Shown piece after piece: positions 1-64,000 of a DNA stretch of 64,000 nucleotides. The position numbers were made by a program, and so were the translations under genes. The DNA is from Clostridia bacterium (lineage in GTDB: Bacteria > Bacillota > Clostridia > Oscillospirales > Acutalibacteraceae), in the NCBI GenBank assembly GCA_017466365.1, contig JAFTUG010000011.1:62001-126000 (forward strand), written 5' to 3'. Every line of letters starts with the position of its first letter. The first letter of the stretch is position 1. The notes under the pieces were generated by a model that was not told where the DNA came from, did not search any database, and was given only the letters and a program-made list of their open reading frames with translations.

Positions 1-603
1 AACAAACGCAACAATCAAAATAACCAAGGCAATAACAGCTATTGCAGCGGGAATGATTATTTTATACGGTATTGATTTTTTATTTCCTTTTTCTTTTCCT
101 TTTACTTTTTCATTTTCTTTTTCGTTTTCTTTTTCCAAAGAATTTGTATCTGAATAAGGCTTTGATTTTTTATCGTTTGTTTCTGCGTAATCATTCTCCG
201 CAGATACACCAAAAGCCCTTAATCCGTTAATTACCTTTATCATGCCGGGCGATTTTTCATCAATATCACGCACGGGCACAATTTGACCCTCGCCGATATA
301 ATATTTAAAGCCTGAATTTAAAACAACATCTTCAAGCTGCATGGTAATTACGGGCTTTTTATATGCAACCGCTCTTTCCACTTCTTTTTCAACATACTGC
401 GAATTTTGGGAATCATTGGTCAGAACCAGAACAAAGCACGCACAATTTTCCAAAGCATCATTTATAACATGTGCATATTTGCTTCCTGCGGGTATATCAT
501 AAGGCGCCATCCAGCAGTGAATTCCGTTTCTTTTAAAAATCGCTCTTATCTGGTCAGATTCGTTTTGATTTTTGGAGCTGTAGCTGATAAATGCATAACT
601 CAT
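1..603 (-). CDS. TIR-domain membrane protein, 3' end beyond left edge
   Basis: Reading leftward from an ATG at 603 the frame stays open for 201 codons to the window edge, so the C-terminus is missing. Residues about 1-125 look like a bacterial TIR domain: AFISYSSKN near the N-terminus, then CWMAPYDIPAGSKYA, FVLVLTNDS and YVEKEVERAV, the usual order of TIR_2-type domains. A Lys/Glu-rich charged linker (about 145-178) follows. A hydrophobic stretch rich in Ile, Val and Ala begins near residue 180 and runs off the edge, which suggests one membrane span with the TIR domain in the cytoplasm. TIR domains act as NAD-consuming enzymes or signalling adaptors, often in defence; which applies here cannot be told. 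The gene is AT-rich compared with its neighbours. Ribosome site GAAGGG lies upstream. Confidence 0.85.
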   Translation of the reverse strand, partial: MSYAFISYSSKNQNESDQIRAIFKRNGIHCWMAPYDIPAGSKYAHVINDALENCACFVLVLTNDSQNSQYVEKEVERAVAYKKPVITMQLEDVVLNSGFKYYIGEGQIVPVRDIDEKSPGMIKVINGLRAFGVSAENDYAETNDKKSKPYSDTNSLEKENEKENEKVKGKEKGNKKSIPYKIIIPAAIAVIALVILIVAFV

Positions 604-793
604 TTTTCTACCCTTCTCTTCAACAATAATATCAGTTTATTCGACAGTATAATTATATTTTTTAATTAAATGCATGTCAAGAAGGTTTTAAGATTATGCA
701 TGTATAATAAATGATTATTTTACATAAAACATTGTATAATTATTCTTAATTAGAAACATTGCACAAAAATCTCGGTATCGGTTTGTGAAATTT

Positions 794-837
794 GTCAAGG
801 AATAAGCCTTGACACCGTTTGCTTTCTTCTGTATAAT
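794..837 (+). promoter_or_regulatory. Consensus promoter with palindrome over the -35 box
   Basis: TTGACA (809-814), a 17-base spacer and TATAAT (832-837) form a perfect housekeeping promoter about 40 bases before the NlpC/P60 start codon. GTCAAGG (794-800) and CCTTGAC (807-813) form a 7-6-7 inverted repeat whose right arm overlaps the -35 box, a typical place for a repressor site. The operator role is an inference. The rest of 604-793 holds nothing else I can identify. Confidence 0.8.
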
Positions 838-877
838 GTTGAACTGTTGTGCGCCATACGCACTCACGGAGGTTTAT

Positions 878-1519
878 ATGAAGATTATACAGAAGCTTAC
901 GGCAATGTTAATTATATCGGCAATTATCGCATGTGCTTTTTCCTTCGGCGCTCTCGGCGCTTCAAGCGTAAAAGGCAGCGAGGTTGCAAATTTTGCTCTC
1001 GGACTTGAGGGCTGCGGATATCAGTATTCCTGCAAGGGCCCCGAAAAATTCGACTGCTCGGGTCTTGTTTATTATGTACTCAATAATTTCGGCATCACCT
1101 TCGGCAACAGCACCTTGGAATATAACACCGCTGAAAAGGCAAAGGCTTTCGGCACGGTTATAAACAGCATTGAGGATGCCGAGGCGGGCGATATAGTTGT
1201 ATGGAAAAGCCACACGGCGGTTTATCTCGGCAACGGCGAATGCATAGCGGCGATGAATCCCCGAAAAGGCGTTGTTATCAATCAGGTTGAAAAGTTTATC
1301 GATAAGAACGGGGTTAAAAATCCCGAGCATTTCTTCATAAGACCCTTTGACTATGCGGAGGAAACAGCAGAGAATACCGCACCCGAAGCGGAAAATACTT
1401 CAGCGGAGTCTGCCGAAAACAAAAAGCTCGGCTTTACGGATAAAATCAGGCTCATGCTTGAAAGAATCGCAGAATTCATCAAAGCACCCTTCATGCCCGT
1501 TATCAACGCATTCAAATAA
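878..1519 (+). CDS. Secreted NlpC/P60 peptidoglycan hydrolase
   Basis: A 213-residue protein starting at ATG 878, chosen because CGGAGG lies 6 bases upstream and a signal peptide follows directly (residues 1-30, basic start, hydrophobic core ending near ALGASS). The NlpC/P60 domain covers about 33-150. FDCSGLVYYVL carries the catalytic Cys, and KSHTAVYLG carries the catalytic His. These enzymes cut D-Glu-meso-DAP bonds in cell-wall stem peptides outside the membrane. The last 60 residues are a Glu/Ala/Thr-rich linker and a charged tail with no known domain. The gene has its own strong promoter and a terminator behind it, so it is probably monocistronic. Confidence 0.88.
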   Translation: MKIIQKLTAMLIISAIIACAFSFGALGASSVKGSEVANFALGLEGCGYQYSCKGPEKFDCSGLVYYVLNNFGITFGNSTLEYNTAEKAKAFGTVINSIEDAEAGDIVVWKSHTAVYLGNGECIAAMNPRKGVVINQVEKFIDKNGVKNPEHFFIRPFDYAEETAENTAPEAENTSAESAENKKLGFTDKIRLMLERIAEFIKAPFMPVINAFK

Positions 1520-1524
1520 TTATC

Positions 1525-1562
1525 ATCGGTTTGTACGGAATTACGTGCAAGCCGATTTTTTA
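1525..1562 (+). terminator. Rho-independent terminator after the NlpC/P60 gene
   Basis: ATCGGTTTGTACG pairs, with small mismatches, with CGTGCAAGCCGAT across a GAATTA loop, followed by six T. The remaining AT-rich stretch to 1832 holds only the ribosome site of the next gene (AGGAGG near 1822) and no convincing coding region. The sugar-kinase promoter could not be assigned with confidence. Confidence 0.75.
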
Positions 1563-1832
1563 TTCGGAGTTAAGGGTTAATGAAAAGCGCAGACTGATAA
1601 AACGTTCCCACCGAATAATCCGATTTGTTCATAAAATACAAACAAAATTATAAATAACACTTGTAATTCATATAGAAAATAATTATAATAATAGAGTAAA
1701 ATAGGGTAATAGTGTATAGTTATGCCCTTTTGCAAAAAATTGTTACCCTTTCGACACAGTTTCTTAACTAATTTGTATTCTCGGATAATTATAATCAAAA
1801 TGATGCATTGCATCTGAATTCAGGAGGAAGAA

Positions 1833-3431
1833 ATGGGCAAGAAATATGTTATTTCCTACGACATAGGAACAACAGGCGTTAAATCCTGTCTTTTTGAGAT
1901 TGATAAGAAGATTACTCTTATCAGCGCGGCAATGGAGGGCTATAAGCTCTACATCATGCCCGACGGCGGCGCAGAGCAGGACCCCGACGAATGGTGGGCT
2001 GCAATATGCTCAACCACAAAAACTATTTTTGAAAACTGCGATATCAAGCCCGAGCAGGTTGAGGGCATTTCCTTCTGCTCACAGATGCAGGGTCTTGTGC
2101 TTGTTGATAAAAACGGCAAGCCCGTACACAGAGCCTTCAGCTACATGGACCAGCGTGCAAGAAAGCAGATTAAAGACGGCATTGCAAACGGCATTCAGAT
2201 TGCGGGCGCAAACATCTTTAAGCTCATTCCCTCGCTTATCATCACGGGCGCAGTTTCCGCAAGCGTTAAGGACCCCGTTTGGAAATACAACTGGGTCAAG
2301 GAAAATGAGCCCGAAAACTTCAAGCGTGTTCATAAGTGGCTTGACGTTAAGGAATACATAATCTGCCGCATGACAGATAAGTTTGTTATGACTCCCGACT
2401 CTGCCTTCGGTACTCTTCTTTATGATATCCGCAAGGGCAAGGAGGGCTTCAGCAAAACAATATGCAAGCTTCTCGGAGTCAACCCCGACCATATGCCCGA
2501 AATCATCAAATGCTCCGACAAGGCAGGCGGTCTTACCGCAAAGGCAGCCGCAGAGCTTGGTCTTAAGGAAGGAACTCCCGTTTTCGGCGGCGGCGGCGAT
2601 GCATCGCTCATCGGCGTTGGTGCAGGCAGCGTTGAGCTTGGCGAAACACATATTTATAACGGCACATCGGGCTGGGTTTCAACCGTTGTTGACAAGAGCG
2701 TTGTTGACGCTTCGGCAATGATTGCAGCCATAGTCGGTGCAGACAAAAAGAATTTCAACTATTTTGCGGAGCTTGAAACCGCAGGCAAGTGCCTTGAATG
2801 GGTAAGAGACCACCTCGCACTTGACGAAATCGGTATTTTCCTTAATAAAACCGATGTTGCGGAATCCGAAGAAACCGTTTACACCAGCCTTTATGATTAT
2901 CTTTCAAAGGTTGTTAACGAAATCCCCGCAGGCAGTCAGGGCGTTATCTTTACTCCGTGGCTTCACGGCAACCGCTGCCCGTTTGAGGACCCGAATTCAA
3001 GGGGAATGTTCTTCAACATCAGCCTTGAGGTTGGCAAAACAGAGCTTATCCGTTCCGTTCTCGAGGGTGTTTGCATGCATATGCGCTGGTTCCTCGAAAC
3101 ACAGGATAAGAAAATCAAAACCTCAAAGACTGTCCGCTTTGTAGGCGGCGGCGCACTCAGCGACGTTACCTGCCAGATTCTTGCCGATGTTACGGGCAGA
3201 ACCGTTGAAACAGTTGACTCTCCGCAGAACGTAGGCGCAGTAGGCGCTGCCGTGGTTATGGCGGTAGGTCTCGGAGTGCTTGACGATGTTTCCCAGGCAA
3301 AGAAGCTTATCCCCGCAAAGAAAACCTTTAAGCCCAATCCCGCAAACAAAGAGGTTTATGACCGCAATTACTCCGTTTATAAAACTCTTTATAAAAATAA
3401 CAAAGAGGCTTTCAAGGCTCTTAACAGCTGA
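1833..3431 (+). CDS. FGGY-family sugar kinase, xylulokinase-like
   Basis: A 532-residue cytoplasmic kinase of the FGGY family, which transfers phosphate from ATP to pentoses or related polyols. The N-terminal phosphate loop is DIGTTGVKSCLFE (about 10-22). FCSQMQGLVLV and SYMDQRARKQ match the sugar-binding side of xylulokinases. A Gly-rich GGGGDAS segment lies near 252 and the second nucleotide-binding motif GGGALSDV near 437. At 532 residues it is somewhat longer than the usual 480-510. Substrate is not settled: no isomerase, transporter or regulator of xylose use lies next to it, so D-xylulose is a guess from overall resemblance. Start ATG has AGGAGG 8 bases upstream. Confidence 0.85.
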   Translation: MGKKYVISYDIGTTGVKSCLFEIDKKITLISAAMEGYKLYIMPDGGAEQDPDEWWAAICSTTKTIFENCDIKPEQVEGISFCSQMQGLVLVDKNGKPVHRAFSYMDQRARKQIKDGIANGIQIAGANIFKLIPSLIITGAVSASVKDPVWKYNWVKENEPENFKRVHKWLDVKEYIICRMTDKFVMTPDSAFGTLLYDIRKGKEGFSKTICKLLGVNPDHMPEIIKCSDKAGGLTAKAAAELGLKEGTPVFGGGGDASLIGVGAGSVELGETHIYNGTSGWVSTVVDKSVVDASAMIAAIVGADKKNFNYFAELETAGKCLEWVRDHLALDEIGIFLNKTDVAESEETVYTSLYDYLSKVVNEIPAGSQGVIFTPWLHGNRCPFEDPNSRGMFFNISLEVGKTELIRSVLEGVCMHMRWFLETQDKKIKTSKTVRFVGGGALSDVTCQILADVTGRTVETVDSPQNVGAVGAAVVMAVGLGVLDDVSQAKKLIPAKKTFKPNPANKEVYDRNYSVYKTLYKNNKEAFKALNS

Positions 3432-3460
3432 AAAATCTTCACATGAAAGGACTTACCACC

Positions 3461-4162
3461 ATGAAAAAATATTTTGCTCTCATTATTTCGCTTATCGTAA
3501 TTCTTACCTGCTTTACCGCCTGCAAGCCCAAAATCAAGAACGGCACTGTTGTTGAAAACGGTGTAGGCGAGCAAATCGCCATTGTTACCTCTCCCGACGG
3601 CGGCATCGTAAGAGACGATGCAGGCAACCTTGTTGTTCTTGTTACCGACGAAAACGGCAGAAACGTTAAGGACGATAACGGCGAATACAAAACAAACGCA
3701 GTTGCCATGGACCATGCAATTGTCATCGGCAGACGTGTTGAAACAAGAAACTACTCCGTTGAAATTCCTAACGGCTGGTCAGATGCAAAAACCCTCAATG
3801 ACCTTCAGATTACAAAGGACGGAACCGACGAATCCCTTGTTATAACAGAAAAGGACGGCTCTGTTTCACAGGCAATTGAAGAGCTTGCTCCTATTTTTGA
3901 AAATGCAAAGTCAATGTATGCAAACGTTATAAGCGAAAATACCTCCGTTGAAATCAACGAGGATATCACCGCAAGCTTTATGTCCGTTTATATTCCCGAG
4001 ATTAAGACTGACGAAAACGGCAATCCCGTTCCCGGTTACCTTGCTTATTTCTTCTTTGAGGAAGCAGGTCATACCTATACATGCAAAATCGAAGGCCGCC
4101 GCAACATCAGCGAAAACCTCGGTGAATTCACCGAAATTCTTTCATCAATTAACTTCCGCTGA
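3461..4162 (+). CDS. Lipoprotein of unknown function
   Basis: A 233-residue protein starting at ATG 3461 (AAAGGA site 9 bases upstream). An upstream in-frame ATG at 3443 sits before that site and is less likely. The N-terminus is a lipoprotein signal: MKKYF, a hydrophobic core, then the lipobox-like CFTAC, with Cys about residue 22 as the lipidation site. Residues 23-75 are acidic and Asn/Gly-rich with repeated DENG/DDNG units. The rest has a mixed alpha/beta character, and I do not recognise its family. It sits 29 bases behind the sugar kinase and 27 bases before mreB, so it may share their transcript. An envelope role is plausible only from position. Confidence 0.75.
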   Translation: MKKYFALIISLIVILTCFTACKPKIKNGTVVENGVGEQIAIVTSPDGGIVRDDAGNLVVLVTDENGRNVKDDNGEYKTNAVAMDHAIVIGRRVETRNYSVEIPNGWSDAKTLNDLQITKDGTDESLVITEKDGSVSQAIEELAPIFENAKSMYANVISENTSVEINEDITASFMSVYIPEIKTDENGNPVPGYLAYFFFEEAGHTYTCKIEGRRNISENLGEFTEILSSINFR

Positions 4163-4189
4163 TAAATCTTATTAAAGGAGATAATTACA

Positions 4190-5206
4190 ATGCTTTTTAC
4201 TCAAGATATCGGTATAGATTTAGGTACCGCCAACACCCTTGTTTTCGTTAAGGGCAAGGGAATCGTTATTCGTGAACCCTCCGTTGTTGCCGTTGACCAG
4301 AAGAGCAACCCTCCCAGAGTTGTTGCCGTAGGTATGGAAGCAAAGGAAATGATAGGCAGAACTCCCGGTTCAATCACGGCTGTACGCCCCCTCAAAGACG
4401 GCGTTATTGCCGATTTTGAAATTACCGCAGAGATGATTGCCGCTTTTATAAAGAGAACAACCAAGAGATCCCCCTTTGCAAGAATCAGAGTTCTCATCTG
4501 CATTCCCTCGGGCGTTACCGAGGTTGAAAGAAAGGCTGTTTATGATGCCGCAAAGAGTGCAGGCGCAAAGTATGTAAGCCTTATCGAAGAGCCCATGGCA
4601 GCAGCTATCGGCGCAGGTCTCCCCGTAAGCGAAGCAACAGGCAGCATGGTTGTTGATATCGGCGGCGGCACATCCGAGGTTGCCGTTATCTCACTCGGCG
4701 ACGTTGTTACCGCTAACTCCGCAAGAGTTGCAGGCGATAACTTTGACGAAGCAATTATTTCCTACATCAAGAAAAAATATAACCTTCTTATCGGCGAAAG
4801 AACCGCAGAAGATATTAAAATAAAAATCGGTTCGGCATACCCCTATGAGGGCGAAGGCACAATCAACATCAAGGGCAGAAACCTCATGGACGGACTTCCC
4901 AAGAATGTTGACATAACAAGCGAAGAAATCCGTGAAGCTATGGCTGATACCGTTTCCCAGATTGTTGATGCCGTTAAGTCAACCCTTGAAAAGACTCCCC
5001 CCGAGCTTGCCGCAGATATCATTGACCACGGCATTATGCTCACGGGCGGCGGTGCTCTTCTCCGCGGTCTTGATAAGCTTATCGCAACAGAAACAAAAAT
5101 TCCCGTTCTTATCGCAACCAATCCTCTTGACTGCGTTGCAGACGGCACGGGCATCTGCCTTGAGAACAACACTCTCAACGTAACAGGCAATAAAAAGTAT
5201 ATTTAA
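4190..5206 (+). CDS. mreB: Rod-shape protein MreB
   Basis: A 338-residue bacterial actin. The phosphate-1 motif is [19 protein letters not shown] at residues 5-23. Phosphate-2 is [15 protein letters not shown] near 157-171, and the adenosine motif [11 protein letters not shown] lies near 285-295. The length is normal for MreB/Mbl. It polymerises on the inner membrane and positions the elongation machinery (RodA, PBP2, MreC, MreD). AAAGGAG lies upstream. mreC starts 11 bases after the stop, so the shape genes form one operon. MreB and its paralogue Mbl cannot be separated from sequence alone, but the mreC/mreD context supports MreB. Confidence 0.97.
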
Positions 5207-5217
5207 GGAGAAAAACG

Positions 5218-6060
5218 ATGATCCGCTTTTTGAAAAGCTCTGCATTTAAATTATTTGCAGTCATAGCCGCCGCCCTGCTTGCAGGCTCGGTTTTTGCACT
5301 TGCATCAAGAAGCGGTTCTTCACCGCTCACAAGCATAACGAGCGTTATTTTCGGGCCCGTTTCCCGCGCGGCATCATATGTTGCCTCGGAGTTTTCAAAT
5401 CTTCCGATTTCATTCCGTTCATCCTCTGCCCTCGCAAAGGAAATTGAGGGGCTTGAAAAGGAGATTGACAGACTCACCCGCCAGCTTGTTGACTATGAGC
5501 AGGCAAAAAGCAAGAATGCCTTTTATCAGGAATTCCTTGAAATAAAAGAGGAGCATAATGACTATGTTTTTGCCGAAGCCGCAATTATCGGCAGAGACTC
5601 GGCAAGCCGCCTCGGCTCATTCACCTTGAACAAAGGCTCAACGAGCGACATCAGCGTTAACGACCCCGTTATTTACGGCGATTATCTTGTGGGAATTGTT
5701 TCCTCCGTTACTCCGACCCGCTGCACGGTCAGCACGATACTTAACCCCGAAGTAAACGTCAGCGCATATGAGGTACGCACCCGTGACCTCGGCTTTGTAA
5801 CCTCAACGGTTGCACTTGCCGAAGAGGGTCACTGCCATATGCCCGGTCTTGCTTCCTCAACCGCCATCACGGCGGGCGGAATCGTCTGCACCTCGGGCGT
5901 CGGCGGAATTTATCCCCGTGACCTGATTATCGGCACGGTTGTTGATATCGTTGACGGCACGGTTGATATCTCCGCAAGTGCGGTTATCGAACCCGGCGTT
6001 GACTTTGACGAAATAACCGATGTTTTCATCATCACTTCATTTGACGGACAGAATCAGTAA
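5218..6060 (+). CDS. mreC: Rod-shape protein MreC
   Basis: A 280-residue single-pass membrane protein. A hydrophobic segment (about 10-30) anchors it; a coiled-coil region rich in Glu and Lys (about 65-105) follows. The beta-barrel MreC domain begins at AAIIGRDSASRLGSFTLNKG (about 121-140) and carries GDYLVGIV and the Thr/Ser-rich core typical of the family. MreC binds PBP2 outside the membrane and activates elongation-specific wall synthesis. Start ATG 5218 has AAGGAG 6 bases upstream. The order mreB-mreC is canonical, but an unrelated gene separates it from mreD. Confidence 0.95.
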   Translation: MIRFLKSSAFKLFAVIAAALLAGSVFALASRSGSSPLTSITSVIFGPVSRAASYVASEFSNLPISFRSSSALAKEIEGLEKEIDRLTRQLVDYEQAKSKNAFYQEFLEIKEEHNDYVFAEAAIIGRDSASRLGSFTLNKGSTSDISVNDPVIYGDYLVGIVSSVTPTRCTVSTILNPEVNVSAYEVRTRDLGFVTSTVALAEEGHCHMPGLASSTAITAGGIVCTSGVGGIYPRDLIIGTVVDIVDGTVDISASAVIEPGVDFDEITDVFIITSFDGQNQ

Positions 6061-6087
6061 TTCGGAATTATTATGAAAGGAGTTCTT

Positions 6088-6744
6088 ATGGGAGCATCTT
6101 TTACAATTTTTTTGCTTTTTCCTCTTTTTTTCATAATTGTGATTCCCGGTATGATTCTTGATTTTGCAACCGGAAATGCCGAAACAGAAATTATTCTGCC
6201 CTATGAGCCTGAAAAAGGCACTGTATGGGAATGCTGCCTTGATGACCAACAGTTCAAGCTTGTTGAAACTGAAGTTGACGGTAATAATCAGATTTTTTAT
6301 ATCCGTCCGAATATTTTTTCTAATACCAATTCAGAACACGGTCAGTTAAGCAAAATAATTTTTACGGATGAAAACAAAAACGAAAAAACTTATTATGTCC
6401 GTAATAATTCTGACACGCCGGAGTATTTTGACCTTTATGTTTATGCACCGGGCGAATATGTTGACTTTGATTACACGGTAAAACCCGAAAAACCCGTTCA
6501 TTCATATTCGTGGCATGTTCAGATTGCCGAATCCAAGTTCGTTTTATATAATCCCGATGTCGAAAGCGAGGAAACAACCTTCACGGTTGTTCATCCTCTC
6601 GATGATAACACGAGAAGTTATTATACAATCGGCTTTTACTACGGACCGCATTCAGGTGACAGTAAAGAAGGCTATAACATAACTTATACCGTTACCGAAA
6701 ACGGTGCCGAAATAACAAAAGAATCTCACGATTATTATGACTGA
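6088..6744 (+). CDS. Membrane-anchored protein of unknown function inside the mre operon
   Basis: A 218-residue protein. ATG 6088 is preferred over ATG 6073 because AAAGGAG (6076-6082) sits 5 bases before it. The N-terminus (residues 3-25) is strongly hydrophobic, an uncleaved anchor or signal peptide. The remainder is polar, rich in Tyr, Asn, Asp and Glu, with alternating patterns suggesting an extracellular beta-sandwich. There is no recognisable catalytic motif and I do not know the family. Codon choice is AT-richer than in mreB and mreC, which suggests later insertion. It stops 5 bases before mreD, so it must be cotranscribed with the shape genes. Confidence 0.75.
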   Translation: MGASFTIFLLFPLFFIIVIPGMILDFATGNAETEIILPYEPEKGTVWECCLDDQQFKLVETEVDGNNQIFYIRPNIFSNTNSEHGQLSKIIFTDENKNEKTYYVRNNSDTPEYFDLYVYAPGEYVDFDYTVKPEKPVHSYSWHVQIAESKFVLYNPDVESEETTFTVVHPLDDNTRSYYTIGFYYGPHSGDSKEGYNITYTVTENGAEITKESHDYYD

Positions 6745-6749
6745 TTAAA

Positions 6750-7268
6750 ATGACTTTAGAAACGCAGAAGAAAAAGTTGATATTCCGTAGGTTCAGCCTT
6801 GCTCTGATACTGCTGCTGATATCCGTTTTGCAAAACACAGACGGTTTCTTTCCGCAGGTTTTCGGCATCAGGGCTTTGCTTCTTATACCTGCCGTTGTTT
6901 GCATTGCGATGTTTGAGCGTGATATCTACGGCATGCTGCTCGGTCTTTTTGCAGGCGCATTATGGGATGTTTTCGCTTCGGGCGCAAGCTTCAACGCACT
7001 TTTTCTGCTCACGGCAGGCTTTCTTTGCGGCACTCTTATCAACACGATAATGCGTAACAACATAGTAACCGCTTCAATTCTCACTTTTATTTTCTCGGCG
7101 GTTTATAATATTTTTTATTGGCTTTTCAACTTTGTTTTTTCGCAGCTCGACTCTGCTGTTTTCATGCTCTGGCGCTATTATCTGCCGAGCATTGCATACA
7201 CAACCGTTTTTGTTCCGATAATTTTCATAATTGTAAGAGCCGTGGAGAAAAAATTCTCCGAGGAATAA
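6750..7268 (+). CDS. mreD: Rod-shape protein MreD
   Basis: A 172-residue polytopic membrane protein with about five hydrophobic helices, no cleaved signal and a charged end (VEKKFSEE). The segments LLGLFAGALWDVFASG and LLTAGFLCGTLINTIM match the MreD pattern of a short cytoplasmic Gly/Asp turn between helices. MreD works with MreC and RodA in the elongasome. No clear ribosome site precedes ATG 6750, which lies only 5 bases after the previous stop, so translation is probably coupled. Assignment rests on topology and position between mreC and PBP2, since MreD sequences are weakly conserved. Confidence 0.88.
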   Translation: MTLETQKKKLIFRRFSLALILLLISVLQNTDGFFPQVFGIRALLLIPAVVCIAMFERDIYGMLLGLFAGALWDVFASGASFNALFLLTAGFLCGTLINTIMRNNIVTASILTFIFSAVYNIFYWLFNFVFSQLDSAVFMLWRYYLPSIAYTTVFVPIIFIIVRAVEKKFSEE

Positions 7269-7270
7269 TT

Positions 7271-7340
7271 TCATTTTTTGCGGAGCAATTATTAAAATTG
7301 CGTCGCAGACCCTTAATTGCGCATTACGCATTGCGAATTT
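7271..7340. repeat. Dispersed GCGGAGCAA repeat between mreD and PBP2 gene
   Basis: The interval holds TTTTGCGGAGCAATTATT and GCGCATTACGCATTGCGAAT. Versions of these words recur at about 31037, 39973, 44293, 56667 and 58840 in this window. It is non-coding and ends just before the ribosome site AAAAGGAGG of the PBP2 gene. Its presence inside the elongation operon means it is transcribed. Confidence 0.75.
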
Positions 7341-7359
7341 CTTAAAAGGAGGTAAGAAC

Positions 7360-9399
7360 ATGCACGTTAAAATAACAGGTACAAGACGAATTGTGTCCCT
7401 GTGCGTTCTTCTTGCCTTTTTTGCCTTCTTTGTTTTTGACCTTGTAAAAATTCAGATTATCGACGGCGACGAATATGCCGCCGCAAGCAACGCCGTTTCG
7501 GAAAGAACGGCTGTAATAACCGCCGCAAGAGGCGAAATTGTTGACTGCAACGGTCAGGAGCTTGTTTATAACGACCAGGGCTATTCGATAATTTTCGACT
7601 ATGCCTATTTTCCCTCCGAACAGGAGCAGCGAAACGTAATAATCTCAAATCTCATTGACCTTTTCGAGAAAAATTCCCTTGAATGGATTGACAATCTTCC
7701 GCTTGTTTTTGACGAAAACGGCGGTATAGTGTATAAAGAGGACAGCGAAAATCTGATTAAAGAGATGAAGAGCGAGGATATGCTCAATCTCAACGATTAC
7801 GCAACCGCACAAAACTGCTTTGATGCCCTCATTTCAAGATATAAACTTGAGCAGTATCCTGCCGAAAAGGCAAGAAAAATTGCTTCGGTATGCTACGAAA
7901 TGAAGCGCCTTTTCTTCAGCATCGGATATCCCTATACCTTTGCTTCCGATGTGCCCGAGGAAATAATTTCCTATATTAAGGAAAACAGCGGAACTTATCA
8001 GGGCGTTGATGTTCAGGTTGTTCCCGTAAGACAGTATGCAGACGGCACTCTTGCGCCCCACGTTCTCGGAAGAACGGGTGCAATTGACGCCGATGAATAT
8101 AAAAAGCTTAAAGACGAGGGCTATAAAATCACCGACTACATCGGCAAAAGCGGAATCGAAGCCGCCATGGAGGAATATCTTAAGGGCACCGACGGCGAAG
8201 AAACCATTTATTGGGACGGCGACGGCAATAAGTCAAGCGCAGTAACCGTTCAGCCCGTTCAGGGCAACACCGTTGTGCTTACCATTGATGCAGGTCTGCA
8301 AAAGGTTGCGCAGGATGCTCTTCGTGAAACTCTTCTTGATTTCGCAGGAAGTGACCGAGGCAATCTTGTTGACGATGCGGGTGCGGTTGTTGTACTCAAC
8401 TGCAAAACGGGTGCAATTCTTGCTTCGGCGTCCTACCCGACCTATGATATTTCAACCTACAGCGAAAACGCAAAGGCTCTCAATGAAGATCCTTCTGCTC
8501 CGCTTTGGAACAGAGCGCTGCTTTCAACCTACGCAACGGGTTCAACAATGAAGCCCTCCGTTGCAATCGCAGCTCTTGAAGAGGGTCTTATCGATGAAGA
8601 ATATACGGTTTACTGCTCGGGAATGTATACCTATCTTGACCAAAAATTCAAATGCGAGCAGAGCCATAAAACACGCTTTGTTAATGTTGTTAACGCAATT
8701 GACGAATCATGCAACAGCTTTTTCTACGAGGTCGGCAAAAACCTCGGCATAGAAAAGATGAACGAATACAGAACCCTTTTCGGTCTCGGCTCAAAAACGG
8801 GCTGTGAGCTTGGCGAAGCAACGGGTGTTCTCGACAGCCCCGAATACCGTTCATCTCTCGGTCAGACATGGCTCCCCGGCTTCACCATTCAGTCTGCAAT
8901 CGGTCAGGCAGGTAACCTTTTCACTCCCATTCAGCTTGCAAATTACTGCGCCGTTATCGCAAACGGCGGCACAAGATACAGAACTCATTTTATAAAAAGC
9001 ATAAAGAGCTACGACTATTCACAGACGATAATCGAAACAAAGCCCGAAATCCTTTCGCAGATGGATCTTTCCGACGAAACCCTCGATATAGTGCAGAGAG
9101 GTATGCTCGCAGTCGGTGAAAGATCGTCTTATTTCAAAAACAGCCCCGTACAGATAGCCGCAAAAACGGGTACTTCGCAGGAAATCCGTAACCTCAACGG
9201 CAACTCCGTTAAGGTTAACAACGGCTTCCTTATTGCCTTTGCGCCCTATGAAAACCCCGAAATCGCCATTGCGGTAGTCGGCGAAGGCTTCAGGGCAGGT
9301 TCAAGGCTTTCTTCCGTTGTTGCCGCAATTGTCGAATACTATTTCGGACAGAGCGACAGCATGCAGACCAATCAGCAGGAAAACATCCTCATTCCGTAA
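7360..9399 (+). CDS. mrdA: Penicillin-binding protein 2 (elongation transpeptidase)
   Basis: A 679-residue class B PBP that cross-links peptidoglycan during cell elongation. One membrane helix (about 10-28) is followed by the pedestal/dimerisation region with HVLGRTGAID (about 230-240). The transpeptidase domain has all three catalytic motifs: SxxK at STMK (S395, K398), SxN at SCN (450-452) and KTG at 602-604. No PASTA repeats are present. It ends the mreBCD cluster, the usual position for PBP2. RodA is not beside it, but an FtsW/RodA-class protein with a second class B PBP lies at 53.8 kb. AAAAGGAGG precedes the start. Confidence 0.95.
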   Translation: MHVKITGTRRIVSLCVLLAFFAFFVFDLVKIQIIDGDEYAAASNAVSERTAVITAARGEIVDCNGQELVYNDQGYSIIFDYAYFPSEQEQRNVIISNLIDLFEKNSLEWIDNLPLVFDENGGIVYKEDSENLIKEMKSEDMLNLNDYATAQNCFDALISRYKLEQYPAEKARKIASVCYEMKRLFFSIGYPYTFASDVPEEIISYIKENSGTYQGVDVQVVPVRQYADGTLAPHVLGRTGAIDADEYKKLKDEGYKITDYIGKSGIEAAMEEYLKGTDGEETIYWDGDGNKSSAVTVQPVQGNTVVLTIDAGLQKVAQDALRETLLDFAGSDRGNLVDDAGAVVVLNCKTGAILASASYPTYDISTYSENAKALNEDPSAPLWNRALLSTYATGSTMKPSVAIAALEEGLIDEEYTVYCSGMYTYLDQKFKCEQSHKTRFVNVVNAIDESCNSFFYEVGKNLGIEKMNEYRTLFGLGSKTGCELGEATGVLDSPEYRSSLGQTWLPGFTIQSAIGQAGNLFTPIQLANYCAVIANGGTRYRTHFIKSIKSYDYSQTIIETKPEILSQMDLSDETLDIVQRGMLAVGERSSYFKNSPVQIAAKTGTSQEIRNLNGNSVKVNNGFLIAFAPYENPEIAIAVVGEGFRAGSRLSSVVAAIVEYYFGQSDSMQTNQQENILIP

Positions 9400-9414
9400 T
9401 AAATCAAGAAAGTA

Positions 9415-10146
9415 GTGACAGCTATGGCTGAAATTATAGTTATTGCTTCGGGCAAAGGCGGCTCGGGCAAATCATCCTTTGTTGCAGGTGTCGGCAGAGC
9501 GCTTGCAAAGCTCGGCAAAAAAGTGCTTGCAATTGACTGTGATATCGGTTTGCGCTCCCTTGACCTCCTTTTCGGTGTTTCCGAAAATGTGGTTTTTGAC
9601 TGGGGCGACCTTTTGCATGACAGATGCACCGTTGAGCAGGCTCTGATTAAAGCCGAAATTGACCTGCTTGCTGCTCCCCGTAATTTCAGCAGCGAGTTCA
9701 CTCCCGATTCAACCGCAAAGCTTTTTAAGTCTTTTTCGGAAGAATACGACTATATTCTGCTTGATTCTCCTGCAGGCATCGACAGGGGATTCCGGATTTC
9801 CGCAAGCGGTGCGGATAAGGCGGTTGTTGTAACAACACCCGATAACATCTGCGTAAGAAGCTGTGCAAGAGCCTTCGACGAGCTTCGCAGACTCGGCATT
9901 GAGGATGCAAGGCTTGTTATCAATATGTTTGAGGTTAAGCCCGTCTGCAAAAAGAAGCTTCTCAACATCGACCAATGCATCGACGAAACGGGTGTTCAGC
10001 TTCTCGGCATCGTTCCCAGAGATATAAACGTCGGCTACTGCTCCGTTACCGGCGAAACTCCGGGCGAATTTTCACCCTCAACCCTTGCGTATAAACGCAT
10101 TGCAAAACGCATAACGGGTCAGCGCATTCCTCTTGTTTGTGAGTGA
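9415..10146 (+). CDS. MinD-like ParA-family ATPase
   Basis: A 243-residue deviant Walker ATPase; GTG 9415 or ATG 9424 could be the start, both near AAGAAAG. Motifs are IASGKGGSGKSS (Walker A with the signature Lys, Ser where Val is common), AIDCDIGLRSLD (switch I) and YDYILLDSPAGID (Walker B). The shape and DCDIGLRSLD point to the MinD branch, which positions the division septum. Points against a classical MinD: no minC or minE nearby, and the C-terminus (KRIPLVCE-like end) lacks an obvious Phe/Leu-rich amphipathic membrane helix. It lies 15 bases after the PBP2 gene and 9 before mnmE, so it is in the same transcription unit. Confidence 0.8.
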   Translation: MTAMAEIIVIASGKGGSGKSSFVAGVGRALAKLGKKVLAIDCDIGLRSLDLLFGVSENVVFDWGDLLHDRCTVEQALIKAEIDLLAAPRNFSSEFTPDSTAKLFKSFSEEYDYILLDSPAGIDRGFRISASGADKAVVVTTPDNICVRSCARAFDELRRLGIEDARLVINMFEVKPVCKKKLLNIDQCIDETGVQLLGIVPRDINVGYCSVTGETPGEFSPSTLAYKRIAKRITGQRIPLVCE

Positions 10147-10155
10147 GGTTATATT

Positions 10156-11523
10156 ATGGAAAACCGTACAATTGCCGCCATTGCAACTCCGAATGCACCG
10201 GGCGGCATCGGAATTGTGAGAATTTCGGGCGAAAAAGCCGTTGAAATTGCCGCAAGAATTTTCAGACCCGTCAGCGGTAAGCCGCTTACGGAGAGCAAGG
10301 GCTACTGCGCCCATTTCGGAGATGTTTACGATAATAACGAGAAAATTGACGAGGCAGTTTGCCTCGTTTTTCGTGCGCCTAAAAGCTATACAGGCGAAGA
10401 TACAGCCGAGATTTCATGCCACGGCGGTCTTTACATAACAAAGCGTGTTCTGCGTGCCGCACTTGATGCAGGCGCAATTCCTGCCGAGGCAGGGGAGTTC
10501 ACAAAAAGAGCTTTTCTCAACGGCAAGCTTGACCTTGCCGCCGCCGAAAGCGTTATGTCGCTTATCGGTGCATCGGGCAAGCAGGCTGCAACCGCCGCAC
10601 TCAACACTCTTGACGGCAATTTGAGCCGTGAAATCAGAAAATGCGCCGATGACATTATCGGAATCTGTGCATCCCTTGCCGCATGGGTCGATTATCCCGA
10701 TGAGGATATTGATGATACCGGCGCAGCGGACATGCTTCCGATTTTTGAAAAAACAAAAGCTGCTCTTGCGGATATCATCCGCCGCTATGACTGCGGAAGA
10801 GCTGTTACCGACGGCATTGATGCCGTTATCGTCGGCAAACCCAACGTCGGCAAATCCACGCTTATGAATATGCTCACGGGCTTTGAACGCTCAATTGTTA
10901 CCGATATTGCAGGCACAACCCGTGATGTTGTTGAAGAAAAAATCGTTCTCGGAGAGATTATAATGCGTGTTGCCGATACGGCAGGAATCCGTGAGACCGA
11001 GAATATTGTTGAAAATATCGGCGTTAATCTTGCAAAACGCAGGCTTGAAAGAGCCGAGCTTGTGCTTGCCGTATTTGACGGCAGCGAGCCGATAAACAGC
11101 GATGACCTTGATATCATCGAGCAATGCAAAGGCAAAAAGGCAATTGCTCTTCTCAATAAATCCGACCTGCCCATGGCGGCAGACAGAAAAATCATCGGCG
11201 ATAATTTCCCGCATACCGTTGAGCTTTCCGCTTCGACGGGCGAGGGGAGAGATGCGCTCGAAAATGCGGTGCGTTCGATTTTTAAAACAAACGAATTTGA
11301 CCCGAATTCCGCTTGTCTGACGAGCGAGAGGCAGCGCCAATGCTGCGTTAATGCGATAAATCATATTAATGAGGCAATCTCCGCACTCAACATGGGCGTA
11401 ACTCTCGATGCGGTCAACGTCTGCGCCGACTGCGCCATCGATGCACTCCTTGAGCTTACGGGCGACAGAGCAACCTCCGCCGTTGTTGATGAGGTTTTCT
11501 CAAGATTCTGTGTCGGCAAATAA
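10156..11523 (+). CDS. mnmE: tRNA modification GTPase MnmE
   Basis: A 455-residue protein of normal MnmE length. The N-terminal formyl-THF-binding domain starts TIAAIATPNAPGGIGIVRISG. A helical domain surrounds a Ras-like G domain: G1 GKPNVGKST (about 227-235), G2 TTRDVVEE, G3 DTAGIRE, G4 NKSD. The C-terminal CVGK carries the invariant Cys. With MnmG it installs the carboxymethylaminomethyl group on U34 of certain tRNAs in the cytoplasm. mnmG and rsmG follow, as near many Firmicute origins. A terminator-like hairpin separates it from mnmG. Confidence 0.97.
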   Translation: MENRTIAAIATPNAPGGIGIVRISGEKAVEIAARIFRPVSGKPLTESKGYCAHFGDVYDNNEKIDEAVCLVFRAPKSYTGEDTAEISCHGGLYITKRVLRAALDAGAIPAEAGEFTKRAFLNGKLDLAAAESVMSLIGASGKQAATAALNTLDGNLSREIRKCADDIIGICASLAAWVDYPDEDIDDTGAADMLPIFEKTKAALADIIRRYDCGRAVTDGIDAVIVGKPNVGKSTLMNMLTGFERSIVTDIAGTTRDVVEEKIVLGEIIMRVADTAGIRETENIVENIGVNLAKRRLERAELVLAVFDGSEPINSDDLDIIEQCKGKKAIALLNKSDLPMAADRKIIGDNFPHTVELSASTGEGRDALENAVRSIFKTNEFDPNSACLTSERQRQCCVNAINHINEAISALNMGVTLDAVNVCADCAIDALLELTGDRATSAVVDEVFSRFCVGK

Positions 11524-11525
11524 AA

Positions 11526-11567
11526 AGCGGTTTATTATTCTTATTTTGCAAAATAACCGCTGTTTTT
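11526..11567 (+). terminator. Terminator-like hairpin between mnmE and mnmG
   Basis: AGCGGTTTATT pairs with AATAACCGCT, followed by GTTTTT. A second overlapping inverted repeat (CTGTTTTTAGT with ACTAAAACAG, about 11560-11593) could form an alternative fold. It may be a partial terminator or attenuator. The rest of the gap to 11713 shows nothing recognisable. Confidence 0.6.
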
Positions 11568-11713
11568 AGTTCTATTTCAGCACTAAAACAGCGATTTTCG
11601 ATTACAGACGATAGAAATTTCTCAAATGATGCCGAGTTAAATCCGATTGACGCAATCGGCTGTAAACGAAAGGTTTATTTTTCTTATTCAGAACAATCAA
11701 AAGTGGTGTTACT

Positions 11714-13588
11714 ATGGAATACTTTTCTGAAAATTTTGATGTTGCCGTAATCGGCGCAGGCCATGCAGGAATCGAGGCAGGGCTTGCCGCCGCACGCCTC
11801 GGATGTAAGACGGCGGTTTTCACAATAAACCTCGACTGGGTCGGCAACATGCCGTGCAATCCCTCAATCGGCGGCACATCAAAGGGACATCTTGTCCGTG
11901 AAATAGATGCACTCGGCGGTGAAATGGGCATTGCGGCTGACCGCAACACCCTGCAAAGCCGTATGCTCAATCTCGGCAAAGGACCTGCCGTACACAGTCT
12001 GCGTGCGCAGATTGACCGCAGAGGCTACTGCGACTATATGAAATTTGCTCTCGAAAAGCAGGAAAACCTATTTCTCCGTCAGGCGGAAATCATTGATTTG
12101 AAGCGTGACGGCGATGATTGGCTGCTCAAAACCCGCCTCGAGGCGATTCACAGAGCAAAGGCAGTTATCATTGCAACGGGTACTTTCCTTGCAGGACGCA
12201 TTTTTATCGGCGATATTTCTTACGAAAGCGGTCCCGACGGCATGTTCCCTGCAGTTGAGCTTGCAAAATCACTCAAAGAGCTTGGCGTAATGACCCGCCG
12301 ATTCAAAACGGGAACGCCTCCCCGTGTTAATCGCAGAAGCGTTGACACAGAAAACCTTGAGCCGCAGTACGGCGATGAAAACATCGTTCACTTTTCCTTC
12401 AATAACGATATTGAAGTTCGTAACACCGAAAAATGCTATATTACATATACGGGCGAGGAAACAAAGAAGATTATTCTTGAAAATCTCCACCGTTCGCCCC
12501 TCTATTCGGGCAAGATTGACGGCGTAGGCCCCCGTTACTGCCCGAGCATTGAGGATAAAATCGTGCGTTTCTCCGAAAAGGAACGTCATCAGATATTTGT
12601 TGAGCCTTGCGGCGGCAACACCGACGAGATGTATCTTCAGGGTCTTTCTTCATCCCTTCCCGAAGATGTTCAACTCAAAATCGTTCACAGCATACCCGGA
12701 CTTGAAAAAGCGGAGTTTCTTCGCACCGCCTATGCCATAGAATATGACTGCGTTGACCCTCTTTCGCTGCGTCAGACCCTTGAATTCAAGGATTTTCCGG
12801 GTCTTTACGGTGCAGGTCAATTCAACGGCTCGAGCGGATATGAGGAAGCTGCGGCGCAGGGTCTTGTTGCAGGCATGAATGCCGCCCTCAAAATCAAGGG
12901 CAAAGAACCCGTCATTCTTGACCGCACAACCTCTTATATCGGCACTCTTATTGACGACCTTGTAACAAAAGGCTGCTCCGACCCCTACAGAATGATGACC
13001 TCACGCTCCGAATACCGCCTTATTCTCCGCCAGGATAATGCCGACCGCCGACTGACGGAAATCGGCTATAAGGCAGGTCTTATCAGCGAGGAAAGATACC
13101 GTAAATTCCTTAAAAAGCTCGATTTGATTGCCGAAGAAATGGAAAGAATAAAAAATCTCTCCATTCCCAAAACTCCCGAGCTTGATGAAATGCTTGTTTC
13201 ACGTGAAACATCAGCTCTTGAAAAGGGCGTAAAGATGATTGAACTGCTCCGCAGACCGCAGATTAACTATGAAGCCCTTGCTCCTTTTGACAAAAATCGA
13301 CCCGATTTACCCTTTGAGGTTTTTGAACAGGTTGAAATTGATATCAAATATGAAGGATATATCAAGCGTCAGCAGATGCAGATTAAAGAAAACCGCAGAC
13401 TTGAGGTTAAAAGACTGCCGGAGGACCTCGATTATAACGCAATAACCGGTCTGCGCCTTGAAGCGGTTGAAAAGCTTTGCAAAATCCGACCCGAAACCGT
13501 CGGTCAGGCTTCAAGAATTTCGGGCGTTTCTCCTGCCGATATCTCGGTTTTACTTATCTATCTTGAGAGGAATAATATAAATGTATAA
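11714..13588 (+). CDS. mnmG: tRNA uridine-5-carboxymethylaminomethyl enzyme MnmG
   Basis: A 624-residue FAD enzyme, partner of MnmE in modifying wobble uridine 34. The FAD dinucleotide motif is [19 protein letters not shown] near 13-31. Family signatures are [20 protein letters not shown] near 50-69, [11 protein letters not shown], and the C-terminal helical region with [17 protein letters not shown]. Length and motifs are complete. A perfect parS site lies inside the gene, encoding part of MLVSRETSA. rsmG begins 8 bases before its stop, so translation of the two is coupled. Confidence 0.98.
13195..13210. other. parS centromere site inside mnmG
   Basis: TGTTTCACGTGAAACA is a perfect 16-base palindrome identical to the consensus parS bound by Spo0J/ParB in Bacillus. 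It lies within the coding sequence of mnmG, 3 kb from spo0J. parS sites normally cluster near the origin, where ParB loads and recruits SMC. Confidence 0.93.
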
Positions 13589-14291
13589 CACCTCACTTCT
13601 TCTTTCCGATGCCGAAAAGCTCGGAATATCGCTCAACGATGAACAGCTGAAGCTTTTCGGAAATCTTGCAGAATTGCTTGTTGAGCAGAATAAAACAATG
13701 AATTTAACCGCCATTACCGACCCTGACGGTATTGCCGTAAAGCATTTTGCGGACAGCATTTCAGCACTTTCCGCATATGAATTTGCACCCAATACAAAGG
13801 TGCTTGATGTCGGAACGGGTGCGGGATTTCCGTCAATTCCCCTGCTTATTGCAAGACCCGACCTCGAAATGACGATGATTGACTCAACTGCAAAAAAGCT
13901 CAAATATGTTGCTTCAACGGTTGAGACACTCGGACTCAATGCCGAGGTTCTTCACACAAGAGCCGAGGAAGCGGGTCAAAATAAGGAATACAGAGAAAAA
14001 TTCGATATAGTTTGCTCCAGAGCCGTTGCAGCACTCAATGTTCTTTGCGAATACTGCCTGCCTTTTGTTAAGGTTGGCGGAGTGTTTCTCGCAATGAAAG
14101 CCGCAAAGGCGCAGGAAGAAATCGCCGATGCAAAGAACGCAATTAAAACTCTCGGCGGTAAAATCGTTGCTGAAAAATCGTTTTCGCTCTCCGACGGTGG
14201 AGAAAGAACCATTGTTGTTATCAAAAAGATATCGCAAGTTCCGCCAAAATACCCGAGAGTATCGGCGCAAATCGCAAAAAAGCCGCTTTAA
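13581..14291 (+). CDS. rsmG: 16S rRNA (guanine527-N7)-methyltransferase RsmG
   Basis: A 236-residue SAM-dependent methyltransferase that methylates G527 of 16S r[22 protein letters not shown] (about 41-59) is the family signature, and [15 protein letters not shown] (about 74-88) is the SAM-binding loop. [21 protein letters not shown] completes the fold. Start ATG 13581 overlaps mnmG by 8 bases. The last residues extend slightly past the usual end with a basic tail (AQIAKKPL). A weak hairpin with T-run (about 14285-14324) follows. Confidence 0.96.
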
Positions 14292-14344
14292 TTCAACATT
14301 TGCTGTCGGTTAAAGCAGTTTTTTGAAAATCGAATATGCTGGAC

Positions 14345-14391
14345 AATCCCTCCTTTCAATGATATGATTATGTCAACGAAACGGAGGGATT
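14345..14391 (+). promoter_or_regulatory. Hairpin that can hide the noc ribosome-binding site
   Basis: AATCCCTCC (14345-14353) is exactly complementary to GGAGGGATT (14383-14391), which contains the Shine-Dalgarno sequence of noc 8 bases before its TTG start. Folding of the leader RNA would block initiation. The 29-base loop is AT-rich. Translational control of noc is an inference from the complementarity. Confidence 0.6.
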
Positions 14392-14396
14392 TACTT

Positions 14397-15227
14397 TTGA
14401 AAAGCGGAAAATATAAAATCGGCGGTCAGATAATCCTGATTCCTCAAGAGGAAATCTATCCGAATCCGAATCAGCCCCGCCGCAGATTTGATTTTGATGA
14501 GCTTGAAGGGCTTGCGCAGAGCATACGCCAAAACGGTATAATTCAGCCGATTGCCGTAAGAGTCAACAGCCGAGGCGAATACGAGCTGATATCGGGCGAA
14601 AGACGGCTGCGAGCTTCAAGGCTTGTAGGAGTAACGCAGGTTCCGTGCATAATCATGGAGGCAAACGATGAAAAATCGGCACTCTTTGCTCTTCTTGAAA
14701 ATGTTCAGCGATGCGACCTTGATTTCTTTGAAGAAGCGGTTGCAATTGAAAAACTGCTCACGGATTACGGGATGAGCCGCGATGAAGTATGCAAAAAACT
14801 CGGTAAAGCTCCCCCTACCATATCCAACAAGCTCCGACTTTTGCGTTTGCCCGAGGAAATACGCCTGCGTATAACGCAGGAAAATCTCACAGAACGCCAC
14901 GCAAGAGCAATGCTGAAGCTAACCTCAATAAGCCAGATGGAAAGAGCAATGTCCATAATCGCCGAAAAACGGCTGAATGTTGCCGAAACCGAAAGGCTTG
15001 TTTCACAGATACTTACCAATGACAGCCGCCACAGACAGCCGACGGTAAAGCTTTTTAAGGATGTAAGAATTTTTGTTAACACCCTTAATCATGCGGTTGA
15101 CACCATGCGGCGTGCAGGAATTGAGGCGGATTCCGCAAAAAGCGAAACGGATGAATATATTGAATACATCGTTCGCATACCCAAAAGCCGTAATTGCTAT
15201 ATCAGGGCAAAGAAATCGACGGCATAA
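14397..15227 (+). CDS. noc: ParB-like nucleoid occlusion protein Noc
   Basis: A 276-residue ParB-family protein. TTG 14397 is chosen because GGAGGG lies 8 bases upstream; in-frame ATGs at 14364 and 14370 lie before that site. Order of parts: N-terminal CTP-binding domain with PNPNQPRRRFDFDELEGLA and SGERRLRASRL, helix-turn-helix with KLGKAPPTISNKLRLLRL, then ERHARAMLKL and RLNVAETERLVSQIL. The C-terminal half (DVRIFVNTLNHAVDTM, YIEYIVRIPK) matches Noc rather than Spo0J. Noc stops FtsZ assembling over DNA. No short N-terminal membrane amphipathic helix is obvious. No Noc-type palindrome (ATTTCCCGGGAAAT) was noticed, so a second ParB is the alternative. Confidence 0.87.
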   Translation: MKSGKYKIGGQIILIPQEEIYPNPNQPRRRFDFDELEGLAQSIRQNGIIQPIAVRVNSRGEYELISGERRLRASRLVGVTQVPCIIMEANDEKSALFALLENVQRCDLDFFEEAVAIEKLLTDYGMSRDEVCKKLGKAPPTISNKLRLLRLPEEIRLRITQENLTERHARAMLKLTSISQMERAMSIIAEKRLNVAETERLVSQILTNDSRHRQPTVKLFKDVRIFVNTLNHAVDTMRRAGIEADSAKSETDEYIEYIVRIPKSRNCYIRAKKSTA

Positions 15228-15277
15228 CAGAGACATCTTCTAATTTACCATATCTTTCTCTTTCACACCCACATCCA

Positions 15278-15318
15278 GCAAAGCGGGCAGACTTCGGTCT
15301 GTCCGTTTTGCATTTTAG
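15278..15318 (+). terminator. Strong terminator after noc
   Basis: GCAAAGCGGGCAGAC pairs with GTCTGTCCGTTTTGC around a TTCG tetraloop and is followed by ATTTTAGG. The stem is long and stable although the T-run is poor. It separates noc from soj. Confidence 0.7.
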
Positions 15319-15322
15319 GTTT

Positions 15323-15338
15323 GTTTCACGTGAAACAT
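15323..15338. other. parS centromere site upstream of soj
   Basis: A second perfect TGTTTCACGTGAAACA palindrome lies between the noc terminator and the soj start, 97 bases from the TTG. This position suggests both a centromere role and possible ParB feedback on the parAB promoter. The TATATGATATAATATA region just downstream (about 15371-15388) probably holds the -10 box. Confidence 0.93.
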
Positions 15339-15419
15339 AAAAATTTTATTTTCTGCTTTTCATTTAATAACATATATGATATAATATACATTAATATATA
15401 TAATTCAGGAGCGATTATT

Positions 15420-16187
15420 TTGGGAAAGATTATTGCTATTGTTAACCAGAAAGGCGGGGTCGGTAAAACCACCTCTGCCGTTAACCTTACCGCCGCACTC
15501 GGCAGCAAGGGATATAAAACTCTGCTTATTGATATCGACCCGCAGGGTAACTCAACGAGCGGTCTCGGAATCAATAAAAAAGGTCTTGAAAAAACCTCTT
15601 ACAGCGTGCTTATCGGCGGCACTCCCGCAAACGAAGCCGTTGTAAAAACTCCCTATGACAATGTTTATGTTATGCCATCGAGCATGGACCTCGCAGGCGC
15701 AGAGCTTGAGCTGATTGAGTTTGAAAAACGTGAATCAAAGCTCAAAAACGCACTTGCAGGCATAGTCAACGATTATGATTTCATTTTTCTTGACTGCCCT
15801 CCCTCGCTCGGTCTCATTACCCTCAACGGTCTTTGCGCCGCTGATACGCTGATTGTTCCGATTCAGTGCGAATTCTATGCGCTCGAAGGTCTTTCACAGC
15901 TTATCTCAACAGTAAGAACGGTCAAGCGTCTTTATAATCCCTACATAGAAATTGAAGGCGTTCTGCTCACAATGTATAACGGTCAGCTCAACCTCACACA
16001 GCAGGTTGTTGAGGAAGTGAAGCGCTGCTTCCCCAAAAAGGTTTACGCAACCGTTATTCCAAGAAACGTCAGACTTTCGGAAGCACCCAGCTACGGTCAG
16101 CCCGTTATGTATTACGATAAGTCATCCAAGGGCGCACATGCTTACAGCGACCTTGCGGATGAATTCCTCAAGCTGAATAACAAATAA
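15420..16187 (+). CDS. parA: Chromosome partitioning ATPase ParA/Soj
   Basis: A 255-residue ParA ATPase that binds DNA as an ATP dimer and is released by ParB, driving origin segregation. Start is TTG 15420 (CAGGAG 7 bases upstream); the upstream in-frame ATG would translate the parS site and has no ribosome site. Walker A is NQKGGVGKTTSAVNL at the N-terminus, with the signature Lys. DIDPQGNSTSGLG, FIFLDCPPSLGLITLN and PIQCEFYALEGLSQL are family motifs. spo0J starts 11 bases downstream in the same operon. Confidence 0.97.
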   Translation: MGKIIAIVNQKGGVGKTTSAVNLTAALGSKGYKTLLIDIDPQGNSTSGLGINKKGLEKTSYSVLIGGTPANEAVVKTPYDNVYVMPSSMDLAGAELELIEFEKRESKLKNALAGIVNDYDFIFLDCPPSLGLITLNGLCAADTLIVPIQCEFYALEGLSQLISTVRTVKRLYNPYIEIEGVLLTMYNGQLNLTQQVVEEVKRCFPKKVYATVIPRNVRLSEAPSYGQPVMYYDKSSKGAHAYSDLADEFLKLNNK

Positions 16188-16198
16188 GGAGAAAAATT

Positions 16199-17068
16199 AT
16201 GGCACCTAAAAAAGGCGGTCTCGGCAGAGGACTCACATCTCTGCTTGCAGATAATTCTTTGGAAGAAACAAGTGCAGCCCAGCCCGTGAAGCTGAACTTA
16301 ATGGATATAGAACCCAACAAGGAGCAGGCAAGAAAGCAGTTTGACGAAGCAGCGCTTTCGGAGCTTGCAGATTCAATCGCACAGCATGGCGTTTTACAGC
16401 CTTTGCTTGTCCGTCCCCTCATCGGCGGCGGATATCAGCTTGTTGCAGGTGAAAGACGTTGGAGAGCAAGCCGCATTGCAGGGCTTACGCAGGTACCCGT
16501 TGTTATAAAAGAGCTTTCGGATACCGAAGCTGCTGTTATTTCTTTAATAGAAAATTTACAGCGTGAGGACTTAAATCCCGTTGAAGAGGCGCTCGGCTTT
16601 GCAAGCCTTATGAAGGACTTTAATCTCACGCAGGAAGAGGCGGCGCAGAAGGTAGGCAAGTCACGCCCTGCCGTTGCAAACGCACTCCGACTTTTAAAGC
16701 TCCCCGAAAAGGTGCTTGACATGGTGCGTGAAAATAAGCTTTCCGCCGGCCATGCAAGAGCATTGGCAGCTATTGACGATGAAAAGGTTCTTATTTCCAC
16801 AGCGGAATTAATTGTTGAAAAGGGACTTTCGGTAAGAGCGGTTGAAAAGCTTGTTAAAACCCTCACCGCCGAAAAGAAAGAGAAGGCAAAGAAAACCCCC
16901 TCCCGTGCAACCTTCTTTGACGAAGTGGAGCTTTCGCTGAATAACTCTCTTGGCAGAAAAGCAAAGGTTATAACAAAGAGCGGCAAGGAGTCGGGCACTC
17001 TTGAAATCGCTTTTTACGATAAAGACGACCTCGCACGCATCGCATCAATTCTTTCGGCACTTGAATAA
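16199..17068 (+). CDS. spo0J: Chromosome partitioning protein ParB/Spo0J
   Basis: A 289-residue ParB. The N-terminus KKGGLGRGLTSLLAD is the typical ParA-stimulating motif. The CTPase/ParB domain has EQARKQFDEAALSELADSI and AGERRWRASRIAGLTQVP. A helix-turn-helix follows (EAAQKVGKSRPAVANALRLL), then the C-terminal dimerisation region. It clamps onto parS, spreads and recruits SMC; in spore formers it also affects sporulation through Soj. A strong terminator 6 bases after the stop ends the operon. The two parS sites nearby are its expected targets. Confidence 0.97.
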   Translation: MAPKKGGLGRGLTSLLADNSLEETSAAQPVKLNLMDIEPNKEQARKQFDEAALSELADSIAQHGVLQPLLVRPLIGGGYQLVAGERRWRASRIAGLTQVPVVIKELSDTEAAVISLIENLQREDLNPVEEALGFASLMKDFNLTQEEAAQKVGKSRPAVANALRLLKLPEKVLDMVRENKLSAGHARALAAIDDEKVLISTAELIVEKGLSVRAVEKLVKTLTAEKKEKAKKTPSRATFFDEVELSLNNSLGRKAKVITKSGKESGTLEIAFYDKDDLARIASILSALE

Positions 17069-17073
17069 TTTTT

Positions 17074-17101
17074 AAACCGATGGGTCACCCATCGGTTTTT
17101 A
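17074..17101 (+). terminator. Rho-independent terminator of the parAB operon
   Basis: AAACCGATGGG and CCCATCGGTTT form a perfect 11-base-pair stem around TCA, followed by more T. It lies 6 bases after the spo0J stop. Confidence 0.92.
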
Positions 17102-17194
17102 TTTTCCTGCACACAAAGCCCTCTGTTATCTGCTGATTATCCAATATGCTTTTATTCACCGGTTTAAAGTGTGAAAAAGCAGATTTATTTGCAG

Positions 17195-17318
17195 GGGCGG
17201 ATATTATCTGCACGGATACAATTGCGTTGCTGCCCTTAATTCCGAATTCAAATGCGGGATAACCTCATCCCGCCGTTTATTTATAAGAATATTCGGTAGA
17301 GACAGATATCATCCGCCC
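17195..17318. repeat. Inverted-repeat-bounded non-coding element
   Basis: GGGCGGATATTATCTG (17195-17210) and CAGATATCATCCGCCC (17303-17318) are complementary at 14 of 16 bases and enclose about 90 bases. Inside is a short hairpin GCGGGAT-AACCTC-ATCCCGC (about 17254-17273). It has no coding capacity. The form suggests a miniature mobile element or a large RNA hairpin behind the convergent parB and M14 genes. No second copy was noticed in the window. Confidence 0.5.
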
Positions 17319-17340
17319 GAATAAAATACGCCGCCGAATA

Positions 17341-18237
17341 TTAAAGAATTGAAGCAAGGGTCAGCATGGGGATGCATTTTTTTGCTATACCATCGAAATC
17401 GCTTATCGGCAGAGGGTTTTCGCCCTTGCCGATTTCAATTGTATAGCCGGGCTTATTGAAAAACTCAATGAACCAATCCTTGAAACCCCCGTGCGATGCA
17501 AGACCCGAATTTTCAACAAGCTCATATCCGCTCACGGCTGAAAAGATTTTCGCAATCTCTTCGCTGCGGGGCGGTTTTTTATTGCCGTATTCCCAAAAGA
17601 TTTCTTCGCCCTGACTGTGCAATGCAATTGCGGTGCGCGGATTTATTTTTTTGCAAAGCTGAACAAGCGCCTTTGTTTCAGGCTCACTTTCAGGCATATA
17701 ACCCCCATATCTTCTCGGTGAAGGGCCGAGTATACCGCTGTCGGTCTCAATTCTGCGAAGCTCGTTCCAGCCTGCATCAAAATTATGGTTGATATCTACT
17801 CCCCGTGCGTTGGCATTCCACTTTTCCTCGGAAACGGCGGCAATCTTTCTGCCCGTTTCGGTAAATCTGCCCGAGCTTTCAAAACCGTTGATTGCAATTT
17901 CAATTCCGTCGGGATTTACACACGGCACTATAACCATGCTTCGGGAAATGCTTTCGGGATTTATTCCCCATATCGGGGCTTTATTTATTTTAGAATAAAG
18001 AATTATTTCCGCAAAACGCAGGGCAAGCAGGCTCGTCAGCCATTCCTGCCCGTGAAAGCCTGCCGCAATAATCAGCGGATTACGGCTTTTGCCTACGGTA
18101 AGCGAAAAAATATCTCTGTGGCAAAGTGATTTTCCGATTACGTTGACCCCGAGAAACGGATATAATTTTTTTAAAGAAAAAATCATTTTTCTTTGGTTTT
18201 CATATGTCATTACTGCTGCATTTGTGATATAATTCAT
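17341..18237 (-). CDS. M14-family zinc carboxypeptidase (murein peptide peptidase-like)
   Basis: A 298-residue M14 peptidase with no signal peptide. Zinc ligands: His and Glu in GFHGQEW (about 61-67) and His in AIALHSQGE (near 205). The substrate-anchoring region is RGVDINHNFD, and the catalytic Glu is in YTIEIGKGENPLP near 275. The family includes gamma-D-glutamyl-DAP peptidases and MpaA, which trim wall peptides; lack of a signal suggests a cytoplasmic recycling role, which is an inference. GAGGTG lies upstream of ATG 18237. It is divergent from the Nudix gene and convergent with parB. Confidence 0.85.
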   Translation of the reverse strand: MNYITNAAVMTYENQRKMIFSLKKLYPFLGVNVIGKSLCHRDIFSLTVGKSRNPLIIAAGFHGQEWLTSLLALRFAEIILYSKINKAPIWGINPESISRSMVIVPCVNPDGIEIAINGFESSGRFTETGRKIAAVSEEKWNANARGVDINHNFDAGWNELRRIETDSGILGPSPRRYGGYMPESEPETKALVQLCKKINPRTAIALHSQGEEIFWEYGNKKPPRSEEIAKIFSAVSGYELVENSGLASHGGFKDWFIEFFNKPGYTIEIGKGENPLPISDFDGIAKKCIPMLTLASIL

Positions 18238-18279
18238 TCATAACACCTCGATTAATTATATGATAACGGAGGATATATT

Positions 18280-18828
18280 ATGGAAATATTTGAAAAAACG
18301 GTTGAAAAAAATTATGTTTATAACGGAAAAATAATCAACGTGCGCCGTGACAAGGCAGAGCTTCATAACGGCAAGCCCTGCACCCGTGAGGTTGTTGAAC
18401 ATAACGGCGGTGTTTGCGTTGCGGCACTTACCGATGAAAATGAGCTGATTTTTGTCCGCCAGTTCAGATATCCTTATATGGAGGTTGTGCTTGAGCTTCC
18501 TGCAGGCAAGCTTGAACTCGGCGAAGATCCGTTTGAAGCAGGCAAAAGAGAGCTTGAAGAAGAAACAGGCACGGTTGCAGGCAAATATTATGACCTCGGA
18601 AAATTCTATCCCACTCCCGGCTACTGCGGTGAAATCATTCATCTTTATGCCGCTTCGCAGCTTAAGTCAACCGCAATGAATCCCGATGAGGACGAATTTT
18701 TAGAGGTTGAAAAAATTTCTCTCGATAAAGCGGTGGATATGGTGCTGGGCGGCGAAATTCCCGACGGAAAAACACAGACGCTCATTATGCGTGTTGCGGA
18801 GATGAAGAGAAGAGGAATGATTGAATGA
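18280..18828 (+). CDS. Nudix hydrolase, ADP-ribose pyrophosphatase type
   Basis: A 182-residue Nudix enzyme. The Nudix box reads GEDPFEAGKRELEEETG near 86-102 with the metal-binding REXXEE core. The preceding VRQFRYPYMEVVLELPAGK and the following PTPGYCGEIIHLYAA are typical of ADP-ribose pyrophosphatases (NudF), which hydrolyse ADP-ribose to AMP and ribose phosphate in the cytoplasm. ACGGAGGA precedes the start. Its stop overlaps the start of the Maf gene by 4 bases (ATGA), indicating coupled translation. Confidence 0.9.
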   Translation: MEIFEKTVEKNYVYNGKIINVRRDKAELHNGKPCTREVVEHNGGVCVAALTDENELIFVRQFRYPYMEVVLELPAGKLELGEDPFEAGKRELEEETGTVAGKYYDLGKFYPTPGYCGEIIHLYAASQLKSTAMNPDEDEFLEVEKISLDKAVDMVLGGEIPDGKTQTLIMRVAEMKRRGMIE

Positions 18829-19379
18829 AAAAAATAATTCTTGCATCCTCTTCGCCGAGAAGAAAAGAGCTTCTCACAACGGCAGGAATTGAATTTGAAA
18901 TTCATGTTAAGGATGTTGACGAAACCGTTCCCGAAGGTACTCACCCTGCCGATGCAGCAAAAATGACGGCAACCAAAAAAGCTGCCGCCGTTGCGGAAGA
19001 TTTCACCGATTGCGTTGTTATCGGCGCAGATACAATAGTTGTTGCAAACGGAAAAATCCTCGGAAAACCCAAGGATGAAGCCGATGCAAAAGCAATGCTC
19101 AAAATGCTCTCGGGAACAGAGCATGAGGTTATAACGGGAGTTTGCATTATAAATAACGGCGTTTCGGATTGCTTTGCACAGATAAGCAGGGTTAAATTTT
19201 ATGACCTGACCGATGAAGAAATTGCCGCTTATGTTGCAACAAAAGAGCCCATGGATAAGGCAGGCGCTTACGGCATTCAGGGGCGCGGCTGCACTCTTGT
19301 TGAACGCATTGAGGGCGATTATTTCAACATAGTCGGTCTGCCCGTTGCCGAGGTTTGCAGAAAAATAAAAAATATTTAA
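18825..19379 (+). CDS. maf: Maf-family nucleotide pyrophosphatase
   Basis: A 184-residue Maf protein, a nucleoside triphosphate pyrophosphatase that removes non-canonical nucleotides and is linked to septum formation. The signature ASSSPRRKELL lies at residues 5-15. VIGADTIVVANGKILGKP (about 65-82) contains the catalytic Asp, and KAGAYGIQGRG is the third motif. Subfamily (dTTP/UTP versus m7GTP) is not fixed, but GAYGIQG agrees with the dTTP/UTP group. It starts inside the last codons of the Nudix gene. Confidence 0.94.
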   Translation: MKKIILASSSPRRKELLTTAGIEFEIHVKDVDETVPEGTHPADAAKMTATKKAAAVAEDFTDCVVIGADTIVVANGKILGKPKDEADAKAMLKMLSGTEHEVITGVCIINNGVSDCFAQISRVKFYDLTDEEIAAYVATKEPMDKAGAYGIQGRGCTLVERIEGDYFNIVGLPVAEVCRKIKNI

Positions 19380-19462
19380 AATTTTTTTAAAAAGTGTAGA
19401 CCAACTCAAATTTTGATTCGTCTTTAGTTATCAGCGAAAAAAACTGATACGGAGGAAGCAAT

Positions 19463-21697
19463 ATGAAAGACAATACAGAAAGAATAAATGAGCTTGCATT
19501 GCAGCTTAAAGACGGTGATAAATCTGTTTTTGACGAGCTTTATTCTCTCACCTGCTCCAAGGCATATTTCATCGCTTTTCAGATAAGCGGAGATAAGCAT
19601 GAGGCAGAGGATATTGTTCAGGACAGCTATATTACCGCTCTTTCTAAAATTTCATCACTTGAAAAAACGGAGAGCTTTATGAGTTGGTTTAACAGAATAG
19701 TTGCAAACAGAAGCAAGGATGTTCTCAAAAAGAGAAAGCCGAGAGTCTTTACCGAGGACGAAGAAAAAGCATTTACTGTTATTGCGGACGATAAAACGGA
19801 GTTTTCGCCCGAAAGCAACATTGACCGTGACGAGCTGCGTCTCGCCGTCATGGAGGCAATAAAAGAGCTGGGTGCGGAAAAAAGAGCCTGCGTTCTTATG
19901 AAATATTTTGAGGATATGTCCGTTAACGAAATCGCAGAGAGCATGGAAGTCCCCGTCAGCACAGTCAAAAACAGACTGTGGAAGGCTCGTTCGGAGCTTA
20001 AGAATCTCTTTGAACGCAAGGGAATTACGGCGGCTTACAGCGTTGCACCCTTCGGTGCGGTCACATGGGCGCTCAATTCAACCTTCGAGGCATTTTCGCA
20101 GAACTTTGAAAGCAGCGCATCGGCTGCAAAAATTCTTTCGGGTATTGCGGTTGCAAGCACTGCGGCAGCAGGTACGGCAGCGGCTACTGCAACAGGCTCG
20201 GGAATTGCAGCAAAGGTTGCAGCGGCTTCAACATTCCAAAAAATCGTTTCGGGTATTGTTGTTGCAGGCGTGGTAACAGGTTCAACCGTGGGAATTACTT
20301 CCGTTGTTAAAAACAGACAGAAAACCGAAGAAAATACTCCGTCTGTTTCCTATACCGAAACGGTTGAAAGCGAGGATATTCTTTCTGAAGAAATAACTCC
20401 TGCCGTAAATATTATTGAACCGGATCCGCAGAAAAACGGCGAGGAATATGAAAATAAAATTTTCAACAGCGGTTTTCGCGGAAATATGCCTCAAGAAATA
20501 AGTTATAAAGGAACTTTAAAATTCGGCAGCAACATGATAACATTTGATGATGATGAATATTATTATGTGGATTTTAATGCCGAACAGGACGGATATTATT
20601 ATTTCAAATGTGATATGTTTGATCCGGTTAATCGCTGCTATATAATAGTTCCCGCAGATCCTAAAAACGGAATCATTAACGGTTATGCGGATACCGAACA
20701 GCAATTTTCACCTTTTGATAACGCACAGATATATTATCTTGAAAAGGGAAACAACATTCTTCTTATTCATAAAGACGGCAAATTAGACTCATCAAAAATA
20801 GAGGTAAAATATATCGGAGAAGAAATAACGGATATCATAATCGAGCAGGAAGATCTTGATAATGTTGTTTTTCAATATAATGAGTTCTATAATAATAGTT
20901 GGTTCTTATATCAGGAACAGAATAACGGCCGCTATGCCAATTTTTTCAGAGTAAAGCTTGTTTTGCCGTCAGGTGATACTTTTGACTGCGGAGATTTATG
21001 CTTAAGTTATACTGTGGAAGGCGGAGAGCTTAAGGAAGGAAAAAATACAATTGTATTTTTCATTGGCGGAAAGGAATACAAAAAAGAAATTATGGCAAGA
21101 CCCGTAACTTATTATGTCAAAGATATTGAAGTGACCAATCTTGATGAATTTACGACTGCTCAAATCAATGAAGAAGGTTTTACATATAATTTACCCGAAA
21201 ATTTTGATGTTATAGTTACCTATGCTGATGGAAGCAAGGAAACCTTTGACGGAAAAACATGGGACGGTTTCATAAATTTTGACAACGGCGTTCAGCTCAA
21301 AGCTATGATGAATAAATCAAAAATTTATTCTTCCGGCTCAATGGATCACAGACTTCGCAGCAGAGAGCCTATTCGTTTCACCGTTTCAATCGGCGAAACA
21401 TATTTTATTGATGAAATCTGCACCGTTACCGAATTTGATGTTATCGGCTACAGAAAAAGGCTTGATGAAAATAACCTTGAAGAAGCAAGGGAATATTCGG
21501 TCAATATCAAAGAAGGCATTGAAATTATGAAAGAGAATGCCGACACTCCCGAGGAATATCTTTGGTATTCAGCCGAGCTTTCAAAAATCACCGCCTATAA
21601 TTCCTATAAAATTGCTCACAGAGTTGCAGGCTTTGAGCTTGACTACGCAATAACAACATTTAAAATTCTCACAGAAAACAAATTTGATTTGGTATAA
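19463..21697 (+). CDS. ECF sigma factor fused to a membrane-anchored C-terminal region
   Basis: A 744-residue protein, about four times a normal ECF sigma factor. Region 2 (about 20-95) has AEDIVQDSYITALSKI and FMSWFNRIVANRSKDVL. Region 4 (about 130-190) has LGAEKRACVLMKYFEDMS and the HTH PVSTVKNRLWKARSEL. An Ala/Gly/Thr-rich stretch (200-255) leads to one hydrophobic helix (about 258-283: IVSGIVVAGVVTGSTVGITSVV). About 460 Asp/Glu/Tyr-rich residues follow, probably outside the cell, with no domain I recognise. The layout implies a membrane-held sigma factor with its own sensor. The tail is AT-richer than the sigma part. A TATCAG/CTGATA hairpin precedes the GGAGG site. No separate anti-sigma gene is adjacent. 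Confidence 0.85.
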   Translation: MKDNTERINELALQLKDGDKSVFDELYSLTCSKAYFIAFQISGDKHEAEDIVQDSYITALSKISSLEKTESFMSWFNRIVANRSKDVLKKRKPRVFTEDEEKAFTVIADDKTEFSPESNIDRDELRLAVMEAIKELGAEKRACVLMKYFEDMSVNEIAESMEVPVSTVKNRLWKARSELKNLFERKGITAAYSVAPFGAVTWALNSTFEAFSQNFESSASAAKILSGIAVASTAAAGTAAATATGSGIAAKVAAASTFQKIVSGIVVAGVVTGSTVGITSVVKNRQKTEENTPSVSYTETVESEDILSEEITPAVNIIEPDPQKNGEEYENKIFNSGFRGNMPQEISYKGTLKFGSNMITFDDDEYYYVDFNAEQDGYYYFKCDMFDPVNRCYIIVPADPKNGIINGYADTEQQFSPFDNAQIYYLEKGNNILLIHKDGKLDSSKIEVKYIGEEITDIIIEQEDLDNVVFQYNEFYNNSWFLYQEQNNGRYANFFRVKLVLPSGDTFDCGDLCLSYTVEGGELKEGKNTIVFFIGGKEYKKEIMARPVTYYVKDIEVTNLDEFTTAQINEEGFTYNLPENFDVIVTYADGSKETFDGKTWDGFINFDNGVQLKAMMNKSKIYSSGSMDHRLRSREPIRFTVSIGETYFIDEICTVTEFDVIGYRKRLDENNLEEAREYSVNIKEGIEIMKENADTPEEYLWYSAELSKITAYNSYKIAHRVAGFELDYAITTFKILTENKFDLV

Positions 21698-21702
21698 TTT
21701 TA

Positions 21703-21730
21703 AAAGGGGCTGTTTTTTTACAGCCCCTTT
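21703..21730. terminator. Hairpin between convergent sigma factor and remB genes
   Basis: AAAGGGGCTGT and ACAGCCCCTTT form a perfect 11-base-pair stem around six T, between two convergent genes. It probably terminates both. The minus-strand transcript has a short T-run after it; the plus-strand run is weak. Confidence 0.8.
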
Positions 21731-21732
21731 GG

Positions 21733-22005
21733 TTATACATTTGTCAAACTGTCAACATATCCGGTTCGTTTCAAGAGAGTTGACGAGGAAATTTGGGAGA
21801 TATACACCTTTTCATTGCCTTTTTTATCTCGGCATACAATGAAAGATTTCGGAATATCATAGCAAACGTTTTCAACTATCCCCGACTTTTCCGCTTTTGC
21901 AAGATAATCTCTTGTGCGCTTTGAAACGGTGGTTGTGTCCAAATCGAAAATGCCGATTATTTCGTCAAATGTTATGACCTTATCCATTCCGAGGTGTAAA
22001 TACAT
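21733..22005 (-). CDS. remB: RemB-type extracellular matrix regulator
   Basis: A 90-residue protein of the family that includes Bacillus RemB (YaaB), found downstream of recF. It begins MYLHLGMDKVITFDEIIGIFD and has the conserved SFIVCRDKKGNEKVYISQISSSTL. The family is related to RemA, a DNA-binding activator of matrix genes. In Bacillus the order is dnaN-yaaA-recF-yaaB-gyrB; here gyrB is missing and the run stops after remB. It starts 3 bases after the recF stop. Confidence 0.9.
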   Translation of the reverse strand: MYLHLGMDKVITFDEIIGIFDLDTTTVSKRTRDYLAKAEKSGIVENVCYDIPKSFIVCRDKKGNEKVYISQISSSTLLKRTGYVDSLTNV

Positions 22006-22008
22006 TTC

Positions 22009-23103
22009 TTACTCCATTTCCTTTATTTCACCGCCGATAACCTCAAATGCCTTTCCTTTTTTGGAGCGCAGAAGCTGTGACGGGTCGCAGCAGGTAATGA
22101 AAACCTGCCAGTTATCAAGATAATTTAAAATGAAGGTCTGCCTGCCTTCGTCAAGCTCGCTCATAACGTCATCAAGAAGCACAACGGGGCTTTCACCCGT
22201 AACCTCTTCAATTATCGATGCTTCGCCGAGCTTCATTGCAAGTGCGCAAGACCTCTGCTGACCCTGCGAGCCGAAAACTCGGGCGTCTCTTCCGTTAAGA
22301 TTTAAAACAAGGTCATGGGTATGAGGGCCTGCGTTGGTATAGAGCCTTTTGAGGTCTGCCTCACGGTATTTTTCTAAATCAGCAATAAGCTTTTGCTTTA
22401 TTTCTTCTTCGCTTATGTTTTCGAGTGAAAAATCATAGTGAAAAGCAAATTCTTCTCTGCCGGAGCTTATTCCTCTGTAAATCTCGCCCGATAGATGCGA
22501 TAATTTTTCAATATAGTCAAGGCGGTATTTAACGATTTTTGTGCCGAGCAAAACAAGCTCGTTATCCCACGGCTCAATATATCCGTTTTCAAAGCATCTT
22601 TCGCCCATTTTTTTGAGCAGAGCATTTCTCTGGTCGAGCACACGCAGATAGCGTGACATAACAACAGCATAATTCGGCTTTATGAGGCTTAAAGCAATAT
22701 CAAGAAGCTTTCGCCTTTCGGAAGGACCGTCCTGAACGATTCCGAGCGTTGCAGGCGAAAAAACAACGGCGAAATATTTGCCCATCATAACTCTGGGCGA
22801 TTCTTCCTTAATACCGTTAAGAACAAGCTCCTTGCGCTTATTTATCTTCATCTCGGCAGTTTGTTCACGCATGTGTGAATAAAATCTGTTGCAGATTTCA
22901 GCTTCTTCTTTGCCCTGTGAAATAAGCTGAATATTTTTTCTTGCTCTGAAGCTGTAAAAGCCCGTTAAAAGCCAGATACTCTCAATTATATTTGTTTTTC
23001 CCTGACCGTTTTCACCGTAAATAACATTCATTTCGGGATGCGGTTCAAAAGAAATGCTTTCAATATTTCGGAAATTCTTGGCGGAATGGTGTTTAATTAT
23101 CAA
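22009..23103 (-). CDS. recF: DNA recombination and replication repair protein RecF
   Basis: A 364-residue RecF if started at TTG 23103, where the family start I-I-K-H-x-S-A-K-N-F-R-N falls and CGGAG lies about 9 bases upstream. Longer starts (ATG near 23133, or upstream to 23145) would add unusual residues. Walker A is YGENGQGKTNIIESIWLL near 30. The ABC-type signature is FGSQGQQRSCALAMKLGEA, and Walker B is PVVLLDDVMSELD. RecF loads RecA at gapped DNA with RecO and RecR; recR lies 1.7 kb away on the same strand. Confidence 0.95.
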   Translation of the reverse strand: MIIKHHSAKNFRNIESISFEPHPEMNVIYGENGQGKTNIIESIWLLTGFYSFRARKNIQLISQGKEEAEICNRFYSHMREQTAEMKINKRKELVLNGIKEESPRVMMGKYFAVVFSPATLGIVQDGPSERRKLLDIALSLIKPNYAVVMSRYLRVLDQRNALLKKMGERCFENGYIEPWDNELVLLGTKIVKYRLDYIEKLSHLSGEIYRGISSGREEFAFHYDFSLENISEEEIKQKLIADLEKYREADLKRLYTNAGPHTHDLVLNLNGRDARVFGSQGQQRSCALAMKLGEASIIEEVTGESPVVLLDDVMSELDEGRQTFILNYLDNWQVFITCCDPSQLLRSKKGKAFEVIGGEIKEME

Positions 23104-23147
23104 ATTCAACCACTCCGTTTCCTGAAAAATCATTTTAAAACGCATAC

Positions 23148-23167
23148 GGGCGATTCACGAATCGCCC
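23148..23167. repeat. Small palindromic repeat between rlbA and recF
   Basis: GGGCGATTC-AC-GAATCGCCC is a perfect 9-base inverted repeat in the short gap before recF, followed by CTACA. It resembles the small GGGCGA...TCGCCCCTAC palindromes scattered in clostridial genomes (recalled, not checked). It may act as a weak processing or attenuation hairpin. Confidence 0.6.
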
Positions 23168-23175
23168 CTACACAA

Positions 23176-23415
23176 TTATTCTACAATATAAATAACTCTT
23201 TCAAACTCGGCTTTATCGCCGCTGCGAAGCTTTCTGCCTCTCTGGGTGCAGATTTCTCCGTTAACTCTGACCTCGCCCTCCTGAATAACGATTTTTGCGT
23301 GGCCGCCCGTCTGCACGGCATCGCACATCTTAAGAAAGGCATCAAGTCTTATAAAATCGGTATCAATTTTTTTAGATACCTGTTTTTTTTCAACAATTTT
23401 CGCTTTAATTCTCAT
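23176..23415 (-). CDS. rlbA: S4-domain RNA-binding protein RlbA/YaaA
   Basis: A 79-residue protein of the S4 fold. RLDAFLKMCDAVQTGGHAK (about 23-41), then VRVNGEICTQRGRKLRSGD, is the YaaA pattern. It binds RNA and is linked to ribosome assembly in Bacillus. It overlaps the dnaN stop by 11 bases, so it is translationally coupled, and sits in its usual place between dnaN and recF. Confidence 0.92.
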   Translation of the reverse strand: MRIKAKIVEKKQVSKKIDTDFIRLDAFLKMCDAVQTGGHAKIVIQEGEVRVNGEICTQRGRKLRSGDKAEFERVIYIVE

Positions 23416-24514
23416 TTTTCAGCCTCACGGGAAGAATAAGGAATATAAATTCATCGCCCTCGTTGGGAACGATAAGAATGGGTGAAATTGCGCCGTTGAG
23501 CATGATTCTGACCTCGTCGCTGTCGCAGGCACGCAATGCATCGAGCATATACTTATTATTAAAGCCGATTGTGCAGGTTTCGCCCTCGATATTTGCAAGA
23601 AGTTTGTCATTTGCCGTGCCGAGAGAAGTGATGCTCGACATTTTAATCATATTCTCATCAAAAACACACTTAATGGGGCTCTTGATTTTTTCGGTGATGA
23701 TAAGAGATGTTCTGTCGATACTCTCAATAAAGCTTCTTGTATTAACACGGATAACCGTTTTTGTTGATGAAGGAATAGCAGCCTTATAGTTAAGAAATTC
23801 GCCGTCAAGAAGTCTTGAAATGATGTTATAGCCGCCAACCTCGAAAATAATATGTCTTTTGCCGACTCCGAGAGTTACCATTGCATCGTCATCATTCATA
23901 AGCTTTACAACTTCAGAAAGAGTCTTTGCGGGAACAACAAAAGAAAGAACCTCGCCGCTGTAATTAATCGCTTCATTTCTGATTGCAAGACGAACGCCGT
24001 CAACGGCAATAAGTCTGATATGATTTTCTTCAATCTCAAATTTAATGCCGGTGTGAACTATTTTGCTGTCCTTAACCGCAGCGGAGAAAATAGTTTTTCT
24101 TACCATATCCTTAAGCACACCCTGGGGAACGGAAATAGGATATCCGCCCGAAACGGAGGGAAGATCGGGATATTCCTCTGCGGAAATTCCTATAAGAGTT
24201 GATTCAAAATCGCCGCAGGAAATCGCAGCGATATTTCTTTTATCGCTGAAGATACTTACAGTTTCTTCGGGAAGCTTTCGGAGAGTTTCGGAGAGCATAT
24301 GAGCATTGAGAACAAGCTCGCCTGCCTCTTCGATTTTTGCGGGAATTGAAGTTGTTATTCCCATTTCAAGGTCATAGCCCGTGAGAGTAAGAGTTCCGTT
24401 TTCCGCAACCATGAGAATACCTTCGATTGCAGGAATTGCGGTTTTGGTTGATGCCGCTCTCTGAACATTCTGGCAAGCCTCGCAAAGCTCAACCGTGCTG
24501 CATATAATTTTCAT
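23405..24514 (-). CDS. dnaN: DNA polymerase III beta subunit (sliding clamp)
   Basis: A 369-residue sliding clamp of normal length that encircles DNA and tethers polymerase. MKIICSTVELCEACQNVQRAAS at the start and ISAEEYPDLP, PAKTLSEVVKL and the C-terminal LPVRLKNEN (usual ending LPVRL) identify it. Start ATG 24514 has AGGAGGA 8 bases upstream. The intergenic DNA before it has DnaA boxes and an unwinding element, but dnaA, which normally precedes dnaN, is not there; recR is. Confidence 0.97.
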   Translation of the reverse strand: MKIICSTVELCEACQNVQRAASTKTAIPAIEGILMVAENGTLTLTGYDLEMGITTSIPAKIEEAGELVLNAHMLSETLRKLPEETVSIFSDKRNIAAISCGDFESTLIGISAEEYPDLPSVSGGYPISVPQGVLKDMVRKTIFSAAVKDSKIVHTGIKFEIEENHIRLIAVDGVRLAIRNEAINYSGEVLSFVVPAKTLSEVVKLMNDDDAMVTLGVGKRHIIFEVGGYNIISRLLDGEFLNYKAAIPSSTKTVIRVNTRSFIESIDRTSLIITEKIKSPIKCVFDENMIKMSSITSLGTANDKLLANIEGETCTIGFNNKYMLDALRACDSDEVRIMLNGAISPILIVPNEGDEFIFLILPVRLKNEN

Positions 24515-24531
24515 GTAAATATCCTCCTAAA

Positions 24532-24806
24532 GTTATTCACGCTCATTTTTAACCCTTATCGGCATTTTCAGTTTTTCGTAAAAATTAAATCTAAAGAAAT
24601 AAATATATAATATATATATTTATAGTAGTAGTAGTAGGGGGCGTGAAAATATGGTATAACTCCGAAATGCCTTGAAAATTAAGGTTTTTTTGTCAAAATT
24701 TATTAACATCGGAATGTGGATAAGCATGAGTTATTCACTTCCCTTTTTTTGACAATGTGAAAAGGTGGAAAACCTGTCTGTGGAAAAGTATAAAAAAGTG
24801 GAAAAC
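24532..24806 (-). other. oriC: Probable chromosomal origin of replication (oriC)
   Basis: In minus-strand order: several DnaA-box-like sites, a GC block, a DnaA-trio array, an AT-rich stretch and dnaN, the order of the Bacillus unwinding system. TGTGGATAA at 24715-24723 is a perfect DnaA box (TTATCCACA). Near matches: TTATTCACT 24731-24739, TGTGGAAAA 24779-24787, AGTGGAAAA 24797-24805, GGTGGAAAA 24764-24772, TTATTCACG 24533-24541. TAG repeats five times at 24623-24637 (CTA on the other strand), next to GGGGGC. The 28 bases beside it (24595-24622) are only A and T. Gene content (dnaN, recF, recR, nearby parS) agrees. Confidence 0.8.
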
Positions 24807-24818
24807 TTTTTTAAAAAG

Positions 24819-25418
24819 TCAAAGCTCTTTTCTGCCTTCGAGAGCGCGGATAAGGGTGAATTCATCCGCATATTCGAGGTCTGCGCCGACGGGTACGCCG
24901 TAAGCAAGGCGGCTCACGTTAACTCCGAGCGGCTTAATAAGCCTTGAAATATACATTGATGTTGCTTCGCCTTCAACCGTGGGATTGGTTGCCATGATAA
25001 CCTCTTTAACCGTATCGTCGCCGAGGCGGAGAAGCAGCTCTTTTATGCAGATATCCTCGGGGTTTATATCGTTCATTGGCGAAATTACCCCGTGAAGCAC
25101 ATGATACATGCCGTTGAATTCATGGGTGCGCTCGATTGCAATAACATCTCTCGGGTCCTCAACAACGCAGATTGTTGATTTATCCCTTGTCGGTGAAGTG
25201 CAGATGTGGCACACCTCGCCGTCTGTCAGATTGCAGCAGACGGTGCATTTTTTTATTGACTCACGGGCGCTGCTTATTGCATCGGTAAATTTTTTTGCCT
25301 CTTCCTCGGACATATTAAGTATATGGAAGGCAAGCCTTTGCGCACTCTTTTTGCCTACAGAAGGAAGGCGTGCAAACTGCTCGATGAGTCTTTCTAAAGA
25401 AGGTGTAAATCCGCTCAT
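24819..25418 (-). CDS. recR: Recombination protein RecR
   Basis: A 199-residue RecR of normal size. Helix-hairpin-helix region RLPSVGKKSAQRLAFH (about 17-32), four-Cys zinc finger CTVCCNLTDGEVCHIC (about 57-72) and the Toprim segment ICVVEDPRDVIAIE (about 82-95) are in order. RecR works with RecF and RecO in single-strand gap repair. Its start overlaps the ybaB stop by one base (TGATG). dnaX-ybaB-recR is a common operon, but here it lies directly upstream of the origin and dnaN. Confidence 0.96.
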   Translation of the reverse strand: MSGFTPSLERLIEQFARLPSVGKKSAQRLAFHILNMSEEEAKKFTDAISSARESIKKCTVCCNLTDGEVCHICTSPTRDKSTICVVEDPRDVIAIERTHEFNGMYHVLHGVISPMNDINPEDICIKELLLRLGDDTVKEVIMATNPTVEGEATSMYISRLIKPLGVNVSRLAYGVPVGADLEYADEFTLIRALEGRKEL

Positions 25419-25750
25419 CAGAAAAGTCCGGGGATTGAAAGGCCGCCTTTAGCCTTTTCCATGCCCTGCTCCATAGCATCGTTTGCTTTGCGGATGCTTT
25501 CATTGAATGCGGAAATGATGAGGTCCTGAAGCATTTCGATATCCTCGGGGTCAACAACCTCGGGCTTAAGGTTAACCGCAGTTACCTCATGTGCGCCGTT
25601 TACAACAACCTCGACTGCGCCGCCGCCGACTGTTGAAGAAAACTCGGTTGCTTCAACCTCCTGCTGGATTTTGGTCATATTTTCCTGCATTTCCTGAATT
25701 TTTTTCATCATATTGCCGCCCTGGGGAGCGCCGGGAATTCTTGCTTTCAT
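25418..25750 (-). CDS. ybaB: YbaB/EbfC nucleoid-associated protein
   Basis: A 110-residue small DNA-binding protein of the YbaB/EbfC family. The Gly/Asn/Met-rich start GGNMMKKIQEMQENMTKIQQ is typical. VGGGAVEVVVNGAHEVTAV and the C-terminal LQDLIISAFNESIRKANDA complete the tweezer-like dimer fold. It sits between dnaX and recR, as in many bacteria, with GGAGGA upstream. Confidence 0.94.
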   Translation of the reverse strand: MKARIPGAPQGGNMMKKIQEMQENMTKIQQEVEATEFSSTVGGGAVEVVVNGAHEVTAVNLKPEVVDPEDIEMLQDLIISAFNESIRKANDAMEQGMEKAKGGLSIPGLF

Positions 25751-25768
25751 AATTTATATCCTCCAAAA

Positions 25769-27421
25769 TCAGTTATTATTAAATTTATTTATTTTATTTT
25801 TTAAATTTTCAAGAGGGCTTTTTTCCGTTTTTGCTTTTTCGGGATTTGCAACCGCAATTTTCATTCTTCTGCCCATAACCTCAAAAACTGCTCTTGCAAG
25901 CTCCTTTGAATGGGTATCGGTACAGATAAAATCAAAAAGGGTCGGATTTTCGGAGCAGATAAGAACTCTGCCGTTTTTGATAACAGCCGTTGAATTTGCG
26001 AGAATTCCGAAAAGAGGAATATCGTAAAGCTTGATTTTATCAAGCACATCGGGCCAGTTTACAAACGGACCGTCGGCTGTTTCTGCCGTTTCCGCAGGGG
26101 ACTCGGGAAGCGGCGGAGGCTCGGGAGTCTTTTCGTTCTCATTGATTTCGGGCTTCGGCTCTTCCTTTATCGGTTCAGGCTTCGGCTCGGGTTTTACGGG
26201 AGCTGAAACGGGAGCGGGAGAAGGTGCTTTAATCGGTTCGGGAGCTGCCGCTGCCGCAGGTCTGACTCCGTTTTTGAGCATTTCTTCCAATTTGGAAATT
26301 CGCTCTTCGAGTCCTTCGGGTATTACCGCACCTGCCGCTGATGACGGCGCGCACATTTTTATAACAGCCGCTTCAAGCTGAATTTTCTTATTGGCGGCGT
26401 TCTTTATATTTTTGGCTGTCTGTTCAAGGATTTCAATGCATTCAAGAATTTTTGAAAGCTTAAGGCTCGCTGCTCTCTCTTTGAGGCTTGCAAGCTCATC
26501 CTTTGAGCAGACGATGAGACCTTCGCATTCCTGAACGGTTTTTGCAACCATGAGATTGCGGAAATGAAGGGTCAGCTCCGTGCAGAGGCTGTCGATATCG
26601 CAGCTCTCGCTGTGAAGCTTTGAAACAAGCTTTAAGGAGCTTGTGAAATCACCGTTTGCAACATATTCCGAGAAGGAGAAAAGATGAATTGTGCCTGCAA
26701 TGCCTGCCGCATCGCTGACTGCGTTTTCATCGATATCAGTACCCATTGCAAAGCAGCGGTCAAGGAGCGAAAGCGCATCACGCATGCCGCCGTCGGCAAT
26801 TCGTGCAATAAGATTTGCGGCGTTTTCGGTAAGGTTAACATTTTCTTTTTCCGCAACATAGAGCAGCCTTGAGGTGATATCCTCGGGTGCTATGCGCTTG
26901 AAATCAAATCGCTGGCATCTTGAAAGAATAGTTGAGGGCAGCTTGTGGATTTCTGTTGTTGCGAGAATAAAAATAACATGTGAGGGAGGCTCTTCAAGGG
27001 TTTTCAGCAGCGCATTGAAAGCGCCGATTGAAAGCATGTGAACCTCGTCAATTATATAAACCCTGTATTTTGCATTGGCGGGAGTAAAGTTTGCTTCTTC
27101 ACGCAAATCACGGATATTATCAACGCCGTTGTTGCTCGCTGCGTCGATTTCGATAACGTCAAGAATCGAGCCGTTATCTATTCCGCGGCAGATTTCGCAT
27201 TCGTTGCAGGGATTGCCGTCAATCGGTGAGAGGCAGTTTACCGCCTTTGAAAGAATTTTTGCACAGGTTGTTTTGCCTGTACCTCTTGAACCCGTGAAAA
27301 GATAAGCATGGGAAATTCTTGAGCTGCAAAGCTGATTTTGCAGTGTTTTGGTTACATGGGGCTGACCGTAAACATCGTTAAAATTCTGCGGTCTCCATTT
27401 TCTGTATAACGCCTGATACAT
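25769..27421 (-). CDS. dnaX: DNA polymerase III gamma/tau subunit
   Basis: A 550-residue clamp-loader ATPase. Walker A is TGSRGTGKTTCAKILSKAV near 43-61; the zinc ligands are in CLSPIDGNPCNECEIC; Walker B VYIIDEVHMLS and sensor 1 LATTEIHKLP follow, then the SRC motif in ILSRCQRF. A Pro/Glu/Lys-rich linker (about 395-460) leads to a tau-like C-terminal part. It loads the DnaN clamp. AAAGGAGAG lies upstream. The SRP RNA gene precedes it, as in Bacillus where scr lies beside dnaX. Confidence 0.96.
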   Translation of the reverse strand: MYQALYRKWRPQNFNDVYGQPHVTKTLQNQLCSSRISHAYLFTGSRGTGKTTCAKILSKAVNCLSPIDGNPCNECEICRGIDNGSILDVIEIDAASNNGVDNIRDLREEANFTPANAKYRVYIIDEVHMLSIGAFNALLKTLEEPPSHVIFILATTEIHKLPSTILSRCQRFDFKRIAPEDITSRLLYVAEKENVNLTENAANLIARIADGGMRDALSLLDRCFAMGTDIDENAVSDAAGIAGTIHLFSFSEYVANGDFTSSLKLVSKLHSESCDIDSLCTELTLHFRNLMVAKTVQECEGLIVCSKDELASLKERAASLKLSKILECIEILEQTAKNIKNAANKKIQLEAAVIKMCAPSSAAGAVIPEGLEERISKLEEMLKNGVRPAAAAAPEPIKAPSPAPVSAPVKPEPKPEPIKEEPKPEINENEKTPEPPPLPESPAETAETADGPFVNWPDVLDKIKLYDIPLFGILANSTAVIKNGRVLICSENPTLFDFICTDTHSKELARAVFEVMGRRMKIAVANPEKAKTEKSPLENLKNKINKFNNN

Positions 27422-27470
27422 CTTTTCACTCTCCTTTGGTTGTTTATATCTGAAACAACAGATTAAAAAA

Positions 27471-27608
27471 GCATTTCCTTAGTCATATGGCGGCAGGCAG
27501 ACTGTGGCGCACAAGACTGTCCGCTTAATGCTGCTCGGTTCACCCGCCTGACATGGTTCACGGCGCCCTGTCGCACAGGACCCACACGCCACATGACTAA
27601 AGAAATGC
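27471..27608 (-). ncRNA. ffs: Signal recognition particle RNA, short type
   Basis: On the minus strand the ends GCATTTC...TAGTCATGTGGCG and CGCCATATGACTA..GAAATGC pair into a long helix. The apical domain IV reads CATGTCAGGCGGGTGAACC followed by GAGCAGCATTAAG, which matches the SRP core (GTCAGG ... GAA ... AGCAGC) bound by Ffh. Length is about 138 bases, so it lacks the Alu domain of the 270-base Bacillus RNA. The 3' end runs into six T, so the helix may be its own terminator. A matching promoter lies upstream. Confidence 0.92.
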
Positions 27609-27631
27609 CTTACCTATTCAGATACCCTATT

Positions 27632-27660
27632 ATTATATATTATATTTATAATAATATCAA
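27632..27660 (-). promoter_or_regulatory. Promoter of the SRP RNA gene
   Basis: On the minus strand TTGATA (27660-27655), a 17-base spacer and TATAAT (27637-27632) point into the SRP RNA. Predicted transcription start is near 27625, leaving a short leader before the RNA's terminal helix. The stretch from here to 27795 is AT-rich and shows no gene. Confidence 0.8.
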
Positions 27661-27795
27661 GAGAAATTTTTAATTTTTGGGGCGATATTTTCATTTTGCG
27701 TGAAAAAATAAAAAAAAGACGGAATTTAAGGCAGTTTTTTCACAAATTTTAATTTTTTGAATAAGTTGATAATAAAAACAGATGGGGGTCAGATT

Positions 27796-28881
27796 ATGAG
27801 TCAATGCTATTTTTTGGGTTCAAGCGGCAAAAACGGATTTTTCTCCTGTTTTTCACAGCTTACACCGAAAATTGAAGGTCAATATACATTTATTATAAAA
27901 GGCGGTCCGGGTACGGGAAAATCCTCAATGATGAAAAAAATTGCCGATGAAATAGAGAAAAGAGATATCGAATGCGAAAGAATTTTTTGTTCATCCGACC
28001 CTGCATCGCTTGACGGAGTTATTATTCCTTCGCTTCGGGTAAGCATTGCCGACGGAACATCTCCGCATACCATGGACCCCGATTATCCCGGTGCAACGGG
28101 TGAAATTATTAATCTCGGTGATTGCTGGAATAAAAAAATTCTTTTTGATAATAAAGAAAAAATAATCGGTTTGACCGATAAAAACAAAGCCTGCCACAAG
28201 CGCAGCAGGCGGTTTATAGAATCGGCATTTTCGATTTTCGGCGACGGTGAAAAAATCTGCCGTGAATGCCTTGATAACGGCAGGCTGATACGCTATGCAT
28301 CAAGGCTTGCAAACAGATATTTTAAAAAGCCCGGCGGAAAAATCGGTCTTGAAAAAATAAGGCTTCTGGATGCCGTAACCCCGAGAGGATATATGTTTTT
28401 AGCCGATACGGTGCAGGAAATGTGTGATACGACGGTGATTTTTGAGGATGATTTCGGAGTTGCCGCCGGAATTCTGATTGAACAGCTGCGTACTTATGCG
28501 CTTGCAAGCGGTTATTCCGTTATTTCAAGCCCTTCGGTCAGCAGAGAGGGTTCAATTCGGCATATCATAATAAAAGAGCTTTCGCTCGGATTTTTTACTG
28601 CCGATAAATTATGCGATTTAAGAATTATTCCGACCAAAACCGTTTCACTCCGCCGTTTTTATTCTTCCGAGGAATTATCTTCTCACCGTGCAAGGCTTGC
28701 CTTTTCACGCAAGGCAGCAAAGGAGCTGCTTGATGAAGCGGTCTGCGCTCTTAAAATGGCAAAGGATATCCATGATGACCTTGAAGAATGCTATATTGCG
28801 GCAATGGACTACGGAAAAATCGCAGAAATAACAAAAGCTCTGACAGAACGAATCTGGCAGAGCGATTGGTATACCGAATAA
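27796..28881 (+). CDS. P-loop ATPase of unknown function
   Basis: A 361-residue protein from ATG 27796, preferred because GGGGGT lies just upstream and the family-like start MSQCYFLGSSGKNGF follows. Walker A is IIKGGPGTGKSSMMKKIAD near 37-55. CSSDPASLDGVIIPSL, ADGTSPHTMDPDYPGA and INLGDCWN resemble a conserved Firmicute ATPase family with two nucleotide-binding halves (recalled, not searched). In the second half, after LLDAVTPRGYMFL, the expected second P-loop is replaced by EDDFGVAAGILIEQL with no GKS/T, so that half looks inactive. It stands alone between divergent and convergent neighbours. Function unknown. Confidence 0.75.
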   Translation: MSQCYFLGSSGKNGFFSCFSQLTPKIEGQYTFIIKGGPGTGKSSMMKKIADEIEKRDIECERIFCSSDPASLDGVIIPSLRVSIADGTSPHTMDPDYPGATGEIINLGDCWNKKILFDNKEKIIGLTDKNKACHKRSRRFIESAFSIFGDGEKICRECLDNGRLIRYASRLANRYFKKPGGKIGLEKIRLLDAVTPRGYMFLADTVQEMCDTTVIFEDDFGVAAGILIEQLRTYALASGYSVISSPSVSREGSIRHIIIKELSLGFFTADKLCDLRIIPTKTVSLRRFYSSEELSSHRARLAFSRKAAKELLDEAVCALKMAKDIHDDLEECYIAAMDYGKIAEITKALTERIWQSDWYTE

Positions 28882-28898
28882 ATATTAATAAGTATTAA

Positions 28899-30824
28899 TT
28901 AAAGAATGCTGCAGGGAAGAAGCCAGATGTCACAGCCCTTGAAAATAAAGGCGTTCACCTCGGCTAAAGCCTTTGCAGCCTTAAGGAAGGCAGGCATAAG
29001 CTCATATTTAACAAAAGGCTTATCTGCATCATCGGAGAGGAGCTTTGCCTTTGACATTGCGGTGTAAAATTCCTTTTCAACCTCAAGGGTTTCAGCCTCT
29101 GTCCAAGACTTGTCTTCGAGAAGTGCAGCCGCCTTTTCGTAAGCAGCGTCAACCGCTTCTCGCTTATCGGCATTAAGAGAATCAAGGTCTGCTTCCTCGT
29201 ATTTTCTCATCATATCCTCAATTGTTTTTAGGTTTCTGTATTCAAGGAACTGGGGATAACCGCCGTTGTTGACTCTCGCATCGGTAATTTCATCGTTTGT
29301 AACAAGCTCACAGCACATTCCGATGATATCGTTAACGCTTGCCTGAAGAGTGAGGTGGCTCTGATTTTTAACAAACCATGTGTTATCGGGCAGAGCGCAG
29401 GTGCCTGCGTCAACAATGCCGTCGGGGCTGATGTAAGTCTTATCAATAGCAGGCTTATAATCATCGCCGAGAACCGAACCTACATTTGCAAAAGTGCCGC
29501 CGATTGAGGTTGATGATGCCTGAATGATGTTATCGGAGCTTAATTTATAGTGACCTACCGCTGCGGGAAGCTCAAGGTTATAGCCGCTGATAACAAAGAT
29601 ATTCATGCCTTCATTCTGAAGCTTTTTGAGAGTTGCGCCCGCATTTTTCTGGATATTATAGTATCTGTCGGTCTTTTCTTTAAGAACAGCATGCGCATCG
29701 TCTGAAATAAGCTTTTTGCTCATTTCGGGGTATGCACCGCTCGGAACGAGTGCCCACATTGAGGGGCAGTTATAAAGAAGCTTGCCGAGAACCTCGTCGA
29801 TTGCTCTGTCGAGAGTTTCTTCAAGAAAATCGCTGAAGAATTCCTGCGGAATGGCTCTGACAACGGGATTGAGAAGATAGCCGAGAGCAAGATATTCCTC
29901 TGCGGCAAGAGCAACGATATTCGGAACAAGGTCGTTATAAAGTGCGTTGCCGTCGCTGAAGGTTGTGTTGCCTGCCATAAGGTCGGCAAGAAGATATGAG
30001 CCGTCAACGGCTGCAGCTGCAAAAACAACTCTGTCGATATCGTCGGGGTCGCAGTAATCGGCAAGATAAACGTTACCGATTGTGCCGCCGAGGCTGATAA
30101 AGCAGATGCTTACCTTATCGTGACCCGTCTGCGCTTTTACCATCTGAACATATTCGTCAAGCTTTTCTGCGGCGGAGAGAACATCGCCGAAGGAGCTGTA
30201 AGAGAAATAATATGTATGGTCATAGCCGTATTCTTCGCAGAATTCCTCCATATTGACCTGACGCTTGATGAAGTCATATTCGTTTTCATACTTCGTGGTC
30301 GGGAGAACGTTGCCGTTTTCATCCTTTGAATAACCCTTTGCGTAGTTATAGGATTTTTCGGGCTTTGTTTTGCATTCTTCGAGGGAATACCAGTATTCAT
30401 CAACCGCAACATCGTTCACTCTTGTTCCGTCAGGATTGAAATAATGGCTTGCAAAGCCTTCGTCGAGAATGCCGAGAACGATATCGAGAAGCTTATCTCT
30501 GTCATGCAGAGCAACAGCGCCGACTATATCGCCGATTTTTTCTTTGAAAGAATTTTCAAGAGCTACGGTATCAAACATGAACGCAAGATCCATGCCTTCA
30601 ACTATGGGGAAGCCGTCGCTTGTAAGCAAATCGTTGCCGTTTTCATCCTGAACATAAACCTGCGACTGCATGATGCCGGGAACGATAATCAGGGGGCTTG
30701 TGCCGCAGCTGCCCTTGCAGTCGGTTTTGCATTCGCTGTCCCATTCCTTTGCAGATGCAAACGGTGCAATGCAAAGAACAATGCAAACAGAAAGGATAAC
30801 ACAGAGAATTTTTTTGAGTTTCAT
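28899..30824 (-). CDS. Secreted alpha/beta hydrolase, LCAT/lipase-like
   Basis: A 641-residue protein with a clear signal peptide (MKLKK, hydrophobic core, cleavage near FASAKEW). SPLIIVPGIMQSQVYV is the oxyanion-loop strand seen in lipases and LCAT-type acyltransferases. VSICFISLGGTIGNVYLADY holds the presumed nucleophile Ser (SLGG), although the residue two before it is not Gly. VFAAAAVDGSYLLADLMAG and the late DGIVDAGTCALPDNTWFV would supply the rest of the active site. Residues 540-620 form a helical Ala/Lys/Glu-rich tail. Four Cys in the first 45 residues may form disulfides. Substrate unknown. GAGGAAA precedes the start. Confidence 0.75.
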   Translation of the reverse strand: MKLKKILCVILSVCIVLCIAPFASAKEWDSECKTDCKGSCGTSPLIIVPGIMQSQVYVQDENGNDLLTSDGFPIVEGMDLAFMFDTVALENSFKEKIGDIVGAVALHDRDKLLDIVLGILDEGFASHYFNPDGTRVNDVAVDEYWYSLEECKTKPEKSYNYAKGYSKDENGNVLPTTKYENEYDFIKRQVNMEEFCEEYGYDHTYYFSYSSFGDVLSAAEKLDEYVQMVKAQTGHDKVSICFISLGGTIGNVYLADYCDPDDIDRVVFAAAAVDGSYLLADLMAGNTTFSDGNALYNDLVPNIVALAAEEYLALGYLLNPVVRAIPQEFFSDFLEETLDRAIDEVLGKLLYNCPSMWALVPSGAYPEMSKKLISDDAHAVLKEKTDRYYNIQKNAGATLKKLQNEGMNIFVISGYNLELPAAVGHYKLSSDNIIQASSTSIGGTFANVGSVLGDDYKPAIDKTYISPDGIVDAGTCALPDNTWFVKNQSHLTLQASVNDIIGMCCELVTNDEITDARVNNGGYPQFLEYRNLKTIEDMMRKYEEADLDSLNADKREAVDAAYEKAAALLEDKSWTEAETLEVEKEFYTAMSKAKLLSDDADKPFVKYELMPAFLKAAKALAEVNAFIFKGCDIWLLPCSIL

Positions 30825-30916
30825 AGTATTTCCTCGTTTCGATTTAAAATGACATTAGTAAATTAATATAAAACGAAAATTTATTTTTGATACTGCAAAT
30901 ATATAGACTCTGCTAT

Positions 30917-31072
30917 CTCTCCTTCAGTCCTACGGACAGCTTCCTCGTCAGAGGAAGCCCAAGGAGTAAGCAATATTATTGCAGAAATAAACTGTTTTGA
31001 AGAAACTTACTGTTTTGGCTCCCTCTTGAGGGAGTAAATCAGCTTTTGCGGAGCAATAATTGCGTATTGCGA
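30917..31072. repeat. Composite of two dispersed repeat types
   Basis: The gap holds CTCCTTCAGTCCTACGGACA followed by GCTTCCTCGTCAGAGGAAGC, whose reverse complement occurs at about 56620-56662. Further on are GGCTCCCTCTTGAGGGAG and AGCTTTTGCGGAGCAATAAT, related to copies at 39.97, 44.29 and 56.67 kb. It reaches the 3' end of the GH4 gene. There is no coding capacity. Confidence 0.75.
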
Positions 31073-31073
31073 A

Positions 31074-32396
31074 TTATTTATAGTCCTTCATGTATTCGCC
31101 GTGAGCTTCGATAAGCTCATCAACCATAGCCTTGATATCGTCAATTGAAAGCTCGGCTGCGGTGTGAGGCTCAAGCATAGCTGCCATATAGATATCTTCT
31201 CTCTTCTTTGTAATGGCTGCATTGATTGTGAGAAGCTGGGCGTTGATATTTGTCTGGTTCATTGCGGCGAGCTGAACGGGAAGCTTGCCTACATGGCAGG
31301 GATGAATGCCCTTGCCGTCGATAAGGCAGGGAACTTCAACGCATGCATCTGCGGGAAGATTGTCGATAAGACCCGTGTTGAGAACATTGCCGCCGATTTT
31401 ATAGGGATTGCCCGTAACGATGGATTCCATGATATATGAAGCATATTCGCCCGAACGCTCGTGGGTAATCTGACCGTTATCGAGAATTCTTTCCTTTTCA
31501 GCCTTCCAGCCTGCAATCTGATTTACGCAGCGGCGGGGATATTCGTCAAGAGGAATGTTGTATCTTTCGATAAGCTCGGGATACTTATCCTTGATGTAGA
31601 AGCAGTTATATTCTGCGTTGTGTTCGCTGGATTCTGTGCAGTAATAGCCGAAGTTTCTGATATATTCAAACCTTACCATGTCGCTGTGCTTTTCTCTGTC
31701 GTTCATCTCAACGGCTCTCTTGCGGATTTCGGGATAGAGGTCGTTGCCGTCCTTATCTTCGATTTCAAGAAGCCAGCCCATATGGTTGATGCCTGCGATA
31801 AGCTCTTTTCTGCCTTCAAGCTTATCCTCCATGCCGAGTCTGTTGAGCAAATCTTTTGAGCATGACTGAACGGAGTGGCAAAGACCGATTGTTTTAATCT
31901 TTGTATATCTCTGCATATAGCCTGAAAGGATTGCCATGGGATTTGTGTAGTTGAGGAACCATGCATTGGGGCATACTTCTTCCATATCATCTGCAAAATC
32001 CTTGAGAACGGGAATTGTACGCAGACCTCTCATTATGCCGCCGATGCCGAGAGTATCGGCGATAGTCTGGCGCAGACCGTATTTCTTGGGCACTTCAAAG
32101 TCGATGATTGTGCAGGGGTCATAAAGACCTACCTGAATTGCGTTAACAACGAAGGTTGCGCCGCGAAGAGCGTCTTTTCTGTTTTCAACGCCGCAGTATT
32201 TTTCGATTTTTGCTCTGCCTTCGTTAACGTTCTTATTCATTGCGCTGAGGATAATGTAGCTGTCCTCAAGTCTTTCCTCGTCGATATCGTAAAGAGCGAT
32301 AACGCTGTCACGAAGAGCAGGTGTGCACATGCAGTCACCGAGAACATTTCTTGCAAATACGGTGCTTCCCGCACCCATGAATGTAATCTTAATCAT
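31074..32396 (-). CDS. Glycoside hydrolase family 4, alpha-galactosidase-like
   Basis: A 440-residue GH4 enzyme, which uses NAD+ and a divalent metal for redox-assisted glycosidic cleavage. The N-terminal NAD-binding GAGSTVFARNVLGD lies at 8-21. NAIQVGLYDPCTIIDFEVP and NYTNPMAILSGYM match the MelA branch. The metal-binding Cys is in GLCHSVQ (about residue 175) and the His in GINHMGWL (about 203). CHS(V) rather than the 6-phospho type motif points to alpha-galactosidase or alpha-glucosidase on unphosphorylated sugars. No transporter is adjacent. AAGGAGA lies upstream, and the epimerase gene ends 12 bases before it, so the two are cotranscribed. Confidence 0.9.
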   Translation of the reverse strand: MIKITFMGAGSTVFARNVLGDCMCTPALRDSVIALYDIDEERLEDSYIILSAMNKNVNEGRAKIEKYCGVENRKDALRGATFVVNAIQVGLYDPCTIIDFEVPKKYGLRQTIADTLGIGGIMRGLRTIPVLKDFADDMEEVCPNAWFLNYTNPMAILSGYMQRYTKIKTIGLCHSVQSCSKDLLNRLGMEDKLEGRKELIAGINHMGWLLEIEDKDGNDLYPEIRKRAVEMNDREKHSDMVRFEYIRNFGYYCTESSEHNAEYNCFYIKDKYPELIERYNIPLDEYPRRCVNQIAGWKAEKERILDNGQITHERSGEYASYIMESIVTGNPYKIGGNVLNTGLIDNLPADACVEVPCLIDGKGIHPCHVGKLPVQLAAMNQTNINAQLLTINAAITKKREDIYMAAMLEPHTAAELSIDDIKAMVDELIEAHGEYMKDYK

Positions 32397-32408
32397 AACA
32401 AAATCTCC

Positions 32409-33476
32409 TTATATATAAAATTCTTTATACCATTCTGCAAATTTGCGGAGTCCGTCACGCAAAGAGGTTGACGGTTTGAAGCCGAAATCTTCTTCAAGAG
32501 CCGAAGTATCGGCATAAGTAATCGGCACATCGCCTGCCTGCATGGGGACAAGCTCCTTGTGAGCCTCAAAATCGTAGTCCTCGGGCAAAACGCCTGCTCT
32601 GATAAGCTCCTGCTGAAGAATATCAACGAAATCAAGCAGGTTTTCGGGGGAATTGTTGCCTATGTTATAAACTCTGTAGGGCGGCAGCGGAAGTCCGTCC
32701 TCGCCGTCTGCCTTTTCGGGGGCGCACTGCATAACACGCTTTATGCCCTCAACGATATCGTCAACAAAGGTGAAATCTCTCTTGCAGTTGCCGAAGTTGA
32801 AAATCTGAATTTTATCGCCGTTGCGGAGTTTATTTGTGAATCCGAAATATGCCATGTCGGGTCTGCCTGCAGGGCCGTAAACCGTGAAGAAGCGAAGCCC
32901 CGTTGACGGAATATTATAGAGCTTTGAATATGCATGAGCCATAAGCTCGTTGCTCTTTTTTGTTGCCGCATAAAGGCTTACGGGGTTATCCACCTTATCA
33001 TCGGTGCTGTAGGGAATTTTCTTGTTCGAGCCGTAAACCGATGATGAAGAAGCATAAACAAGATGCTCCACGGGATTGTGTCGGCAGGCTTCAAGAATAT
33101 TATAAAATCCGATAAGATTGCTTTCGATATATGCATCGGGATTCGTTATCGAATAACGAACGCCTGCCTGCGCCGCAAGGTTAACGGCAACATCAAATTT
33201 ATGCTCCGCAAAAAGCGAATCGATAAGAGCTTTATCTGCAATGCTGCCCTTTACAAAAATCCATTCCGCCTCGGAATTTTCCGCCGCATTCTTTATTTTT
33301 TCAAGACGGTATTCCTTAATCGAAACATCGTAGTAATCGTTCATGTTGTCGATACCTACGATTTTGATTTTGCCGACGGTGCGGATAAGCTCCAAAACAA
33401 GATTTGAGCCGATAAAGCCTGCCGCACCCGTTACAAGAACGGTTTTTCCGTTAAGATTTATGTTTGGTGTTAACAT
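32409..33476 (-). CDS. NAD-dependent sugar epimerase, UDP-glucuronate 4-epimerase-like
   Basis: A 355-residue extended short-chain dehydrogenase. The Rossmann motif is LVTGAAGFIGSN (about 14-25). The catalytic set is Ser in YASSSSVYG and Tyr/Lys in SLYAATKKSNE. LRFFTVYGPAGRPDMAYF is characteristic of UDP-glucuronate 4-epimerases, which make UDP-galacturonate for capsule or wall glycans. Substrate is inferred from this motif. GAGGTGG precedes the start. It is upstream of the GH4 gene in one transcript, with LCP downstream-independent. Confidence 0.88.
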   Translation of the reverse strand: MLTPNINLNGKTVLVTGAAGFIGSNLVLELIRTVGKIKIVGIDNMNDYYDVSIKEYRLEKIKNAAENSEAEWIFVKGSIADKALIDSLFAEHKFDVAVNLAAQAGVRYSITNPDAYIESNLIGFYNILEACRHNPVEHLVYASSSSVYGSNKKIPYSTDDKVDNPVSLYAATKKSNELMAHAYSKLYNIPSTGLRFFTVYGPAGRPDMAYFGFTNKLRNGDKIQIFNFGNCKRDFTFVDDIVEGIKRVMQCAPEKADGEDGLPLPPYRVYNIGNNSPENLLDFVDILQQELIRAGVLPEDYDFEAHKELVPMQAGDVPITYADTSALEEDFGFKPSTSLRDGLRKFAEWYKEFYI

Positions 33477-33590
33477 ATGCCACCTCGCAATTTTTCTTTA
33501 TTCAAAATGATTATAATTTATATTAAATAAAAAATCAATGATAAAATGATATAATATGCAGATTGAATTGTTCATAATTATTTCACAATA

Positions 33591-33630
33591 AAAAACGGCT
33601 TGCAAAGGAATAATCCGATGCAAACCGATT
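33591..33630 (-). terminator. Terminator after the LCP gene
   Basis: On the minus strand CGGTTTGCA and TGCAAGCCG pair around a 15-base loop and run into T5 or longer. The loop and inner stem (TGCAAAGGAATAATCCGATG on plus) recur inverted at 35448-35485. Confidence 0.8.
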
Positions 33631-33646
33631 TTTCTTTTTCAGTTAT

Positions 33647-35218
33647 TTACCACTCGCCGTAGAACGGGTCGGTAGTGGTTTCTTCTTCGTAATAATAACC
33701 GTTATCTTCCGTGGTTTCTTCCTCATAATAACCCGTATCTTCAGAGGTTTCTTCGGTATATTCCTCGGATTCTTCCCGGTAGCCTGCAGTTAATTCCGTT
33801 GTTGTTTCAAAGGGATTGCGGAACCAATTGCTTGTTTCTGCGGTTGAGTCCTCCCCTCGGTTGAACCAATCGTTATTGAAAATTCCTCTGCGTGTTGAGG
33901 ATTCCTCCTCGGTGTAATAATGAGGCTCATATTCTTCGGTGGTGGTTTCGTCATCGTAATCATCGTCGTTATAATAATTATCCGATGATGCCGATTTGCC
34001 CCTTGCAAGGTCTATTGCGGAAATATGGGTGAGAGGATTAATTTCGATATTCGTCTGACCGTAGAGACCGAGCTGAAGCTCTCTTGCCGCCTTGATATAG
34101 TCAACAATCCACACATCGAGATTGCCTGTATATGTGCGGAAGCCCGAAACGCCGTAGCGCAGCTCCTCCGTGGGCATTACCTGACTCACTATTTCGTATT
34201 TCAGCCAGCCCTCGCTCAAAGCCTGCATGCCGAGCGAAAGGATTTCGCCCGATGAATAGTTTGTTGTGATATAAGGCAGGAAGGTTTCGATAGCGTAATT
34301 AAGGTCGGAAAGTGACGATGCCTTAACGTTTCTGATAACGGAGCTGATAAGCTCTCTCTGCCTTCTTGTTCTTTCAACCTCGCTGTCAAGCTTTCTGATT
34401 CTTGCATAAATCAGAGCGCGCTCACCGTTGAGAAGAACGCTGTCACCGCTTTCAAAGCCCTTAACACGGGTTGTGCGGTTCATAAATTTTGCTTCCTTTT
34501 CGGTTATGGGAACGGAAACGCCGCCAAGAGCATCAACCGCCGCCTTGAAGGATTTATAGTTGATTGAAACGTAATGGTCAATCTTTATTTTATAGTTATT
34601 TGAAAGAACCTCCATGAGAGCCGTCGCACCGCCCCATGCGTAGGAATGGTTGGTTTTATCGTATCTCTCGCTGCCGTTGATGTTCATATAAGTATAAGAG
34701 TCACGCAGGAAGGAGGTAATGGTTATCTTCTTCGTTTTGGTGTTTACGGAAACAAGCATTGTTGAGTCGGAGCGGTGAGAGCCGTCCTCATCATCCTCGC
34801 CTATGAGCAGAACGTTGATAACCTTTTTATTATAGATTTTTTCGCCGCCGTTGGTTGCCCAAGCCTTTAAAAGCTCCTTTATGGAGTCCGCACTCATAAT
34901 ATCGGCAATGGTGTTGAACGACATTGCTTCGTCCACAACCTCCTCTGCAAAGGTTGCGTCGGGATTGCCGAAATCGCCCGAGCTTACGTTGATAAGCGAA
35001 AGCATCTTTCTTATATATGCGCCGCCTGCAGCGGAAACTACGAGAATAAGACAGATAAGAATGCTTAAAATCGCCTTGAGATTTCTTTTTTGATTTTTGA
35101 GGAAGAAGGGCTTGAACTTGAATTCAAAGAAGAATTTCATTTTGTTTTTGAAGCCCTTCGGGGTGCTGTAGCTCGAGATATCCTCATATTTGCCCGAGCG
35201 GGTTTTTCTTTCACCCAC
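33647..35218 (-). CDS. LytR-CpsA-Psr (LCP) family wall glycopolymer ligase
   Basis: A 523-residue membrane protein starting at GTG 35218 (AGGTGAT upstream). Residues 1-45 are basic and cytoplasmic, followed by a membrane helix (about 47-70, AILSILICLILVVSAAGGAY). The LCP domain (about 120-390) has INVLLIGEDDEDGSHRSDST, ITSFLRDSYTYMN, the Arg/Asp pattern and GERALIYARIRKLDSEVERTRRQ. These enzymes transfer teichoic acid or capsule chains to peptidoglycan outside the cell. The last 110 residues are Glu/Thr/Tyr-rich low-complexity sequence (EETTTDP, EYTEETSEDTGYYEEE). An extended -10 box TGTTATAAT lies near 35276-35284. The rest of 35219-35447 shows nothing. Confidence 0.93.
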   Translation of the reverse strand: MGERKTRSGKYEDISSYSTPKGFKNKMKFFFEFKFKPFFLKNQKRNLKAILSILICLILVVSAAGGAYIRKMLSLINVSSGDFGNPDATFAEEVVDEAMSFNTIADIMSADSIKELLKAWATNGGEKIYNKKVINVLLIGEDDEDGSHRSDSTMLVSVNTKTKKITITSFLRDSYTYMNINGSERYDKTNHSYAWGGATALMEVLSNNYKIKIDHYVSINYKSFKAAVDALGGVSVPITEKEAKFMNRTTRVKGFESGDSVLLNGERALIYARIRKLDSEVERTRRQRELISSVIRNVKASSLSDLNYAIETFLPYITTNYSSGEILSLGMQALSEGWLKYEIVSQVMPTEELRYGVSGFRTYTGNLDVWIVDYIKAARELQLGLYGQTNIEINPLTHISAIDLARGKSASSDNYYNDDDYDDETTTEEYEPHYYTEEESSTRRGIFNNDWFNRGEDSTAETSNWFRNPFETTTELTAGYREESEEYTEETSEDTGYYEEETTEDNGYYYEEETTTDPFYGEW

Positions 35219-35447
35219 AAAATCACCTGCCGTTTTACAATGTCAATATTACACCTATTTTACTATTATTATGATATTATAACACAAGATGCACCAAAAG
35301 TTAACATGTTTTGCAAATTTTATTTAAAAATTTTTTGTAAATTTTTTCCTGAAAATGCAATAATTCAGTTTAATTTTCAGGGGCGGTTCACGATTGACCG
35401 ATACTTATTGAAAAAGTGAAGGATAGTTTTTTGCATATGCAAAGCAT

Positions 35448-35485
35448 AAAAAACGCCTGCATCGGATTATTTCCTTTGCAAGCGT
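35448..35485 (-). terminator. Terminator after the YjdF-like gene
   Basis: On the minus strand AACGCTTGCA and TGCAGGCGTT pair and are followed by T6. The loop AAAGGAAATAATCCGA is shared, inverted, with the terminator at 33591-33630. Confidence 0.82.
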
Positions 35486-35491
35486 TTGAAA

Positions 35492-36247
35492 TTATTTTGT
35501 TTTTGCCTCGGTATTTTTATCAAAATCAAAATCGAATTTGAATTTTCCCTTATGGCGGTAGGGATAAATCTTTATGAATATGTAGGAAACAACCGCACCG
35601 ATGGTGTTGAGAACGATATCAGCCATGGTGTCCATGATAGGCCAGCGTTCGGGAACGATGGGGTCAAAGAGGGTGAGCGCCTTGGGAGTTCCCATGGCAA
35701 GCTCAAGCGACCAATGCTGTGCGTCGCCGGGATATCCGCTCATCATGCCTGCAATCTGGTCAAAGCCGAATTCAAAAAGCTCCCAACCTGTTGCGCCGAG
35801 GAAAGAAAATCCTACAGATGCAAGAATAACAAGTGCGAGAGGAGCCGACTTTTTATCTCTTTTCAGGATGGCACAAACGATTTCGTAGCCGAAGAATACG
35901 CAGGCACCGCCGCCCACAAAATGAAGAATAACATCCCACCAGCGGAAATCATAATAAAGATTGAGGAATTTTCCGCCGAAGGATGCGCAGAAAATCATAA
36001 TTGTCAGGAATGACTGGAATGCAGACGACATATGTCTGAAAATGCTTTTTTCGGGGAAGAGCATGAATATTTCCCAAAGGAACATGCAAAGAAGGTTTGC
36101 GCCTACCTGCAAGGGGTCGGTGATATCAAAGGGTTCTTTGAAAAAGCCTGCAACAAAGGCATAAATCATAAGAGCTCTGAAAATCCACCAGAAAATAAAT
36201 CTGCGTTTCGGGCAGTTATCCGAAAGACGCTTAAAATATTCTTTCAT
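35492..36247 (-). CDS. Integral membrane protein, YjdF/DUF2238-like
   Basis: A 251-residue protein with about six hydrophobic helices and no signal peptide. RWWDVILHFVGGGACVFFGY and DTMADIVLNTIGAVVSYIF recall the DUF2238/YjdF family of predicted membrane proteins, which have conserved Asp and His residues in such segments. The C-terminus is basic and acidic (KFKFDFDFDKNTEAKTK), probably cytoplasmic. CGGAG lies upstream. Function is unknown for the family. Confidence 0.7.
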   Translation of the reverse strand: MKEYFKRLSDNCPKRRFIFWWIFRALMIYAFVAGFFKEPFDITDPLQVGANLLCMFLWEIFMLFPEKSIFRHMSSAFQSFLTIMIFCASFGGKFLNLYYDFRWWDVILHFVGGGACVFFGYEIVCAILKRDKKSAPLALVILASVGFSFLGATGWELFEFGFDQIAGMMSGYPGDAQHWSLELAMGTPKALTLFDPIVPERWPIMDTMADIVLNTIGAVVSYIFIKIYPYRHKGKFKFDFDFDKNTEAKTK

Positions 36248-36413
36248 ATTTGTTTCTCCGTTCGTGTTTATAAATGTTATTTGAGTATATCACATTATTC
36301 TCAATCTGTCATGCTTTTTTTAAAAAAAGTTAATATTTCTCAATAAAAACATTAAATTGTCTGAATTACGGAAAAGTTTCATAAAAATTACAGTTTTATT
36401 AAATTTGCTTTTC

Positions 36414-36442
36414 TTTACAAAGAAATCTTTATATGATATACT
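36414..36442 (+). promoter_or_regulatory. Promoter of the alaX-type gene
   Basis: TTTACA (36414-36419), a 17-base spacer and TATACT (36437-36442) lie 32 bases before the ATG at 36474. Confidence 0.72.
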
Positions 36443-36473
36443 TATTTTATATTCGGAAAACAAGGAGTTATTT

Positions 36474-37613
36474 ATGGCACGCAGGCTTTATTATGAAAAT
36501 CAATATATAAAGGATTTCACCGCAAACGTTATTTCGTGCACCGAGGGCAAAAGAGGCTTTGAGGTTATTCTTGACGAAACGGCGTTTTTCCCCGAGGGCG
36601 GCGGTCAGCCGGGTGATACGGGCTTTATCGGCGAAGCGGAGGTTATCGATACCGTTGAAAAGGGCGGCGAGGTAATCCATATCTGCAAAACGGCGGTTGA
36701 AACGGGCAAAACCGAATGTAAGCTTGACTTTGAAAAGCGATTTGCCAATATGCAGCAGCACACGGGTGAGCATATTTTTTCAGGCATTCAGCATTCCGTT
36801 TGCGGCTTTGACAATGTGGGCTTTCACATGGGTGAGCACTCAATAACCGTTGATTTCAACGGCCCGATTTCGGCTGATGAGCTTGAAAGAATCGAACGCC
36901 TTTCAAACGAGGCTGTTTATAAAAACATCCCCGTTGAGTCGATTTATCCGACTGATGAGGAGCTTGAAAATTATGCCTACAGAAGCAAAAAAGAGCTTGA
37001 GGGTCAGATCAGACTCACCAAAATCGGTGATGTTGACCTTTGCGCCTGCTGCGGCACTCATGTTGCCTTTACGGGCGAGGTCGGTATAATCAAAGCCGTT
37101 TCGATGATGAACTATAAATCAGGCGTGAGAATCACTCTGCAAATCGGAAGAAAAGCCTATGAGGACTATTGCGAAAAGAACAGGAGCGTTTATGAAATTT
37201 CCAATCTTCTCAAGGCAAAGACCGAGGAAATCACCGAGGCGGTTGAAAGAACTCTTGAAAAACTTAAGGAGTCCGCATATGCGTATTCCGCACTCAAAAA
37301 AGAGCTTTTTGCGCTTAAGGCGAAGGATGCCGAGGGCGAAAAATTCCTTGCGTTTGATGATTCGGGAAGTGCCGATGATGCAAGAGTTTTCAGCGATATG
37401 CTTGCCGAAAAGGTCGGAATTGCCGCAGTATTTTCAGGCGATGACGAAAACGGCTATAAGTATGCTATAACCGCAAGAAATTCCGATGTGCGTGAAATCG
37501 GAAAGTCGCTCAATGCGGCTTGCTCGGGCAGAGGCGGCGGAAAGCCCGACATGGTGCAGGGCTCCGTTGCCGCAACAAAAGAACAGATTGAGGATTTCTG
37601 GAATAAATTATAA
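36474..37613 (+). CDS. Alanyl-tRNA editing protein, AlaX long type
   Basis: A 379-residue protein from ATG 36474 (AAGGAG 7 bases upstream); an upstream in-frame ATG at 36357 would add a leader that covers the promoter. The editing domain resembles the second half of AlaRS: FFPEGGGQPGDTG (about 39-51), zinc ligands in QQHTGEHIFSG and CACCGTHVAF. A coiled linker and a DHHA1-type C-terminus with GRGGGKPDMVQGSV follow, so this is the long AlaX form. It hydrolyses Ser or Gly wrongly attached to tRNA-Ala, working free in the cytoplasm. The next gene starts within 10 bases of its stop. Confidence 0.92.
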   Translation: MARRLYYENQYIKDFTANVISCTEGKRGFEVILDETAFFPEGGGQPGDTGFIGEAEVIDTVEKGGEVIHICKTAVETGKTECKLDFEKRFANMQQHTGEHIFSGIQHSVCGFDNVGFHMGEHSITVDFNGPISADELERIERLSNEAVYKNIPVESIYPTDEELENYAYRSKKELEGQIRLTKIGDVDLCACCGTHVAFTGEVGIIKAVSMMNYKSGVRITLQIGRKAYEDYCEKNRSVYEISNLLKAKTEEITEAVERTLEKLKESAYAYSALKKELFALKAKDAEGEKFLAFDDSGSADDARVFSDMLAEKVGIAAVFSGDDENGYKYAITARNSDVREIGKSLNAACSGRGGGKPDMVQGSVAATKEQIEDFWNKL

Positions 37614-37622
37614 GTGGTTGAA

Positions 37623-38816
37623 ATGAACGAAAAAGCATTGAAACTCAATAAGCACGAGAAAATACTGCTTGACCTTCTGGCAAACGGTCTGTTTGATGCG
37701 CAAAGAAATGCGGATATGAACAGCCCCGAGATGAATGCGGTATGGTTCGAGGCATATTTTCAAACGGTTACTTTGATTGCTTTTTCGGGAACAGACAGAA
37801 GCAAGGGCGGAAAAAACATAAATCAGGCTCTTGCCGATAATGCAAGGATTGATTATGAGCATGCCCGTATCCATGAAATTATGACCGAGGCGGGCATTCC
37901 CTACACCATTCTCAAAGGCTATGCCTCTGCGCTCTATTACCGTGACCCGCTTATGAGGTCGATGGGTGATGTTGATTTTCTTGTCGATAACCGTTATCTT
38001 GAGGCGGCGGCTGATGCCATGGAGAAAAACGGCTATAAAAAGACTCATAAAAACCGTGAATTCCACGATGTTTATATCGGGAATAACTGCCGCTGCGAGC
38101 TTCATTCAGAGCCGGCAGGCATTCCTAAAGGAAAAACGGGCGAAAAGGTCAGAGAATATCTTGCCGATGTTATCGAATACTCAAAAGAGGCTCAAACCGA
38201 GGTCGGCACGGTGAGAGTGCCCTCGGATTTTCACCACGGGCTGATAATTCTTCTGCATATGTGCCACCATCTGACGGGCGACGGGCTCGGAATGCGGCAT
38301 CTCTGCGACTGGGCGGTGTTTGTTTCTTCTCTCGGAGAGAAAAAATTCCTTGAAATGTTTGAAGAAAAGCTCAAAAGCATCGGTATGTGGGAATTTGCAA
38401 AAATAATGACGGCGATTGCCTGCGATTATCTCGGTGCGGCGGAAATGAAGTGGGCGGAAAATGCCGATAAAAAGCTGGCACGCAGAATTCTTAAGGATAT
38501 TTTCAGCGGCGGAAATTTCGGGCAGAAAAGCCCCGACAGAAGCCACGAAAGCCTTTTGATTTCAAGCAAAAATGAGAAAGATATTCCGATGATAAAGCAG
38601 CTTTTCAGGTCTGCGAATTCGATTGTGTATTCAAACTGGAAAATTGCGAAAAAATATAAAATTCTGCTTCCGATAGGCTGGATTTTCTTCGGCGGCAGGT
38701 ATTTAATCCGCTCGGTTTTCGGAAAAAGACCCGCCGTAAGAGTTAAAAAAATCGCAAAGGAAGCGGCAGAGAGAAAAGAGCTTTACGCAAAGCTTAAAAT
38801 GTTTGAAACGGAATAA
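37623..38816 (+). CDS. Uncharacterised nucleotidyltransferase-fold protein
   Basis: About 397 residues from ATG 37623 (GTG 37614 is possible). The central ILKGYASALYYRDPLMRS followed by MGDVDFLVDNRY is the Pol-beta-type nucleotidyltransferase motif: a Lys-Gly loop and an Asp-x-Asp pair for metal binding (family like NTase_5, recalled). A helical C-terminal part has conserved-looking HHGLIILLHMCHHL and HLCDWAVF. Relatives occur near glycan-synthesis genes, but the substrate is unknown. It is translationally linked to the AlaX gene and followed by a terminator. Confidence 0.75.
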   Translation: MNEKALKLNKHEKILLDLLANGLFDAQRNADMNSPEMNAVWFEAYFQTVTLIAFSGTDRSKGGKNINQALADNARIDYEHARIHEIMTEAGIPYTILKGYASALYYRDPLMRSMGDVDFLVDNRYLEAAADAMEKNGYKKTHKNREFHDVYIGNNCRCELHSEPAGIPKGKTGEKVREYLADVIEYSKEAQTEVGTVRVPSDFHHGLIILLHMCHHLTGDGLGMRHLCDWAVFVSSLGEKKFLEMFEEKLKSIGMWEFAKIMTAIACDYLGAAEMKWAENADKKLARRILKDIFSGGNFGQKSPDRSHESLLISSKNEKDIPMIKQLFRSANSIVYSNWKIAKKYKILLPIGWIFFGGRYLIRSVFGKRPAVRVKKIAKEAAERKELYAKLKMFETE

Positions 38817-38827
38817 AATAACTTTAT

Positions 38828-38852
38828 GGCGGGGTTTGCTCCCGCCTTTTTT
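38828..38852 (+). terminator. Terminator after the nucleotidyltransferase gene
   Basis: GGCGGG-GTTTGCT-CCCGCC followed by six T, 12 bases after the stop codon. Confidence 0.9.
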
Positions 38853-38874
38853 AATTCTATATCGTAATTTAAAA

Positions 38875-38906
38875 GGCTTGCAAAGGTTTGTTTTCCTCTG
38901 CAAGCC
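38875..38906. repeat. Hairpin related to the 33.6 and 35.4 kb terminators
   Basis: GGCTTGCAAAGG and CCTCTGCAAGCC pair around TTTGTTTT. The stem word TTGCAAAGG is shared with the two hairpins at 33.6 and 35.4 kb. It stands between convergent genes and may be a second terminator. Confidence 0.6.
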
Positions 38907-39002
38907 ATTTTGTTTTATTTCGTTTTTTGTTTTCGCTTCGTGAGACAGCTCCGTTTATTATGTATTTTTTGGAGCAATATTACCCGCCGAAGGCGAATAA
39001 AC

Positions 39003-39890
39003 TCAACCCTTTACGGTGCCGCCCTTCATTTTGATAAGCTCTCTGTAGCTTATAAGCTCAACGCCGTGGTCCTTGAGATACTTATGGGTATAGGGGTCCT
39101 TCATAAGCTGATATTCCCAAACTCTGTCCTGCCATCTGCCTGTGATGCCCTTAAGCTCATCGCACTCAACGGAGGGATGTATAAAGGTTTCCGTAACTCC
39201 GTCCTCGGGGATATCAGTCCAGATTTTGAGAATGGTCTCTCTGTAGGTTTCGTAGTTAACTCTCATATCGTCATTCCAATCGGGGAAAAGAAGATAATCG
39301 GGAATAACAACGTTATATTTTTTGCCCCATTTCTTTGAAAGAAGGGTAATTGCAGCATAAAGGAAATAGGGTGTGCCGTTGGGGCAGATTCTCTTATCGT
39401 GCTTTGTGTAAAGGCGGTAAGCATAGCCGTATTCACCGCATATACGCAAAGTCATCTTTGCAAGGCCGAGTCTGCCTGTGTAGTGACCGTAGAGTGAGCC
39501 CATGTGGTTATCTGTATGTGAGGGCTTCATTCCCCACTTATGGGCAAGGTCAATCTGCGCTCTGATTTCGGCTTCAAGGTCGGCATAAGAAGCGTTTTTC
39601 TCAACCTGATCGCTCTCGTGCCACATATAACCCTCTTCGTCGAGAAGGGTTTTGCCGTTTGTGAGAGGTTTCCAGCGGTATTTACCCCATTCGCTGGTCA
39701 TTGTGAGGTGAACACCGATTGCATGTTCGGGGTGTGCAATTGAGAAATCAACAGCTTCCTTCGCTGTGGGACAAGGCATCATAACTGTTGCGGATTTAAG
39801 CCATCCGCCTTCAAAAAGCTCTGCAACGGCTTCGTTTGCCGCATGGCACATACCGTAGTCATCGGCATTAACTATAAGATATTTAGGCAT
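39003..39890 (-). CDS. ChbG/YdjC-family carbohydrate deacetylase
   Basis: A 295-residue protein of the YdjC/ChbG fold. The N-terminal LIVNADDYGMCHAANEAV (5-22) gives the metal-binding Asp pair, HLTMTSEWG the next ligand region, and SHTDNHMGSLYGH a His cluster. ETFIHPSVECDELKG is near the C-terminus. Relatives deacetylate chito-oligosaccharides or other N-acetylated sugars in the cytoplasm. Substrate is unknown here, and no chitobiose genes are near. AGGGGAA lies upstream. No clear terminator follows. Confidence 0.9.
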   Translation of the reverse strand: MPKYLIVNADDYGMCHAANEAVAELFEGGWLKSATVMMPCPTAKEAVDFSIAHPEHAIGVHLTMTSEWGKYRWKPLTNGKTLLDEEGYMWHESDQVEKNASYADLEAEIRAQIDLAHKWGMKPSHTDNHMGSLYGHYTGRLGLAKMTLRICGEYGYAYRLYTKHDKRICPNGTPYFLYAAITLLSKKWGKKYNVVIPDYLLFPDWNDDMRVNYETYRETILKIWTDIPEDGVTETFIHPSVECDELKGITGRWQDRVWEYQLMKDPYTHKYLKDHGVELISYRELIKMKGGTVKG

Positions 39891-39972
39891 ATGTATTCCC
39901 CTTTTTCAAAGTTTTACATCATAATCATATCACAAATACAAAAATAATCAATATGTTTTTTATATTATTAAA

Positions 39973-40005
39973 ATCAGCATTTGCGGAGCAATAATTCCGA
40001 ATTAA
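39973..40005. repeat. Copy of the GCGGAGCAATAATT repeat
   Basis: ATCAGCATTTGCGGAGCAAT followed by AATTCCGAATTAAAA, closely related to the copy at 44293-44330. It directly abuts the antiporter terminator. Confidence 0.72.
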
Positions 40006-40033
40006 AAAGGACGGCTTGATTTAAGCCGTCCTT
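40002..40033 (-). terminator. Terminator of the antiporter gene
   Basis: AAGGACGGCTT and AAGCCGTCCTT form an 11-base-pair stem around GATTT; on the minus strand it is followed by T5. Confidence 0.9.
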
Positions 40034-40038
40034 GAAGT

Positions 40039-41319
40039 TTAAATTTTCGGGGGAGCTGTGCGGTGTTTTCTGTGCTTTTCGTGGGGCTTGGGTTCGATGT
40101 TGCCTGCCTTTGTAAGGGCGATTTTTGTGCATACGGGGCCTACAAGCTCATAGATGAGAACCGAGAAAAGAACTATGTTTCTTACAATCTGACCAACCTC
40201 GCCAAGCTCCATGACCGTTACGGACATGCCGAGAGCAACGCCTGCCTGCGGAAGAAGAGTTACACCGAGATACTTGGTTGTTTTTTCGTCACATTTCATA
40301 AGCTTTGCGCTCGAATATGCGCCGAGATATTTACCGAGTGAACGGGTGATGATATAAGCCGCGCCGATTCCGACGATAACGATATCTGCAAAAACGCTCA
40401 ATTCAAGCTCTGCACCGCTCATAACGAAGAAGAGAACGAAAAGAGGAACAGTCCATTTATCGGTCTTTTCCATGATTTCAGCGGAGAAATCGCAGATGTT
40501 GCAGAACACCGTGCCGAGCATCATGCAAACGAGAAGTGTTGAAAAACCGACGTGAATGCCGCCGATTTCAAATTTAACCATTGAAAGCGCAACGGTGAAA
40601 AGCACGCAGGTAACGGAGAGGCAGAGTCTCTTACTGTTGGAGCTGAAAAATCTCTCGAATACCGAGAAAAGCAGACCCATAACAAAGCCGAGAAGAAGAG
40701 ATGCGGCAATCTCGATAAGAGGCTCTATAACGATTGAAGCTATGTTAAACTGACCGTGCTCGATAGCCTTTGCGATACCAAAGGAAACAGCAAAAATAAC
40801 AAGACCAACGGCGTCGTCAATGGCAACAATGGGAAGAAGCAAATCTGTAAGCTTACCCTTCGCCTTATACTGACGGACAACCATCAGCGTTGCTGCGGGT
40901 GCGGTTGCTGCGGCGATTGCGCCGAGGATAACCGCCATCGAAATGGGGAGCTTATCGGGAATAAGAAAATGAAGTCCGATTAATGCACCGTCAACAAGAA
41001 GTGTTGCGATAAGTGCCTGAAAAATACCGATAAAGGTAGCAGATTTTCCTATCTGCTTAAGCTGTGAAAGACGGAATTCATTGCCGATTGCAAAGGCGAT
41101 AAAGCCGAGTGCCGCATCGGAGATTATACCGTATTCCTTAACATTTTCAACGGAGGTGAAGCCCATGCCGTCAATTCCGAGAGTGCCGAGGCAGTAGGGG
41201 CCGATAAGAATGCCTGCAACGAGATAGCCCGTTACGGCGGGAAGTCCGAGAGGCTTTGCAACTCTGGACATCAAAAGACCTGCACCAAGAGCAATTGAGA
41301 TACAAAACAGTGTTTCCAA
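40039..41319 (-). CDS. CPA2-type cation/proton antiporter
   Basis: A 426-residue protein with about 11-12 membrane helices, starting at TTG 41319 (AAGGA upstream). LPAVTGYLVAGILIGPYCLG near 28-47 is the usual helix-2 motif of KefB/NhaS-type monovalent cation:proton antiporters. PIVAIDDAVGLVIFAVSFGIA has the paired Asp of the ion-binding site, and FVMSGAELELSVFADI follows. No TrkA-N or TrkA-C regulatory domain is fused; the tail is a short His/Lys-rich end (PHEKHRKHRTAPPKI). Na+ versus K+ specificity is unknown. Confidence 0.9.
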   Translation of the reverse strand: METLFCISIALGAGLLMSRVAKPLGLPAVTGYLVAGILIGPYCLGTLGIDGMGFTSVENVKEYGIISDAALGFIAFAIGNEFRLSQLKQIGKSATFIGIFQALIATLLVDGALIGLHFLIPDKLPISMAVILGAIAAATAPAATLMVVRQYKAKGKLTDLLLPIVAIDDAVGLVIFAVSFGIAKAIEHGQFNIASIVIEPLIEIAASLLLGFVMGLLFSVFERFFSSNSKRLCLSVTCVLFTVALSMVKFEIGGIHVGFSTLLVCMMLGTVFCNICDFSAEIMEKTDKWTVPLFVLFFVMSGAELELSVFADIVIVGIGAAYIITRSLGKYLGAYSSAKLMKCDEKTTKYLGVTLLPQAGVALGMSVTVMELGEVGQIVRNIVLFSVLIYELVGPVCTKIALTKAGNIEPKPHEKHRKHRTAPPKI

Positions 41320-41419
41320 TTAAATCATATCCTTTTATATATTTTTACCAACTATGTATATTAGCAGAACGGCAATTCAAAGTCAAACTAATTTTTCAAA
41401 AAATATTCACAAAAAATCA

Positions 41420-41448
41420 TTGACAAATCAGGAAAAAATCGCTATTAT
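41420..41448 (+). promoter_or_regulatory. Near-consensus promoter of the phage-derived cassette
   Basis: TTGACA (41420-41425), a 17-base spacer and TATTAT (41443-41448) form a strong vegetative promoter. The transcription start should fall near 41455, just before the LexA box. Confidence 0.9.
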
Positions 41449-41460
41449 GTTAATTGCAAC

Positions 41461-41474
41461 CGAACAAATGTTCG
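41461..41474. promoter_or_regulatory. Perfect LexA (SOS) box
   Basis: CGAACAAATGTTCG matches the Gram-positive LexA/DinR operator CGAACnnnnGTTCG at every fixed base. It lies about 13 bases after the -10 box, over the predicted start of transcription, where bound LexA would block RNA polymerase. The five downstream genes would then be induced by DNA damage. No similar box was noticed elsewhere in the window. Confidence 0.88.
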
Positions 41475-41493
41475 TTAAATAGGAGGTGATTCC

Positions 41494-41724
41494 GTGGATA
41501 AGAATTGTTATCCGCTCTCAATTGAAGTTCCCGTCAGCGAAATCGAGCAGCAGGTGGAGTATGCAAGAACCGTCTGTTCGGACCTTTTCAGACTCTTTTC
41601 GCCCGAAGAGCCTGATACGGAATTTCTGACAAGTGAATACGGCTCCGTTCGTACCAGGCTTTCCATGATGCTCGATTTCCTTTTTCAGGCAAAGCTTTGG
41701 TGCGAAACCTTAAACAAAAAATAA
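41494..41724 (+). CDS. Small protein of unknown function, first gene of SOS cassette
   Basis: A 76-residue acidic protein from GTG 41494, with an ideal AGGAGGTGAT site 7 bases upstream. It is predicted mainly helical (IEQQVEYARTVCSDLFRLF, VRTRLSMMLDFLFQAKLW) with no membrane span or known motif. It lies 10 bases before the tail-fibre-like gene, in the same transcript. It could be a chaperone or a small structural protein; I do not recognise it. Confidence 0.75.
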   Translation: MDKNCYPLSIEVPVSEIEQQVEYARTVCSDLFRLFSPEEPDTEFLTSEYGSVRTRLSMMLDFLFQAKLWCETLNKK

Positions 41725-41734
41725 AGGAGAAATA

Positions 41735-42604
41735 ATGGAAGATTTCAGAATTGATTTTACTTTGTCAAACCCCTTTCCCGATGGCTGCAGGCTCGGAGAA
41801 TGCGGCGAAAAAAATGCCGCACAGCTTATAATTACTCCGCCCGAAAATCTTGCATCGAGGGAGGAAATCAGGTCATATGTTGTTGCGTTTTCAACAGAAA
41901 AAGGTCCCGTCAGATTCGGTCCGTTTCCTAAAGCGGAATTTCTTAACGTTCCCGTCGGCTCTGCTCTTACCGTCGGCACGGCACTTTCTGTTCAGCTTGA
42001 GGGCTTTGATGCAGACGGAGAATTCGTTATCAAAAGCCCTGTTTTAAGCGGCATTACCGTTTCAAGCTCAATCCGTGACTGTCCTTCCTGCGACGGGTCG
42101 GAGAATGACGGCGGCATTATTCCCGGTCATATGCATCAAAATCTTGATGTTCTCGACTCTCTTGCCGATGAAAACGGCGTTCTTACCTACAAAGGAAACA
42201 GCGTTTCAAGCGGCGGAACGGTAAAAACCGTTGTGCTTCCTTCCAATACATTTATGCTTCCGACCGATATTCCCAATACCGGTATTTTGCATGTAATTGC
42301 TTTGAATAACGACGAGGGCGAGCCGTATGTTCCCGAAGGCGCCCAAATTTTGAGCGTTGAGTATAAAATAATTTCAGAGGACTCTGTCTGGACGGATATC
42401 AGAGATATGATTAAATACGGATATCATTATCCCTATGTAATCAATCAGCATAAGTCATATTATTCGGAAATTTTCGGAGGAATTGTTACCGCAACCGTTA
42501 CCTTCATTAATGAAATGAAAAACGAATTTTTTGATGCTGCGGCAAATTATCAGATAGATGCCATAAGAATAAAATACATTGCTGAAAGTGAGGAAGAGGA
42601 ATAA
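41735..42604 (+). CDS. Phage tail-fibre or baseplate-like protein
   Basis: A 289-residue protein with no signal peptide. Residues 1-115 look like a beta-sandwich (LIITPPENL, VVAFSTEKGPVRFGPFP, ALSVQLEGF). The central GHMHQNLDVLDSLADENGVL followed by a TYKG loop matches a motif common in phage minor structural and receptor-binding proteins (H-x-H-x-N-x-x-x-L-D ... L-x-Y-x-G). The C-terminal 110 residues are again beta-rich. Its position before holin and endolysin genes fits the distal end of a siphophage tail module. It ends on the ATG of the next gene (one-base overlap). Confidence 0.7.
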   Translation: MEDFRIDFTLSNPFPDGCRLGECGEKNAAQLIITPPENLASREEIRSYVVAFSTEKGPVRFGPFPKAEFLNVPVGSALTVGTALSVQLEGFDADGEFVIKSPVLSGITVSSSIRDCPSCDGSENDGGIIPGHMHQNLDVLDSLADENGVLTYKGNSVSSGGTVKTVVLPSNTFMLPTDIPNTGILHVIALNNDEGEPYVPEGAQILSVEYKIISEDSVWTDIRDMIKYGYHYPYVINQHKSYYSEIFGGIVTATVTFINEMKNEFFDAAANYQIDAIRIKYIAESEEEE

Positions 42605-42819
42605 TGGAAGCGGAGGTTCTTGTTTCGCTTATTACTCTCTTCGGCTCGGCAATCGGCACTTTTGCAGGGATAGCCGTCAATTCAAAGCTGACAAATTACC
42701 GCATTGAGCAGCTTGAAAAAAAGGTTAACAAGCATAACAACGTTATCGAACGCACGGTGAAGCTTGAAGAAAGAGTCGGTGCGCTTGATTACAGACTTAA
42801 AGAAATTGAAAATCATTGA
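42604..42819 (+). CDS. XhlA-like holin-associated membrane protein
   Basis: A 71-residue protein: one N-terminal membrane helix (about 5-26, VLVSLITLFGSAIGTFAGIAV) and a charged coiled coil (YRIEQLEKKVNKHNNVIERT). This matches the layout of phage haemolysin XhlA-type proteins that act with holins and endolysins in Bacillus PBSX-like phages, although the order of helix and coil is reversed relative to XhlA itself. It overlaps the preceding stop and is followed after 9 bases by the holin gene. Confidence 0.7.
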   Translation: MEAEVLVSLITLFGSAIGTFAGIAVNSKLTNYRIEQLEKKVNKHNNVIERTVKLEERVGALDYRLKEIENH

Positions 42820-42828
42820 GGAGAAAAT

Positions 42829-43029
42829 ATGGATATTAACTGGAAAAGAAAGCTCACAAGCAGAAAATTCTGGGCGGCGGTGGTCGGTTTTATTACCCCG
42901 ATTCTTCTTGCCTTCGGTGTTTCCGACAGCGTTACAACGCAGGTGACCGCAATTGTTATGGCGGGAGCGGCGGTTGTTTCTTATATTATCGGTGAAGGCT
43001 TTATCGATGCCTGCGGTAAGGAGGAATAG
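42829..43029 (+). CDS. Phage-type holin
   Basis: A 66-residue protein, MDINWKRKLTSRKFWAAVVG at the start, with two hydrophobic helices (about 14-32 and 37-56) separated by a short turn (GVSDSVTTQV) and an acidic end. Start WKRKLTSRKFWAA is typical of small Gram-positive phage holins. Such proteins form membrane holes that release or activate endolysin. GAGGAG lies upstream. The endolysin gene follows after 5 bases. Confidence 0.85.
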   Translation: MDINWKRKLTSRKFWAAVVGFITPILLAFGVSDSVTTQVTAIVMAGAAVVSYIIGEGFIDACGKEE

Positions 43030-43034
43030 CGCAC

Positions 43035-43718
43035 TTGAAAACAAACACGGGTCTTGTTGACTATGCACGCTCACAGCTTGAGAAGCCTTATTGGTACGGC
43101 ACCTTCGGCAATACTGCCTCAAAGAGCCTTCTCAACGCAAAAAGAAAGCAGTATCCGAGCCACTACGGGGATAAACGCCTTGAAAAATATAAATCACAAT
43201 ACGGCGAGAGAGTTCACGACTGCGTGGGTCTTATCAAGGGCTATCTCTGGAGTGAAAATCCCGTAAGCAAGCCGAAATATGATGAATCGCAGGATGTTTC
43301 CGCAAACGGTATGCTGAAAAAATGCACCGAAAAGGGCAAAATTTCAACAATGCCCGAAATGCCGGGAATTCTTGTTTTCAAAAAAGGACATGTCGGTATT
43401 TATGTCGGCAACAAAAGGGTTATTGAGGCAAGAGGCTTTAACTACGGCGTGGTTGAAACGTCTCTCGGCAAAAGAGGCTGGACCGATTGGGGAAAATGTC
43501 CGTGGATAAGCTACCCTGCGGAAGGGAATTATTTTATGACCTGCGCACATGACGAGGTATCAATCGTTGATGCGCTCAAATCGATAGGGGAAAAAAGCTC
43601 CTTCGATATCCGCAAAAAGATTGCCGCCGCAAACGGTATGCCCGATTATTCGGGGAGCGAAAAGGAAAACGTCAAGCTTCTTTCGCTGTTGAGAACGGGT
43701 ATGCTCATCAAGCCCTGA
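43035..43718 (+). CDS. NlpC/P60-type phage endolysin
   Basis: A 227-residue protein starting at TTG 43035 (AAGGAGG 10 bases upstream). It has no signal peptide, as expected for a holin-dependent endolysin. The catalytic domain (about 1-155) has LVDYARSQLEKPYWYGTFGN, HDCVGLIKGYLWS with the catalytic Cys, and FKKGHVGIYVGNKRVIEARG with the catalytic His. The C-terminal 55 residues (VSIVDALKSIGEKSSFDIRKK, IAAANGMPDYSG) look like a small wall-binding domain related to Cpl-7 or LysM-like linkers; this part is uncertain. It cuts peptide bonds in the wall and completes the lysis cassette. Confidence 0.88.
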   Translation: MKTNTGLVDYARSQLEKPYWYGTFGNTASKSLLNAKRKQYPSHYGDKRLEKYKSQYGERVHDCVGLIKGYLWSENPVSKPKYDESQDVSANGMLKKCTEKGKISTMPEMPGILVFKKGHVGIYVGNKRVIEARGFNYGVVETSLGKRGWTDWGKCPWISYPAEGNYFMTCAHDEVSIVDALKSIGEKSSFDIRKKIAAANGMPDYSGSEKENVKLLSLLRTGMLIKP

Positions 43719-43770
43719 TTTTTTAACATTAAATACGATATGAATGCATAGAATATTGCGAGGTGAGAAT

Positions 43771-44247
43771 ATGAAGAAAGAAATCAAAGCCTACGCAGTT
43801 TCAATCGCCGCCGCACTTGCAGTCGGAGGAATTTCCGCATTGCTCACGGCAGGAAACATGGATATCTATTCCGAAATTATTAAGCCGCCCCTTGCACCGC
43901 CGTCGGTGCTTTTTCCGATAGTATGGACTCTGCTTTACATACTTATGGGTGTGAGTGCGGCGATGGTTTACCTGCAAAGAGAAGAAAATCCCACAGCCGC
44001 ACGGAATTCCCTTGCCGCCTACGGAGTAAGCCTTTTTCTGAATTTTTTCTGGAGCATAATATTCTTTAATATGCAGGCTTTTCTGTTTTCGTTCATCTGG
44101 CTTGTTTTGCTCTGGATATCAATTCTGATAACAATTCTGCAATACAGAAAAATAAGCCCCCTTGCCGCTGCGTTGCAGGTGCCGTATCTGCTCTGGGTAA
44201 CATTTGCAGGATATCTCAATCTCGCAATATTTTTGCTTAATATGTGA
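43771..44247 (+). CDS. tspO: TspO/MBR family membrane protein
   Basis: A 158-residue protein with five hydrophobic helices from ATG 43771 (GAGGTG upstream). KPPLAPPSVLFPIVWTLLYI (about 38-57) is the family signature, and LNFFWSIIFF, PYLLWVTFAGYLN supply the conserved aromatic cluster. TspO proteins bind tetrapyrroles and are linked to stress responses; the role here is unknown. It lies 52 bases after the endolysin gene with no terminator seen between, so it could be read from the SOS promoter. Confidence 0.93.
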   Translation: MKKEIKAYAVSIAAALAVGGISALLTAGNMDIYSEIIKPPLAPPSVLFPIVWTLLYILMGVSAAMVYLQREENPTAARNSLAAYGVSLFLNFFWSIIFFNMQAFLFSFIWLVLLWISILITILQYRKISPLAAALQVPYLLWVTFAGYLNLAIFLLNM

Positions 44248-44292
44248 TAATGCAGAAATTTCAATGTGAACTTACGGCTTAATCGGGTTATT

Positions 44293-44330
44293 ATCAGCTT
44301 TTGCGGAGCAATAATTCCGCATTACGAATT
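44293..44330. repeat. Copy of the GCGGAGCAATAATT repeat
   Basis: ATCAGCTTTTGCGGAGCAAT is followed by AATTCCGCATTACGAATT, the same words as at 31037, 39973 and 56667. Confidence 0.75.
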
Positions 44331-44362
44331 AAAAAAGCTGTGTCGAAAGACACAGCTTTTTT
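44331..44362. terminator. Bidirectional terminator
   Basis: AAAAAAGCTGTGTC-GAAA-GACACAGCTTTTTT is a perfect 14-base-pair stem with T-runs on both strands, between convergent tspO and the SpoIID-like gene. Confidence 0.93.
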
Positions 44363-46728
44363 TATGCGGGTTTATATTCAAATGTGAAGCAATGGGAGCG
44401 GATTTTGAAATCAAGAAGATAGGAGCGGAAGCTGTTGCCCCTCATTGAGTTGACAAGCTCTTTTCCGTCGCTCTTTTTTATCCATTTATCGCCGACCCTG
44501 ATTTGGGTGACATATCCCGTTGACGAGTTATATGCACTGTCATGGGAGAGAATTTCGAGCCATGTTGCAGGGTCTGCGCCAAGGGTGATTGTGTATCCGT
44601 TATCCTTTGCGTAGGATTCGATGTATTTTTTCATATCAGCTGCACTGATTTCAACCGTTGTTGAGTCAACCGTTTCGCAGCTTGAAACGCCGCCTGTAAG
44701 GTAGGGCTCGCATTCGCCGCCCCAAACGCTGTCCGCAGAAGCGGTTTTGCCTGCGGCAGAAGCAAAGTAGCAGGTGAATGCCGCTTTGCCGTTATAATCA
44801 ACATAGGGTGCCTTGGGGGTATCCGTATCGGATGCCATTCCAAGCACGGCAAGGCAAGCCTTGTGGAGATTTGTTCCTGCATATTCATACTTTGCATCGT
44901 ATGCGTGCTTTGATTTCGGAACATCGAAGTTATAGTATTTTGCGAAGGTATAGGCTGAAACAATCTGCGCCTTGAGTGCCTCCGTGGGTGAGCTTGCACC
45001 GATTTCACGCTTGGTTGTTCTGCAAAGATACTCAACAATGGGGATGTCCTCGCCGCCGTATTTTATTGTGAGCGGAGTGGAGGCATCTGTTTTTATTGTT
45101 GTGCCGGTAAAATAATGGGTCAGGATTTTATCATAGGTGTCGCCGTTTTTCGCCATCTGAATTGCACCCTCCTGACTCATTCCTACACCGTGGCCGAAGC
45201 CGTATACCTTAAATATAAATGTACCCTTAACCTCGGAAGCGGTTGTTGTGGTGGTAACACCCTCTGTTACGGGTGCGGCGGAAGTCGGTTTAACGGTGGT
45301 GGGAACGGTTGTTGCGGGCTTTGCGGTTGTTGTGGGTGCGGCGGTGGTAGAAGGCTTTGCCGTGGTGGTCGGTTTGGTGGTTGTTGCAATGGTGGTCAGC
45401 ACCTTCGTGGTTGTGGTAATCGCCGCTTTCGTAGTATTTTTGACCGTTGTTGTTATTTTTGTTACGGTCTGCCTTACGGTTGTTCGGATTTTGGTAGTGA
45501 AAATTCGTGTTGAGGGGGCGGTTATGTAAGAAAATGTGGTTTCGGGAGTAACTTCAACAGCCTCATCCTCAATTCCTTCAAGAATGCTTCCGCCGTAGTC
45601 CTCATATATATAATCATTATTATTAAAGTAGGCATCTTCCTGCTGAATGTAATCGCCTGCGGCATAGGTCTGCGAATCTTTATTTTCTTTTGAGGAAGAA
45701 ACAATCGCCAGAATTACGCAGATTATTATTGCAACCGCTATGCCGATAACGGAGATAATCAGCGGAGTTTTTGAGTTTTTAGCCCATTTTTTTGTTGCTG
45801 CCTTCGGAGCATCGGGGTTAACGAGTGCGGGCATTGCGGAAAGCTCGTCAAGCATTTGGCAGAGCTTGATTATTGCGGCAACGATGAGCTGCTTTCTGTC
45901 CTCACCGGGGTTTGCATAAACCTTTGCCGCCTTTGCTCTTTCCGAATCGGCAACGCATACCGTTACCATTTCGCCTGCCCCTTCGCTGTAAATCTGCGAA
46001 ATGGCGATTCCGAGGTCAGCCGAGGAGTTCTCCTTTGATAATTTTGCGCACTGTGCAATGTAGTTGGACTGCGACTCATCATCGGTTTTATCCCTCATTG
46101 CGTTGTCAACTATAAAAGCGGCATCACAGTCGGGAACAGCCGAAATTGCGGAAAGAAGCATTTTTGCGCTGCCGCAGGGAGAAACCGCAACGGTTTTTCC
46201 GCTTGCGATAACATTGCTTACACGCTCGCGAAGCTCCTGCATCTTGGTTTTTTTCTGCACGGGAGCGGCAAGCATAAACGCATCAAGACCCGCTGCAAAA
46301 ATATATTCGAGCCTTGAAGCATCGAGAGGCGCAAAAACAAGAGTTCCGCTGCCGATATTCACCGCAAAGGCGGAGAATAAGCCGTCATTTGTGAGAAATA
46401 CCTTTGATTTTTCGGCAACCGCACCCTGAAGGTCACGTTCTTTGGGGTTTAAGGGTGTATTTTCGCCCATGGCGGCGGAAATCTGGCTGCTTCTTACGAT
46501 TTTTAAGGAAAGTGATTTGAGCAAACGGAATTTTGCATTGAGGAAAATATCAACGGGAGCCGCAGCAACGGCAAAGCCGCCCTGTGCAGCATGAGCTACG
46601 GCCTCTGCCGCAAAAGCGGAGACCTCACCGAAGTTTTTGATTTCACAGTTTAACCGTTGACCGAGATAAGCCGCCGAGCTCTGCGCCGTATCGGCACAAA
46701 GCGTGAAGCAGGTCACCTTTCTTTCCAT
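44362..46728 (-). CDS. SpoIID/LytB-domain protein with permuted catalytic domain
   Basis: A 788-residue protein from ATG 46728. Residues 1-315 are a soluble cytoplasmic part with no family I recognise. A membrane helix (about 318-345, TPLIISVIGIAVAIIICVIL) follows. A Thr/Lys/Pro/Ala-rich linker (about 400-496) then reaches through the wall. The extracellular SpoIID domain is circularly permuted: GHGVGMSQEGAIQMAKNG, normally C-terminal, comes at about 509, before EYLCRTTKREIG and EALKAQIVSAYTFAKYY (about 568-597), normally N-terminal. ASAAGKTASADSVWGG and FRSYLLDFKI close the fold. SpoIID enzymes cleave glycan strands stripped of stem peptides. It is the last gene of the cinA-sortase run. Confidence 0.85.
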   Translation of the reverse strand: MERKVTCFTLCADTAQSSAAYLGQRLNCEIKNFGEVSAFAAEAVAHAAQGGFAVAAAPVDIFLNAKFRLLKSLSLKIVRSSQISAAMGENTPLNPKERDLQGAVAEKSKVFLTNDGLFSAFAVNIGSGTLVFAPLDASRLEYIFAAGLDAFMLAAPVQKKTKMQELRERVSNVIASGKTVAVSPCGSAKMLLSAISAVPDCDAAFIVDNAMRDKTDDESQSNYIAQCAKLSKENSSADLGIAISQIYSEGAGEMVTVCVADSERAKAAKVYANPGEDRKQLIVAAIIKLCQMLDELSAMPALVNPDAPKAATKKWAKNSKTPLIISVIGIAVAIIICVILAIVSSSKENKDSQTYAAGDYIQQEDAYFNNNDYIYEDYGGSILEGIEDEAVEVTPETTFSYITAPSTRIFTTKIRTTVRQTVTKITTTVKNTTKAAITTTTKVLTTIATTTKPTTTAKPSTTAAPTTTAKPATTVPTTVKPTSAAPVTEGVTTTTTASEVKGTFIFKVYGFGHGVGMSQEGAIQMAKNGDTYDKILTHYFTGTTIKTDASTPLTIKYGGEDIPIVEYLCRTTKREIGASSPTEALKAQIVSAYTFAKYYNFDVPKSKHAYDAKYEYAGTNLHKACLAVLGMASDTDTPKAPYVDYNGKAAFTCYFASAAGKTASADSVWGGECEPYLTGGVSSCETVDSTTVEISAADMKKYIESYAKDNGYTITLGADPATWLEILSHDSAYNSSTGYVTQIRVGDKWIKKSDGKELVNSMRGNSFRSYLLDFKIRSHCFTFEYKPA

Positions 46729-46760
46729 AATAATCACCGTTCCTTAATTTTTTATTTGAA

Positions 46761-48839
46761 TTACCAGCGTGGGTCGTTAGCGTGAGTGTTATCCTTTCCG
46801 TAAGCTTCATACCATGCCTGCGGATATTTGGGGTCATTATTCTTATAAGCCTTTGAGGTATCAACGGCGATGCTCTCGCCTTCTCTTCTTTCTCTTGCAA
46901 CAACAACGAGTCTTGCATCGTCGAAGTCATAAGCACAGGTTGAAAGAGTGAGAATTTTATCGTTTACGTTGATGTCAACGCCTGTTGTGTAAAGCTTTCT
47001 CTTATCGATTTCCTCAATGTATGCCTCGAATTTTGCATCGCCTACATCAATGAAGTTATAGGGGAAAACATAGCCGTTATCGTCTTCCTTCTCGGAGTTT
47101 GAGATAAATACGGCATAAACAAACCATGTGTGGTCGCCGTAGATGGTGTTGCACTCGATAACGGGTGCCTGACGGAAGCCGTCAATGCTGCGGTAGTTTT
47201 CAAGCATACCGAAAATCAAATCGTCATGGCGCATGTTATGACCGTAAATAACCGTGTTTCTGTGGAGAGTTGTAAAGTTATCGATTCTGTAGTCAAAGAA
47301 GGGTACGCCGTAACGGGTGTATTTGCCGTAGATATCCTTTTTGAGGTAATAGCTGTTATCCTTGCCCTGTGCAACGGGAAGGTTGATTTCAAAACCGGGA
47401 ATCGAAACCCAGCCTCTCAAATCATCGTTTGCCGCATAGAGGCTCGCATATTTTGCAAGCATTCCCTCGGGATAGTCAACATCGGGAGTGCTGTTTTGCA
47501 CATCGTTTACCGTTGAATCGCTGTGAGCATTGATATTTTCGCTCATCTCGGTTGCAATCTTATCCGCATCCGCTTTGAAGCGGTAAGGCTCGATGATATA
47601 TACATTGGCGAGCATGCCGATGCAAACTATAATCGTGATAATCGAGATTGAAAGAACAATCTTTCGGATAACCTCGCCTGCACCGCCTGCGCTCTTTTCT
47701 TTGCCTTCGTTCTTTTCTTTTTTATTTTTCTTTTTGCTCTTTTTACCTTCCTCGGGTTCTTCCTCGGTTAATTCGGGGTCATCCTCGAGGGTTGCGGTGC
47801 TCATGGGAGCAGCCTGATAGAGCTTTTCGGGAGCTGCAGCAGCCTTTTCGTAATCGTTGCCGTCATCGGGAACAGTGATTACAAAGCCCTTTTTCTCGGT
47901 TTCTTCGGGAATTTCTTCCGCTTCGGGGGCTTCGTCGCCGAGAAGGGCGGCAAGCTCTGCCTCAAAATCATCCGATGATGTGTCAACGGTTTCCTCAACG
48001 GCTTCATCAAGAATGCCGTCGGAGATTTCTTCGATTTCCGGGATTTCCTCAACCTCGGGAATTACGGGCATTGCAGGAATTTCGGGAAGCTCATCGGAAA
48101 TTTCGGGAGTATCGTCCGTTTCTTCAAGAGCCTCGTCCCAGTCAAAGTCCTCTTCGCTGAAATCAAGCTCTTCCTCCTCCTCGGCAGGCTCTTCCTGCAC
48201 GGGAATGCCCGCAACAAGCTGTGCCGCTGCGGAAAGCTCGGTATCAACGGGAGCAATCTCGGGGTTTGCTTCGATTTCGGAAATAATTTCGTCAAAGCCC
48301 GTTTCACTGTCTGTTTCTTTTTTGAGCATATCAATCATGCTGAAAATGCTGCTCTTTGCATCGTCGGGCTCGGAATTCTCGGTTTCCTCGGGAGCAGGCT
48401 CAAAAATTTCGGTTTCCTGCGGTGCGGCTTCGTCATCAAGCGAAACAACGGGAATATCCGCATCAAAATAATCGTCGGGATTCATCCAGAGGTCCTCAAG
48501 AGAGCTGTCCTCGTCTTCGGGGAGCGGCTCGGGGTCTGAAAGCACAACCTTTTTCGGCTCTGCCTCGCTCTCGGTGAGCATCGAAAGAGGCTTGGGTACT
48601 ATCGTTTCGGGTCCGCTGCCCATAATATCGTCATAAAGGCTCTGAAGCTCGCTTTCAAGGCTCTTTTCGGTTTTTTCGATATCCTCACGGTAGCCGTCAA
48701 AGAGCGATGACGACTTGGAGTTTTCAATCAGAAAATCGTTAAAATCGATTTCCGTTATTGCTTCATCATCCGCAATCGAGCTGAGTCCTTCGGGAAGCGA
48801 TGAAGGCTTCTTATTTTCTTTCATATTATCTTTTGACAT
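46761..48839 (-). CDS. Class B sortase with long acidic cytoplasmic extension
   Basis: A 692-residue protein; ordinary class B sortases have about 230-330. Residues 1-375 are very acidic, Glu/Pro/Ser-rich low complexity; a Lys-rich stretch (KKSKKKNKKEKNEGKEKS) precedes one membrane helix (about 392-418). The sortase domain (about 460-660) has LRGWVSIPGFEINLPV, the catalytic His in IYGHNM (about 534), Cys in LTLSTCAY (about 635) and Arg in ARLVVVAR. A sortase cuts a sorting signal and links the protein to wall peptide or a pilin. The N-terminal part must lie in the cytoplasm. No sortase substrate was recognised in the window. Confidence 0.9.
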   Translation of the reverse strand: MSKDNMKENKKPSSLPEGLSSIADDEAITEIDFNDFLIENSKSSSLFDGYREDIEKTEKSLESELQSLYDDIMGSGPETIVPKPLSMLTESEAEPKKVVLSDPEPLPEDEDSSLEDLWMNPDDYFDADIPVVSLDDEAAPQETEIFEPAPEETENSEPDDAKSSIFSMIDMLKKETDSETGFDEIISEIEANPEIAPVDTELSAAAQLVAGIPVQEEPAEEEEELDFSEEDFDWDEALEETDDTPEISDELPEIPAMPVIPEVEEIPEIEEISDGILDEAVEETVDTSSDDFEAELAALLGDEAPEAEEIPEETEKKGFVITVPDDGNDYEKAAAAPEKLYQAAPMSTATLEDDPELTEEEPEEGKKSKKKNKKEKNEGKEKSAGGAGEVIRKIVLSISIITIIVCIGMLANVYIIEPYRFKADADKIATEMSENINAHSDSTVNDVQNSTPDVDYPEGMLAKYASLYAANDDLRGWVSIPGFEINLPVAQGKDNSYYLKKDIYGKYTRYGVPFFDYRIDNFTTLHRNTVIYGHNMRHDDLIFGMLENYRSIDGFRQAPVIECNTIYGDHTWFVYAVFISNSEKEDDNGYVFPYNFIDVGDAKFEAYIEEIDKRKLYTTGVDINVNDKILTLSTCAYDFDDARLVVVARERREGESIAVDTSKAYKNNDPKYPQAWYEAYGKDNTHANDPRW

Positions 48840-48857
48840 CTTTTTGTCCTCCGCAAA

Positions 48858-49844
48858 TTAATTAGGGCTGGGCTGCCATTTTGCCGTATTTTTATAGGGA
48901 TTTGTTTTACCCTTGCTGTTATACCATATCTGGGGTCTGCGGTAATCGGGGTTGTCCTTAACGAGAGAAGCATCAATATCCTCGCTCTCGCCCTCATGGA
49001 GAAGCCTTGCAACAACAACGAATCTTGTGTCAACGTTTCTGCCGTAGTCATAAATGCAGGTTGAAAGAGTGATGATTTTATCGGTGGGTTCAAGTGAAAC
49101 GCCCGTTTCATAGAGCGCTCTCTGTTTCACCTGCTCTATATATCCGACCATGTTGTTATCGCTCATGTCGGGATAAATATAGTTGAAGAAATAGCCGTTA
49201 TCAGCCGAGGGCTGGGTGGTTGAAAGGAAAACTGCGCAGATTTTATAAGTATATTCCTCATAAAGAGAGGAGTATTTAATTATCGGGCTGTCAATGAAAT
49301 TCTGCTTGTCCTTATAATCATAAAGAGAACGGAATGCCTGCTTGGGAACATCGGCACCCATACGGCTTGTTGTATGACCGTGGATAACCATGTTTTTGGA
49401 GATGCCCTCGGTCACACAGCGGTAGTCAAGATAAAGATTACCGTAGTTTGTGGAGGTGGTGGAGGTGGTGCTTCTTTCGTAGAAATCTTTTTTGAGATAT
49501 CTGCTGTTATCGCCGCTTTGCAAAATGGCGGTATCAAGCTCCGTGCCCGGAATTGAAAGCCAGCCGACGAGATTATTGTTAATCGAATAGGGCTGCTTAA
49601 GCTCTTCAATAATACCTTCGGGAAAGCTTGTCTGCTTTTTCATGTTGTTGGAAACAACTCCCGTAAGTGTTTCGGCAAGAGCATCAAGCTTTTCGCCGCC
49701 GTTCATCACATAGTCGGAAGCATTTGTTTCAAGCTCCGCCTGCTCATCGGGCTTTTTGGCAATATTCATAACCGAAAGCGCAATGAATAACACCGAAACC
49801 GCCGCAAAAACAGCGCAGAGAACCGATAATATTTTTTTATTCAT
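48858..49844 (-). CDS. Class B sortase
   Basis: A 328-residue class B sortase. An N-terminal membrane anchor (about 5-28) is followed by a helical neck and the catalytic domain: LVGWLSIPGTELDTAIL (about 93-109), His in IHGHTTS (about 156), Cys in ITLSTCIYDYG (about 263) and Arg in TRFVVVARLLHEGE. Overall layout closely parallels the catalytic half of the downstream sortase, including the trailing D-N-P-D-Y-R-R-P-Q-I-W-Y segment, so the two arose by duplication. cinA stops 2 bases before its start, so it is cotranscribed with cinA. Confidence 0.93.
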   Translation of the reverse strand: MNKKILSVLCAVFAAVSVLFIALSVMNIAKKPDEQAELETNASDYVMNGGEKLDALAETLTGVVSNNMKKQTSFPEGIIEELKQPYSINNNLVGWLSIPGTELDTAILQSGDNSRYLKKDFYERSTTSTTSTNYGNLYLDYRCVTEGISKNMVIHGHTTSRMGADVPKQAFRSLYDYKDKQNFIDSPIIKYSSLYEEYTYKICAVFLSTTQPSADNGYFFNYIYPDMSDNNMVGYIEQVKQRALYETGVSLEPTDKIITLSTCIYDYGRNVDTRFVVVARLLHEGESEDIDASLVKDNPDYRRPQIWYNSKGKTNPYKNTAKWQPSPN

Positions 49845-49846
49845 CT

Positions 49847-51094
49847 TTATCCCCTTTTCCTTTCCTCTATATAAACTCTTGCAAGATTGAGCGCACGGGA
49901 TGCCGTCACATAGCGGTTATATTCCCTGTCATTCTTGCCCGTTTCAATTTTTTCGCAAGCATTATAATTTTCCGTATCAAGTGCGATAAAGCAAAGACCC
50001 ACGGGCTTGTTTGTGCCGTCGCTGTTCGGTCCTGCGATTCCCGTAACGGAAATTCCTATATCCGCACCCGAAACACGGCGGATTCCCGCCGCCATTTCTC
50101 TTGCGGTCTGTTCACTCACCGCACCGTAAGCGGCAAGAGTTTCTTCACGAACACCGAGAATTTTATTTTTCATTTCGTTTGAATAAGTGATTGCGCCGAA
50201 TTCAAAAACGGCGCTTGCACCCGAGATATCCGTTATTCTTTTCGGGATATATCCCGCAGTGCAGCTTTCCGCAGTAGCAATGGTGAGATTGTTTTCTTTG
50301 AGAAGCTCAACCACTCTCTGCTCAATGCTTTCGCTGTCGATACCGTAAACATAATTGCCGAGACGTTGACATACATCGTCAATGACGGGCTTGCAGAGCT
50401 TTTCTGCTTCCTCCTCATTATCGGCTTTTGCGGTGACACGCAGAAGAGCCTCGCCCTTTTTGGCATAGGGTGCAACGGTGGGATTTTCATTATCAAGCAA
50501 ATCGACACAGATTTCAGCCATTGCGCTCTCGCCTATACCCATTGTCCTTACCGTATGCGAAACAATTGCGCCCTCGGCATATTCGCGAAGATAATCAATA
50601 ACGCTTTCGTGATACATCGGTGCCATTTCATAGGGAGGCCCCGGAAGCATGACGACGCATTTGCCGTCTTTTTTGAGACCGAGACCGGGAGCAGTGCCGT
50701 GGTTATTGGTGAAAACCTCGCCGCCGACGGGTACATATGCCTGACGGAGATTTGTTTCGGGCATTTCAAGACCCTTTGATTTGAAATAACCCTTTATTTT
50801 TTCGGCAATGCCGTTATCAAGCTTCATTTCAAAGCCCATGACCTCACAGCAGACATCTCTCGTGATATCGTCAGCCGTAGGTCCGAGACCGCCCGTTGCG
50901 ATAACGATATCGCTTCTTTCAAGAGCGGTTTTGAGTGCGGCGGCAAGTCTTTCGGGATTGTCGCCGACGGTTGTGTGGCGGAGCACCGATATGCCGAGCT
51001 TTGCAAGCTGCACGGAGAGATATTTTGAATTTGTGTTGAGTATATCGCCGAGCAGTATTTCCGTGCCGACAGAAAGTATTTCGCAAACCGACAT
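49847..51094 (-). CDS. cinA: CinA: competence/damage-inducible protein, NMN deamidase type
   Basis: A 415-residue CinA with both domains: the molybdopterin-binding-like N-terminal part (SVGTEILLGDILNTNSKYLS, GGLGPTADDITRD, MLPGPPYEM) and the C-terminal deamidase (ATAESCTAGYIPKRITDISGAS, SVTGIAGPNSDGTNKPVG). It hydrolyses nicotinamide mononucleotide and ADP-ribose-type compounds. AAGGAGA lies upstream and thiI ends 11 bases before. In many Firmicutes cinA precedes recA; here sortase genes follow instead. Confidence 0.95.
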   Translation of the reverse strand: MSVCEILSVGTEILLGDILNTNSKYLSVQLAKLGISVLRHTTVGDNPERLAAALKTALERSDIVIATGGLGPTADDITRDVCCEVMGFEMKLDNGIAEKIKGYFKSKGLEMPETNLRQAYVPVGGEVFTNNHGTAPGLGLKKDGKCVVMLPGPPYEMAPMYHESVIDYLREYAEGAIVSHTVRTMGIGESAMAEICVDLLDNENPTVAPYAKKGEALLRVTAKADNEEEAEKLCKPVIDDVCQRLGNYVYGIDSESIEQRVVELLKENNLTIATAESCTAGYIPKRITDISGASAVFEFGAITYSNEMKNKILGVREETLAAYGAVSEQTAREMAAGIRRVSGADIGISVTGIAGPNSDGTNKPVGLCFIALDTENYNACEKIETGKNDREYNRYVTASRALNLARVYIEERKRG

Positions 51095-51105
51095 AAAAAA
51101 TCTCC

Positions 51106-52278
51106 TTAATATGCGTTAATATGAATAAACCTTGTTCCCTCAACCGCTTCATTGACAAGTCTTTCAACGTCGAGTGCCTTTTCGCATTCCTCAACATAGT
51201 CAATAGTCGGGCGGGTTCTGGGATGCTTCGGCGTGAACACCGTGCAGCAGTCCTCATAGGGAAGAATTGAAATATCAAAAGTATCTATTTTTCTTGAAAT
51301 CGCAACAACCTCGTCCTTATCCATGCCGATAAGAGGACGGAAAACGGGCATTTCGCAAACCGCATCCGTGCAGGCGATTGCAGGCATCGTCTGGCTTGCA
51401 ACCTGACCCACGCTTTCGCCCGTTATGAGCGCACCTGCGTGCTCTCTCTGCGCGATAATCTGTGAAACTCTCATCATCATGCGGCGCATGACAACGGTGA
51501 AAATATCCTCGGGGCAGTTATCCTTAATCTGCTCCTGAGTTTCGGTGAACGGAACAACGAAAAGAGTAATTCTGCCCGAATATTTGCTTACCTGCTTTAG
51601 GAGCGAATGAACCTTCTGCTCGGCTCTTTCGCTTGTGTAGGGAGGCGATGCAAAATGGATTGCGATAAGCTCGAGACCTCTTTTTGCCATCATGTATGCG
51701 GCAACGGGGCTGTCGATACCGCCCGAAATAAGAATTGCAGATCTGCCTGCAGAGCCGGTGGGCATACCGCCTGCGCCTTTTATCTGCTTGCCGTGAATAT
51801 AAGCATGGGTATCTCTTACCTCAACGGTAACAACCATGTCGGGGTTATGAACGTCAACCTCAAGATGGGGGAATTTACGAAGAAGATATCCGCCCGTTTC
51901 CCTGCAAATCTCGGGAGAACCGAGGGGGAATTTTTTATCCGAACGCTTTGCCTCAACCTTGAAGGTGCGTACTCCGAGAAGCTGGGGAGCCAGGTATTCT
52001 TCGGCGCTTCTCAATATAACTTCCATATCCTTTTCAACAGCCGCCGCTCTTGAAAAGCCTGCGATGCCGAAAATCTTTTTGATGCGTTCAACGGCATCCT
52101 CAAGGTCTGCGCCCTCTTCGGGTTCGGCAACGATTGTTGACTGCGAAACGGTGAATTTGAAATTTCCTGCCGAGGCGAGTCTGCGTTTCATATTCTTGAT
52201 GAGCATATCCTCAAAGGTTCTTCTGTTGAGACCCTTGAGAGCAAGCTCTCCGTTTTTGATTAAAATAATTTCTTTCAT
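51106..52278 (-). CDS. thiI: tRNA 4-thiouridine synthase ThiI
   Basis: A 390-residue ThiI started at ATG 52278, giving MKEIILIKNGELALKGLNR; an upstream in-frame start at 52314 would place extra residues before the CGGAG site. Order: NFLD/THUMP region (to about 165), PP-loop LISGGIDSPVAAYMMAKRG, and C-terminal part ending near PEDCCTVFTPKHPRTRP. No C-terminal rhodanese domain is present, as in Bacillus ThiI. It makes 4-thiouridine at tRNA position 8, taking sulfur from a cysteine desulfurase. That partner is encoded just upstream. Confidence 0.95.
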   Translation of the reverse strand: MKEIILIKNGELALKGLNRRTFEDMLIKNMKRRLASAGNFKFTVSQSTIVAEPEEGADLEDAVERIKKIFGIAGFSRAAAVEKDMEVILRSAEEYLAPQLLGVRTFKVEAKRSDKKFPLGSPEICRETGGYLLRKFPHLEVDVHNPDMVVTVEVRDTHAYIHGKQIKGAGGMPTGSAGRSAILISGGIDSPVAAYMMAKRGLELIAIHFASPPYTSERAEQKVHSLLKQVSKYSGRITLFVVPFTETQEQIKDNCPEDIFTVVMRRMMMRVSQIIAQREHAGALITGESVGQVASQTMPAIACTDAVCEMPVFRPLIGMDKDEVVAISRKIDTFDISILPYEDCCTVFTPKHPRTRPTIDYVEECEKALDVERLVNEAVEGTRFIHINAY

Positions 52279-52332
52279 GTTTTTCATTCTCCGATGTTTT
52301 ATGCTTGATATCAAAGGGAAGGCTTTTGTGAA

Positions 52333-53469
52333 TTATTTCAAAGCTCTTATAACTTTTTTTCCTTCAATAATTCCGAGGATAAGAGCATCTATTTCCTGAA
52401 TGGTTGTGAATCTTGAAAAGCTGATTCTCAAAGGGCCGTCAAGTCTTTTGCGGTCAAGATTCATCTGCATGAGAACGTGGCTTTTTTTGCCCTTTGAGCA
52501 TGCCGAACCGCTTGAAACGCAGATTCCTCTGTCCGAAAGGAAGTTGAGCATCGGCTCGGATTTTATGCCGATAAGCGAAATATTAGTTACATACGGCAGA
52601 GCATCGGGCGGTGAATTTATAACAACGCCGTCGATTTCCGTGAGCTTTGATACCATGTAGTCACGCAGCATCGTTATATGCTCAAGCTCTCTCTGCGGGT
52701 CGGGCAAGGCTCTTGCGGCAGCGGCAAAGCCTGCGATAAGAGGCATTGCTTCCGTGCCGGGTCTGATTTTCTTTTCCTGCTCACCGCCGAAGGTTCTCGG
52801 TTTAATCTTAACGCCCTTGCGGATATAAAGCGCACCGACGCCCTTCGGACCGTGGATTTTATGGGAGCTTACCGTCATCAGGTCAACTCCGAGTGAGGCG
52901 GGCTTCACGGGCATTTTTCCGAATGCCTGAACGGCATCGCAGTGGATTAATGCAGGTGAACGAGCCATCATAGCGGCTCGCTTTGCCGCCTGAACGGGCA
53001 TTATTGTTCCGATTTCGTTATTGACGAGCATCATCGTTATTAAAATCGTGTTTGAATTCACGGCGGCGAAAAGGTCTTTTTCGTTTACCCTGCCGTAGCT
53101 GTCAACCTTAAGCTTTATTACTTCAAAGCCTTCTGCTTCAAGGCGGTTTAAGGTATCGTCAATGCTTGAATGCTCAATGCTTGTTGAAACTATCCTTCTG
53201 CCCATGCGGCGCATCTGATAGGCTGCGCCCATAACGGCGAGGTTATTGCTTTCCGTGCCGCCCGAGGTGAAGAAAATCTCTTCGGGAGAGCAGGAAAGAC
53301 GGGAGGCGATATCGCTTCTCGAGCTTTCAAGCAGCTCGTTGGCTCTGTTGCCCACGGCGTGAAGAGAAGAGGGATTTCCCCAGCTTTGAGTCATGGCTTC
53401 CGTTACCGCTTTGACCGCTTCACAGCACGGTGCGGTGGTTGCGCTGTTATCGAAATATGCTTCCATCAT
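52333..53469 (-). CDS. nifS: Cysteine desulfurase (NifS/IscS family), ThiI partner
   Basis: A 378-residue PLP enzyme (ATG 53469 or 53466). AYFDNSATTAPCCEAV begins the family. The PLP Lys is in SSHKIHGPKGVGALYI (about 205) and the catalytic Cys in SSGSACSKGKKSHVL (about 330). It converts Cys to Ala and passes the sulfur to ThiI. Pairing with thiI, as in Bacillus nifZ-thiI, suggests it is dedicated to tRNA thiolation rather than Fe-S assembly. It is the first gene of the nifS-thiI-cinA-sortase run. Confidence 0.95.
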   Translation of the reverse strand: MMEAYFDNSATTAPCCEAVKAVTEAMTQSWGNPSSLHAVGNRANELLESSRSDIASRLSCSPEEIFFTSGGTESNNLAVMGAAYQMRRMGRRIVSTSIEHSSIDDTLNRLEAEGFEVIKLKVDSYGRVNEKDLFAAVNSNTILITMMLVNNEIGTIMPVQAAKRAAMMARSPALIHCDAVQAFGKMPVKPASLGVDLMTVSSHKIHGPKGVGALYIRKGVKIKPRTFGGEQEKKIRPGTEAMPLIAGFAAAARALPDPQRELEHITMLRDYMVSKLTEIDGVVINSPPDALPYVTNISLIGIKSEPMLNFLSDRGICVSSGSACSKGKKSHVLMQMNLDRKRLDGPLRISFSRFTTIQEIDALILGIIEGKKVIRALK

Positions 53470-53753
53470 TCTCTTTTCACCCCTGTCGGCACTATGCCCA
53501 TTATAATCATATTTAAAACATTATACACTATTTTTCCCCCACTTGCAATAATTTTTTATTATTATAATATACAGAGAGGAGAGATAAGGGCGAAAAAACG
53601 CAAGGTATTGTGTTCCTTTTCCTCACAACAACATTATATGCGAAAAAATTTTTTCAGGGACAAAGTCGCATTTCAAAGTCTACAAAAAGATAATTAATAT
53701 TTTAGGGTACAAATTGTTAACAGTTTTAAAAAAATTCGGAAGTATAATCGGAA

Positions 53754-53782
53754 TTGAAAAATTTTTATATATGTGATATTAT
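53754..53782 (+). promoter_or_regulatory. Promoter of the ftsW/PBP operon
   Basis: TTGAAA (53754-53759), a 17-base spacer and TATTAT (53777-53782) lie 36 bases before the start codon. The rest of the divergent gap 53470-53753 is AT-rich and shows nothing else I can name, apart from the unassigned nifS promoter. Confidence 0.75.
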
Positions 53783-53818
53783 GTTCACAGATATTTTCGA
53801 ATAAAGGAGGGATACGGA

Positions 53819-55108
53819 ATGGCGGAAACGGCAGTAAAAAAGCAGTCGCATTTTCAGCAAGTAACGGTTATGCTGCTAATGACGGCTTTTCAGCTTGTAT
53901 GCGCCGCCTGCGTTCTTTGCAGGCAGGAGGAATTGAGCCTCACAATGGTCTATATTTTCTTCGGATATATCGCCGCCGAGTGGATTTATATGCTCATCGG
54001 CACCCTCGTTACGGGCAACGACTATTTCGAGCTTGAAGCAATTGCCTTTTTCCTCTCGGGAATAGGGCTTACGGTCTGCGCAAGCTTCAGCGAGGATTTT
54101 GCGCTCAAGCAGATAATCGCAATCGGTCTCGGTCTTGCGGTTTATCTCGTTATGCTTCTCCTGATAAAAGACGTTCATTTTGCAAGCCTTCTGCGTTATC
54201 CCGCCGCCGTGGGTGCGGTAGGACTTCTTGCCGTAAACCTTGTTATGGCAAAGAGCATCAACGGCACTCTTAACTGGATTGACCTCGGCTTTTTCTCCGT
54301 TCAGCCCTCGGAATTCGTGAAGGTTGCGTTTGTGCTTGTGGGTGCGGTATCCCTCGAAAAACTGCTTTCAAGCGTGAGCTTGACAAAATACATCATATTT
54401 TCGCTCGGCTGTGTCGGCGCACTTTTTCTGATGAAGGATTTCGGCACGGCGCTGATATTCTTTTTCACCTTTATTCTGATAGCCTTCATGCGCTCGGGCG
54501 ATATCAGAACAATTGCCCTCATATGCACCGTTGCACTCATGGGTGCGGCGCTGATTATTTACTTCAAGCCTTATGTTGCCAACCGTTTTGCGGCTTACCG
54601 CCACGTATGGGATTTCATGGATACAACGGGCTATCAGCAGACGAGAGTGCTGATTTATTCGGCAAGCGGCGGACTTTTCGGTTTGGGAATCGGTGAAGGC
54701 AAGCTGCGTGATGTCTATGCGGCATCAACCGACCTTATTTTCGGTCTTATCTGCGAGGAAATGGGGCTGCTTATCGGCATTGCGGTGCTTTTGAGCTTTG
54801 CGGGTATTGCTCTTTTTGCAATCCGCTCCGCAAAATCAGCCGCCTCAACCTTCTATGCAATCGCTGCCGTAGCTGCGGCGGGAATGCTGCTTTTCCAGCT
54901 TTCGCTGAATGTTTTCGGAATAACGGATTTGCTGCCTCTGACGGGTGTTACCCTGCCTTTCGTAAGCCGAGGCGGTTCAAGCATGATATGCTCATGGGGC
55001 TTGCTTGCCTACATAAGAGCGGCAGGTGCGCCGTTTGAGCCTCCCAAGCCCGATGTTGCAATTAAAAAACCCGTGAAAAGGAACACCTCAAAAGGAGGTG
55101 CGGCATGA
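53819..55108 (+). CDS. FtsW/RodA/SpoVE-family glycan polymerase
   Basis: A 429-residue protein with about 10 membrane helices. The SEDS signatures are NLDL-like GTLNWIDLGFFSVQPSEFVKV (Trp, Gln, Pro, Ser, Glu for catalysis), LLMKDFGTALIFF with the catalytic Asp-Phe-Gly, GYQQTRVLIYSASGGLFG and PLTGVTLPFVSRGGSSM near the C-terminus. SEDS proteins polymerise lipid II into glycan strands with a class B PBP. The next gene encodes such a PBP and overlaps by 4 bases, so the pair form one synthase. The elongation PBP2 at 7.4 kb lacks an adjacent SEDS gene. GGAGG lies upstream. Confidence 0.93.
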   Translation: MAETAVKKQSHFQQVTVMLLMTAFQLVCAACVLCRQEELSLTMVYIFFGYIAAEWIYMLIGTLVTGNDYFELEAIAFFLSGIGLTVCASFSEDFALKQIIAIGLGLAVYLVMLLLIKDVHFASLLRYPAAVGAVGLLAVNLVMAKSINGTLNWIDLGFFSVQPSEFVKVAFVLVGAVSLEKLLSSVSLTKYIIFSLGCVGALFLMKDFGTALIFFFTFILIAFMRSGDIRTIALICTVALMGAALIIYFKPYVANRFAAYRHVWDFMDTTGYQQTRVLIYSASGGLFGLGIGEGKLRDVYAASTDLIFGLICEEMGLLIGIAVLLSFAGIALFAIRSAKSAASTFYAIAAVAAAGMLLFQLSLNVFGITDLLPLTGVTLPFVSRGGSSMICSWGLLAYIRAAGAPFEPPKPDVAIKKPVKRNTSKGGAA

Positions 55109-56466
55109 GAATAACGGCTAAAAGAGCGGCGATAGTTTATGTGCTGATTGCCGCATTCCTTGCAGGGGTCTGCATCTTTGTTGTGAGCCTTGTGATGAAC
55201 GGCTCGGAATGGGCTTCAAACAGGGCAAACCGCCATATCTACAAGGGCGGAACGATAGTCAATGCAGGAACTATTTACGATATAAACGGCGTTGTGCTTG
55301 CGAAAAGCTCCGATAACGAGAGAATTTTTTCGGATAATGCCGATATCCGCAAATCCGTGCTTCATGTTGTGGGAGATACGGCAGGAGTTATCTCCACGGG
55401 CACTCATTATCTTTACCGTGATGTGCTTTCGGGCTACAGCAGGGTTGAGGGCATCTATAACCTTAAGCGGAGCGGCACGGGCACGGATATTACTCTCAAT
55501 ATCGACAGCGAGGCGAATAAAATCGCATATAAGGCACTCGGCGATTATAACGGTGCTGTTGCGGTTTATAACTACAAAACGGGTCAGCTTTTATGCAGCG
55601 TTTCAAAGCCGACCTACGATATAAAAAACAAGCCCGAGGACCTTCTTACAAACGAAAAATATTCGGGAGTATTCCTTGATAAGGTTATTTCGGGAATTTA
55701 TACTCCCGGCTCGATTATGAAAATTATAACGGCAGGCTGTGCGATTGAAAATATCCCCGATATTTATACACGCACCTTTGAGTGCGACGGCGAATACGAA
55801 ACGGGCGACGGCACGGTCATCTGCAACGGCGAGCACGGCAAGCAGGATTTTCAGAAGGCTATGAATAATTCCTGCAACTGCGCCTTTGCCGAAATTTCAA
55901 TAGAGCTCGGAGCGGCAAAGCTTAAGGCTTATGCGGAAGCTCTCGGCTTCAACAAACAGCTTTATGCAAAGGAAATACGGCTTACAAAGAGCAGGTTCGA
56001 CCCCTCCGCACAGAGCAAATCGGAGCTTGGCTGGGCAGGCATCGGTCAGTCAACAACCTATGTAAATCCTGCTCATTTTCTTGCGCTTATGGGTGCAATT
56101 GCAAACGGCGGCACGGGTTATGCGCCCGACAGAATCCGTTCAACGGGAACGGTTTCGCAAATCATGGGCAGAATGCCGCAGGAATGCGTTAAAATGAACC
56201 CCGAAACCGCCGCAAAGCTCAATGAAATTCTGCGTTCAAACGTTGAGGATAAATACGGCGATTGGAAATTTGAAAATCTGCAGATGTGCGGCAAAACGGG
56301 CACGGCGCAGATTGATAACGCAAAGAGCCATTCGTGGTTTGTCGGCTATTCGCAGAGAGAGGATTTGCCCCTTGCGATAGTCTGCGTTGCGGAGCATGCA
56401 GGTCAGGGCTCAGGCGTTGCTTCAACGGTTGCGAATAAGGTTATGCAGTATTTTTTAAGTGAATAG
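55105..56466 (+). CDS. Class B penicillin-binding protein, PbpA-type
   Basis: A 453-residue class B PBP, shorter than the elongation PBP2. One membrane helix (about 8-30) and a short N-terminal region (GTIYDINGVVLA) are followed by the transpeptidase domain with SxxK in GSIMK (about 205-209), SxN in NSCNC (about 255) and KTGTA (about 397). It matches the PbpA family paired with RodA/FtsW in Actinobacteria and Clostridia. Its start overlaps the SEDS gene (ATGA), so the two proteins should be made in equal amounts. It may act in division or spore cortex rather than elongation. Confidence 0.93.
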   Translation: MRITAKRAAIVYVLIAAFLAGVCIFVVSLVMNGSEWASNRANRHIYKGGTIVNAGTIYDINGVVLAKSSDNERIFSDNADIRKSVLHVVGDTAGVISTGTHYLYRDVLSGYSRVEGIYNLKRSGTGTDITLNIDSEANKIAYKALGDYNGAVAVYNYKTGQLLCSVSKPTYDIKNKPEDLLTNEKYSGVFLDKVISGIYTPGSIMKIITAGCAIENIPDIYTRTFECDGEYETGDGTVICNGEHGKQDFQKAMNNSCNCAFAEISIELGAAKLKAYAEALGFNKQLYAKEIRLTKSRFDPSAQSKSELGWAGIGQSTTYVNPAHFLALMGAIANGGTGYAPDRIRSTGTVSQIMGRMPQECVKMNPETAAKLNEILRSNVEDKYGDWKFENLQMCGKTGTAQIDNAKSHSWFVGYSQREDLPLAIVCVAEHAGQGSGVASTVANKVMQYFLSE

Positions 56467-56516
56467 TTAACAGTGAATAATGAAGAGTTGAGGGTCTGCG
56501 ACGCTTATTTGTGTTT

Positions 56517-56745
56517 CTCTCCCTCAGTCGCCATGCGACAGCTCCCTCATCAGAGGGAGCCTATGCAGGAAGTTTCTTCTTTTTAAAAATTTCCTGCATA
56601 AATCTTGTTTGCTTCTTGGGCTTCCTTTGACGAGGAAGCTGTCCGTAGGACTGAAGGAGAGATTTCAGCTTTTGCGGAGCAATATACAATTCGGAGCGAA
56701 GCGACCCTTCATTGCGAATTACGCATTACGAATTTCGAATTAATT
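56517..56745. repeat. Inverted composite of dispersed repeats
   Basis: CTCCCTCAGTCGCCATGCGA with AGCTCCCTCATCAGAGGGAG (about 56519-56562) faces GCTTCCTTTGACGAGGAAGC with TGTCCGTAGGACTGAAGGAG (about 56620-56661) in the opposite direction. Between them TATGCAGGAA and TTCCTGCATA form another inverted pair. AGCTTTTGCGGAGCAATATA and GCGAATTACGCATTACGAAT complete the element. It fills most of the 352-base gap; no gene is present. Confidence 0.8.
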
Positions 56746-56818
56746 TAATATGCTAAATATATAATAAATTTCCTTTTGGCGCATATCATATAATGATATT
56801 TGCTGAAAGGATTTTTTT

Positions 56819-57478
56819 ATGCTGAAAACGAAAGAACTCTTTGATTTATCGCATACTTTGGCAGGTGAATACCTCGGAAAATACGAATATCCGTGGCAGG
56901 CACTTTCGGGAATAAAGGGGCTCATAATTTCACTCGGCAAAAATCTCGATATGAGTGAATACGAGCATCGGGGAGATAATATTTTCATTCACAAAACCGC
57001 CGTTGTTGCGCCTACGGCTTTTATTGCCTCGCCTTGTATTGTCGGAAAAAACACCGAAATCCGCCATTGTGCTTTTATAAGAGGCTCGGCGCTTATCGGT
57101 GAAAACTGCGTTGTCGGCAACTCAACGGAGCTTAAAAACGTCATTCTTTTCGACAATGTTCAGGTGCCGCATTATAACTATGTCGGCGACAGCATCCTCG
57201 GCTATAAATCCCACATGGGCGCAGGGTCGATTACCTCAAATGTCAAGAGCGACAAAACTCTTGTTGCCGTCAAAAACGGCTCGGAAATTATCGAAACGGG
57301 TCTCAAGAAATTCGGTGCAATGCTCGGCGATTTTGTTGAGGTCGGCTGCTCAAGTGTGCTCAATCCGGGCACGGTTATCGGCAGAAACACAAATATCTAT
57401 CCGCTCTCGTCTGTCAGGGGTGTTATTCCCGAAAACAGCATTTATAAATCGGGCGGAGTTATTGTTAATAAGGAGTGA
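56819..57478 (+). CDS. Left-handed beta-helix (hexapeptide) acyl- or nucleotidyl-sugar transferase
   Basis: A 219-residue protein. After a short helical start (1-60) come hexapeptide-type repeats: IHKTAVVAPTAFIASPCIVG, GENCVVGNSTELKNVI, GDFVEVGCSSVLNPGTVIG. It resembles the C-terminal half of GlmU-like and phosphate acetyltransferase-type LbH proteins, with a conserved loop HYNYVGDSILGYKSHMGAG. No N-terminal uridylyltransferase domain is attached. It is followed after 4 bases by glmM, so an amino-sugar step is likely (inference). AAAGGA lies upstream. Confidence 0.82.
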   Translation: MLKTKELFDLSHTLAGEYLGKYEYPWQALSGIKGLIISLGKNLDMSEYEHRGDNIFIHKTAVVAPTAFIASPCIVGKNTEIRHCAFIRGSALIGENCVVGNSTELKNVILFDNVQVPHYNYVGDSILGYKSHMGAGSITSNVKSDKTLVAVKNGSEIIETGLKKFGAMLGDFVEVGCSSVLNPGTVIGRNTNIYPLSSVRGVIPENSIYKSGGVIVNKE

Positions 57479-57482
57479 TTTT

Positions 57483-58835
57483 ATGGGCAGATATTTCGGC
57501 ACAGACGGCTTCAGAGGTGAGGCAAACGTCAATCTTACGGCAGACCATGCTTATAAGGTCGGCAGATTTCTCGGCTGGTATTACGGCAAAAACAAAAGCG
57601 GCGAAAATGCAAAAATAGTTATCGGCAAGGACACAAGAAGGTCGAGCTATATGTTTGAATATTCGCTCATTGCGGGTCTTACCGCATCGGGTGCGGATGC
57701 GTATATGCTCCATGTTACAACAACTCCCTCTGTTGCTTATATCACAAGGGTTGACGGCTTTGACTGCGGCATTATGATTTCCGCAAGCCATAATCCTTTT
57801 TTTGATAACGGAATAAAGATTATCAACGGCAGCGGCGAGAAGCTTGACGGAAAAGCGGTTGATATGATTGAGGATTATATTGACGGAAATCTCCCCGAAA
57901 TTCCGTTTGCAAAGGGTGAAAAAATCGGCAGAACGGTGGATTATATTTCGGGCAGAAACCGATATATAGGCTATCTTATTTCGCTCGGTCTTTATTCGTT
58001 CAGAGGCAAAAAAATCGGTCTTGACTGCGCAAACGGCAGCTCATGGAATATCGCAAAGGCGGTTTTTGATGCTCTGGGAGCGCAGACATATGTTATCAAC
58101 GCCGACCCCGATGGATTGAACATCAACAAAAACGCAGGCTCAACCCATATCGAGGGCTTGCAGAAGCTTGTAATTGAAAAAGGACTCGACGCAGGCTTTG
58201 CCTATGACGGCGATGCGGACAGATGCCTTTGCGTTGACGAAAACGGCGATGTCCTTACGGGCGACCATATTCTCTATATCTGCGGAAAATATCTCAAGGA
58301 GAAGGGCGAGCTTCTCAATAATACGGTTGTCACAACGGTAATGTCCAATTTCGGGCTTTACAAGGCTTTTGACGAAATCGGAATTGACTATGCGAAAACG
58401 GCTGTCGGCGATAAGTATGTGTATGATTACATGCTGAAAAATAATAACCGTCTGGGCGGTGAGGAATCGGGTCATATCATTTTTTCAAAACATGCCTCAA
58501 CGGGTGACGGAATTCTGACCTCGCTTAAGATGATGGAGGTTATGATGGCAAAAAAACAGCCCTTCAGCAAGCTTGCCGAGGGCTTTGAAATGTATCCGCA
58601 GGTGCTTAAGAATATCAGGGTCAAGGATAAGCCTGCCGCAAGAAACGATGCCGATGTTTGCGCTGCCGTTGAAGCGGCAGAAAAAAAGCTCGGCACCTCG
58701 GGCAGAATACTTGTCCGTGAGTCCGGCACTGAGCCTGTTATCAGAGTTATGGCGGAGGCGGAAACAAAAGAGCTTTGCCTTGAATGCGTTGACAGCGTTG
58801 TTGATGTCATAATCAAAAAAGGTCACGGGGCTTGA
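57483..58835 (+). CDS. glmM: Phosphoglucosamine mutase GlmM-like
   Basis: A 450-residue alpha-D-phosphohexomutase from ATG 57483 (AAGGAG just inside the end of the previous gene). MGRYFGTDGFRGEAN is the GlmM start, ISASHNPFFDNGIK holds the phosphorylated Ser, DGDADRCLCVDENG binds the metal, GGEESGHIIF the sugar, and RESGTEPVIRVM the phosphate. It converts glucosamine-6-phosphate to glucosamine-1-phosphate for UDP-GlcNAc and wall synthesis. Order with the beta-helix transferase supports that pathway. Confidence 0.95.
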   Translation: MGRYFGTDGFRGEANVNLTADHAYKVGRFLGWYYGKNKSGENAKIVIGKDTRRSSYMFEYSLIAGLTASGADAYMLHVTTTPSVAYITRVDGFDCGIMISASHNPFFDNGIKIINGSGEKLDGKAVDMIEDYIDGNLPEIPFAKGEKIGRTVDYISGRNRYIGYLISLGLYSFRGKKIGLDCANGSSWNIAKAVFDALGAQTYVINADPDGLNINKNAGSTHIEGLQKLVIEKGLDAGFAYDGDADRCLCVDENGDVLTGDHILYICGKYLKEKGELLNNTVVTTVMSNFGLYKAFDEIGIDYAKTAVGDKYVYDYMLKNNNRLGGEESGHIIFSKHASTGDGILTSLKMMEVMMAKKQPFSKLAEGFEMYPQVLKNIRVKDKPAARNDADVCAAVEAAEKKLGTSGRILVRESGTEPVIRVMAEAETKELCLECVDSVVDVIIKKGHGA

Positions 58836-58990
58836 ATTCGGAATTCGTAATGCGTAATTCGGAATTGAGGGTCGTTTTGCTCCGATTTTTATATTGCTTA
58901 TCAACTAATCAGCCTCCCACTCGGGGGAGGCTGCATTTTCGCAAGAAAATGACGGAGGGGGTTATTCGGTTTTGCGGAGCAAACATATTA
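58836..58990. repeat. Dispersed repeats after glmM
   Basis: GAATTCGGAATTCGTAATGC followed by GTAATTCGGAATTGAGGGTC is the reverse-oriented version of the words at 7.3 and 56.7 kb. AGCCTCCCACTCGGGGGAGG and CATTTTCGCAAGAAAATGAC form hairpins, and TTTTGCGGAGCAA closes the element. No gene lies between glmM and the toxin-antitoxin pair. Confidence 0.75.
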
Positions 58991-59054
58991 AATTTGTAAG
59001 CGTAGGGCGGCTTAAGATTATCCCGCCATACGTCAAAACAACATTCGGATTAGG

Positions 59055-59095
59055 TTGACAATATCCTAAAATTTGTGTATAATATTTGTACACAA
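59055..59095 (+). promoter_or_regulatory. Toxin-antitoxin promoter with operator-like palindrome
   Basis: TTGACA (59055-59060), a 17-base spacer and TATAAT (59078-59083) form a perfect promoter. TTGTGTA (59073-59079) and TACACAA (59089-59095) are an inverted repeat that covers the -10 box. This suits autorepression by the Phd-type antitoxin (inference). Confidence 0.85.
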
Positions 59096-59108
59096 AGGAG
59101 GAATGAGA

Positions 59109-59351
59109 ATGAATATAAATCTCAATCAGATTGTTTCCGTTTCCGAAGCCAATCAGAACTTTTCAAGAGTTGCCCGTATGGCGGATAAATCGGGTGAAAT
59201 ATATATTTTTAAAAACAACAAACCGAAATATAAGCTTATTGATATTGAAAGCGATACCTCAATTGAAATGAGCGACAGCGAAAAAATCGATTTTGTTGCC
59301 GCAAGAATACTGAAAAAATACCGCCGTGCGTTTGAGGAGCTTGCAAAATGA
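59109..59351 (+). CDS. Phd/YefM-type antitoxin
   Basis: An 80-residue protein from ATG 59109, 8 bases after AAAGGAGG. The N-terminal half (LNQIVSVSEANQNFSRVARM, FKNNKPKYKLIDI) is the DNA-binding and dimerising Phd/YefM fold. The charged C-terminal half (FVAARILKKYRRAFEELAK) would wrap and inhibit the toxin. Its stop overlaps the toxin start by 4 bases, typical of toxin-antitoxin pairs. Confidence 0.88.
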   Translation: MNINLNQIVSVSEANQNFSRVARMADKSGEIYIFKNNKPKYKLIDIESDTSIEMSDSEKIDFVAARILKKYRRAFEELAK

Positions 59352-59728
59352 TAAAATTCAGTCAGGAAAAAGTGCTTTTGCTTCATAAGCTTATCACCAA
59401 AGAAACGGGCGGCGACCCGAATATCCGTGATTTTGCGTTGCTTGACAGCGCACTCGAATCCGCATTTCAGACCTTTGGAGGTCAGGAGCTTTATCCAACC
59501 AAAGAAGAAAAGGGCGCAAGGCTCGGATATTCGCTTATTTCAAATCATGCTTTTGTTGACGGAAACAAAAGAATCGGAATGTATGTTATGATGACATTCC
59601 TTGAAGTTAACGGAATAAAAATTGACCCCGATGTTGACGATGTTGCCCGTGTGGGTCTTGCCGTTGCATCGGGCAGCATGGGATATGAAGATTTGCTTGA
59701 TTGGATAATCAACAACAGAAAATACTGA
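59348..59728 (+). CDS. doc: Doc-type Fic-fold toxin
   Basis: A 126-residue Doc family protein. The Fic motif HAFVDGNKRIG (about 66-76) has the catalytic His and the phosphate-binding GNKR. The N-terminal FSQEKVLLLHKLITKETGG and LLDSALESAFQTFGG are the usual Doc helices. Doc toxins phosphorylate EF-Tu and stop translation until neutralised by Phd. The gene ends directly against the 3' end of spoIIE on the other strand, with no space for a terminator. Confidence 0.92.
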   Translation: MIKFSQEKVLLLHKLITKETGGDPNIRDFALLDSALESAFQTFGGQELYPTKEEKGARLGYSLISNHAFVDGNKRIGMYVMMTFLEVNGIKIDPDVDDVARVGLAVASGSMGYEDLLDWIINNRKY

Positions 59729-62023
59729 TTAAACCTCTTCCGCAACAATGGTTATAACGGTCATATCGTCAAAGTTTTCGCCGCATTTAAGCTTTGCGGA
59801 GTCAATCAGATTTTCGGAAAACGCACTTGCATCCGGGCCTCCCGAAAAGGCTCGGATTTCTTCTTTTACCCACATGCTGCCGCAGCCGAGAATGCCGTCG
59901 CTGACCATAACGAGGGTATCTCCCGCACGCAGACGGAGTGCGTACCTGCTGAATTTCACCTTGCTTAAAATTCCGAGCGGTGCAGAGGGTATCTCAACAC
60001 TTTTCACCTTGCCCGAAACGGTGTAAAACGACGGTGCGGCGCCTGCCTTAAGCAGCACTGCGTTTCCCGTGAAAAGGTCGATTTCGGCAACGTCGAGGGT
60101 GGAAAGCGATTCATCCTCTGATTTAACGGAGAGTGCGGAATTGGTTATGCATAAGGCGGTATCAAGGCTTATTCCGGCCCTTATCAGGCGTGAAAAAAGC
60201 TCAACGGTCATGGCGGAATCTATAGCCGCCCTGCCGCCCGTACCCATGCCGTCGCTTAAAATGATGTATGCTTTGGAGTCGGTGCGGAAGCATTCAAAAT
60301 AATCGCCGCAGAGCTTTTTGCCGCCGCAGCTTGCCGCCGCAGAGCCGAGCCTGATATTATAAAGCTCCTTTCGCTGAAAAACAAGCTCCCTGCCGTCCTT
60401 ATGCTCCCTGATTCTCGGGGGCAGAAGCTCTGCTTCAAGCTCCCTTGAAAGCTCTGCCGTAAGGCGTGAAAGGCTTGTGGAGGCGGGAATATCCTTAACA
60501 ATGCAGGTGAGCCTGACCGCACCCGACGGGGGCGAAACACAGCTCACGGAAATCACCTCAAAGCCGTTATCGGAAAGCACCGAAGCGGCGGTTTTTTCTT
60601 TTCCGAAAAGTATTTGCGCACCCTGACCGATTTCGGTTGAAAGCTCCTCAAGAAGCCTTGAAATCCAATCAAACTGACCGCAGGCAAGCTCTCTGTTTCT
60701 TGCGGAAACCGCCTGCATGGCGTTGAGCGCATTTGTGCCTGCGTGCGCCTTGTTAAAGCTCTCCGCAACCCTTGCAACACTCGGACATTTTGCATTGAAA
60801 TTTACCGAAAAATCCTGTGCCGAAACATTTTCGCCGTTTGCAAGCTTTTTGAGTATTTCGGAAAATTCGCCCTCCTCGGGGCAGAAGGTGTTTTTCAAAG
60901 GACATGCGGCGCACACCCGCTCCCTGACCCTCATGCAAATCAGCTCATCGTTTGCGGGAGAAAGGCTTTCGATTCCCTTCGATACCTTTTCCACGCATTC
61001 CGAAACGGAGCCTATCGCACGGGAGGCTTCAAGAAGTCTTTCGCCCGCCGCACCGAATTCCGAGCTTATTCTTTTTGCTCTCGGATTGAGAATATTTCCC
61101 CTCACTCTCGAAAGCTTTGCGGAAGGTATCGCAGCAAAAATAACCGCCGCCGAAGCTGCCTCCGCAAAAACGGCAATTCCTTCGCCCGAGCCGTCAATGA
61201 GGGCTGCAATTCCTGCCGTGACGGAAAACACAAGCGCACAGACTATCTGACCGAATCTTGAAAAAATACCCGAAAGAAGTCCGCATATTCCGTAGCATAT
61301 GCTCAATGCAACGCCCGTGCCCGAAACGGCAATGCAGCCGCCTATGGCAATGCCTGCAATGCTGCCTCCCGAGCGGCTGAAAAGATAAGAAGCGGTGAGA
61401 ATGATAAAGCAGCCGAAAAATCTTGCGGGTCTGAAGCCGAGAAGGCTGATTTCCGATGAACCGAGCAGAATGGTACAAAGGCTTGCCACGATGCAAACAA
61501 GGCTTCGGTTATCGAGCATATAGGGGCTTCTTTTCTTCTTTATGCAGTTTACCGTGCCCGAATAAAACGTTACAGAGGCGGCGCACAGAAGGCTTGAGCA
61601 AACAGTCAGCACCAGCTCGTTCAAGGAAGGGATTTCGGAAAACATAACCGCCGTGCCGCATGCAAGGCAGAGCAGAAAAACGCTCACCGTAAGCACGGTG
61701 CGGCGTTTTTTATATATCCCGAGCTTATCAAGCGCAAAAATCACGGCGCATATGCCTGCCTGCGGAATGATTGCGTTGAGCATTTCACCGCCGTTAAGGC
61801 GAAGCACCGCGCCGAGAATTCCGCCGAGTGCGGCAAAAATAAGCTCACAGCCCGTGCAGGCGGCGGCAAGCCCTATGTTGAACGGTGTTTTAAGGGAGAG
61901 CAGCCCTGCACCCGAAAGGATAAATCCGCTGACGAAATATCCCGTCATTGTGAGGATTTTTACGCCTTTTTCCCACAGCAGCTCCGCCGAATCCCGTTCA
62001 GGGTAAACCTTTGTTTTTTCCAT
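59729..62023 (-). CDS. spoIIE: Stage II sporulation protein E (PP2C phosphatase)
   Basis: A 764-residue SpoIIE. About ten hydrophobic helices occupy residues 20-300; a regulatory region with four Cys (RERVCAACPLKNTFCPEEG) follows; the C-terminal PP2C domain (about 560-764) has YIILSDGMGTGGRAAIDSAM with the metal-binding Asp, LLKAGAAPSFY, and DTLVMVSDGILGCG. SpoIIE dephosphorylates SpoIIAA to activate sigma-F in the forespore and is a spore-former marker. The Cys cluster is a possible metal site. GAAAGGACG lies before ATG 62023. The 62024-62211 gap shows no gene. Confidence 0.94.
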   Translation of the reverse strand: MEKTKVYPERDSAELLWEKGVKILTMTGYFVSGFILSGAGLLSLKTPFNIGLAAACTGCELIFAALGGILGAVLRLNGGEMLNAIIPQAGICAVIFALDKLGIYKKRRTVLTVSVFLLCLACGTAVMFSEIPSLNELVLTVCSSLLCAASVTFYSGTVNCIKKKRSPYMLDNRSLVCIVASLCTILLGSSEISLLGFRPARFFGCFIILTASYLFSRSGGSIAGIAIGGCIAVSGTGVALSICYGICGLLSGIFSRFGQIVCALVFSVTAGIAALIDGSGEGIAVFAEAASAAVIFAAIPSAKLSRVRGNILNPRAKRISSEFGAAGERLLEASRAIGSVSECVEKVSKGIESLSPANDELICMRVRERVCAACPLKNTFCPEEGEFSEILKKLANGENVSAQDFSVNFNAKCPSVARVAESFNKAHAGTNALNAMQAVSARNRELACGQFDWISRLLEELSTEIGQGAQILFGKEKTAASVLSDNGFEVISVSCVSPPSGAVRLTCIVKDIPASTSLSRLTAELSRELEAELLPPRIREHKDGRELVFQRKELYNIRLGSAAASCGGKKLCGDYFECFRTDSKAYIILSDGMGTGGRAAIDSAMTVELFSRLIRAGISLDTALCITNSALSVKSEDESLSTLDVAEIDLFTGNAVLLKAGAAPSFYTVSGKVKSVEIPSAPLGILSKVKFSRYALRLRAGDTLVMVSDGILGCGSMWVKEEIRAFSGGPDASAFSENLIDSAKLKCGENFDDMTVITIVAEEV

Positions 62024-62211
62024 GTTAAACGTCCTTTCGATTTGGTTTGTAATGCTTATCGAATGAAAAGCGAAAAATTAATGATACCCATATGAAAGTA
62101 TTATTGCACGGCAAATATGGAAAAAACTGTCATTTTTTCATTGAAAATTCCGATACGGACAAAAAATTTTTTGTAAAATTGATAATAATACTGTTCAATT
62201 GCATATTTTTA

Positions 62212-62220
62212 TGTTATAAT
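62212..62220 (+). promoter_or_regulatory. Extended -10 element before rlmB
   Basis: TGTTATAAT (62212-62220) is an extended -10 box 37 bases before the rlmB start codon. No good -35 box is seen at the right distance, as expected for extended -10 promoters. Confidence 0.5.
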
Positions 62221-62257
62221 AACGTGATTATAGTTGAAAATAGGAGGAGTCTGCTCT

Positions 62258-63001
62258 ATGGAAATGCAGAATGAGCGTCAGGGGCTTATTATCGGACGCA
62301 ATGCCGTTGCGGAAGCTCTCAAAAGCGGCAGGGCAATTGACTGCCTTATGGTCGCAAAGGGAGAAAGAGGCGGCTCCGTGGGTAAAATCATCGGACAGTG
62401 CCGTGACAGAGGCATTGTAGTTAAAGAAACGGATAAAAGAAAGCTTGATAAAATCTGCGAGGGCGAAAATCATCAGGGTGTTGCCGCATGGGCGGCGGTG
62501 CATGAATATTCGTCAATCGATGATATTCTCGAAAATGCAAAATCAAAGGGTGAAGCACCTTTTGTTATCATATGTGACGAAATCGAGGACCCCCACAATC
62601 TCGGTGCGATTATCAGAACAGCCGATGCCTGCGGTGCTCACGGAATAATCATTCCCAAAAGACGAGGCGTTGCGCTGACATATGCGGTAGGCAAGGTTTC
62701 TGCGGGTGCGGTTGAATATGTGCCCGTTGCAAGAGTTTCAAACCTGCCCTCCGCCATCGATGAGCTAAAGGAAAAGGGCTTTTGGATTTACGGAGCCGAT
62801 ATGGACGGCACAAGCTGGGATAAGCAGGATTATTCGGGCAGCGTTGCGCTTGTTGTAGGCTCGGAAGGCAAGGGAATGGGCAGACTCGTAAAGGATAAAT
62901 GCGATTTTATAGTTTCCCTGCCGATGAAAGGAAAAATCAACTCTCTCAACGCCTCCGTGGCGGCAGGAATTTTAATGTACGAAATTGCAAAACACAGGTA
63001 G
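62258..63001 (+). CDS. rlmB: 23S rRNA 2'-O-methyltransferase RlmB, SpoU/TrmH family
   Basis: A 247-residue SPOUT methyltransferase from ATG 62258 (AGGAGG about 11 bases upstream). N-terminal substrate-binding domain GLIIGRNAVAEALKSGRAID, then the catalytic SPOUT motifs: DEIEDPHNLGAIIRTADACG, LVVGSEGKGMGRLVKDKCD and PMKGKINSLNASVAAGIL. It methylates 23S rRNA (G2251 in E. coli) or a related target. The next gene begins 10 bases downstream. Confidence 0.93.
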   Translation: MEMQNERQGLIIGRNAVAEALKSGRAIDCLMVAKGERGGSVGKIIGQCRDRGIVVKETDKRKLDKICEGENHQGVAAWAAVHEYSSIDDILENAKSKGEAPFVIICDEIEDPHNLGAIIRTADACGAHGIIIPKRRGVALTYAVGKVSAGAVEYVPVARVSNLPSAIDELKEKGFWIYGADMDGTSWDKQDYSGSVALVVGSEGKGMGRLVKDKCDFIVSLPMKGKINSLNASVAAGILMYEIAKHR

Positions 63002-63010
63002 GTGAATGAA

Positions 63011-64000
63011 TTGAGCGATTATTTAAACAATAACTCGGGTGACAGCGAGCTTGATGCGATTCTTGCCGAGGTCAGGAAATCAAAGGATGCGCAGTCGGAG
63101 CCTTTATCCGAAGAGCCCTCGAAAACCTGGTCGCTTGACGATATCGACAGGCTGATTGCCGGAGCAAACGGTGAGGAATATGTTCCGAAGCCGAAAAAAG
63201 AGCCGACTCCCGACGAGGATTTTGAAAGAATACTCAGCCGTGAGTTCGATACGGGCATATTCACCGTCAAGCCTCTTGCACAGGATAAGCCCGAAAAGAA
63301 AGAAATGCAGGATATTTCCTCCATGTCGTCCGATTCTGAAATGGACGGTCAGGAAAAATTCTTTGAAGCGGAGGAAATCGACGATTTTGACGAGTCTCTG
63401 TTTGAAATAGAAACCGTAATCGTTCCCGAGGATATCCCTGCCCCTCCCGCACCGATGTTTGCATGGCAGGAAACTGAAAAGAAGGAAGAGAAGAAGGAAG
63501 AGAAAAAATCCTCCGAAATAAAAACCTTCTATGAAGGAGAAATTCCCGCCTCGGAATTCTTCGGTCAGCCCGAGGAAAAGCAGGAGCATATAACAGAAAA
63601 TGATTATAAAACCCGATTCTTCTCAAAGCTCGTGCTTGAGCATACGGCGGAAATCGAGCTTCCCGAGGAGGAGGGTCCCGTTGACAGGTCGGGAATAGTA
63701 ATCGAGAAAACGGGCGCAGAGACCGAAAGCGGTCTTGAAGCCATGCCCAGAGTCCATGCAGCGGAGGATATAAAGGAAGTTGTTGACGAAAAAACCCGCA
63801 TCATGGAAAAGGTAGGCTCATCCGATAAAAAGGAAGAGCAGGCGGGCGATGACGTTGAGGGTCAGATAGTCCTCACGGGCTTTGACGATGACGATGAGGA
63901 ATTGCCCGAGCAGGATACGGATACCGATGTTGAAGAGAGCCTTTGGGAAAAACGCAAACAGAAGGCAAAAAACTTCAGGCTCGTGAATGCAATTGACCTT
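63011..64000 (+). CDS. Acidic protein of unknown function, cut by right edge
   Basis: An open frame from TTG 63011 (AGGTG 6 bases upstream; an in-frame GTG at 63002 is possible) to the window edge, 330 codons without a stop. It is strongly acidic with Glu/Asp/Pro/Ser-rich low complexity, LSDYLNNNSGDSELDAILAE at the start, an EKKEEKKEEKKSSEIK charged stretch near 160, and DDDDEELPEQD near 300. The last residues (SLWEKRKQKAKNFRLVNAID) turn basic, as if approaching a membrane anchor. The composition resembles the cytoplasmic extension of the sortase at 46.8 kb. The functional domain must lie beyond the edge. Confidence 0.75.
   Translation, partial: MSDYLNNNSGDSELDAILAEVRKSKDAQSEPLSEEPSKTWSLDDIDRLIAGANGEEYVPKPKKEPTPDEDFERILSREFDTGIFTVKPLAQDKPEKKEMQDISSMSSDSEMDGQEKFFEAEEIDDFDESLFEIETVIVPEDIPAPPAPMFAWQETEKKEEKKEEKKSSEIKTFYEGEIPASEFFGQPEEKQEHITENDYKTRFFSKLVLEHTAEIELPEEEGPVDRSGIVIEKTGAETESGLEAMPRVHAAEDIKEVVDEKTRIMEKVGSSDKKEEQAGDDVEGQIVLTGFDDDDEELPEQDTDTDVEESLWEKRKQKAKNFRLVNAIDL

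What the first reader, a model, noticed from the sequence alone, without database searches (positions are those of the whole stretch)
41420..43718. Stand-alone SOS-controlled phage lysis cassette
A strong promoter (TTGACA-17-TATTAT) and a perfect LexA box precede five closely packed genes: unknown 76-aa protein, tail-fibre-like protein, XhlA-like membrane protein, holin and NlpC/P60 endolysin. The reading frames are intact, with gaps of no more than 10 bases. No integrase, repressor, terminase, portal, capsid or tape-measure genes lie within the 41 kb before it or the 20 kb after it. Retention of intact frames under an SOS operator suggests a kept host function: damage-triggered lysis releasing vesicles, DNA or a toxin, or fibre-directed killing. 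The function is an inference; the architecture is read directly.
Basis: partly seen in the sequence, partly recalled or inferred. Interest (0 to 1): 0.82.

Follow-up and report, generated by a model that had tools for sequence, protein, structure and literature searches.

The report
Probable release genes of tamed phage
A small gene set that probably bursts a gut bacterium after DNA damage looks like one of at least two scattered, long-conserved pieces of a tamed phage that may package and release the bacterium's own DNA.

Summary
In detail: a TTGACA-17-TATTAT promoter and a perfect LexA box (41461-41474) precede five intact, packed genes: helical 76-aa g1, tail-fibre-like protein, small phage protein, holin, NlpC/P60 lysin. 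It is not a lone oddity. The g1-to-lysin set is in 12 of 45 genus genomes, each between host genes. Three share the LexA box and group together; the other nine carry a divergent XRE/ImmA pair with three palindromic operators. All 12, and 35 of 45 in the genus, hold elsewhere a conserved portal gene, where read part of a nine-gene capsid/packaging module. This split matches FpGTA, the Faecalibacterium gene transfer agent (PMC12946183): head operon I, fibre-holin-endolysin operon II. Best reading: the cassette is the fibre-and-release arm of a dispersed, vertically inherited GTA-like element, under direct LexA control here. Shown: architecture, conservation, purifying selection, two alternative operators. 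Inferred: one joint particle, induction by damage, host DNA as cargo, direction of the switch. Against: no shared operator at the head module; 23 cassette-negative genomes keep the portal; no tail locus found; homology to FpGTA untested.

The parts
41420..41448 (+). promoter, -35 TTGACA (41420-41425), 17-nt spacer, -10 TATTAT (41443-41448)
   Evidence: same -35/-10 arrangement at the same distance from g1 (-74) in G027
41461..41474 (.). LexA operator CGAACAAATGTTCG
   Evidence: identical in G027 and CGAACATTTGTTCG in G023; shares its core with lexA promoters in 12 of 12 genomes
41494..41724 (+). g1, 76-aa protein of unknown function (GTG start), predicted helical hairpin; hallmark of the cassette
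   Evidence: g1 profile in 12 of 45 genus genomes, no confirmed match in viral contigs
41735..42604 (+). fib, 289-aa tail-fibre/baseplate-type protein: conserved N-terminal part (1-112), HxHxN motif, variable C-terminal part
42604..42819 (+). 71-aa protein of phage family phrog_1863, XhlA-like by size and position
42829..43029 (+). 66-aa holin
   Evidence: phrog_297, 6e-9
43035..43718 (+). NlpC/P60 endolysin, 227 aa, with a C-terminal part matching phrog_2307

Best explanation
The cassette is the fibre-and-lysis locus of a dispersed, domesticated phage (gene transfer agent-like, GTA-like) that this genus of gut/rumen Clostridia inherits vertically. A second module on another contig (G000:C12:247834-254503; nine genes: TerS, TerL, portal, a 288-aa protein of unknown function in the place of a protease or scaffold, a small virion protein, capsid, two short proteins in the place of connectors, and a terminal 280-aa protein with a weakly fibre-like end) would build the head and fill it with chromosomal DNA. 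After DNA damage RecA triggers LexA cleavage; the promoter at 41420 is freed; g1, fibre, holin and lysin are made; the fibre joins the particle, and holin plus lysin burst the cell and free it. In nine relatives the same operon is held by a phage-type XRE repressor with an ImmA/IrrE-like protease; in the line of G000, G027 and G023 a LexA box stands where that operator would be. Shown: architecture, conservation, alternative operators, purifying selection. Inferred: induction by damage, joint particle, DNA packaging, gene transfer, and that XRE/ImmA came first.
For: Cassette: g1 profile in 12 of 45 genus genomes, each with g1-fib-two small genes-lysin, flanks host genes in all 12 (by eye); four more genomes keep the full-length lysin without g1 and fib (G024 with a holin), also among host genes. 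Regulation: LexA box in 3 of 12; XRE (HTH_3) plus Peptidase_M78 pair divergent in 9 of 12, and this ImmA is found in just those 9 of 45 genomes (the XRE protein itself was not searched). All 9 have operators GTGTCGN4CGACAC just after the -10, GTGTCGN4CG(A/T)AAC near g1 and GTTTC(G/T)N4(C/A)GCAAC near the repressor gene (first operator in 0 of 18,000 shuffled regions). LexA-type genomes fall on one side of a branch in the lexA+portal tree (97/95). Selection: dN/dS lysin 0.075-0.088 (4 pairs), g1 0.07-0.22 (3 pairs), fib 0.15-0.34 (3 pairs; the fourth saturated). Head module: portal in 12 of 12 cassette genomes and 35 of 45 in the genus, one gene each (in G005 in two pieces, in G028 cut at a contig end); all nine genes in 21 of 23 loci read, the other two cut by contig ends; portal of the 11 other cassette genomes 78-90% identical to G000's. 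Portal and lysin distances correlate r=0.89, 0 of 5000 permutations. Precedent: FpGTA I/II.
Against: No LexA box or XRE operator upstream of the head module in the three genomes scanned (G000, G027, G008), so joint induction is unproven. The portal is wider than the cassette: 23 of 33 cassette-negative genomes have it, and co-occurrence is weak (12 of 12 vs 23 of 33, p=0.03; 16 of 16 vs 19 of 29 for full-length lysin, p=0.006; genomes at least 90% complete only, 7 of 7 vs 6 of 8, p=0.27). Shared species history alone could give the distance correlation, and correlations with lexA are lower (lexA-lysin 0.45, lexA-portal 0.39). The lysin tree alone puts the LexA types on one side of a branch in only 44% of bootstraps, the portal tree weakly (61/10). 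No tail or baseplate locus was found; PF10145 tape measure in 1 of 12 genomes, other tail families not searched. Sequence homology to FpGTA proteins could not be tested. Packaging of host DNA is not testable here.
Confidence: 0.64

Rival explanations
1. A self-contained, domesticated damage-triggered lysis system (altruistic death, release of DNA, enzymes or vesicles) with no link to the head module; the fibre is a released adhesin or bacteriocin-like protein.
For: No common operator with the head module; 23 of 33 cassette-negative genomes keep the portal; sets of xhlA-like gene, holin and lysin without g1 or fibre stand next to host genes in other Clostridia MAGs (L127, L128, L129, L138).
Against: The fibre keeps a conserved N-terminal part (mean identity 0.47; dN/dS 0.07-0.14) and a variable C-terminal part (0.25) in all 12, which a pure lysis device would not need; all 12 have a head module; FpGTA II has similar content and some of its structural proteins were detected with the particles.
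Confidence: 0.19
2. A prophage helper or counter-measure: on SOS induction of resident prophages the cassette lyses the cell early or supplies a different fibre to their tails.
For: Prophages of the genus carry proteins with the same N-terminal domain at the end of tail modules (L031, L035, L036, L039); G000 itself has a prophage.
Against: In G000 the fibre family has one match, the cassette itself, so its prophage has none (genome 79.6% complete); cassettes occur in genomes where no PF10145 tape-measure gene was found (11 of 12; other families not searched).
Confidence: 0.09
3. A decaying remnant of a recently lost prophage.
For: The parts are of phage type; the XRE/ImmA pair is a phage/ICE-type switch (the comparison is recalled).
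Against: Same gene order in 12 species; no stop codons in lysin and fib (12 each) or g1 (10 examined); dN/dS far below 1; lysin and portal trees show the same three groups.
Confidence: 0.03
4. The release arm of a tailocin (headless phage-tail bacteriocin) encoded elsewhere.
For: A fibre with a variable half plus holin and lysin is what a tailocin locus also contains (recalled).
Against: PF10145 tape measure in 1 of 12 genomes; what is conserved is head and packaging genes. Sheath and other tail families were not searched.
Confidence: 0.05

Closest known systems
FpGTA of Faecalibacterium (Borodovich et al. 2026, PMC12946183; I read the abstract, sections 9, 10 and 26 and search passages)
   Same: Two separate operons: I with TerS, TerL, portal, capsid; II with tail fibre, holin and endolysin; no replication genes; 5 of 12 Faecalibacterium genomes carry both and in the other seven locus II was not detected, much as here.
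   Different: Here locus I is about 6.7 kb with nine genes (FpGTA I 10.5 kb, ten ORFs); locus II has no recognisable baseplate gene and is about 2.3 kb (FpGTA II 5.5 kb); LexA is not mentioned in that paper (0 occurrences). Protein-level homology not tested.
CcGTA of Caulobacter (PMC9632790; passages read)
   Same: Genes in a main locus and several auxiliary loci; release by cell lysis; a LexA-like repressor (RogA) above the activators.
   Different: RogA acts through gafYZ and lacks the cleavage residues; no holin/endolysin homologue was found there. Here the cassette's own promoter bears the LexA box. RcGTA, the best-studied case, also has unlinked loci (recalled).
GTA of Dinoroseobacter shibae (PMC6473078; passages read)
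   Same: A LexA site was predicted in the GTA cluster promoter.
   Different: An in silico site at the GTA gene cluster, within a quorum-sensing and CtrA network; here it sits on a fibre-lysis operon.
PBSX of Bacillus subtilis (named in PMC12946183 as GTA-like and tailocin-acting; the rest recalled)
   Same: Gram-positive, damage-induced, packages host DNA, XhlA/XhlB/XlyA lysis genes (recalled).
   Different: One contiguous locus with full tails, controlled by its own repressor (recalled).
ImmR/ImmA switch of ICEBs1 and phages (recalled)
   Same: XRE repressor plus M78 (IrrE-like) protease next to a divergent operon with repeated operators.
   Different: Here the pair sits beside a fibre-lysis operon only, with no integrase seen beside it.

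Membership tests
Gene transfer agent | Phage-derived head and packaging genes kept at a chromosomal locus and inherited vertically | tested here: met
   Portal in 35 of 45 genus genomes; nine genes in 21 of 23 loci, two cut by contig ends; host genes around them by eye; portal dN/dS 0.04-0.06
Gene transfer agent | No integration or replication genes with the particle genes | tested here: met
   Gene maps of 12 cassettes and 23 head loci in the genus, read by eye; whole genomes not annotated
Gene transfer agent | Particles package random host DNA and can transfer it | not testable with these tools
   needs culture and sequencing of particle DNA
Gene transfer agent | Particle genes and release genes under common host control | tested here: inconclusive
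   LexA box or XRE operators at the cassette; neither upstream of the head module in G000, G027, G008
FpGTA-like | Two separate loci, head operon and fibre-holin-endolysin operon | tested here: met
   Cassette and portal on different contigs in 12 of 12 genomes; true distance unknown
FpGTA-like | Baseplate gene in locus II | tested here: not met
   g1 and fib are the only non-lysis genes in the operon; g1 matches no family, fib is weakly BppU-like
FpGTA-like | Sequence homology to FpGTA I/II proteins | not tested
LexA/SOS regulon | LexA present and its box shared with SOS genes | tested here: met
   lexA in 12 of 12, box core before lexA in 12 of 12, and before a Y-family polymerase in G000 (by eye)
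LexA/SOS regulon | LexA binds and damage induces | not testable with these tools
   needs gel shift or transcript data
ImmR/ImmA-type switch | HTH_3 repressor plus Peptidase_M78 protease adjacent, divergent, repeated operators | tested here: met
   Pair in 9 of 12, Pfam for the G019 pair, operators 9 of 9; ImmA absent from the three LexA-type genomes; G036 ImmA has an in-frame TAG
Tailocin | Tail tube, tape measure (and sheath in R-type) | tested here: inconclusive
   PF10145 in 1 of 12 genomes; other tail families not searched

The most novel reading that the evidence does not exclude
A gene transfer agent wired straight into the SOS response: damaged cells package random pieces of their genome, equip the particles with a fast-evolving recognition fibre, and burst on LexA cleavage, so that damaged kin receive repair templates. 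Within one genus the switch changed from a phage-type XRE/ImmA module to a LexA box, with G008 (XRE operators plus a LexA-like site inside the promoter) as a possible intermediate.
Probability: 0.33. Interest if true: 0.9.

Novelty: new variant of a known kind. Interest (0 to 1): 0.74.

Why it matters
GTAs outside Alphaproteobacteria are little known; one in gut Faecalibacterium was reported in 2026, and in the parts that I read nothing is said of what controls it. Here a genus of rumen/hindgut Clostridia shows an old, vertically kept head module plus a separate fibre-lysis operon whose control can be read in the DNA: two alternative damage-type switches on the same operon. That makes 'what triggers GTA release in gut Clostridia, and is it DNA damage?' directly testable, and gives hallmarks (g1, the XRE operator, the 334-aa capsid) for finding such elements. 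At least one 'phage' record in GenBank is a bacterial chromosome piece carrying such a module.

Tried and rejected
Remnant prophage: rejected (12 conserved loci, dN/dS, trees). End of a complete prophage: rejected for the cassette; such ends with a related fibre exist, but without g1 (L031, L035, L036, L039). Tail cluster of the element: not found; PF10145 gave one place, in G062; the baseplate-like genes that follow the head module in L390/L392 have no match in the fetched stretches of the genus except to the terminal 280-aa gene (that output was cut, after the rows for these queries). Shared operator at the head module: none. Genome-wide box count: CGAACNNNNGTTYG is not enriched (5+5 hits against 13+11 for the reversed pattern), so only conserved, gene-adjacent boxes are used. 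g1 fold search not run: a 76-aa helical hairpin would match much. The fib model is middling (pTM 0.47); its best PDB hit had TM 0.27 and its best viral hits TM about 0.3, so its fold is support only. A simple promoter pattern failed on G023 and G062, whose -10 reads TATCAT by eye. Papers: searches; in those listings PMC12946183 is the only one that I recognised as reporting a GTA in these families. Of it I saw abstract, sections 9, 10, 26 and passages; of PMC9632790 and PMC6473078 passages only; of the rest the listings.
Full report
What is there. The five frames and the operator are as described. The lysin is an NlpC/P60 protein, the 66-aa protein a holin by PHROGs, the 71-aa protein belongs to an unnamed phage family, and the first two proteins match nothing in Pfam, PHROGs or NCBIfam. 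AlphaFold gives g1 as a helical hairpin (pLDDT 84). The fibre model (pTM 0.47) has a beta-rich N-terminal part; its viral fold neighbours are tail proteins and BppU N-terminal domains (best E 5e-8, TM-scores only about 0.3).

Not alone. In the genus (45 genomes) the lysin, fragments included, is found in 20 and g1 in 12; the fibre family is in 15 of 60 relatives searched, all of them in this genus. I read 8-20 kb at 26 places. In 12 genomes, the window's included, the whole set g1-fib-two small genes-lysin stands between host genes (recognised by eye). Four more (G024, G025, G015, G001) keep the full-length lysin without g1 and fib, G024 with a holin. g1 gave no confirmed match in viral contigs (28 pattern hits); fib gave 2 there and none in the phages collection. 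Lysin relatives are common: 122 viral stretches confirmed, best 80 kept, and 93 of 394 genomes of the order, often matching only part of the protein.

Two switches. Window, G027 and G023 have the LexA box and no repressor gene beside them. The other nine have a divergent XRE-ImmA pair (Pfam HTH_3 and Peptidase_M78 for the G019 pair), and that ImmA occurs in exactly those nine of 45 genomes (G036's copy has an in-frame TAG). Their promoters share TTGACA and a -10, with GTGTCGN4CGACAC directly after it, a second, similar site 32-45 bases before g1 and a third near the repressor start (9 of 9; in G062 the -10 was seen by eye only). In the LexA type the box sits downstream of the -10 too. lexA itself is present in 12 of 12 with CAAACAAATGTTTG in its promoter. 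G008, whose small membrane genes are of the LexA-type kind, has both the XRE operators and GAAACAAATGTTCG between -35 and -10 (0.0007 expected per region at one mismatch). In the lexA+portal tree the LexA-type genomes are one side of a branch (97/95), in the fib tree too (96/94); the portal tree alone is weak (61/10), and the lysin tree needs 2 changes (44% of bootstraps with one). Roots are by midpoint, so the direction XRE/ImmA to LexA is inferred.

Selection. dN/dS for close pairs: lysin 0.075-0.088 (4 pairs), g1 0.07-0.22 (3), fib 0.15-0.34 (3, one saturated), portal 0.04-0.06 (4), lexA 0.006-0.05 (4). Within the fibre the first 112 residues are held (mean identity 0.47; dN/dS 0.07-0.14, 4 pairs) and the last 130 vary (mean identity 0.25); over residues 130-289 dN/dS is 0.12-0.41 in three pairs and saturated in the fourth. 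In one pair (G022-G062, dS near 3) the C-terminal value is slightly below the N-terminal one (0.115 vs 0.136). Apart from that pair this is the pattern of an attached receptor-binding fibre. Loose fibre genes with the same N-terminus, away from tail modules, occur in G024, G025 and G036.

The other half. A Pfam portal search in the 12 cassette genomes gave one weak hit in each, below the curated cut-off (G019 has a second, strong one elsewhere). All 12 weak hits lie in the same gene order. In G000 the module spans C12:247834-254503: TerS (phrog_51), TerL (phrog_2), portal (phrog_30703, 9e-130), a 288-aa protein (phrog_16951, unknown function), a small virion protein (phrog_4588), capsid (phrog_3922, 7e-102), a short protein weakly like an adaptor (phrog_541, 0.002), an unmatched 110-aa protein and a 280-aa protein weakly like a fibre at its end (library values for the G027 copy). 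A portal profile finds it in 35 of 45 genomes, one gene each. Of 23 loci read, 21 have all nine genes and two are cut by contig ends; neighbours are host genes by eye. Portal relatives at 44-76% lie in eight viral contigs, at 47-52% in five faecal 'Bacteriophage sp.' records and at 27.5% in a Microcystis phage; one of these records, MT835508, is plainly a bacterial chromosome piece with ribosomal protein genes.

Link to a known kind. PMC12946183 reports FpGTA: operon I with terminases, portal and capsid, and a separate operon II with baseplate, fibre, receptor-binding protein, holin and endolysin; 40-nm particles without visible tails, 8.4-8.9 kb DNA, structural proteins of both operons detected. 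The split here is alike, with cassette and portal on different contigs in 12 of 12 genomes. That paper does not mention LexA, though its discussion calls GTAs SOS-inducible in general. LexA effects on GTAs are reported in Alphaproteobacteria (D. shibae passages and the R. capsulatus paper cited there); in the listings I saw no report of a LexA box on a GTA lysis operon.

Limits. No common operator joins the two loci in the three genomes scanned. The portal also occurs in 23 of 33 genomes where no cassette was found, and the co-occurrence tests are weak and confounded by MAG gaps. Distances of portal and lysin agree closely (r=0.89), which shared descent alone could give; correlations with lexA, a very conserved protein, are lower (0.39-0.56). 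FpGTA proteins were not compared. So membership in the FpGTA kind is an architectural case, not a proven one, and that damage induces the cassette rests on the operator alone.

Noticed in passing
L021-L022 (G000:C2 about 102500-123600): Integrated prophage whose genes are open only if TAG is read through (coding density in 3-kb bins 0.41-0.82 standard vs 0.73-0.99 with TAG open); it carries a lysin 60% identical to the cassette's. No suppressor tRNA found in the stretches fetched.
   Followed up: partly
L307 (G036:C43:11664-12092): The ImmA gene of this XRE-type cassette has one in-frame TAG.
   Followed up: no
L393 (MT835508.1): A GenBank 'Bacteriophage sp.' faecal scaffold is a bacterial chromosome segment (ribosomal proteins, Rnf-like genes, by eye) that carries a head module.
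   Followed up: yes
L037:9840-12191, L040:3-659, L034:9778-12370: Lone fibre genes with the cassette fibre's N-terminal domain among host genes, in G024, G025 and G036 (L040 is at a contig end).
   Followed up: partly
L127, L128, L129, L138: Three-gene sets xhlA-like/holin/lysin without g1 or fibre beside host genes in other Clostridia/Eubacterium MAGs; L127 and L128 end at the contig edge, L129 has no clear gene after the lysin, and L138 has a phage-like gene about 1.7 kb downstream.
   Followed up: partly
L390, L392: Head module followed by baseplate-like genes in IMG/VR contigs; the genus's terminal 280-aa protein matches a short tail-side protein at its N-terminus and the distant fibre gene at its C-terminus, as if the genes between were lost.
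   Followed up: partly
L280 (G000:C7:91061): LexA box CGAACATTTGTTTG just upstream of an 80-aa gene and a Y-family polymerase gene (by eye).
   Followed up: no
L027:8554-8567 (G008): LexA-like site GAAACAAATGTTCG inside the promoter of a cassette that also has the XRE operators and pair.
   Followed up: partly
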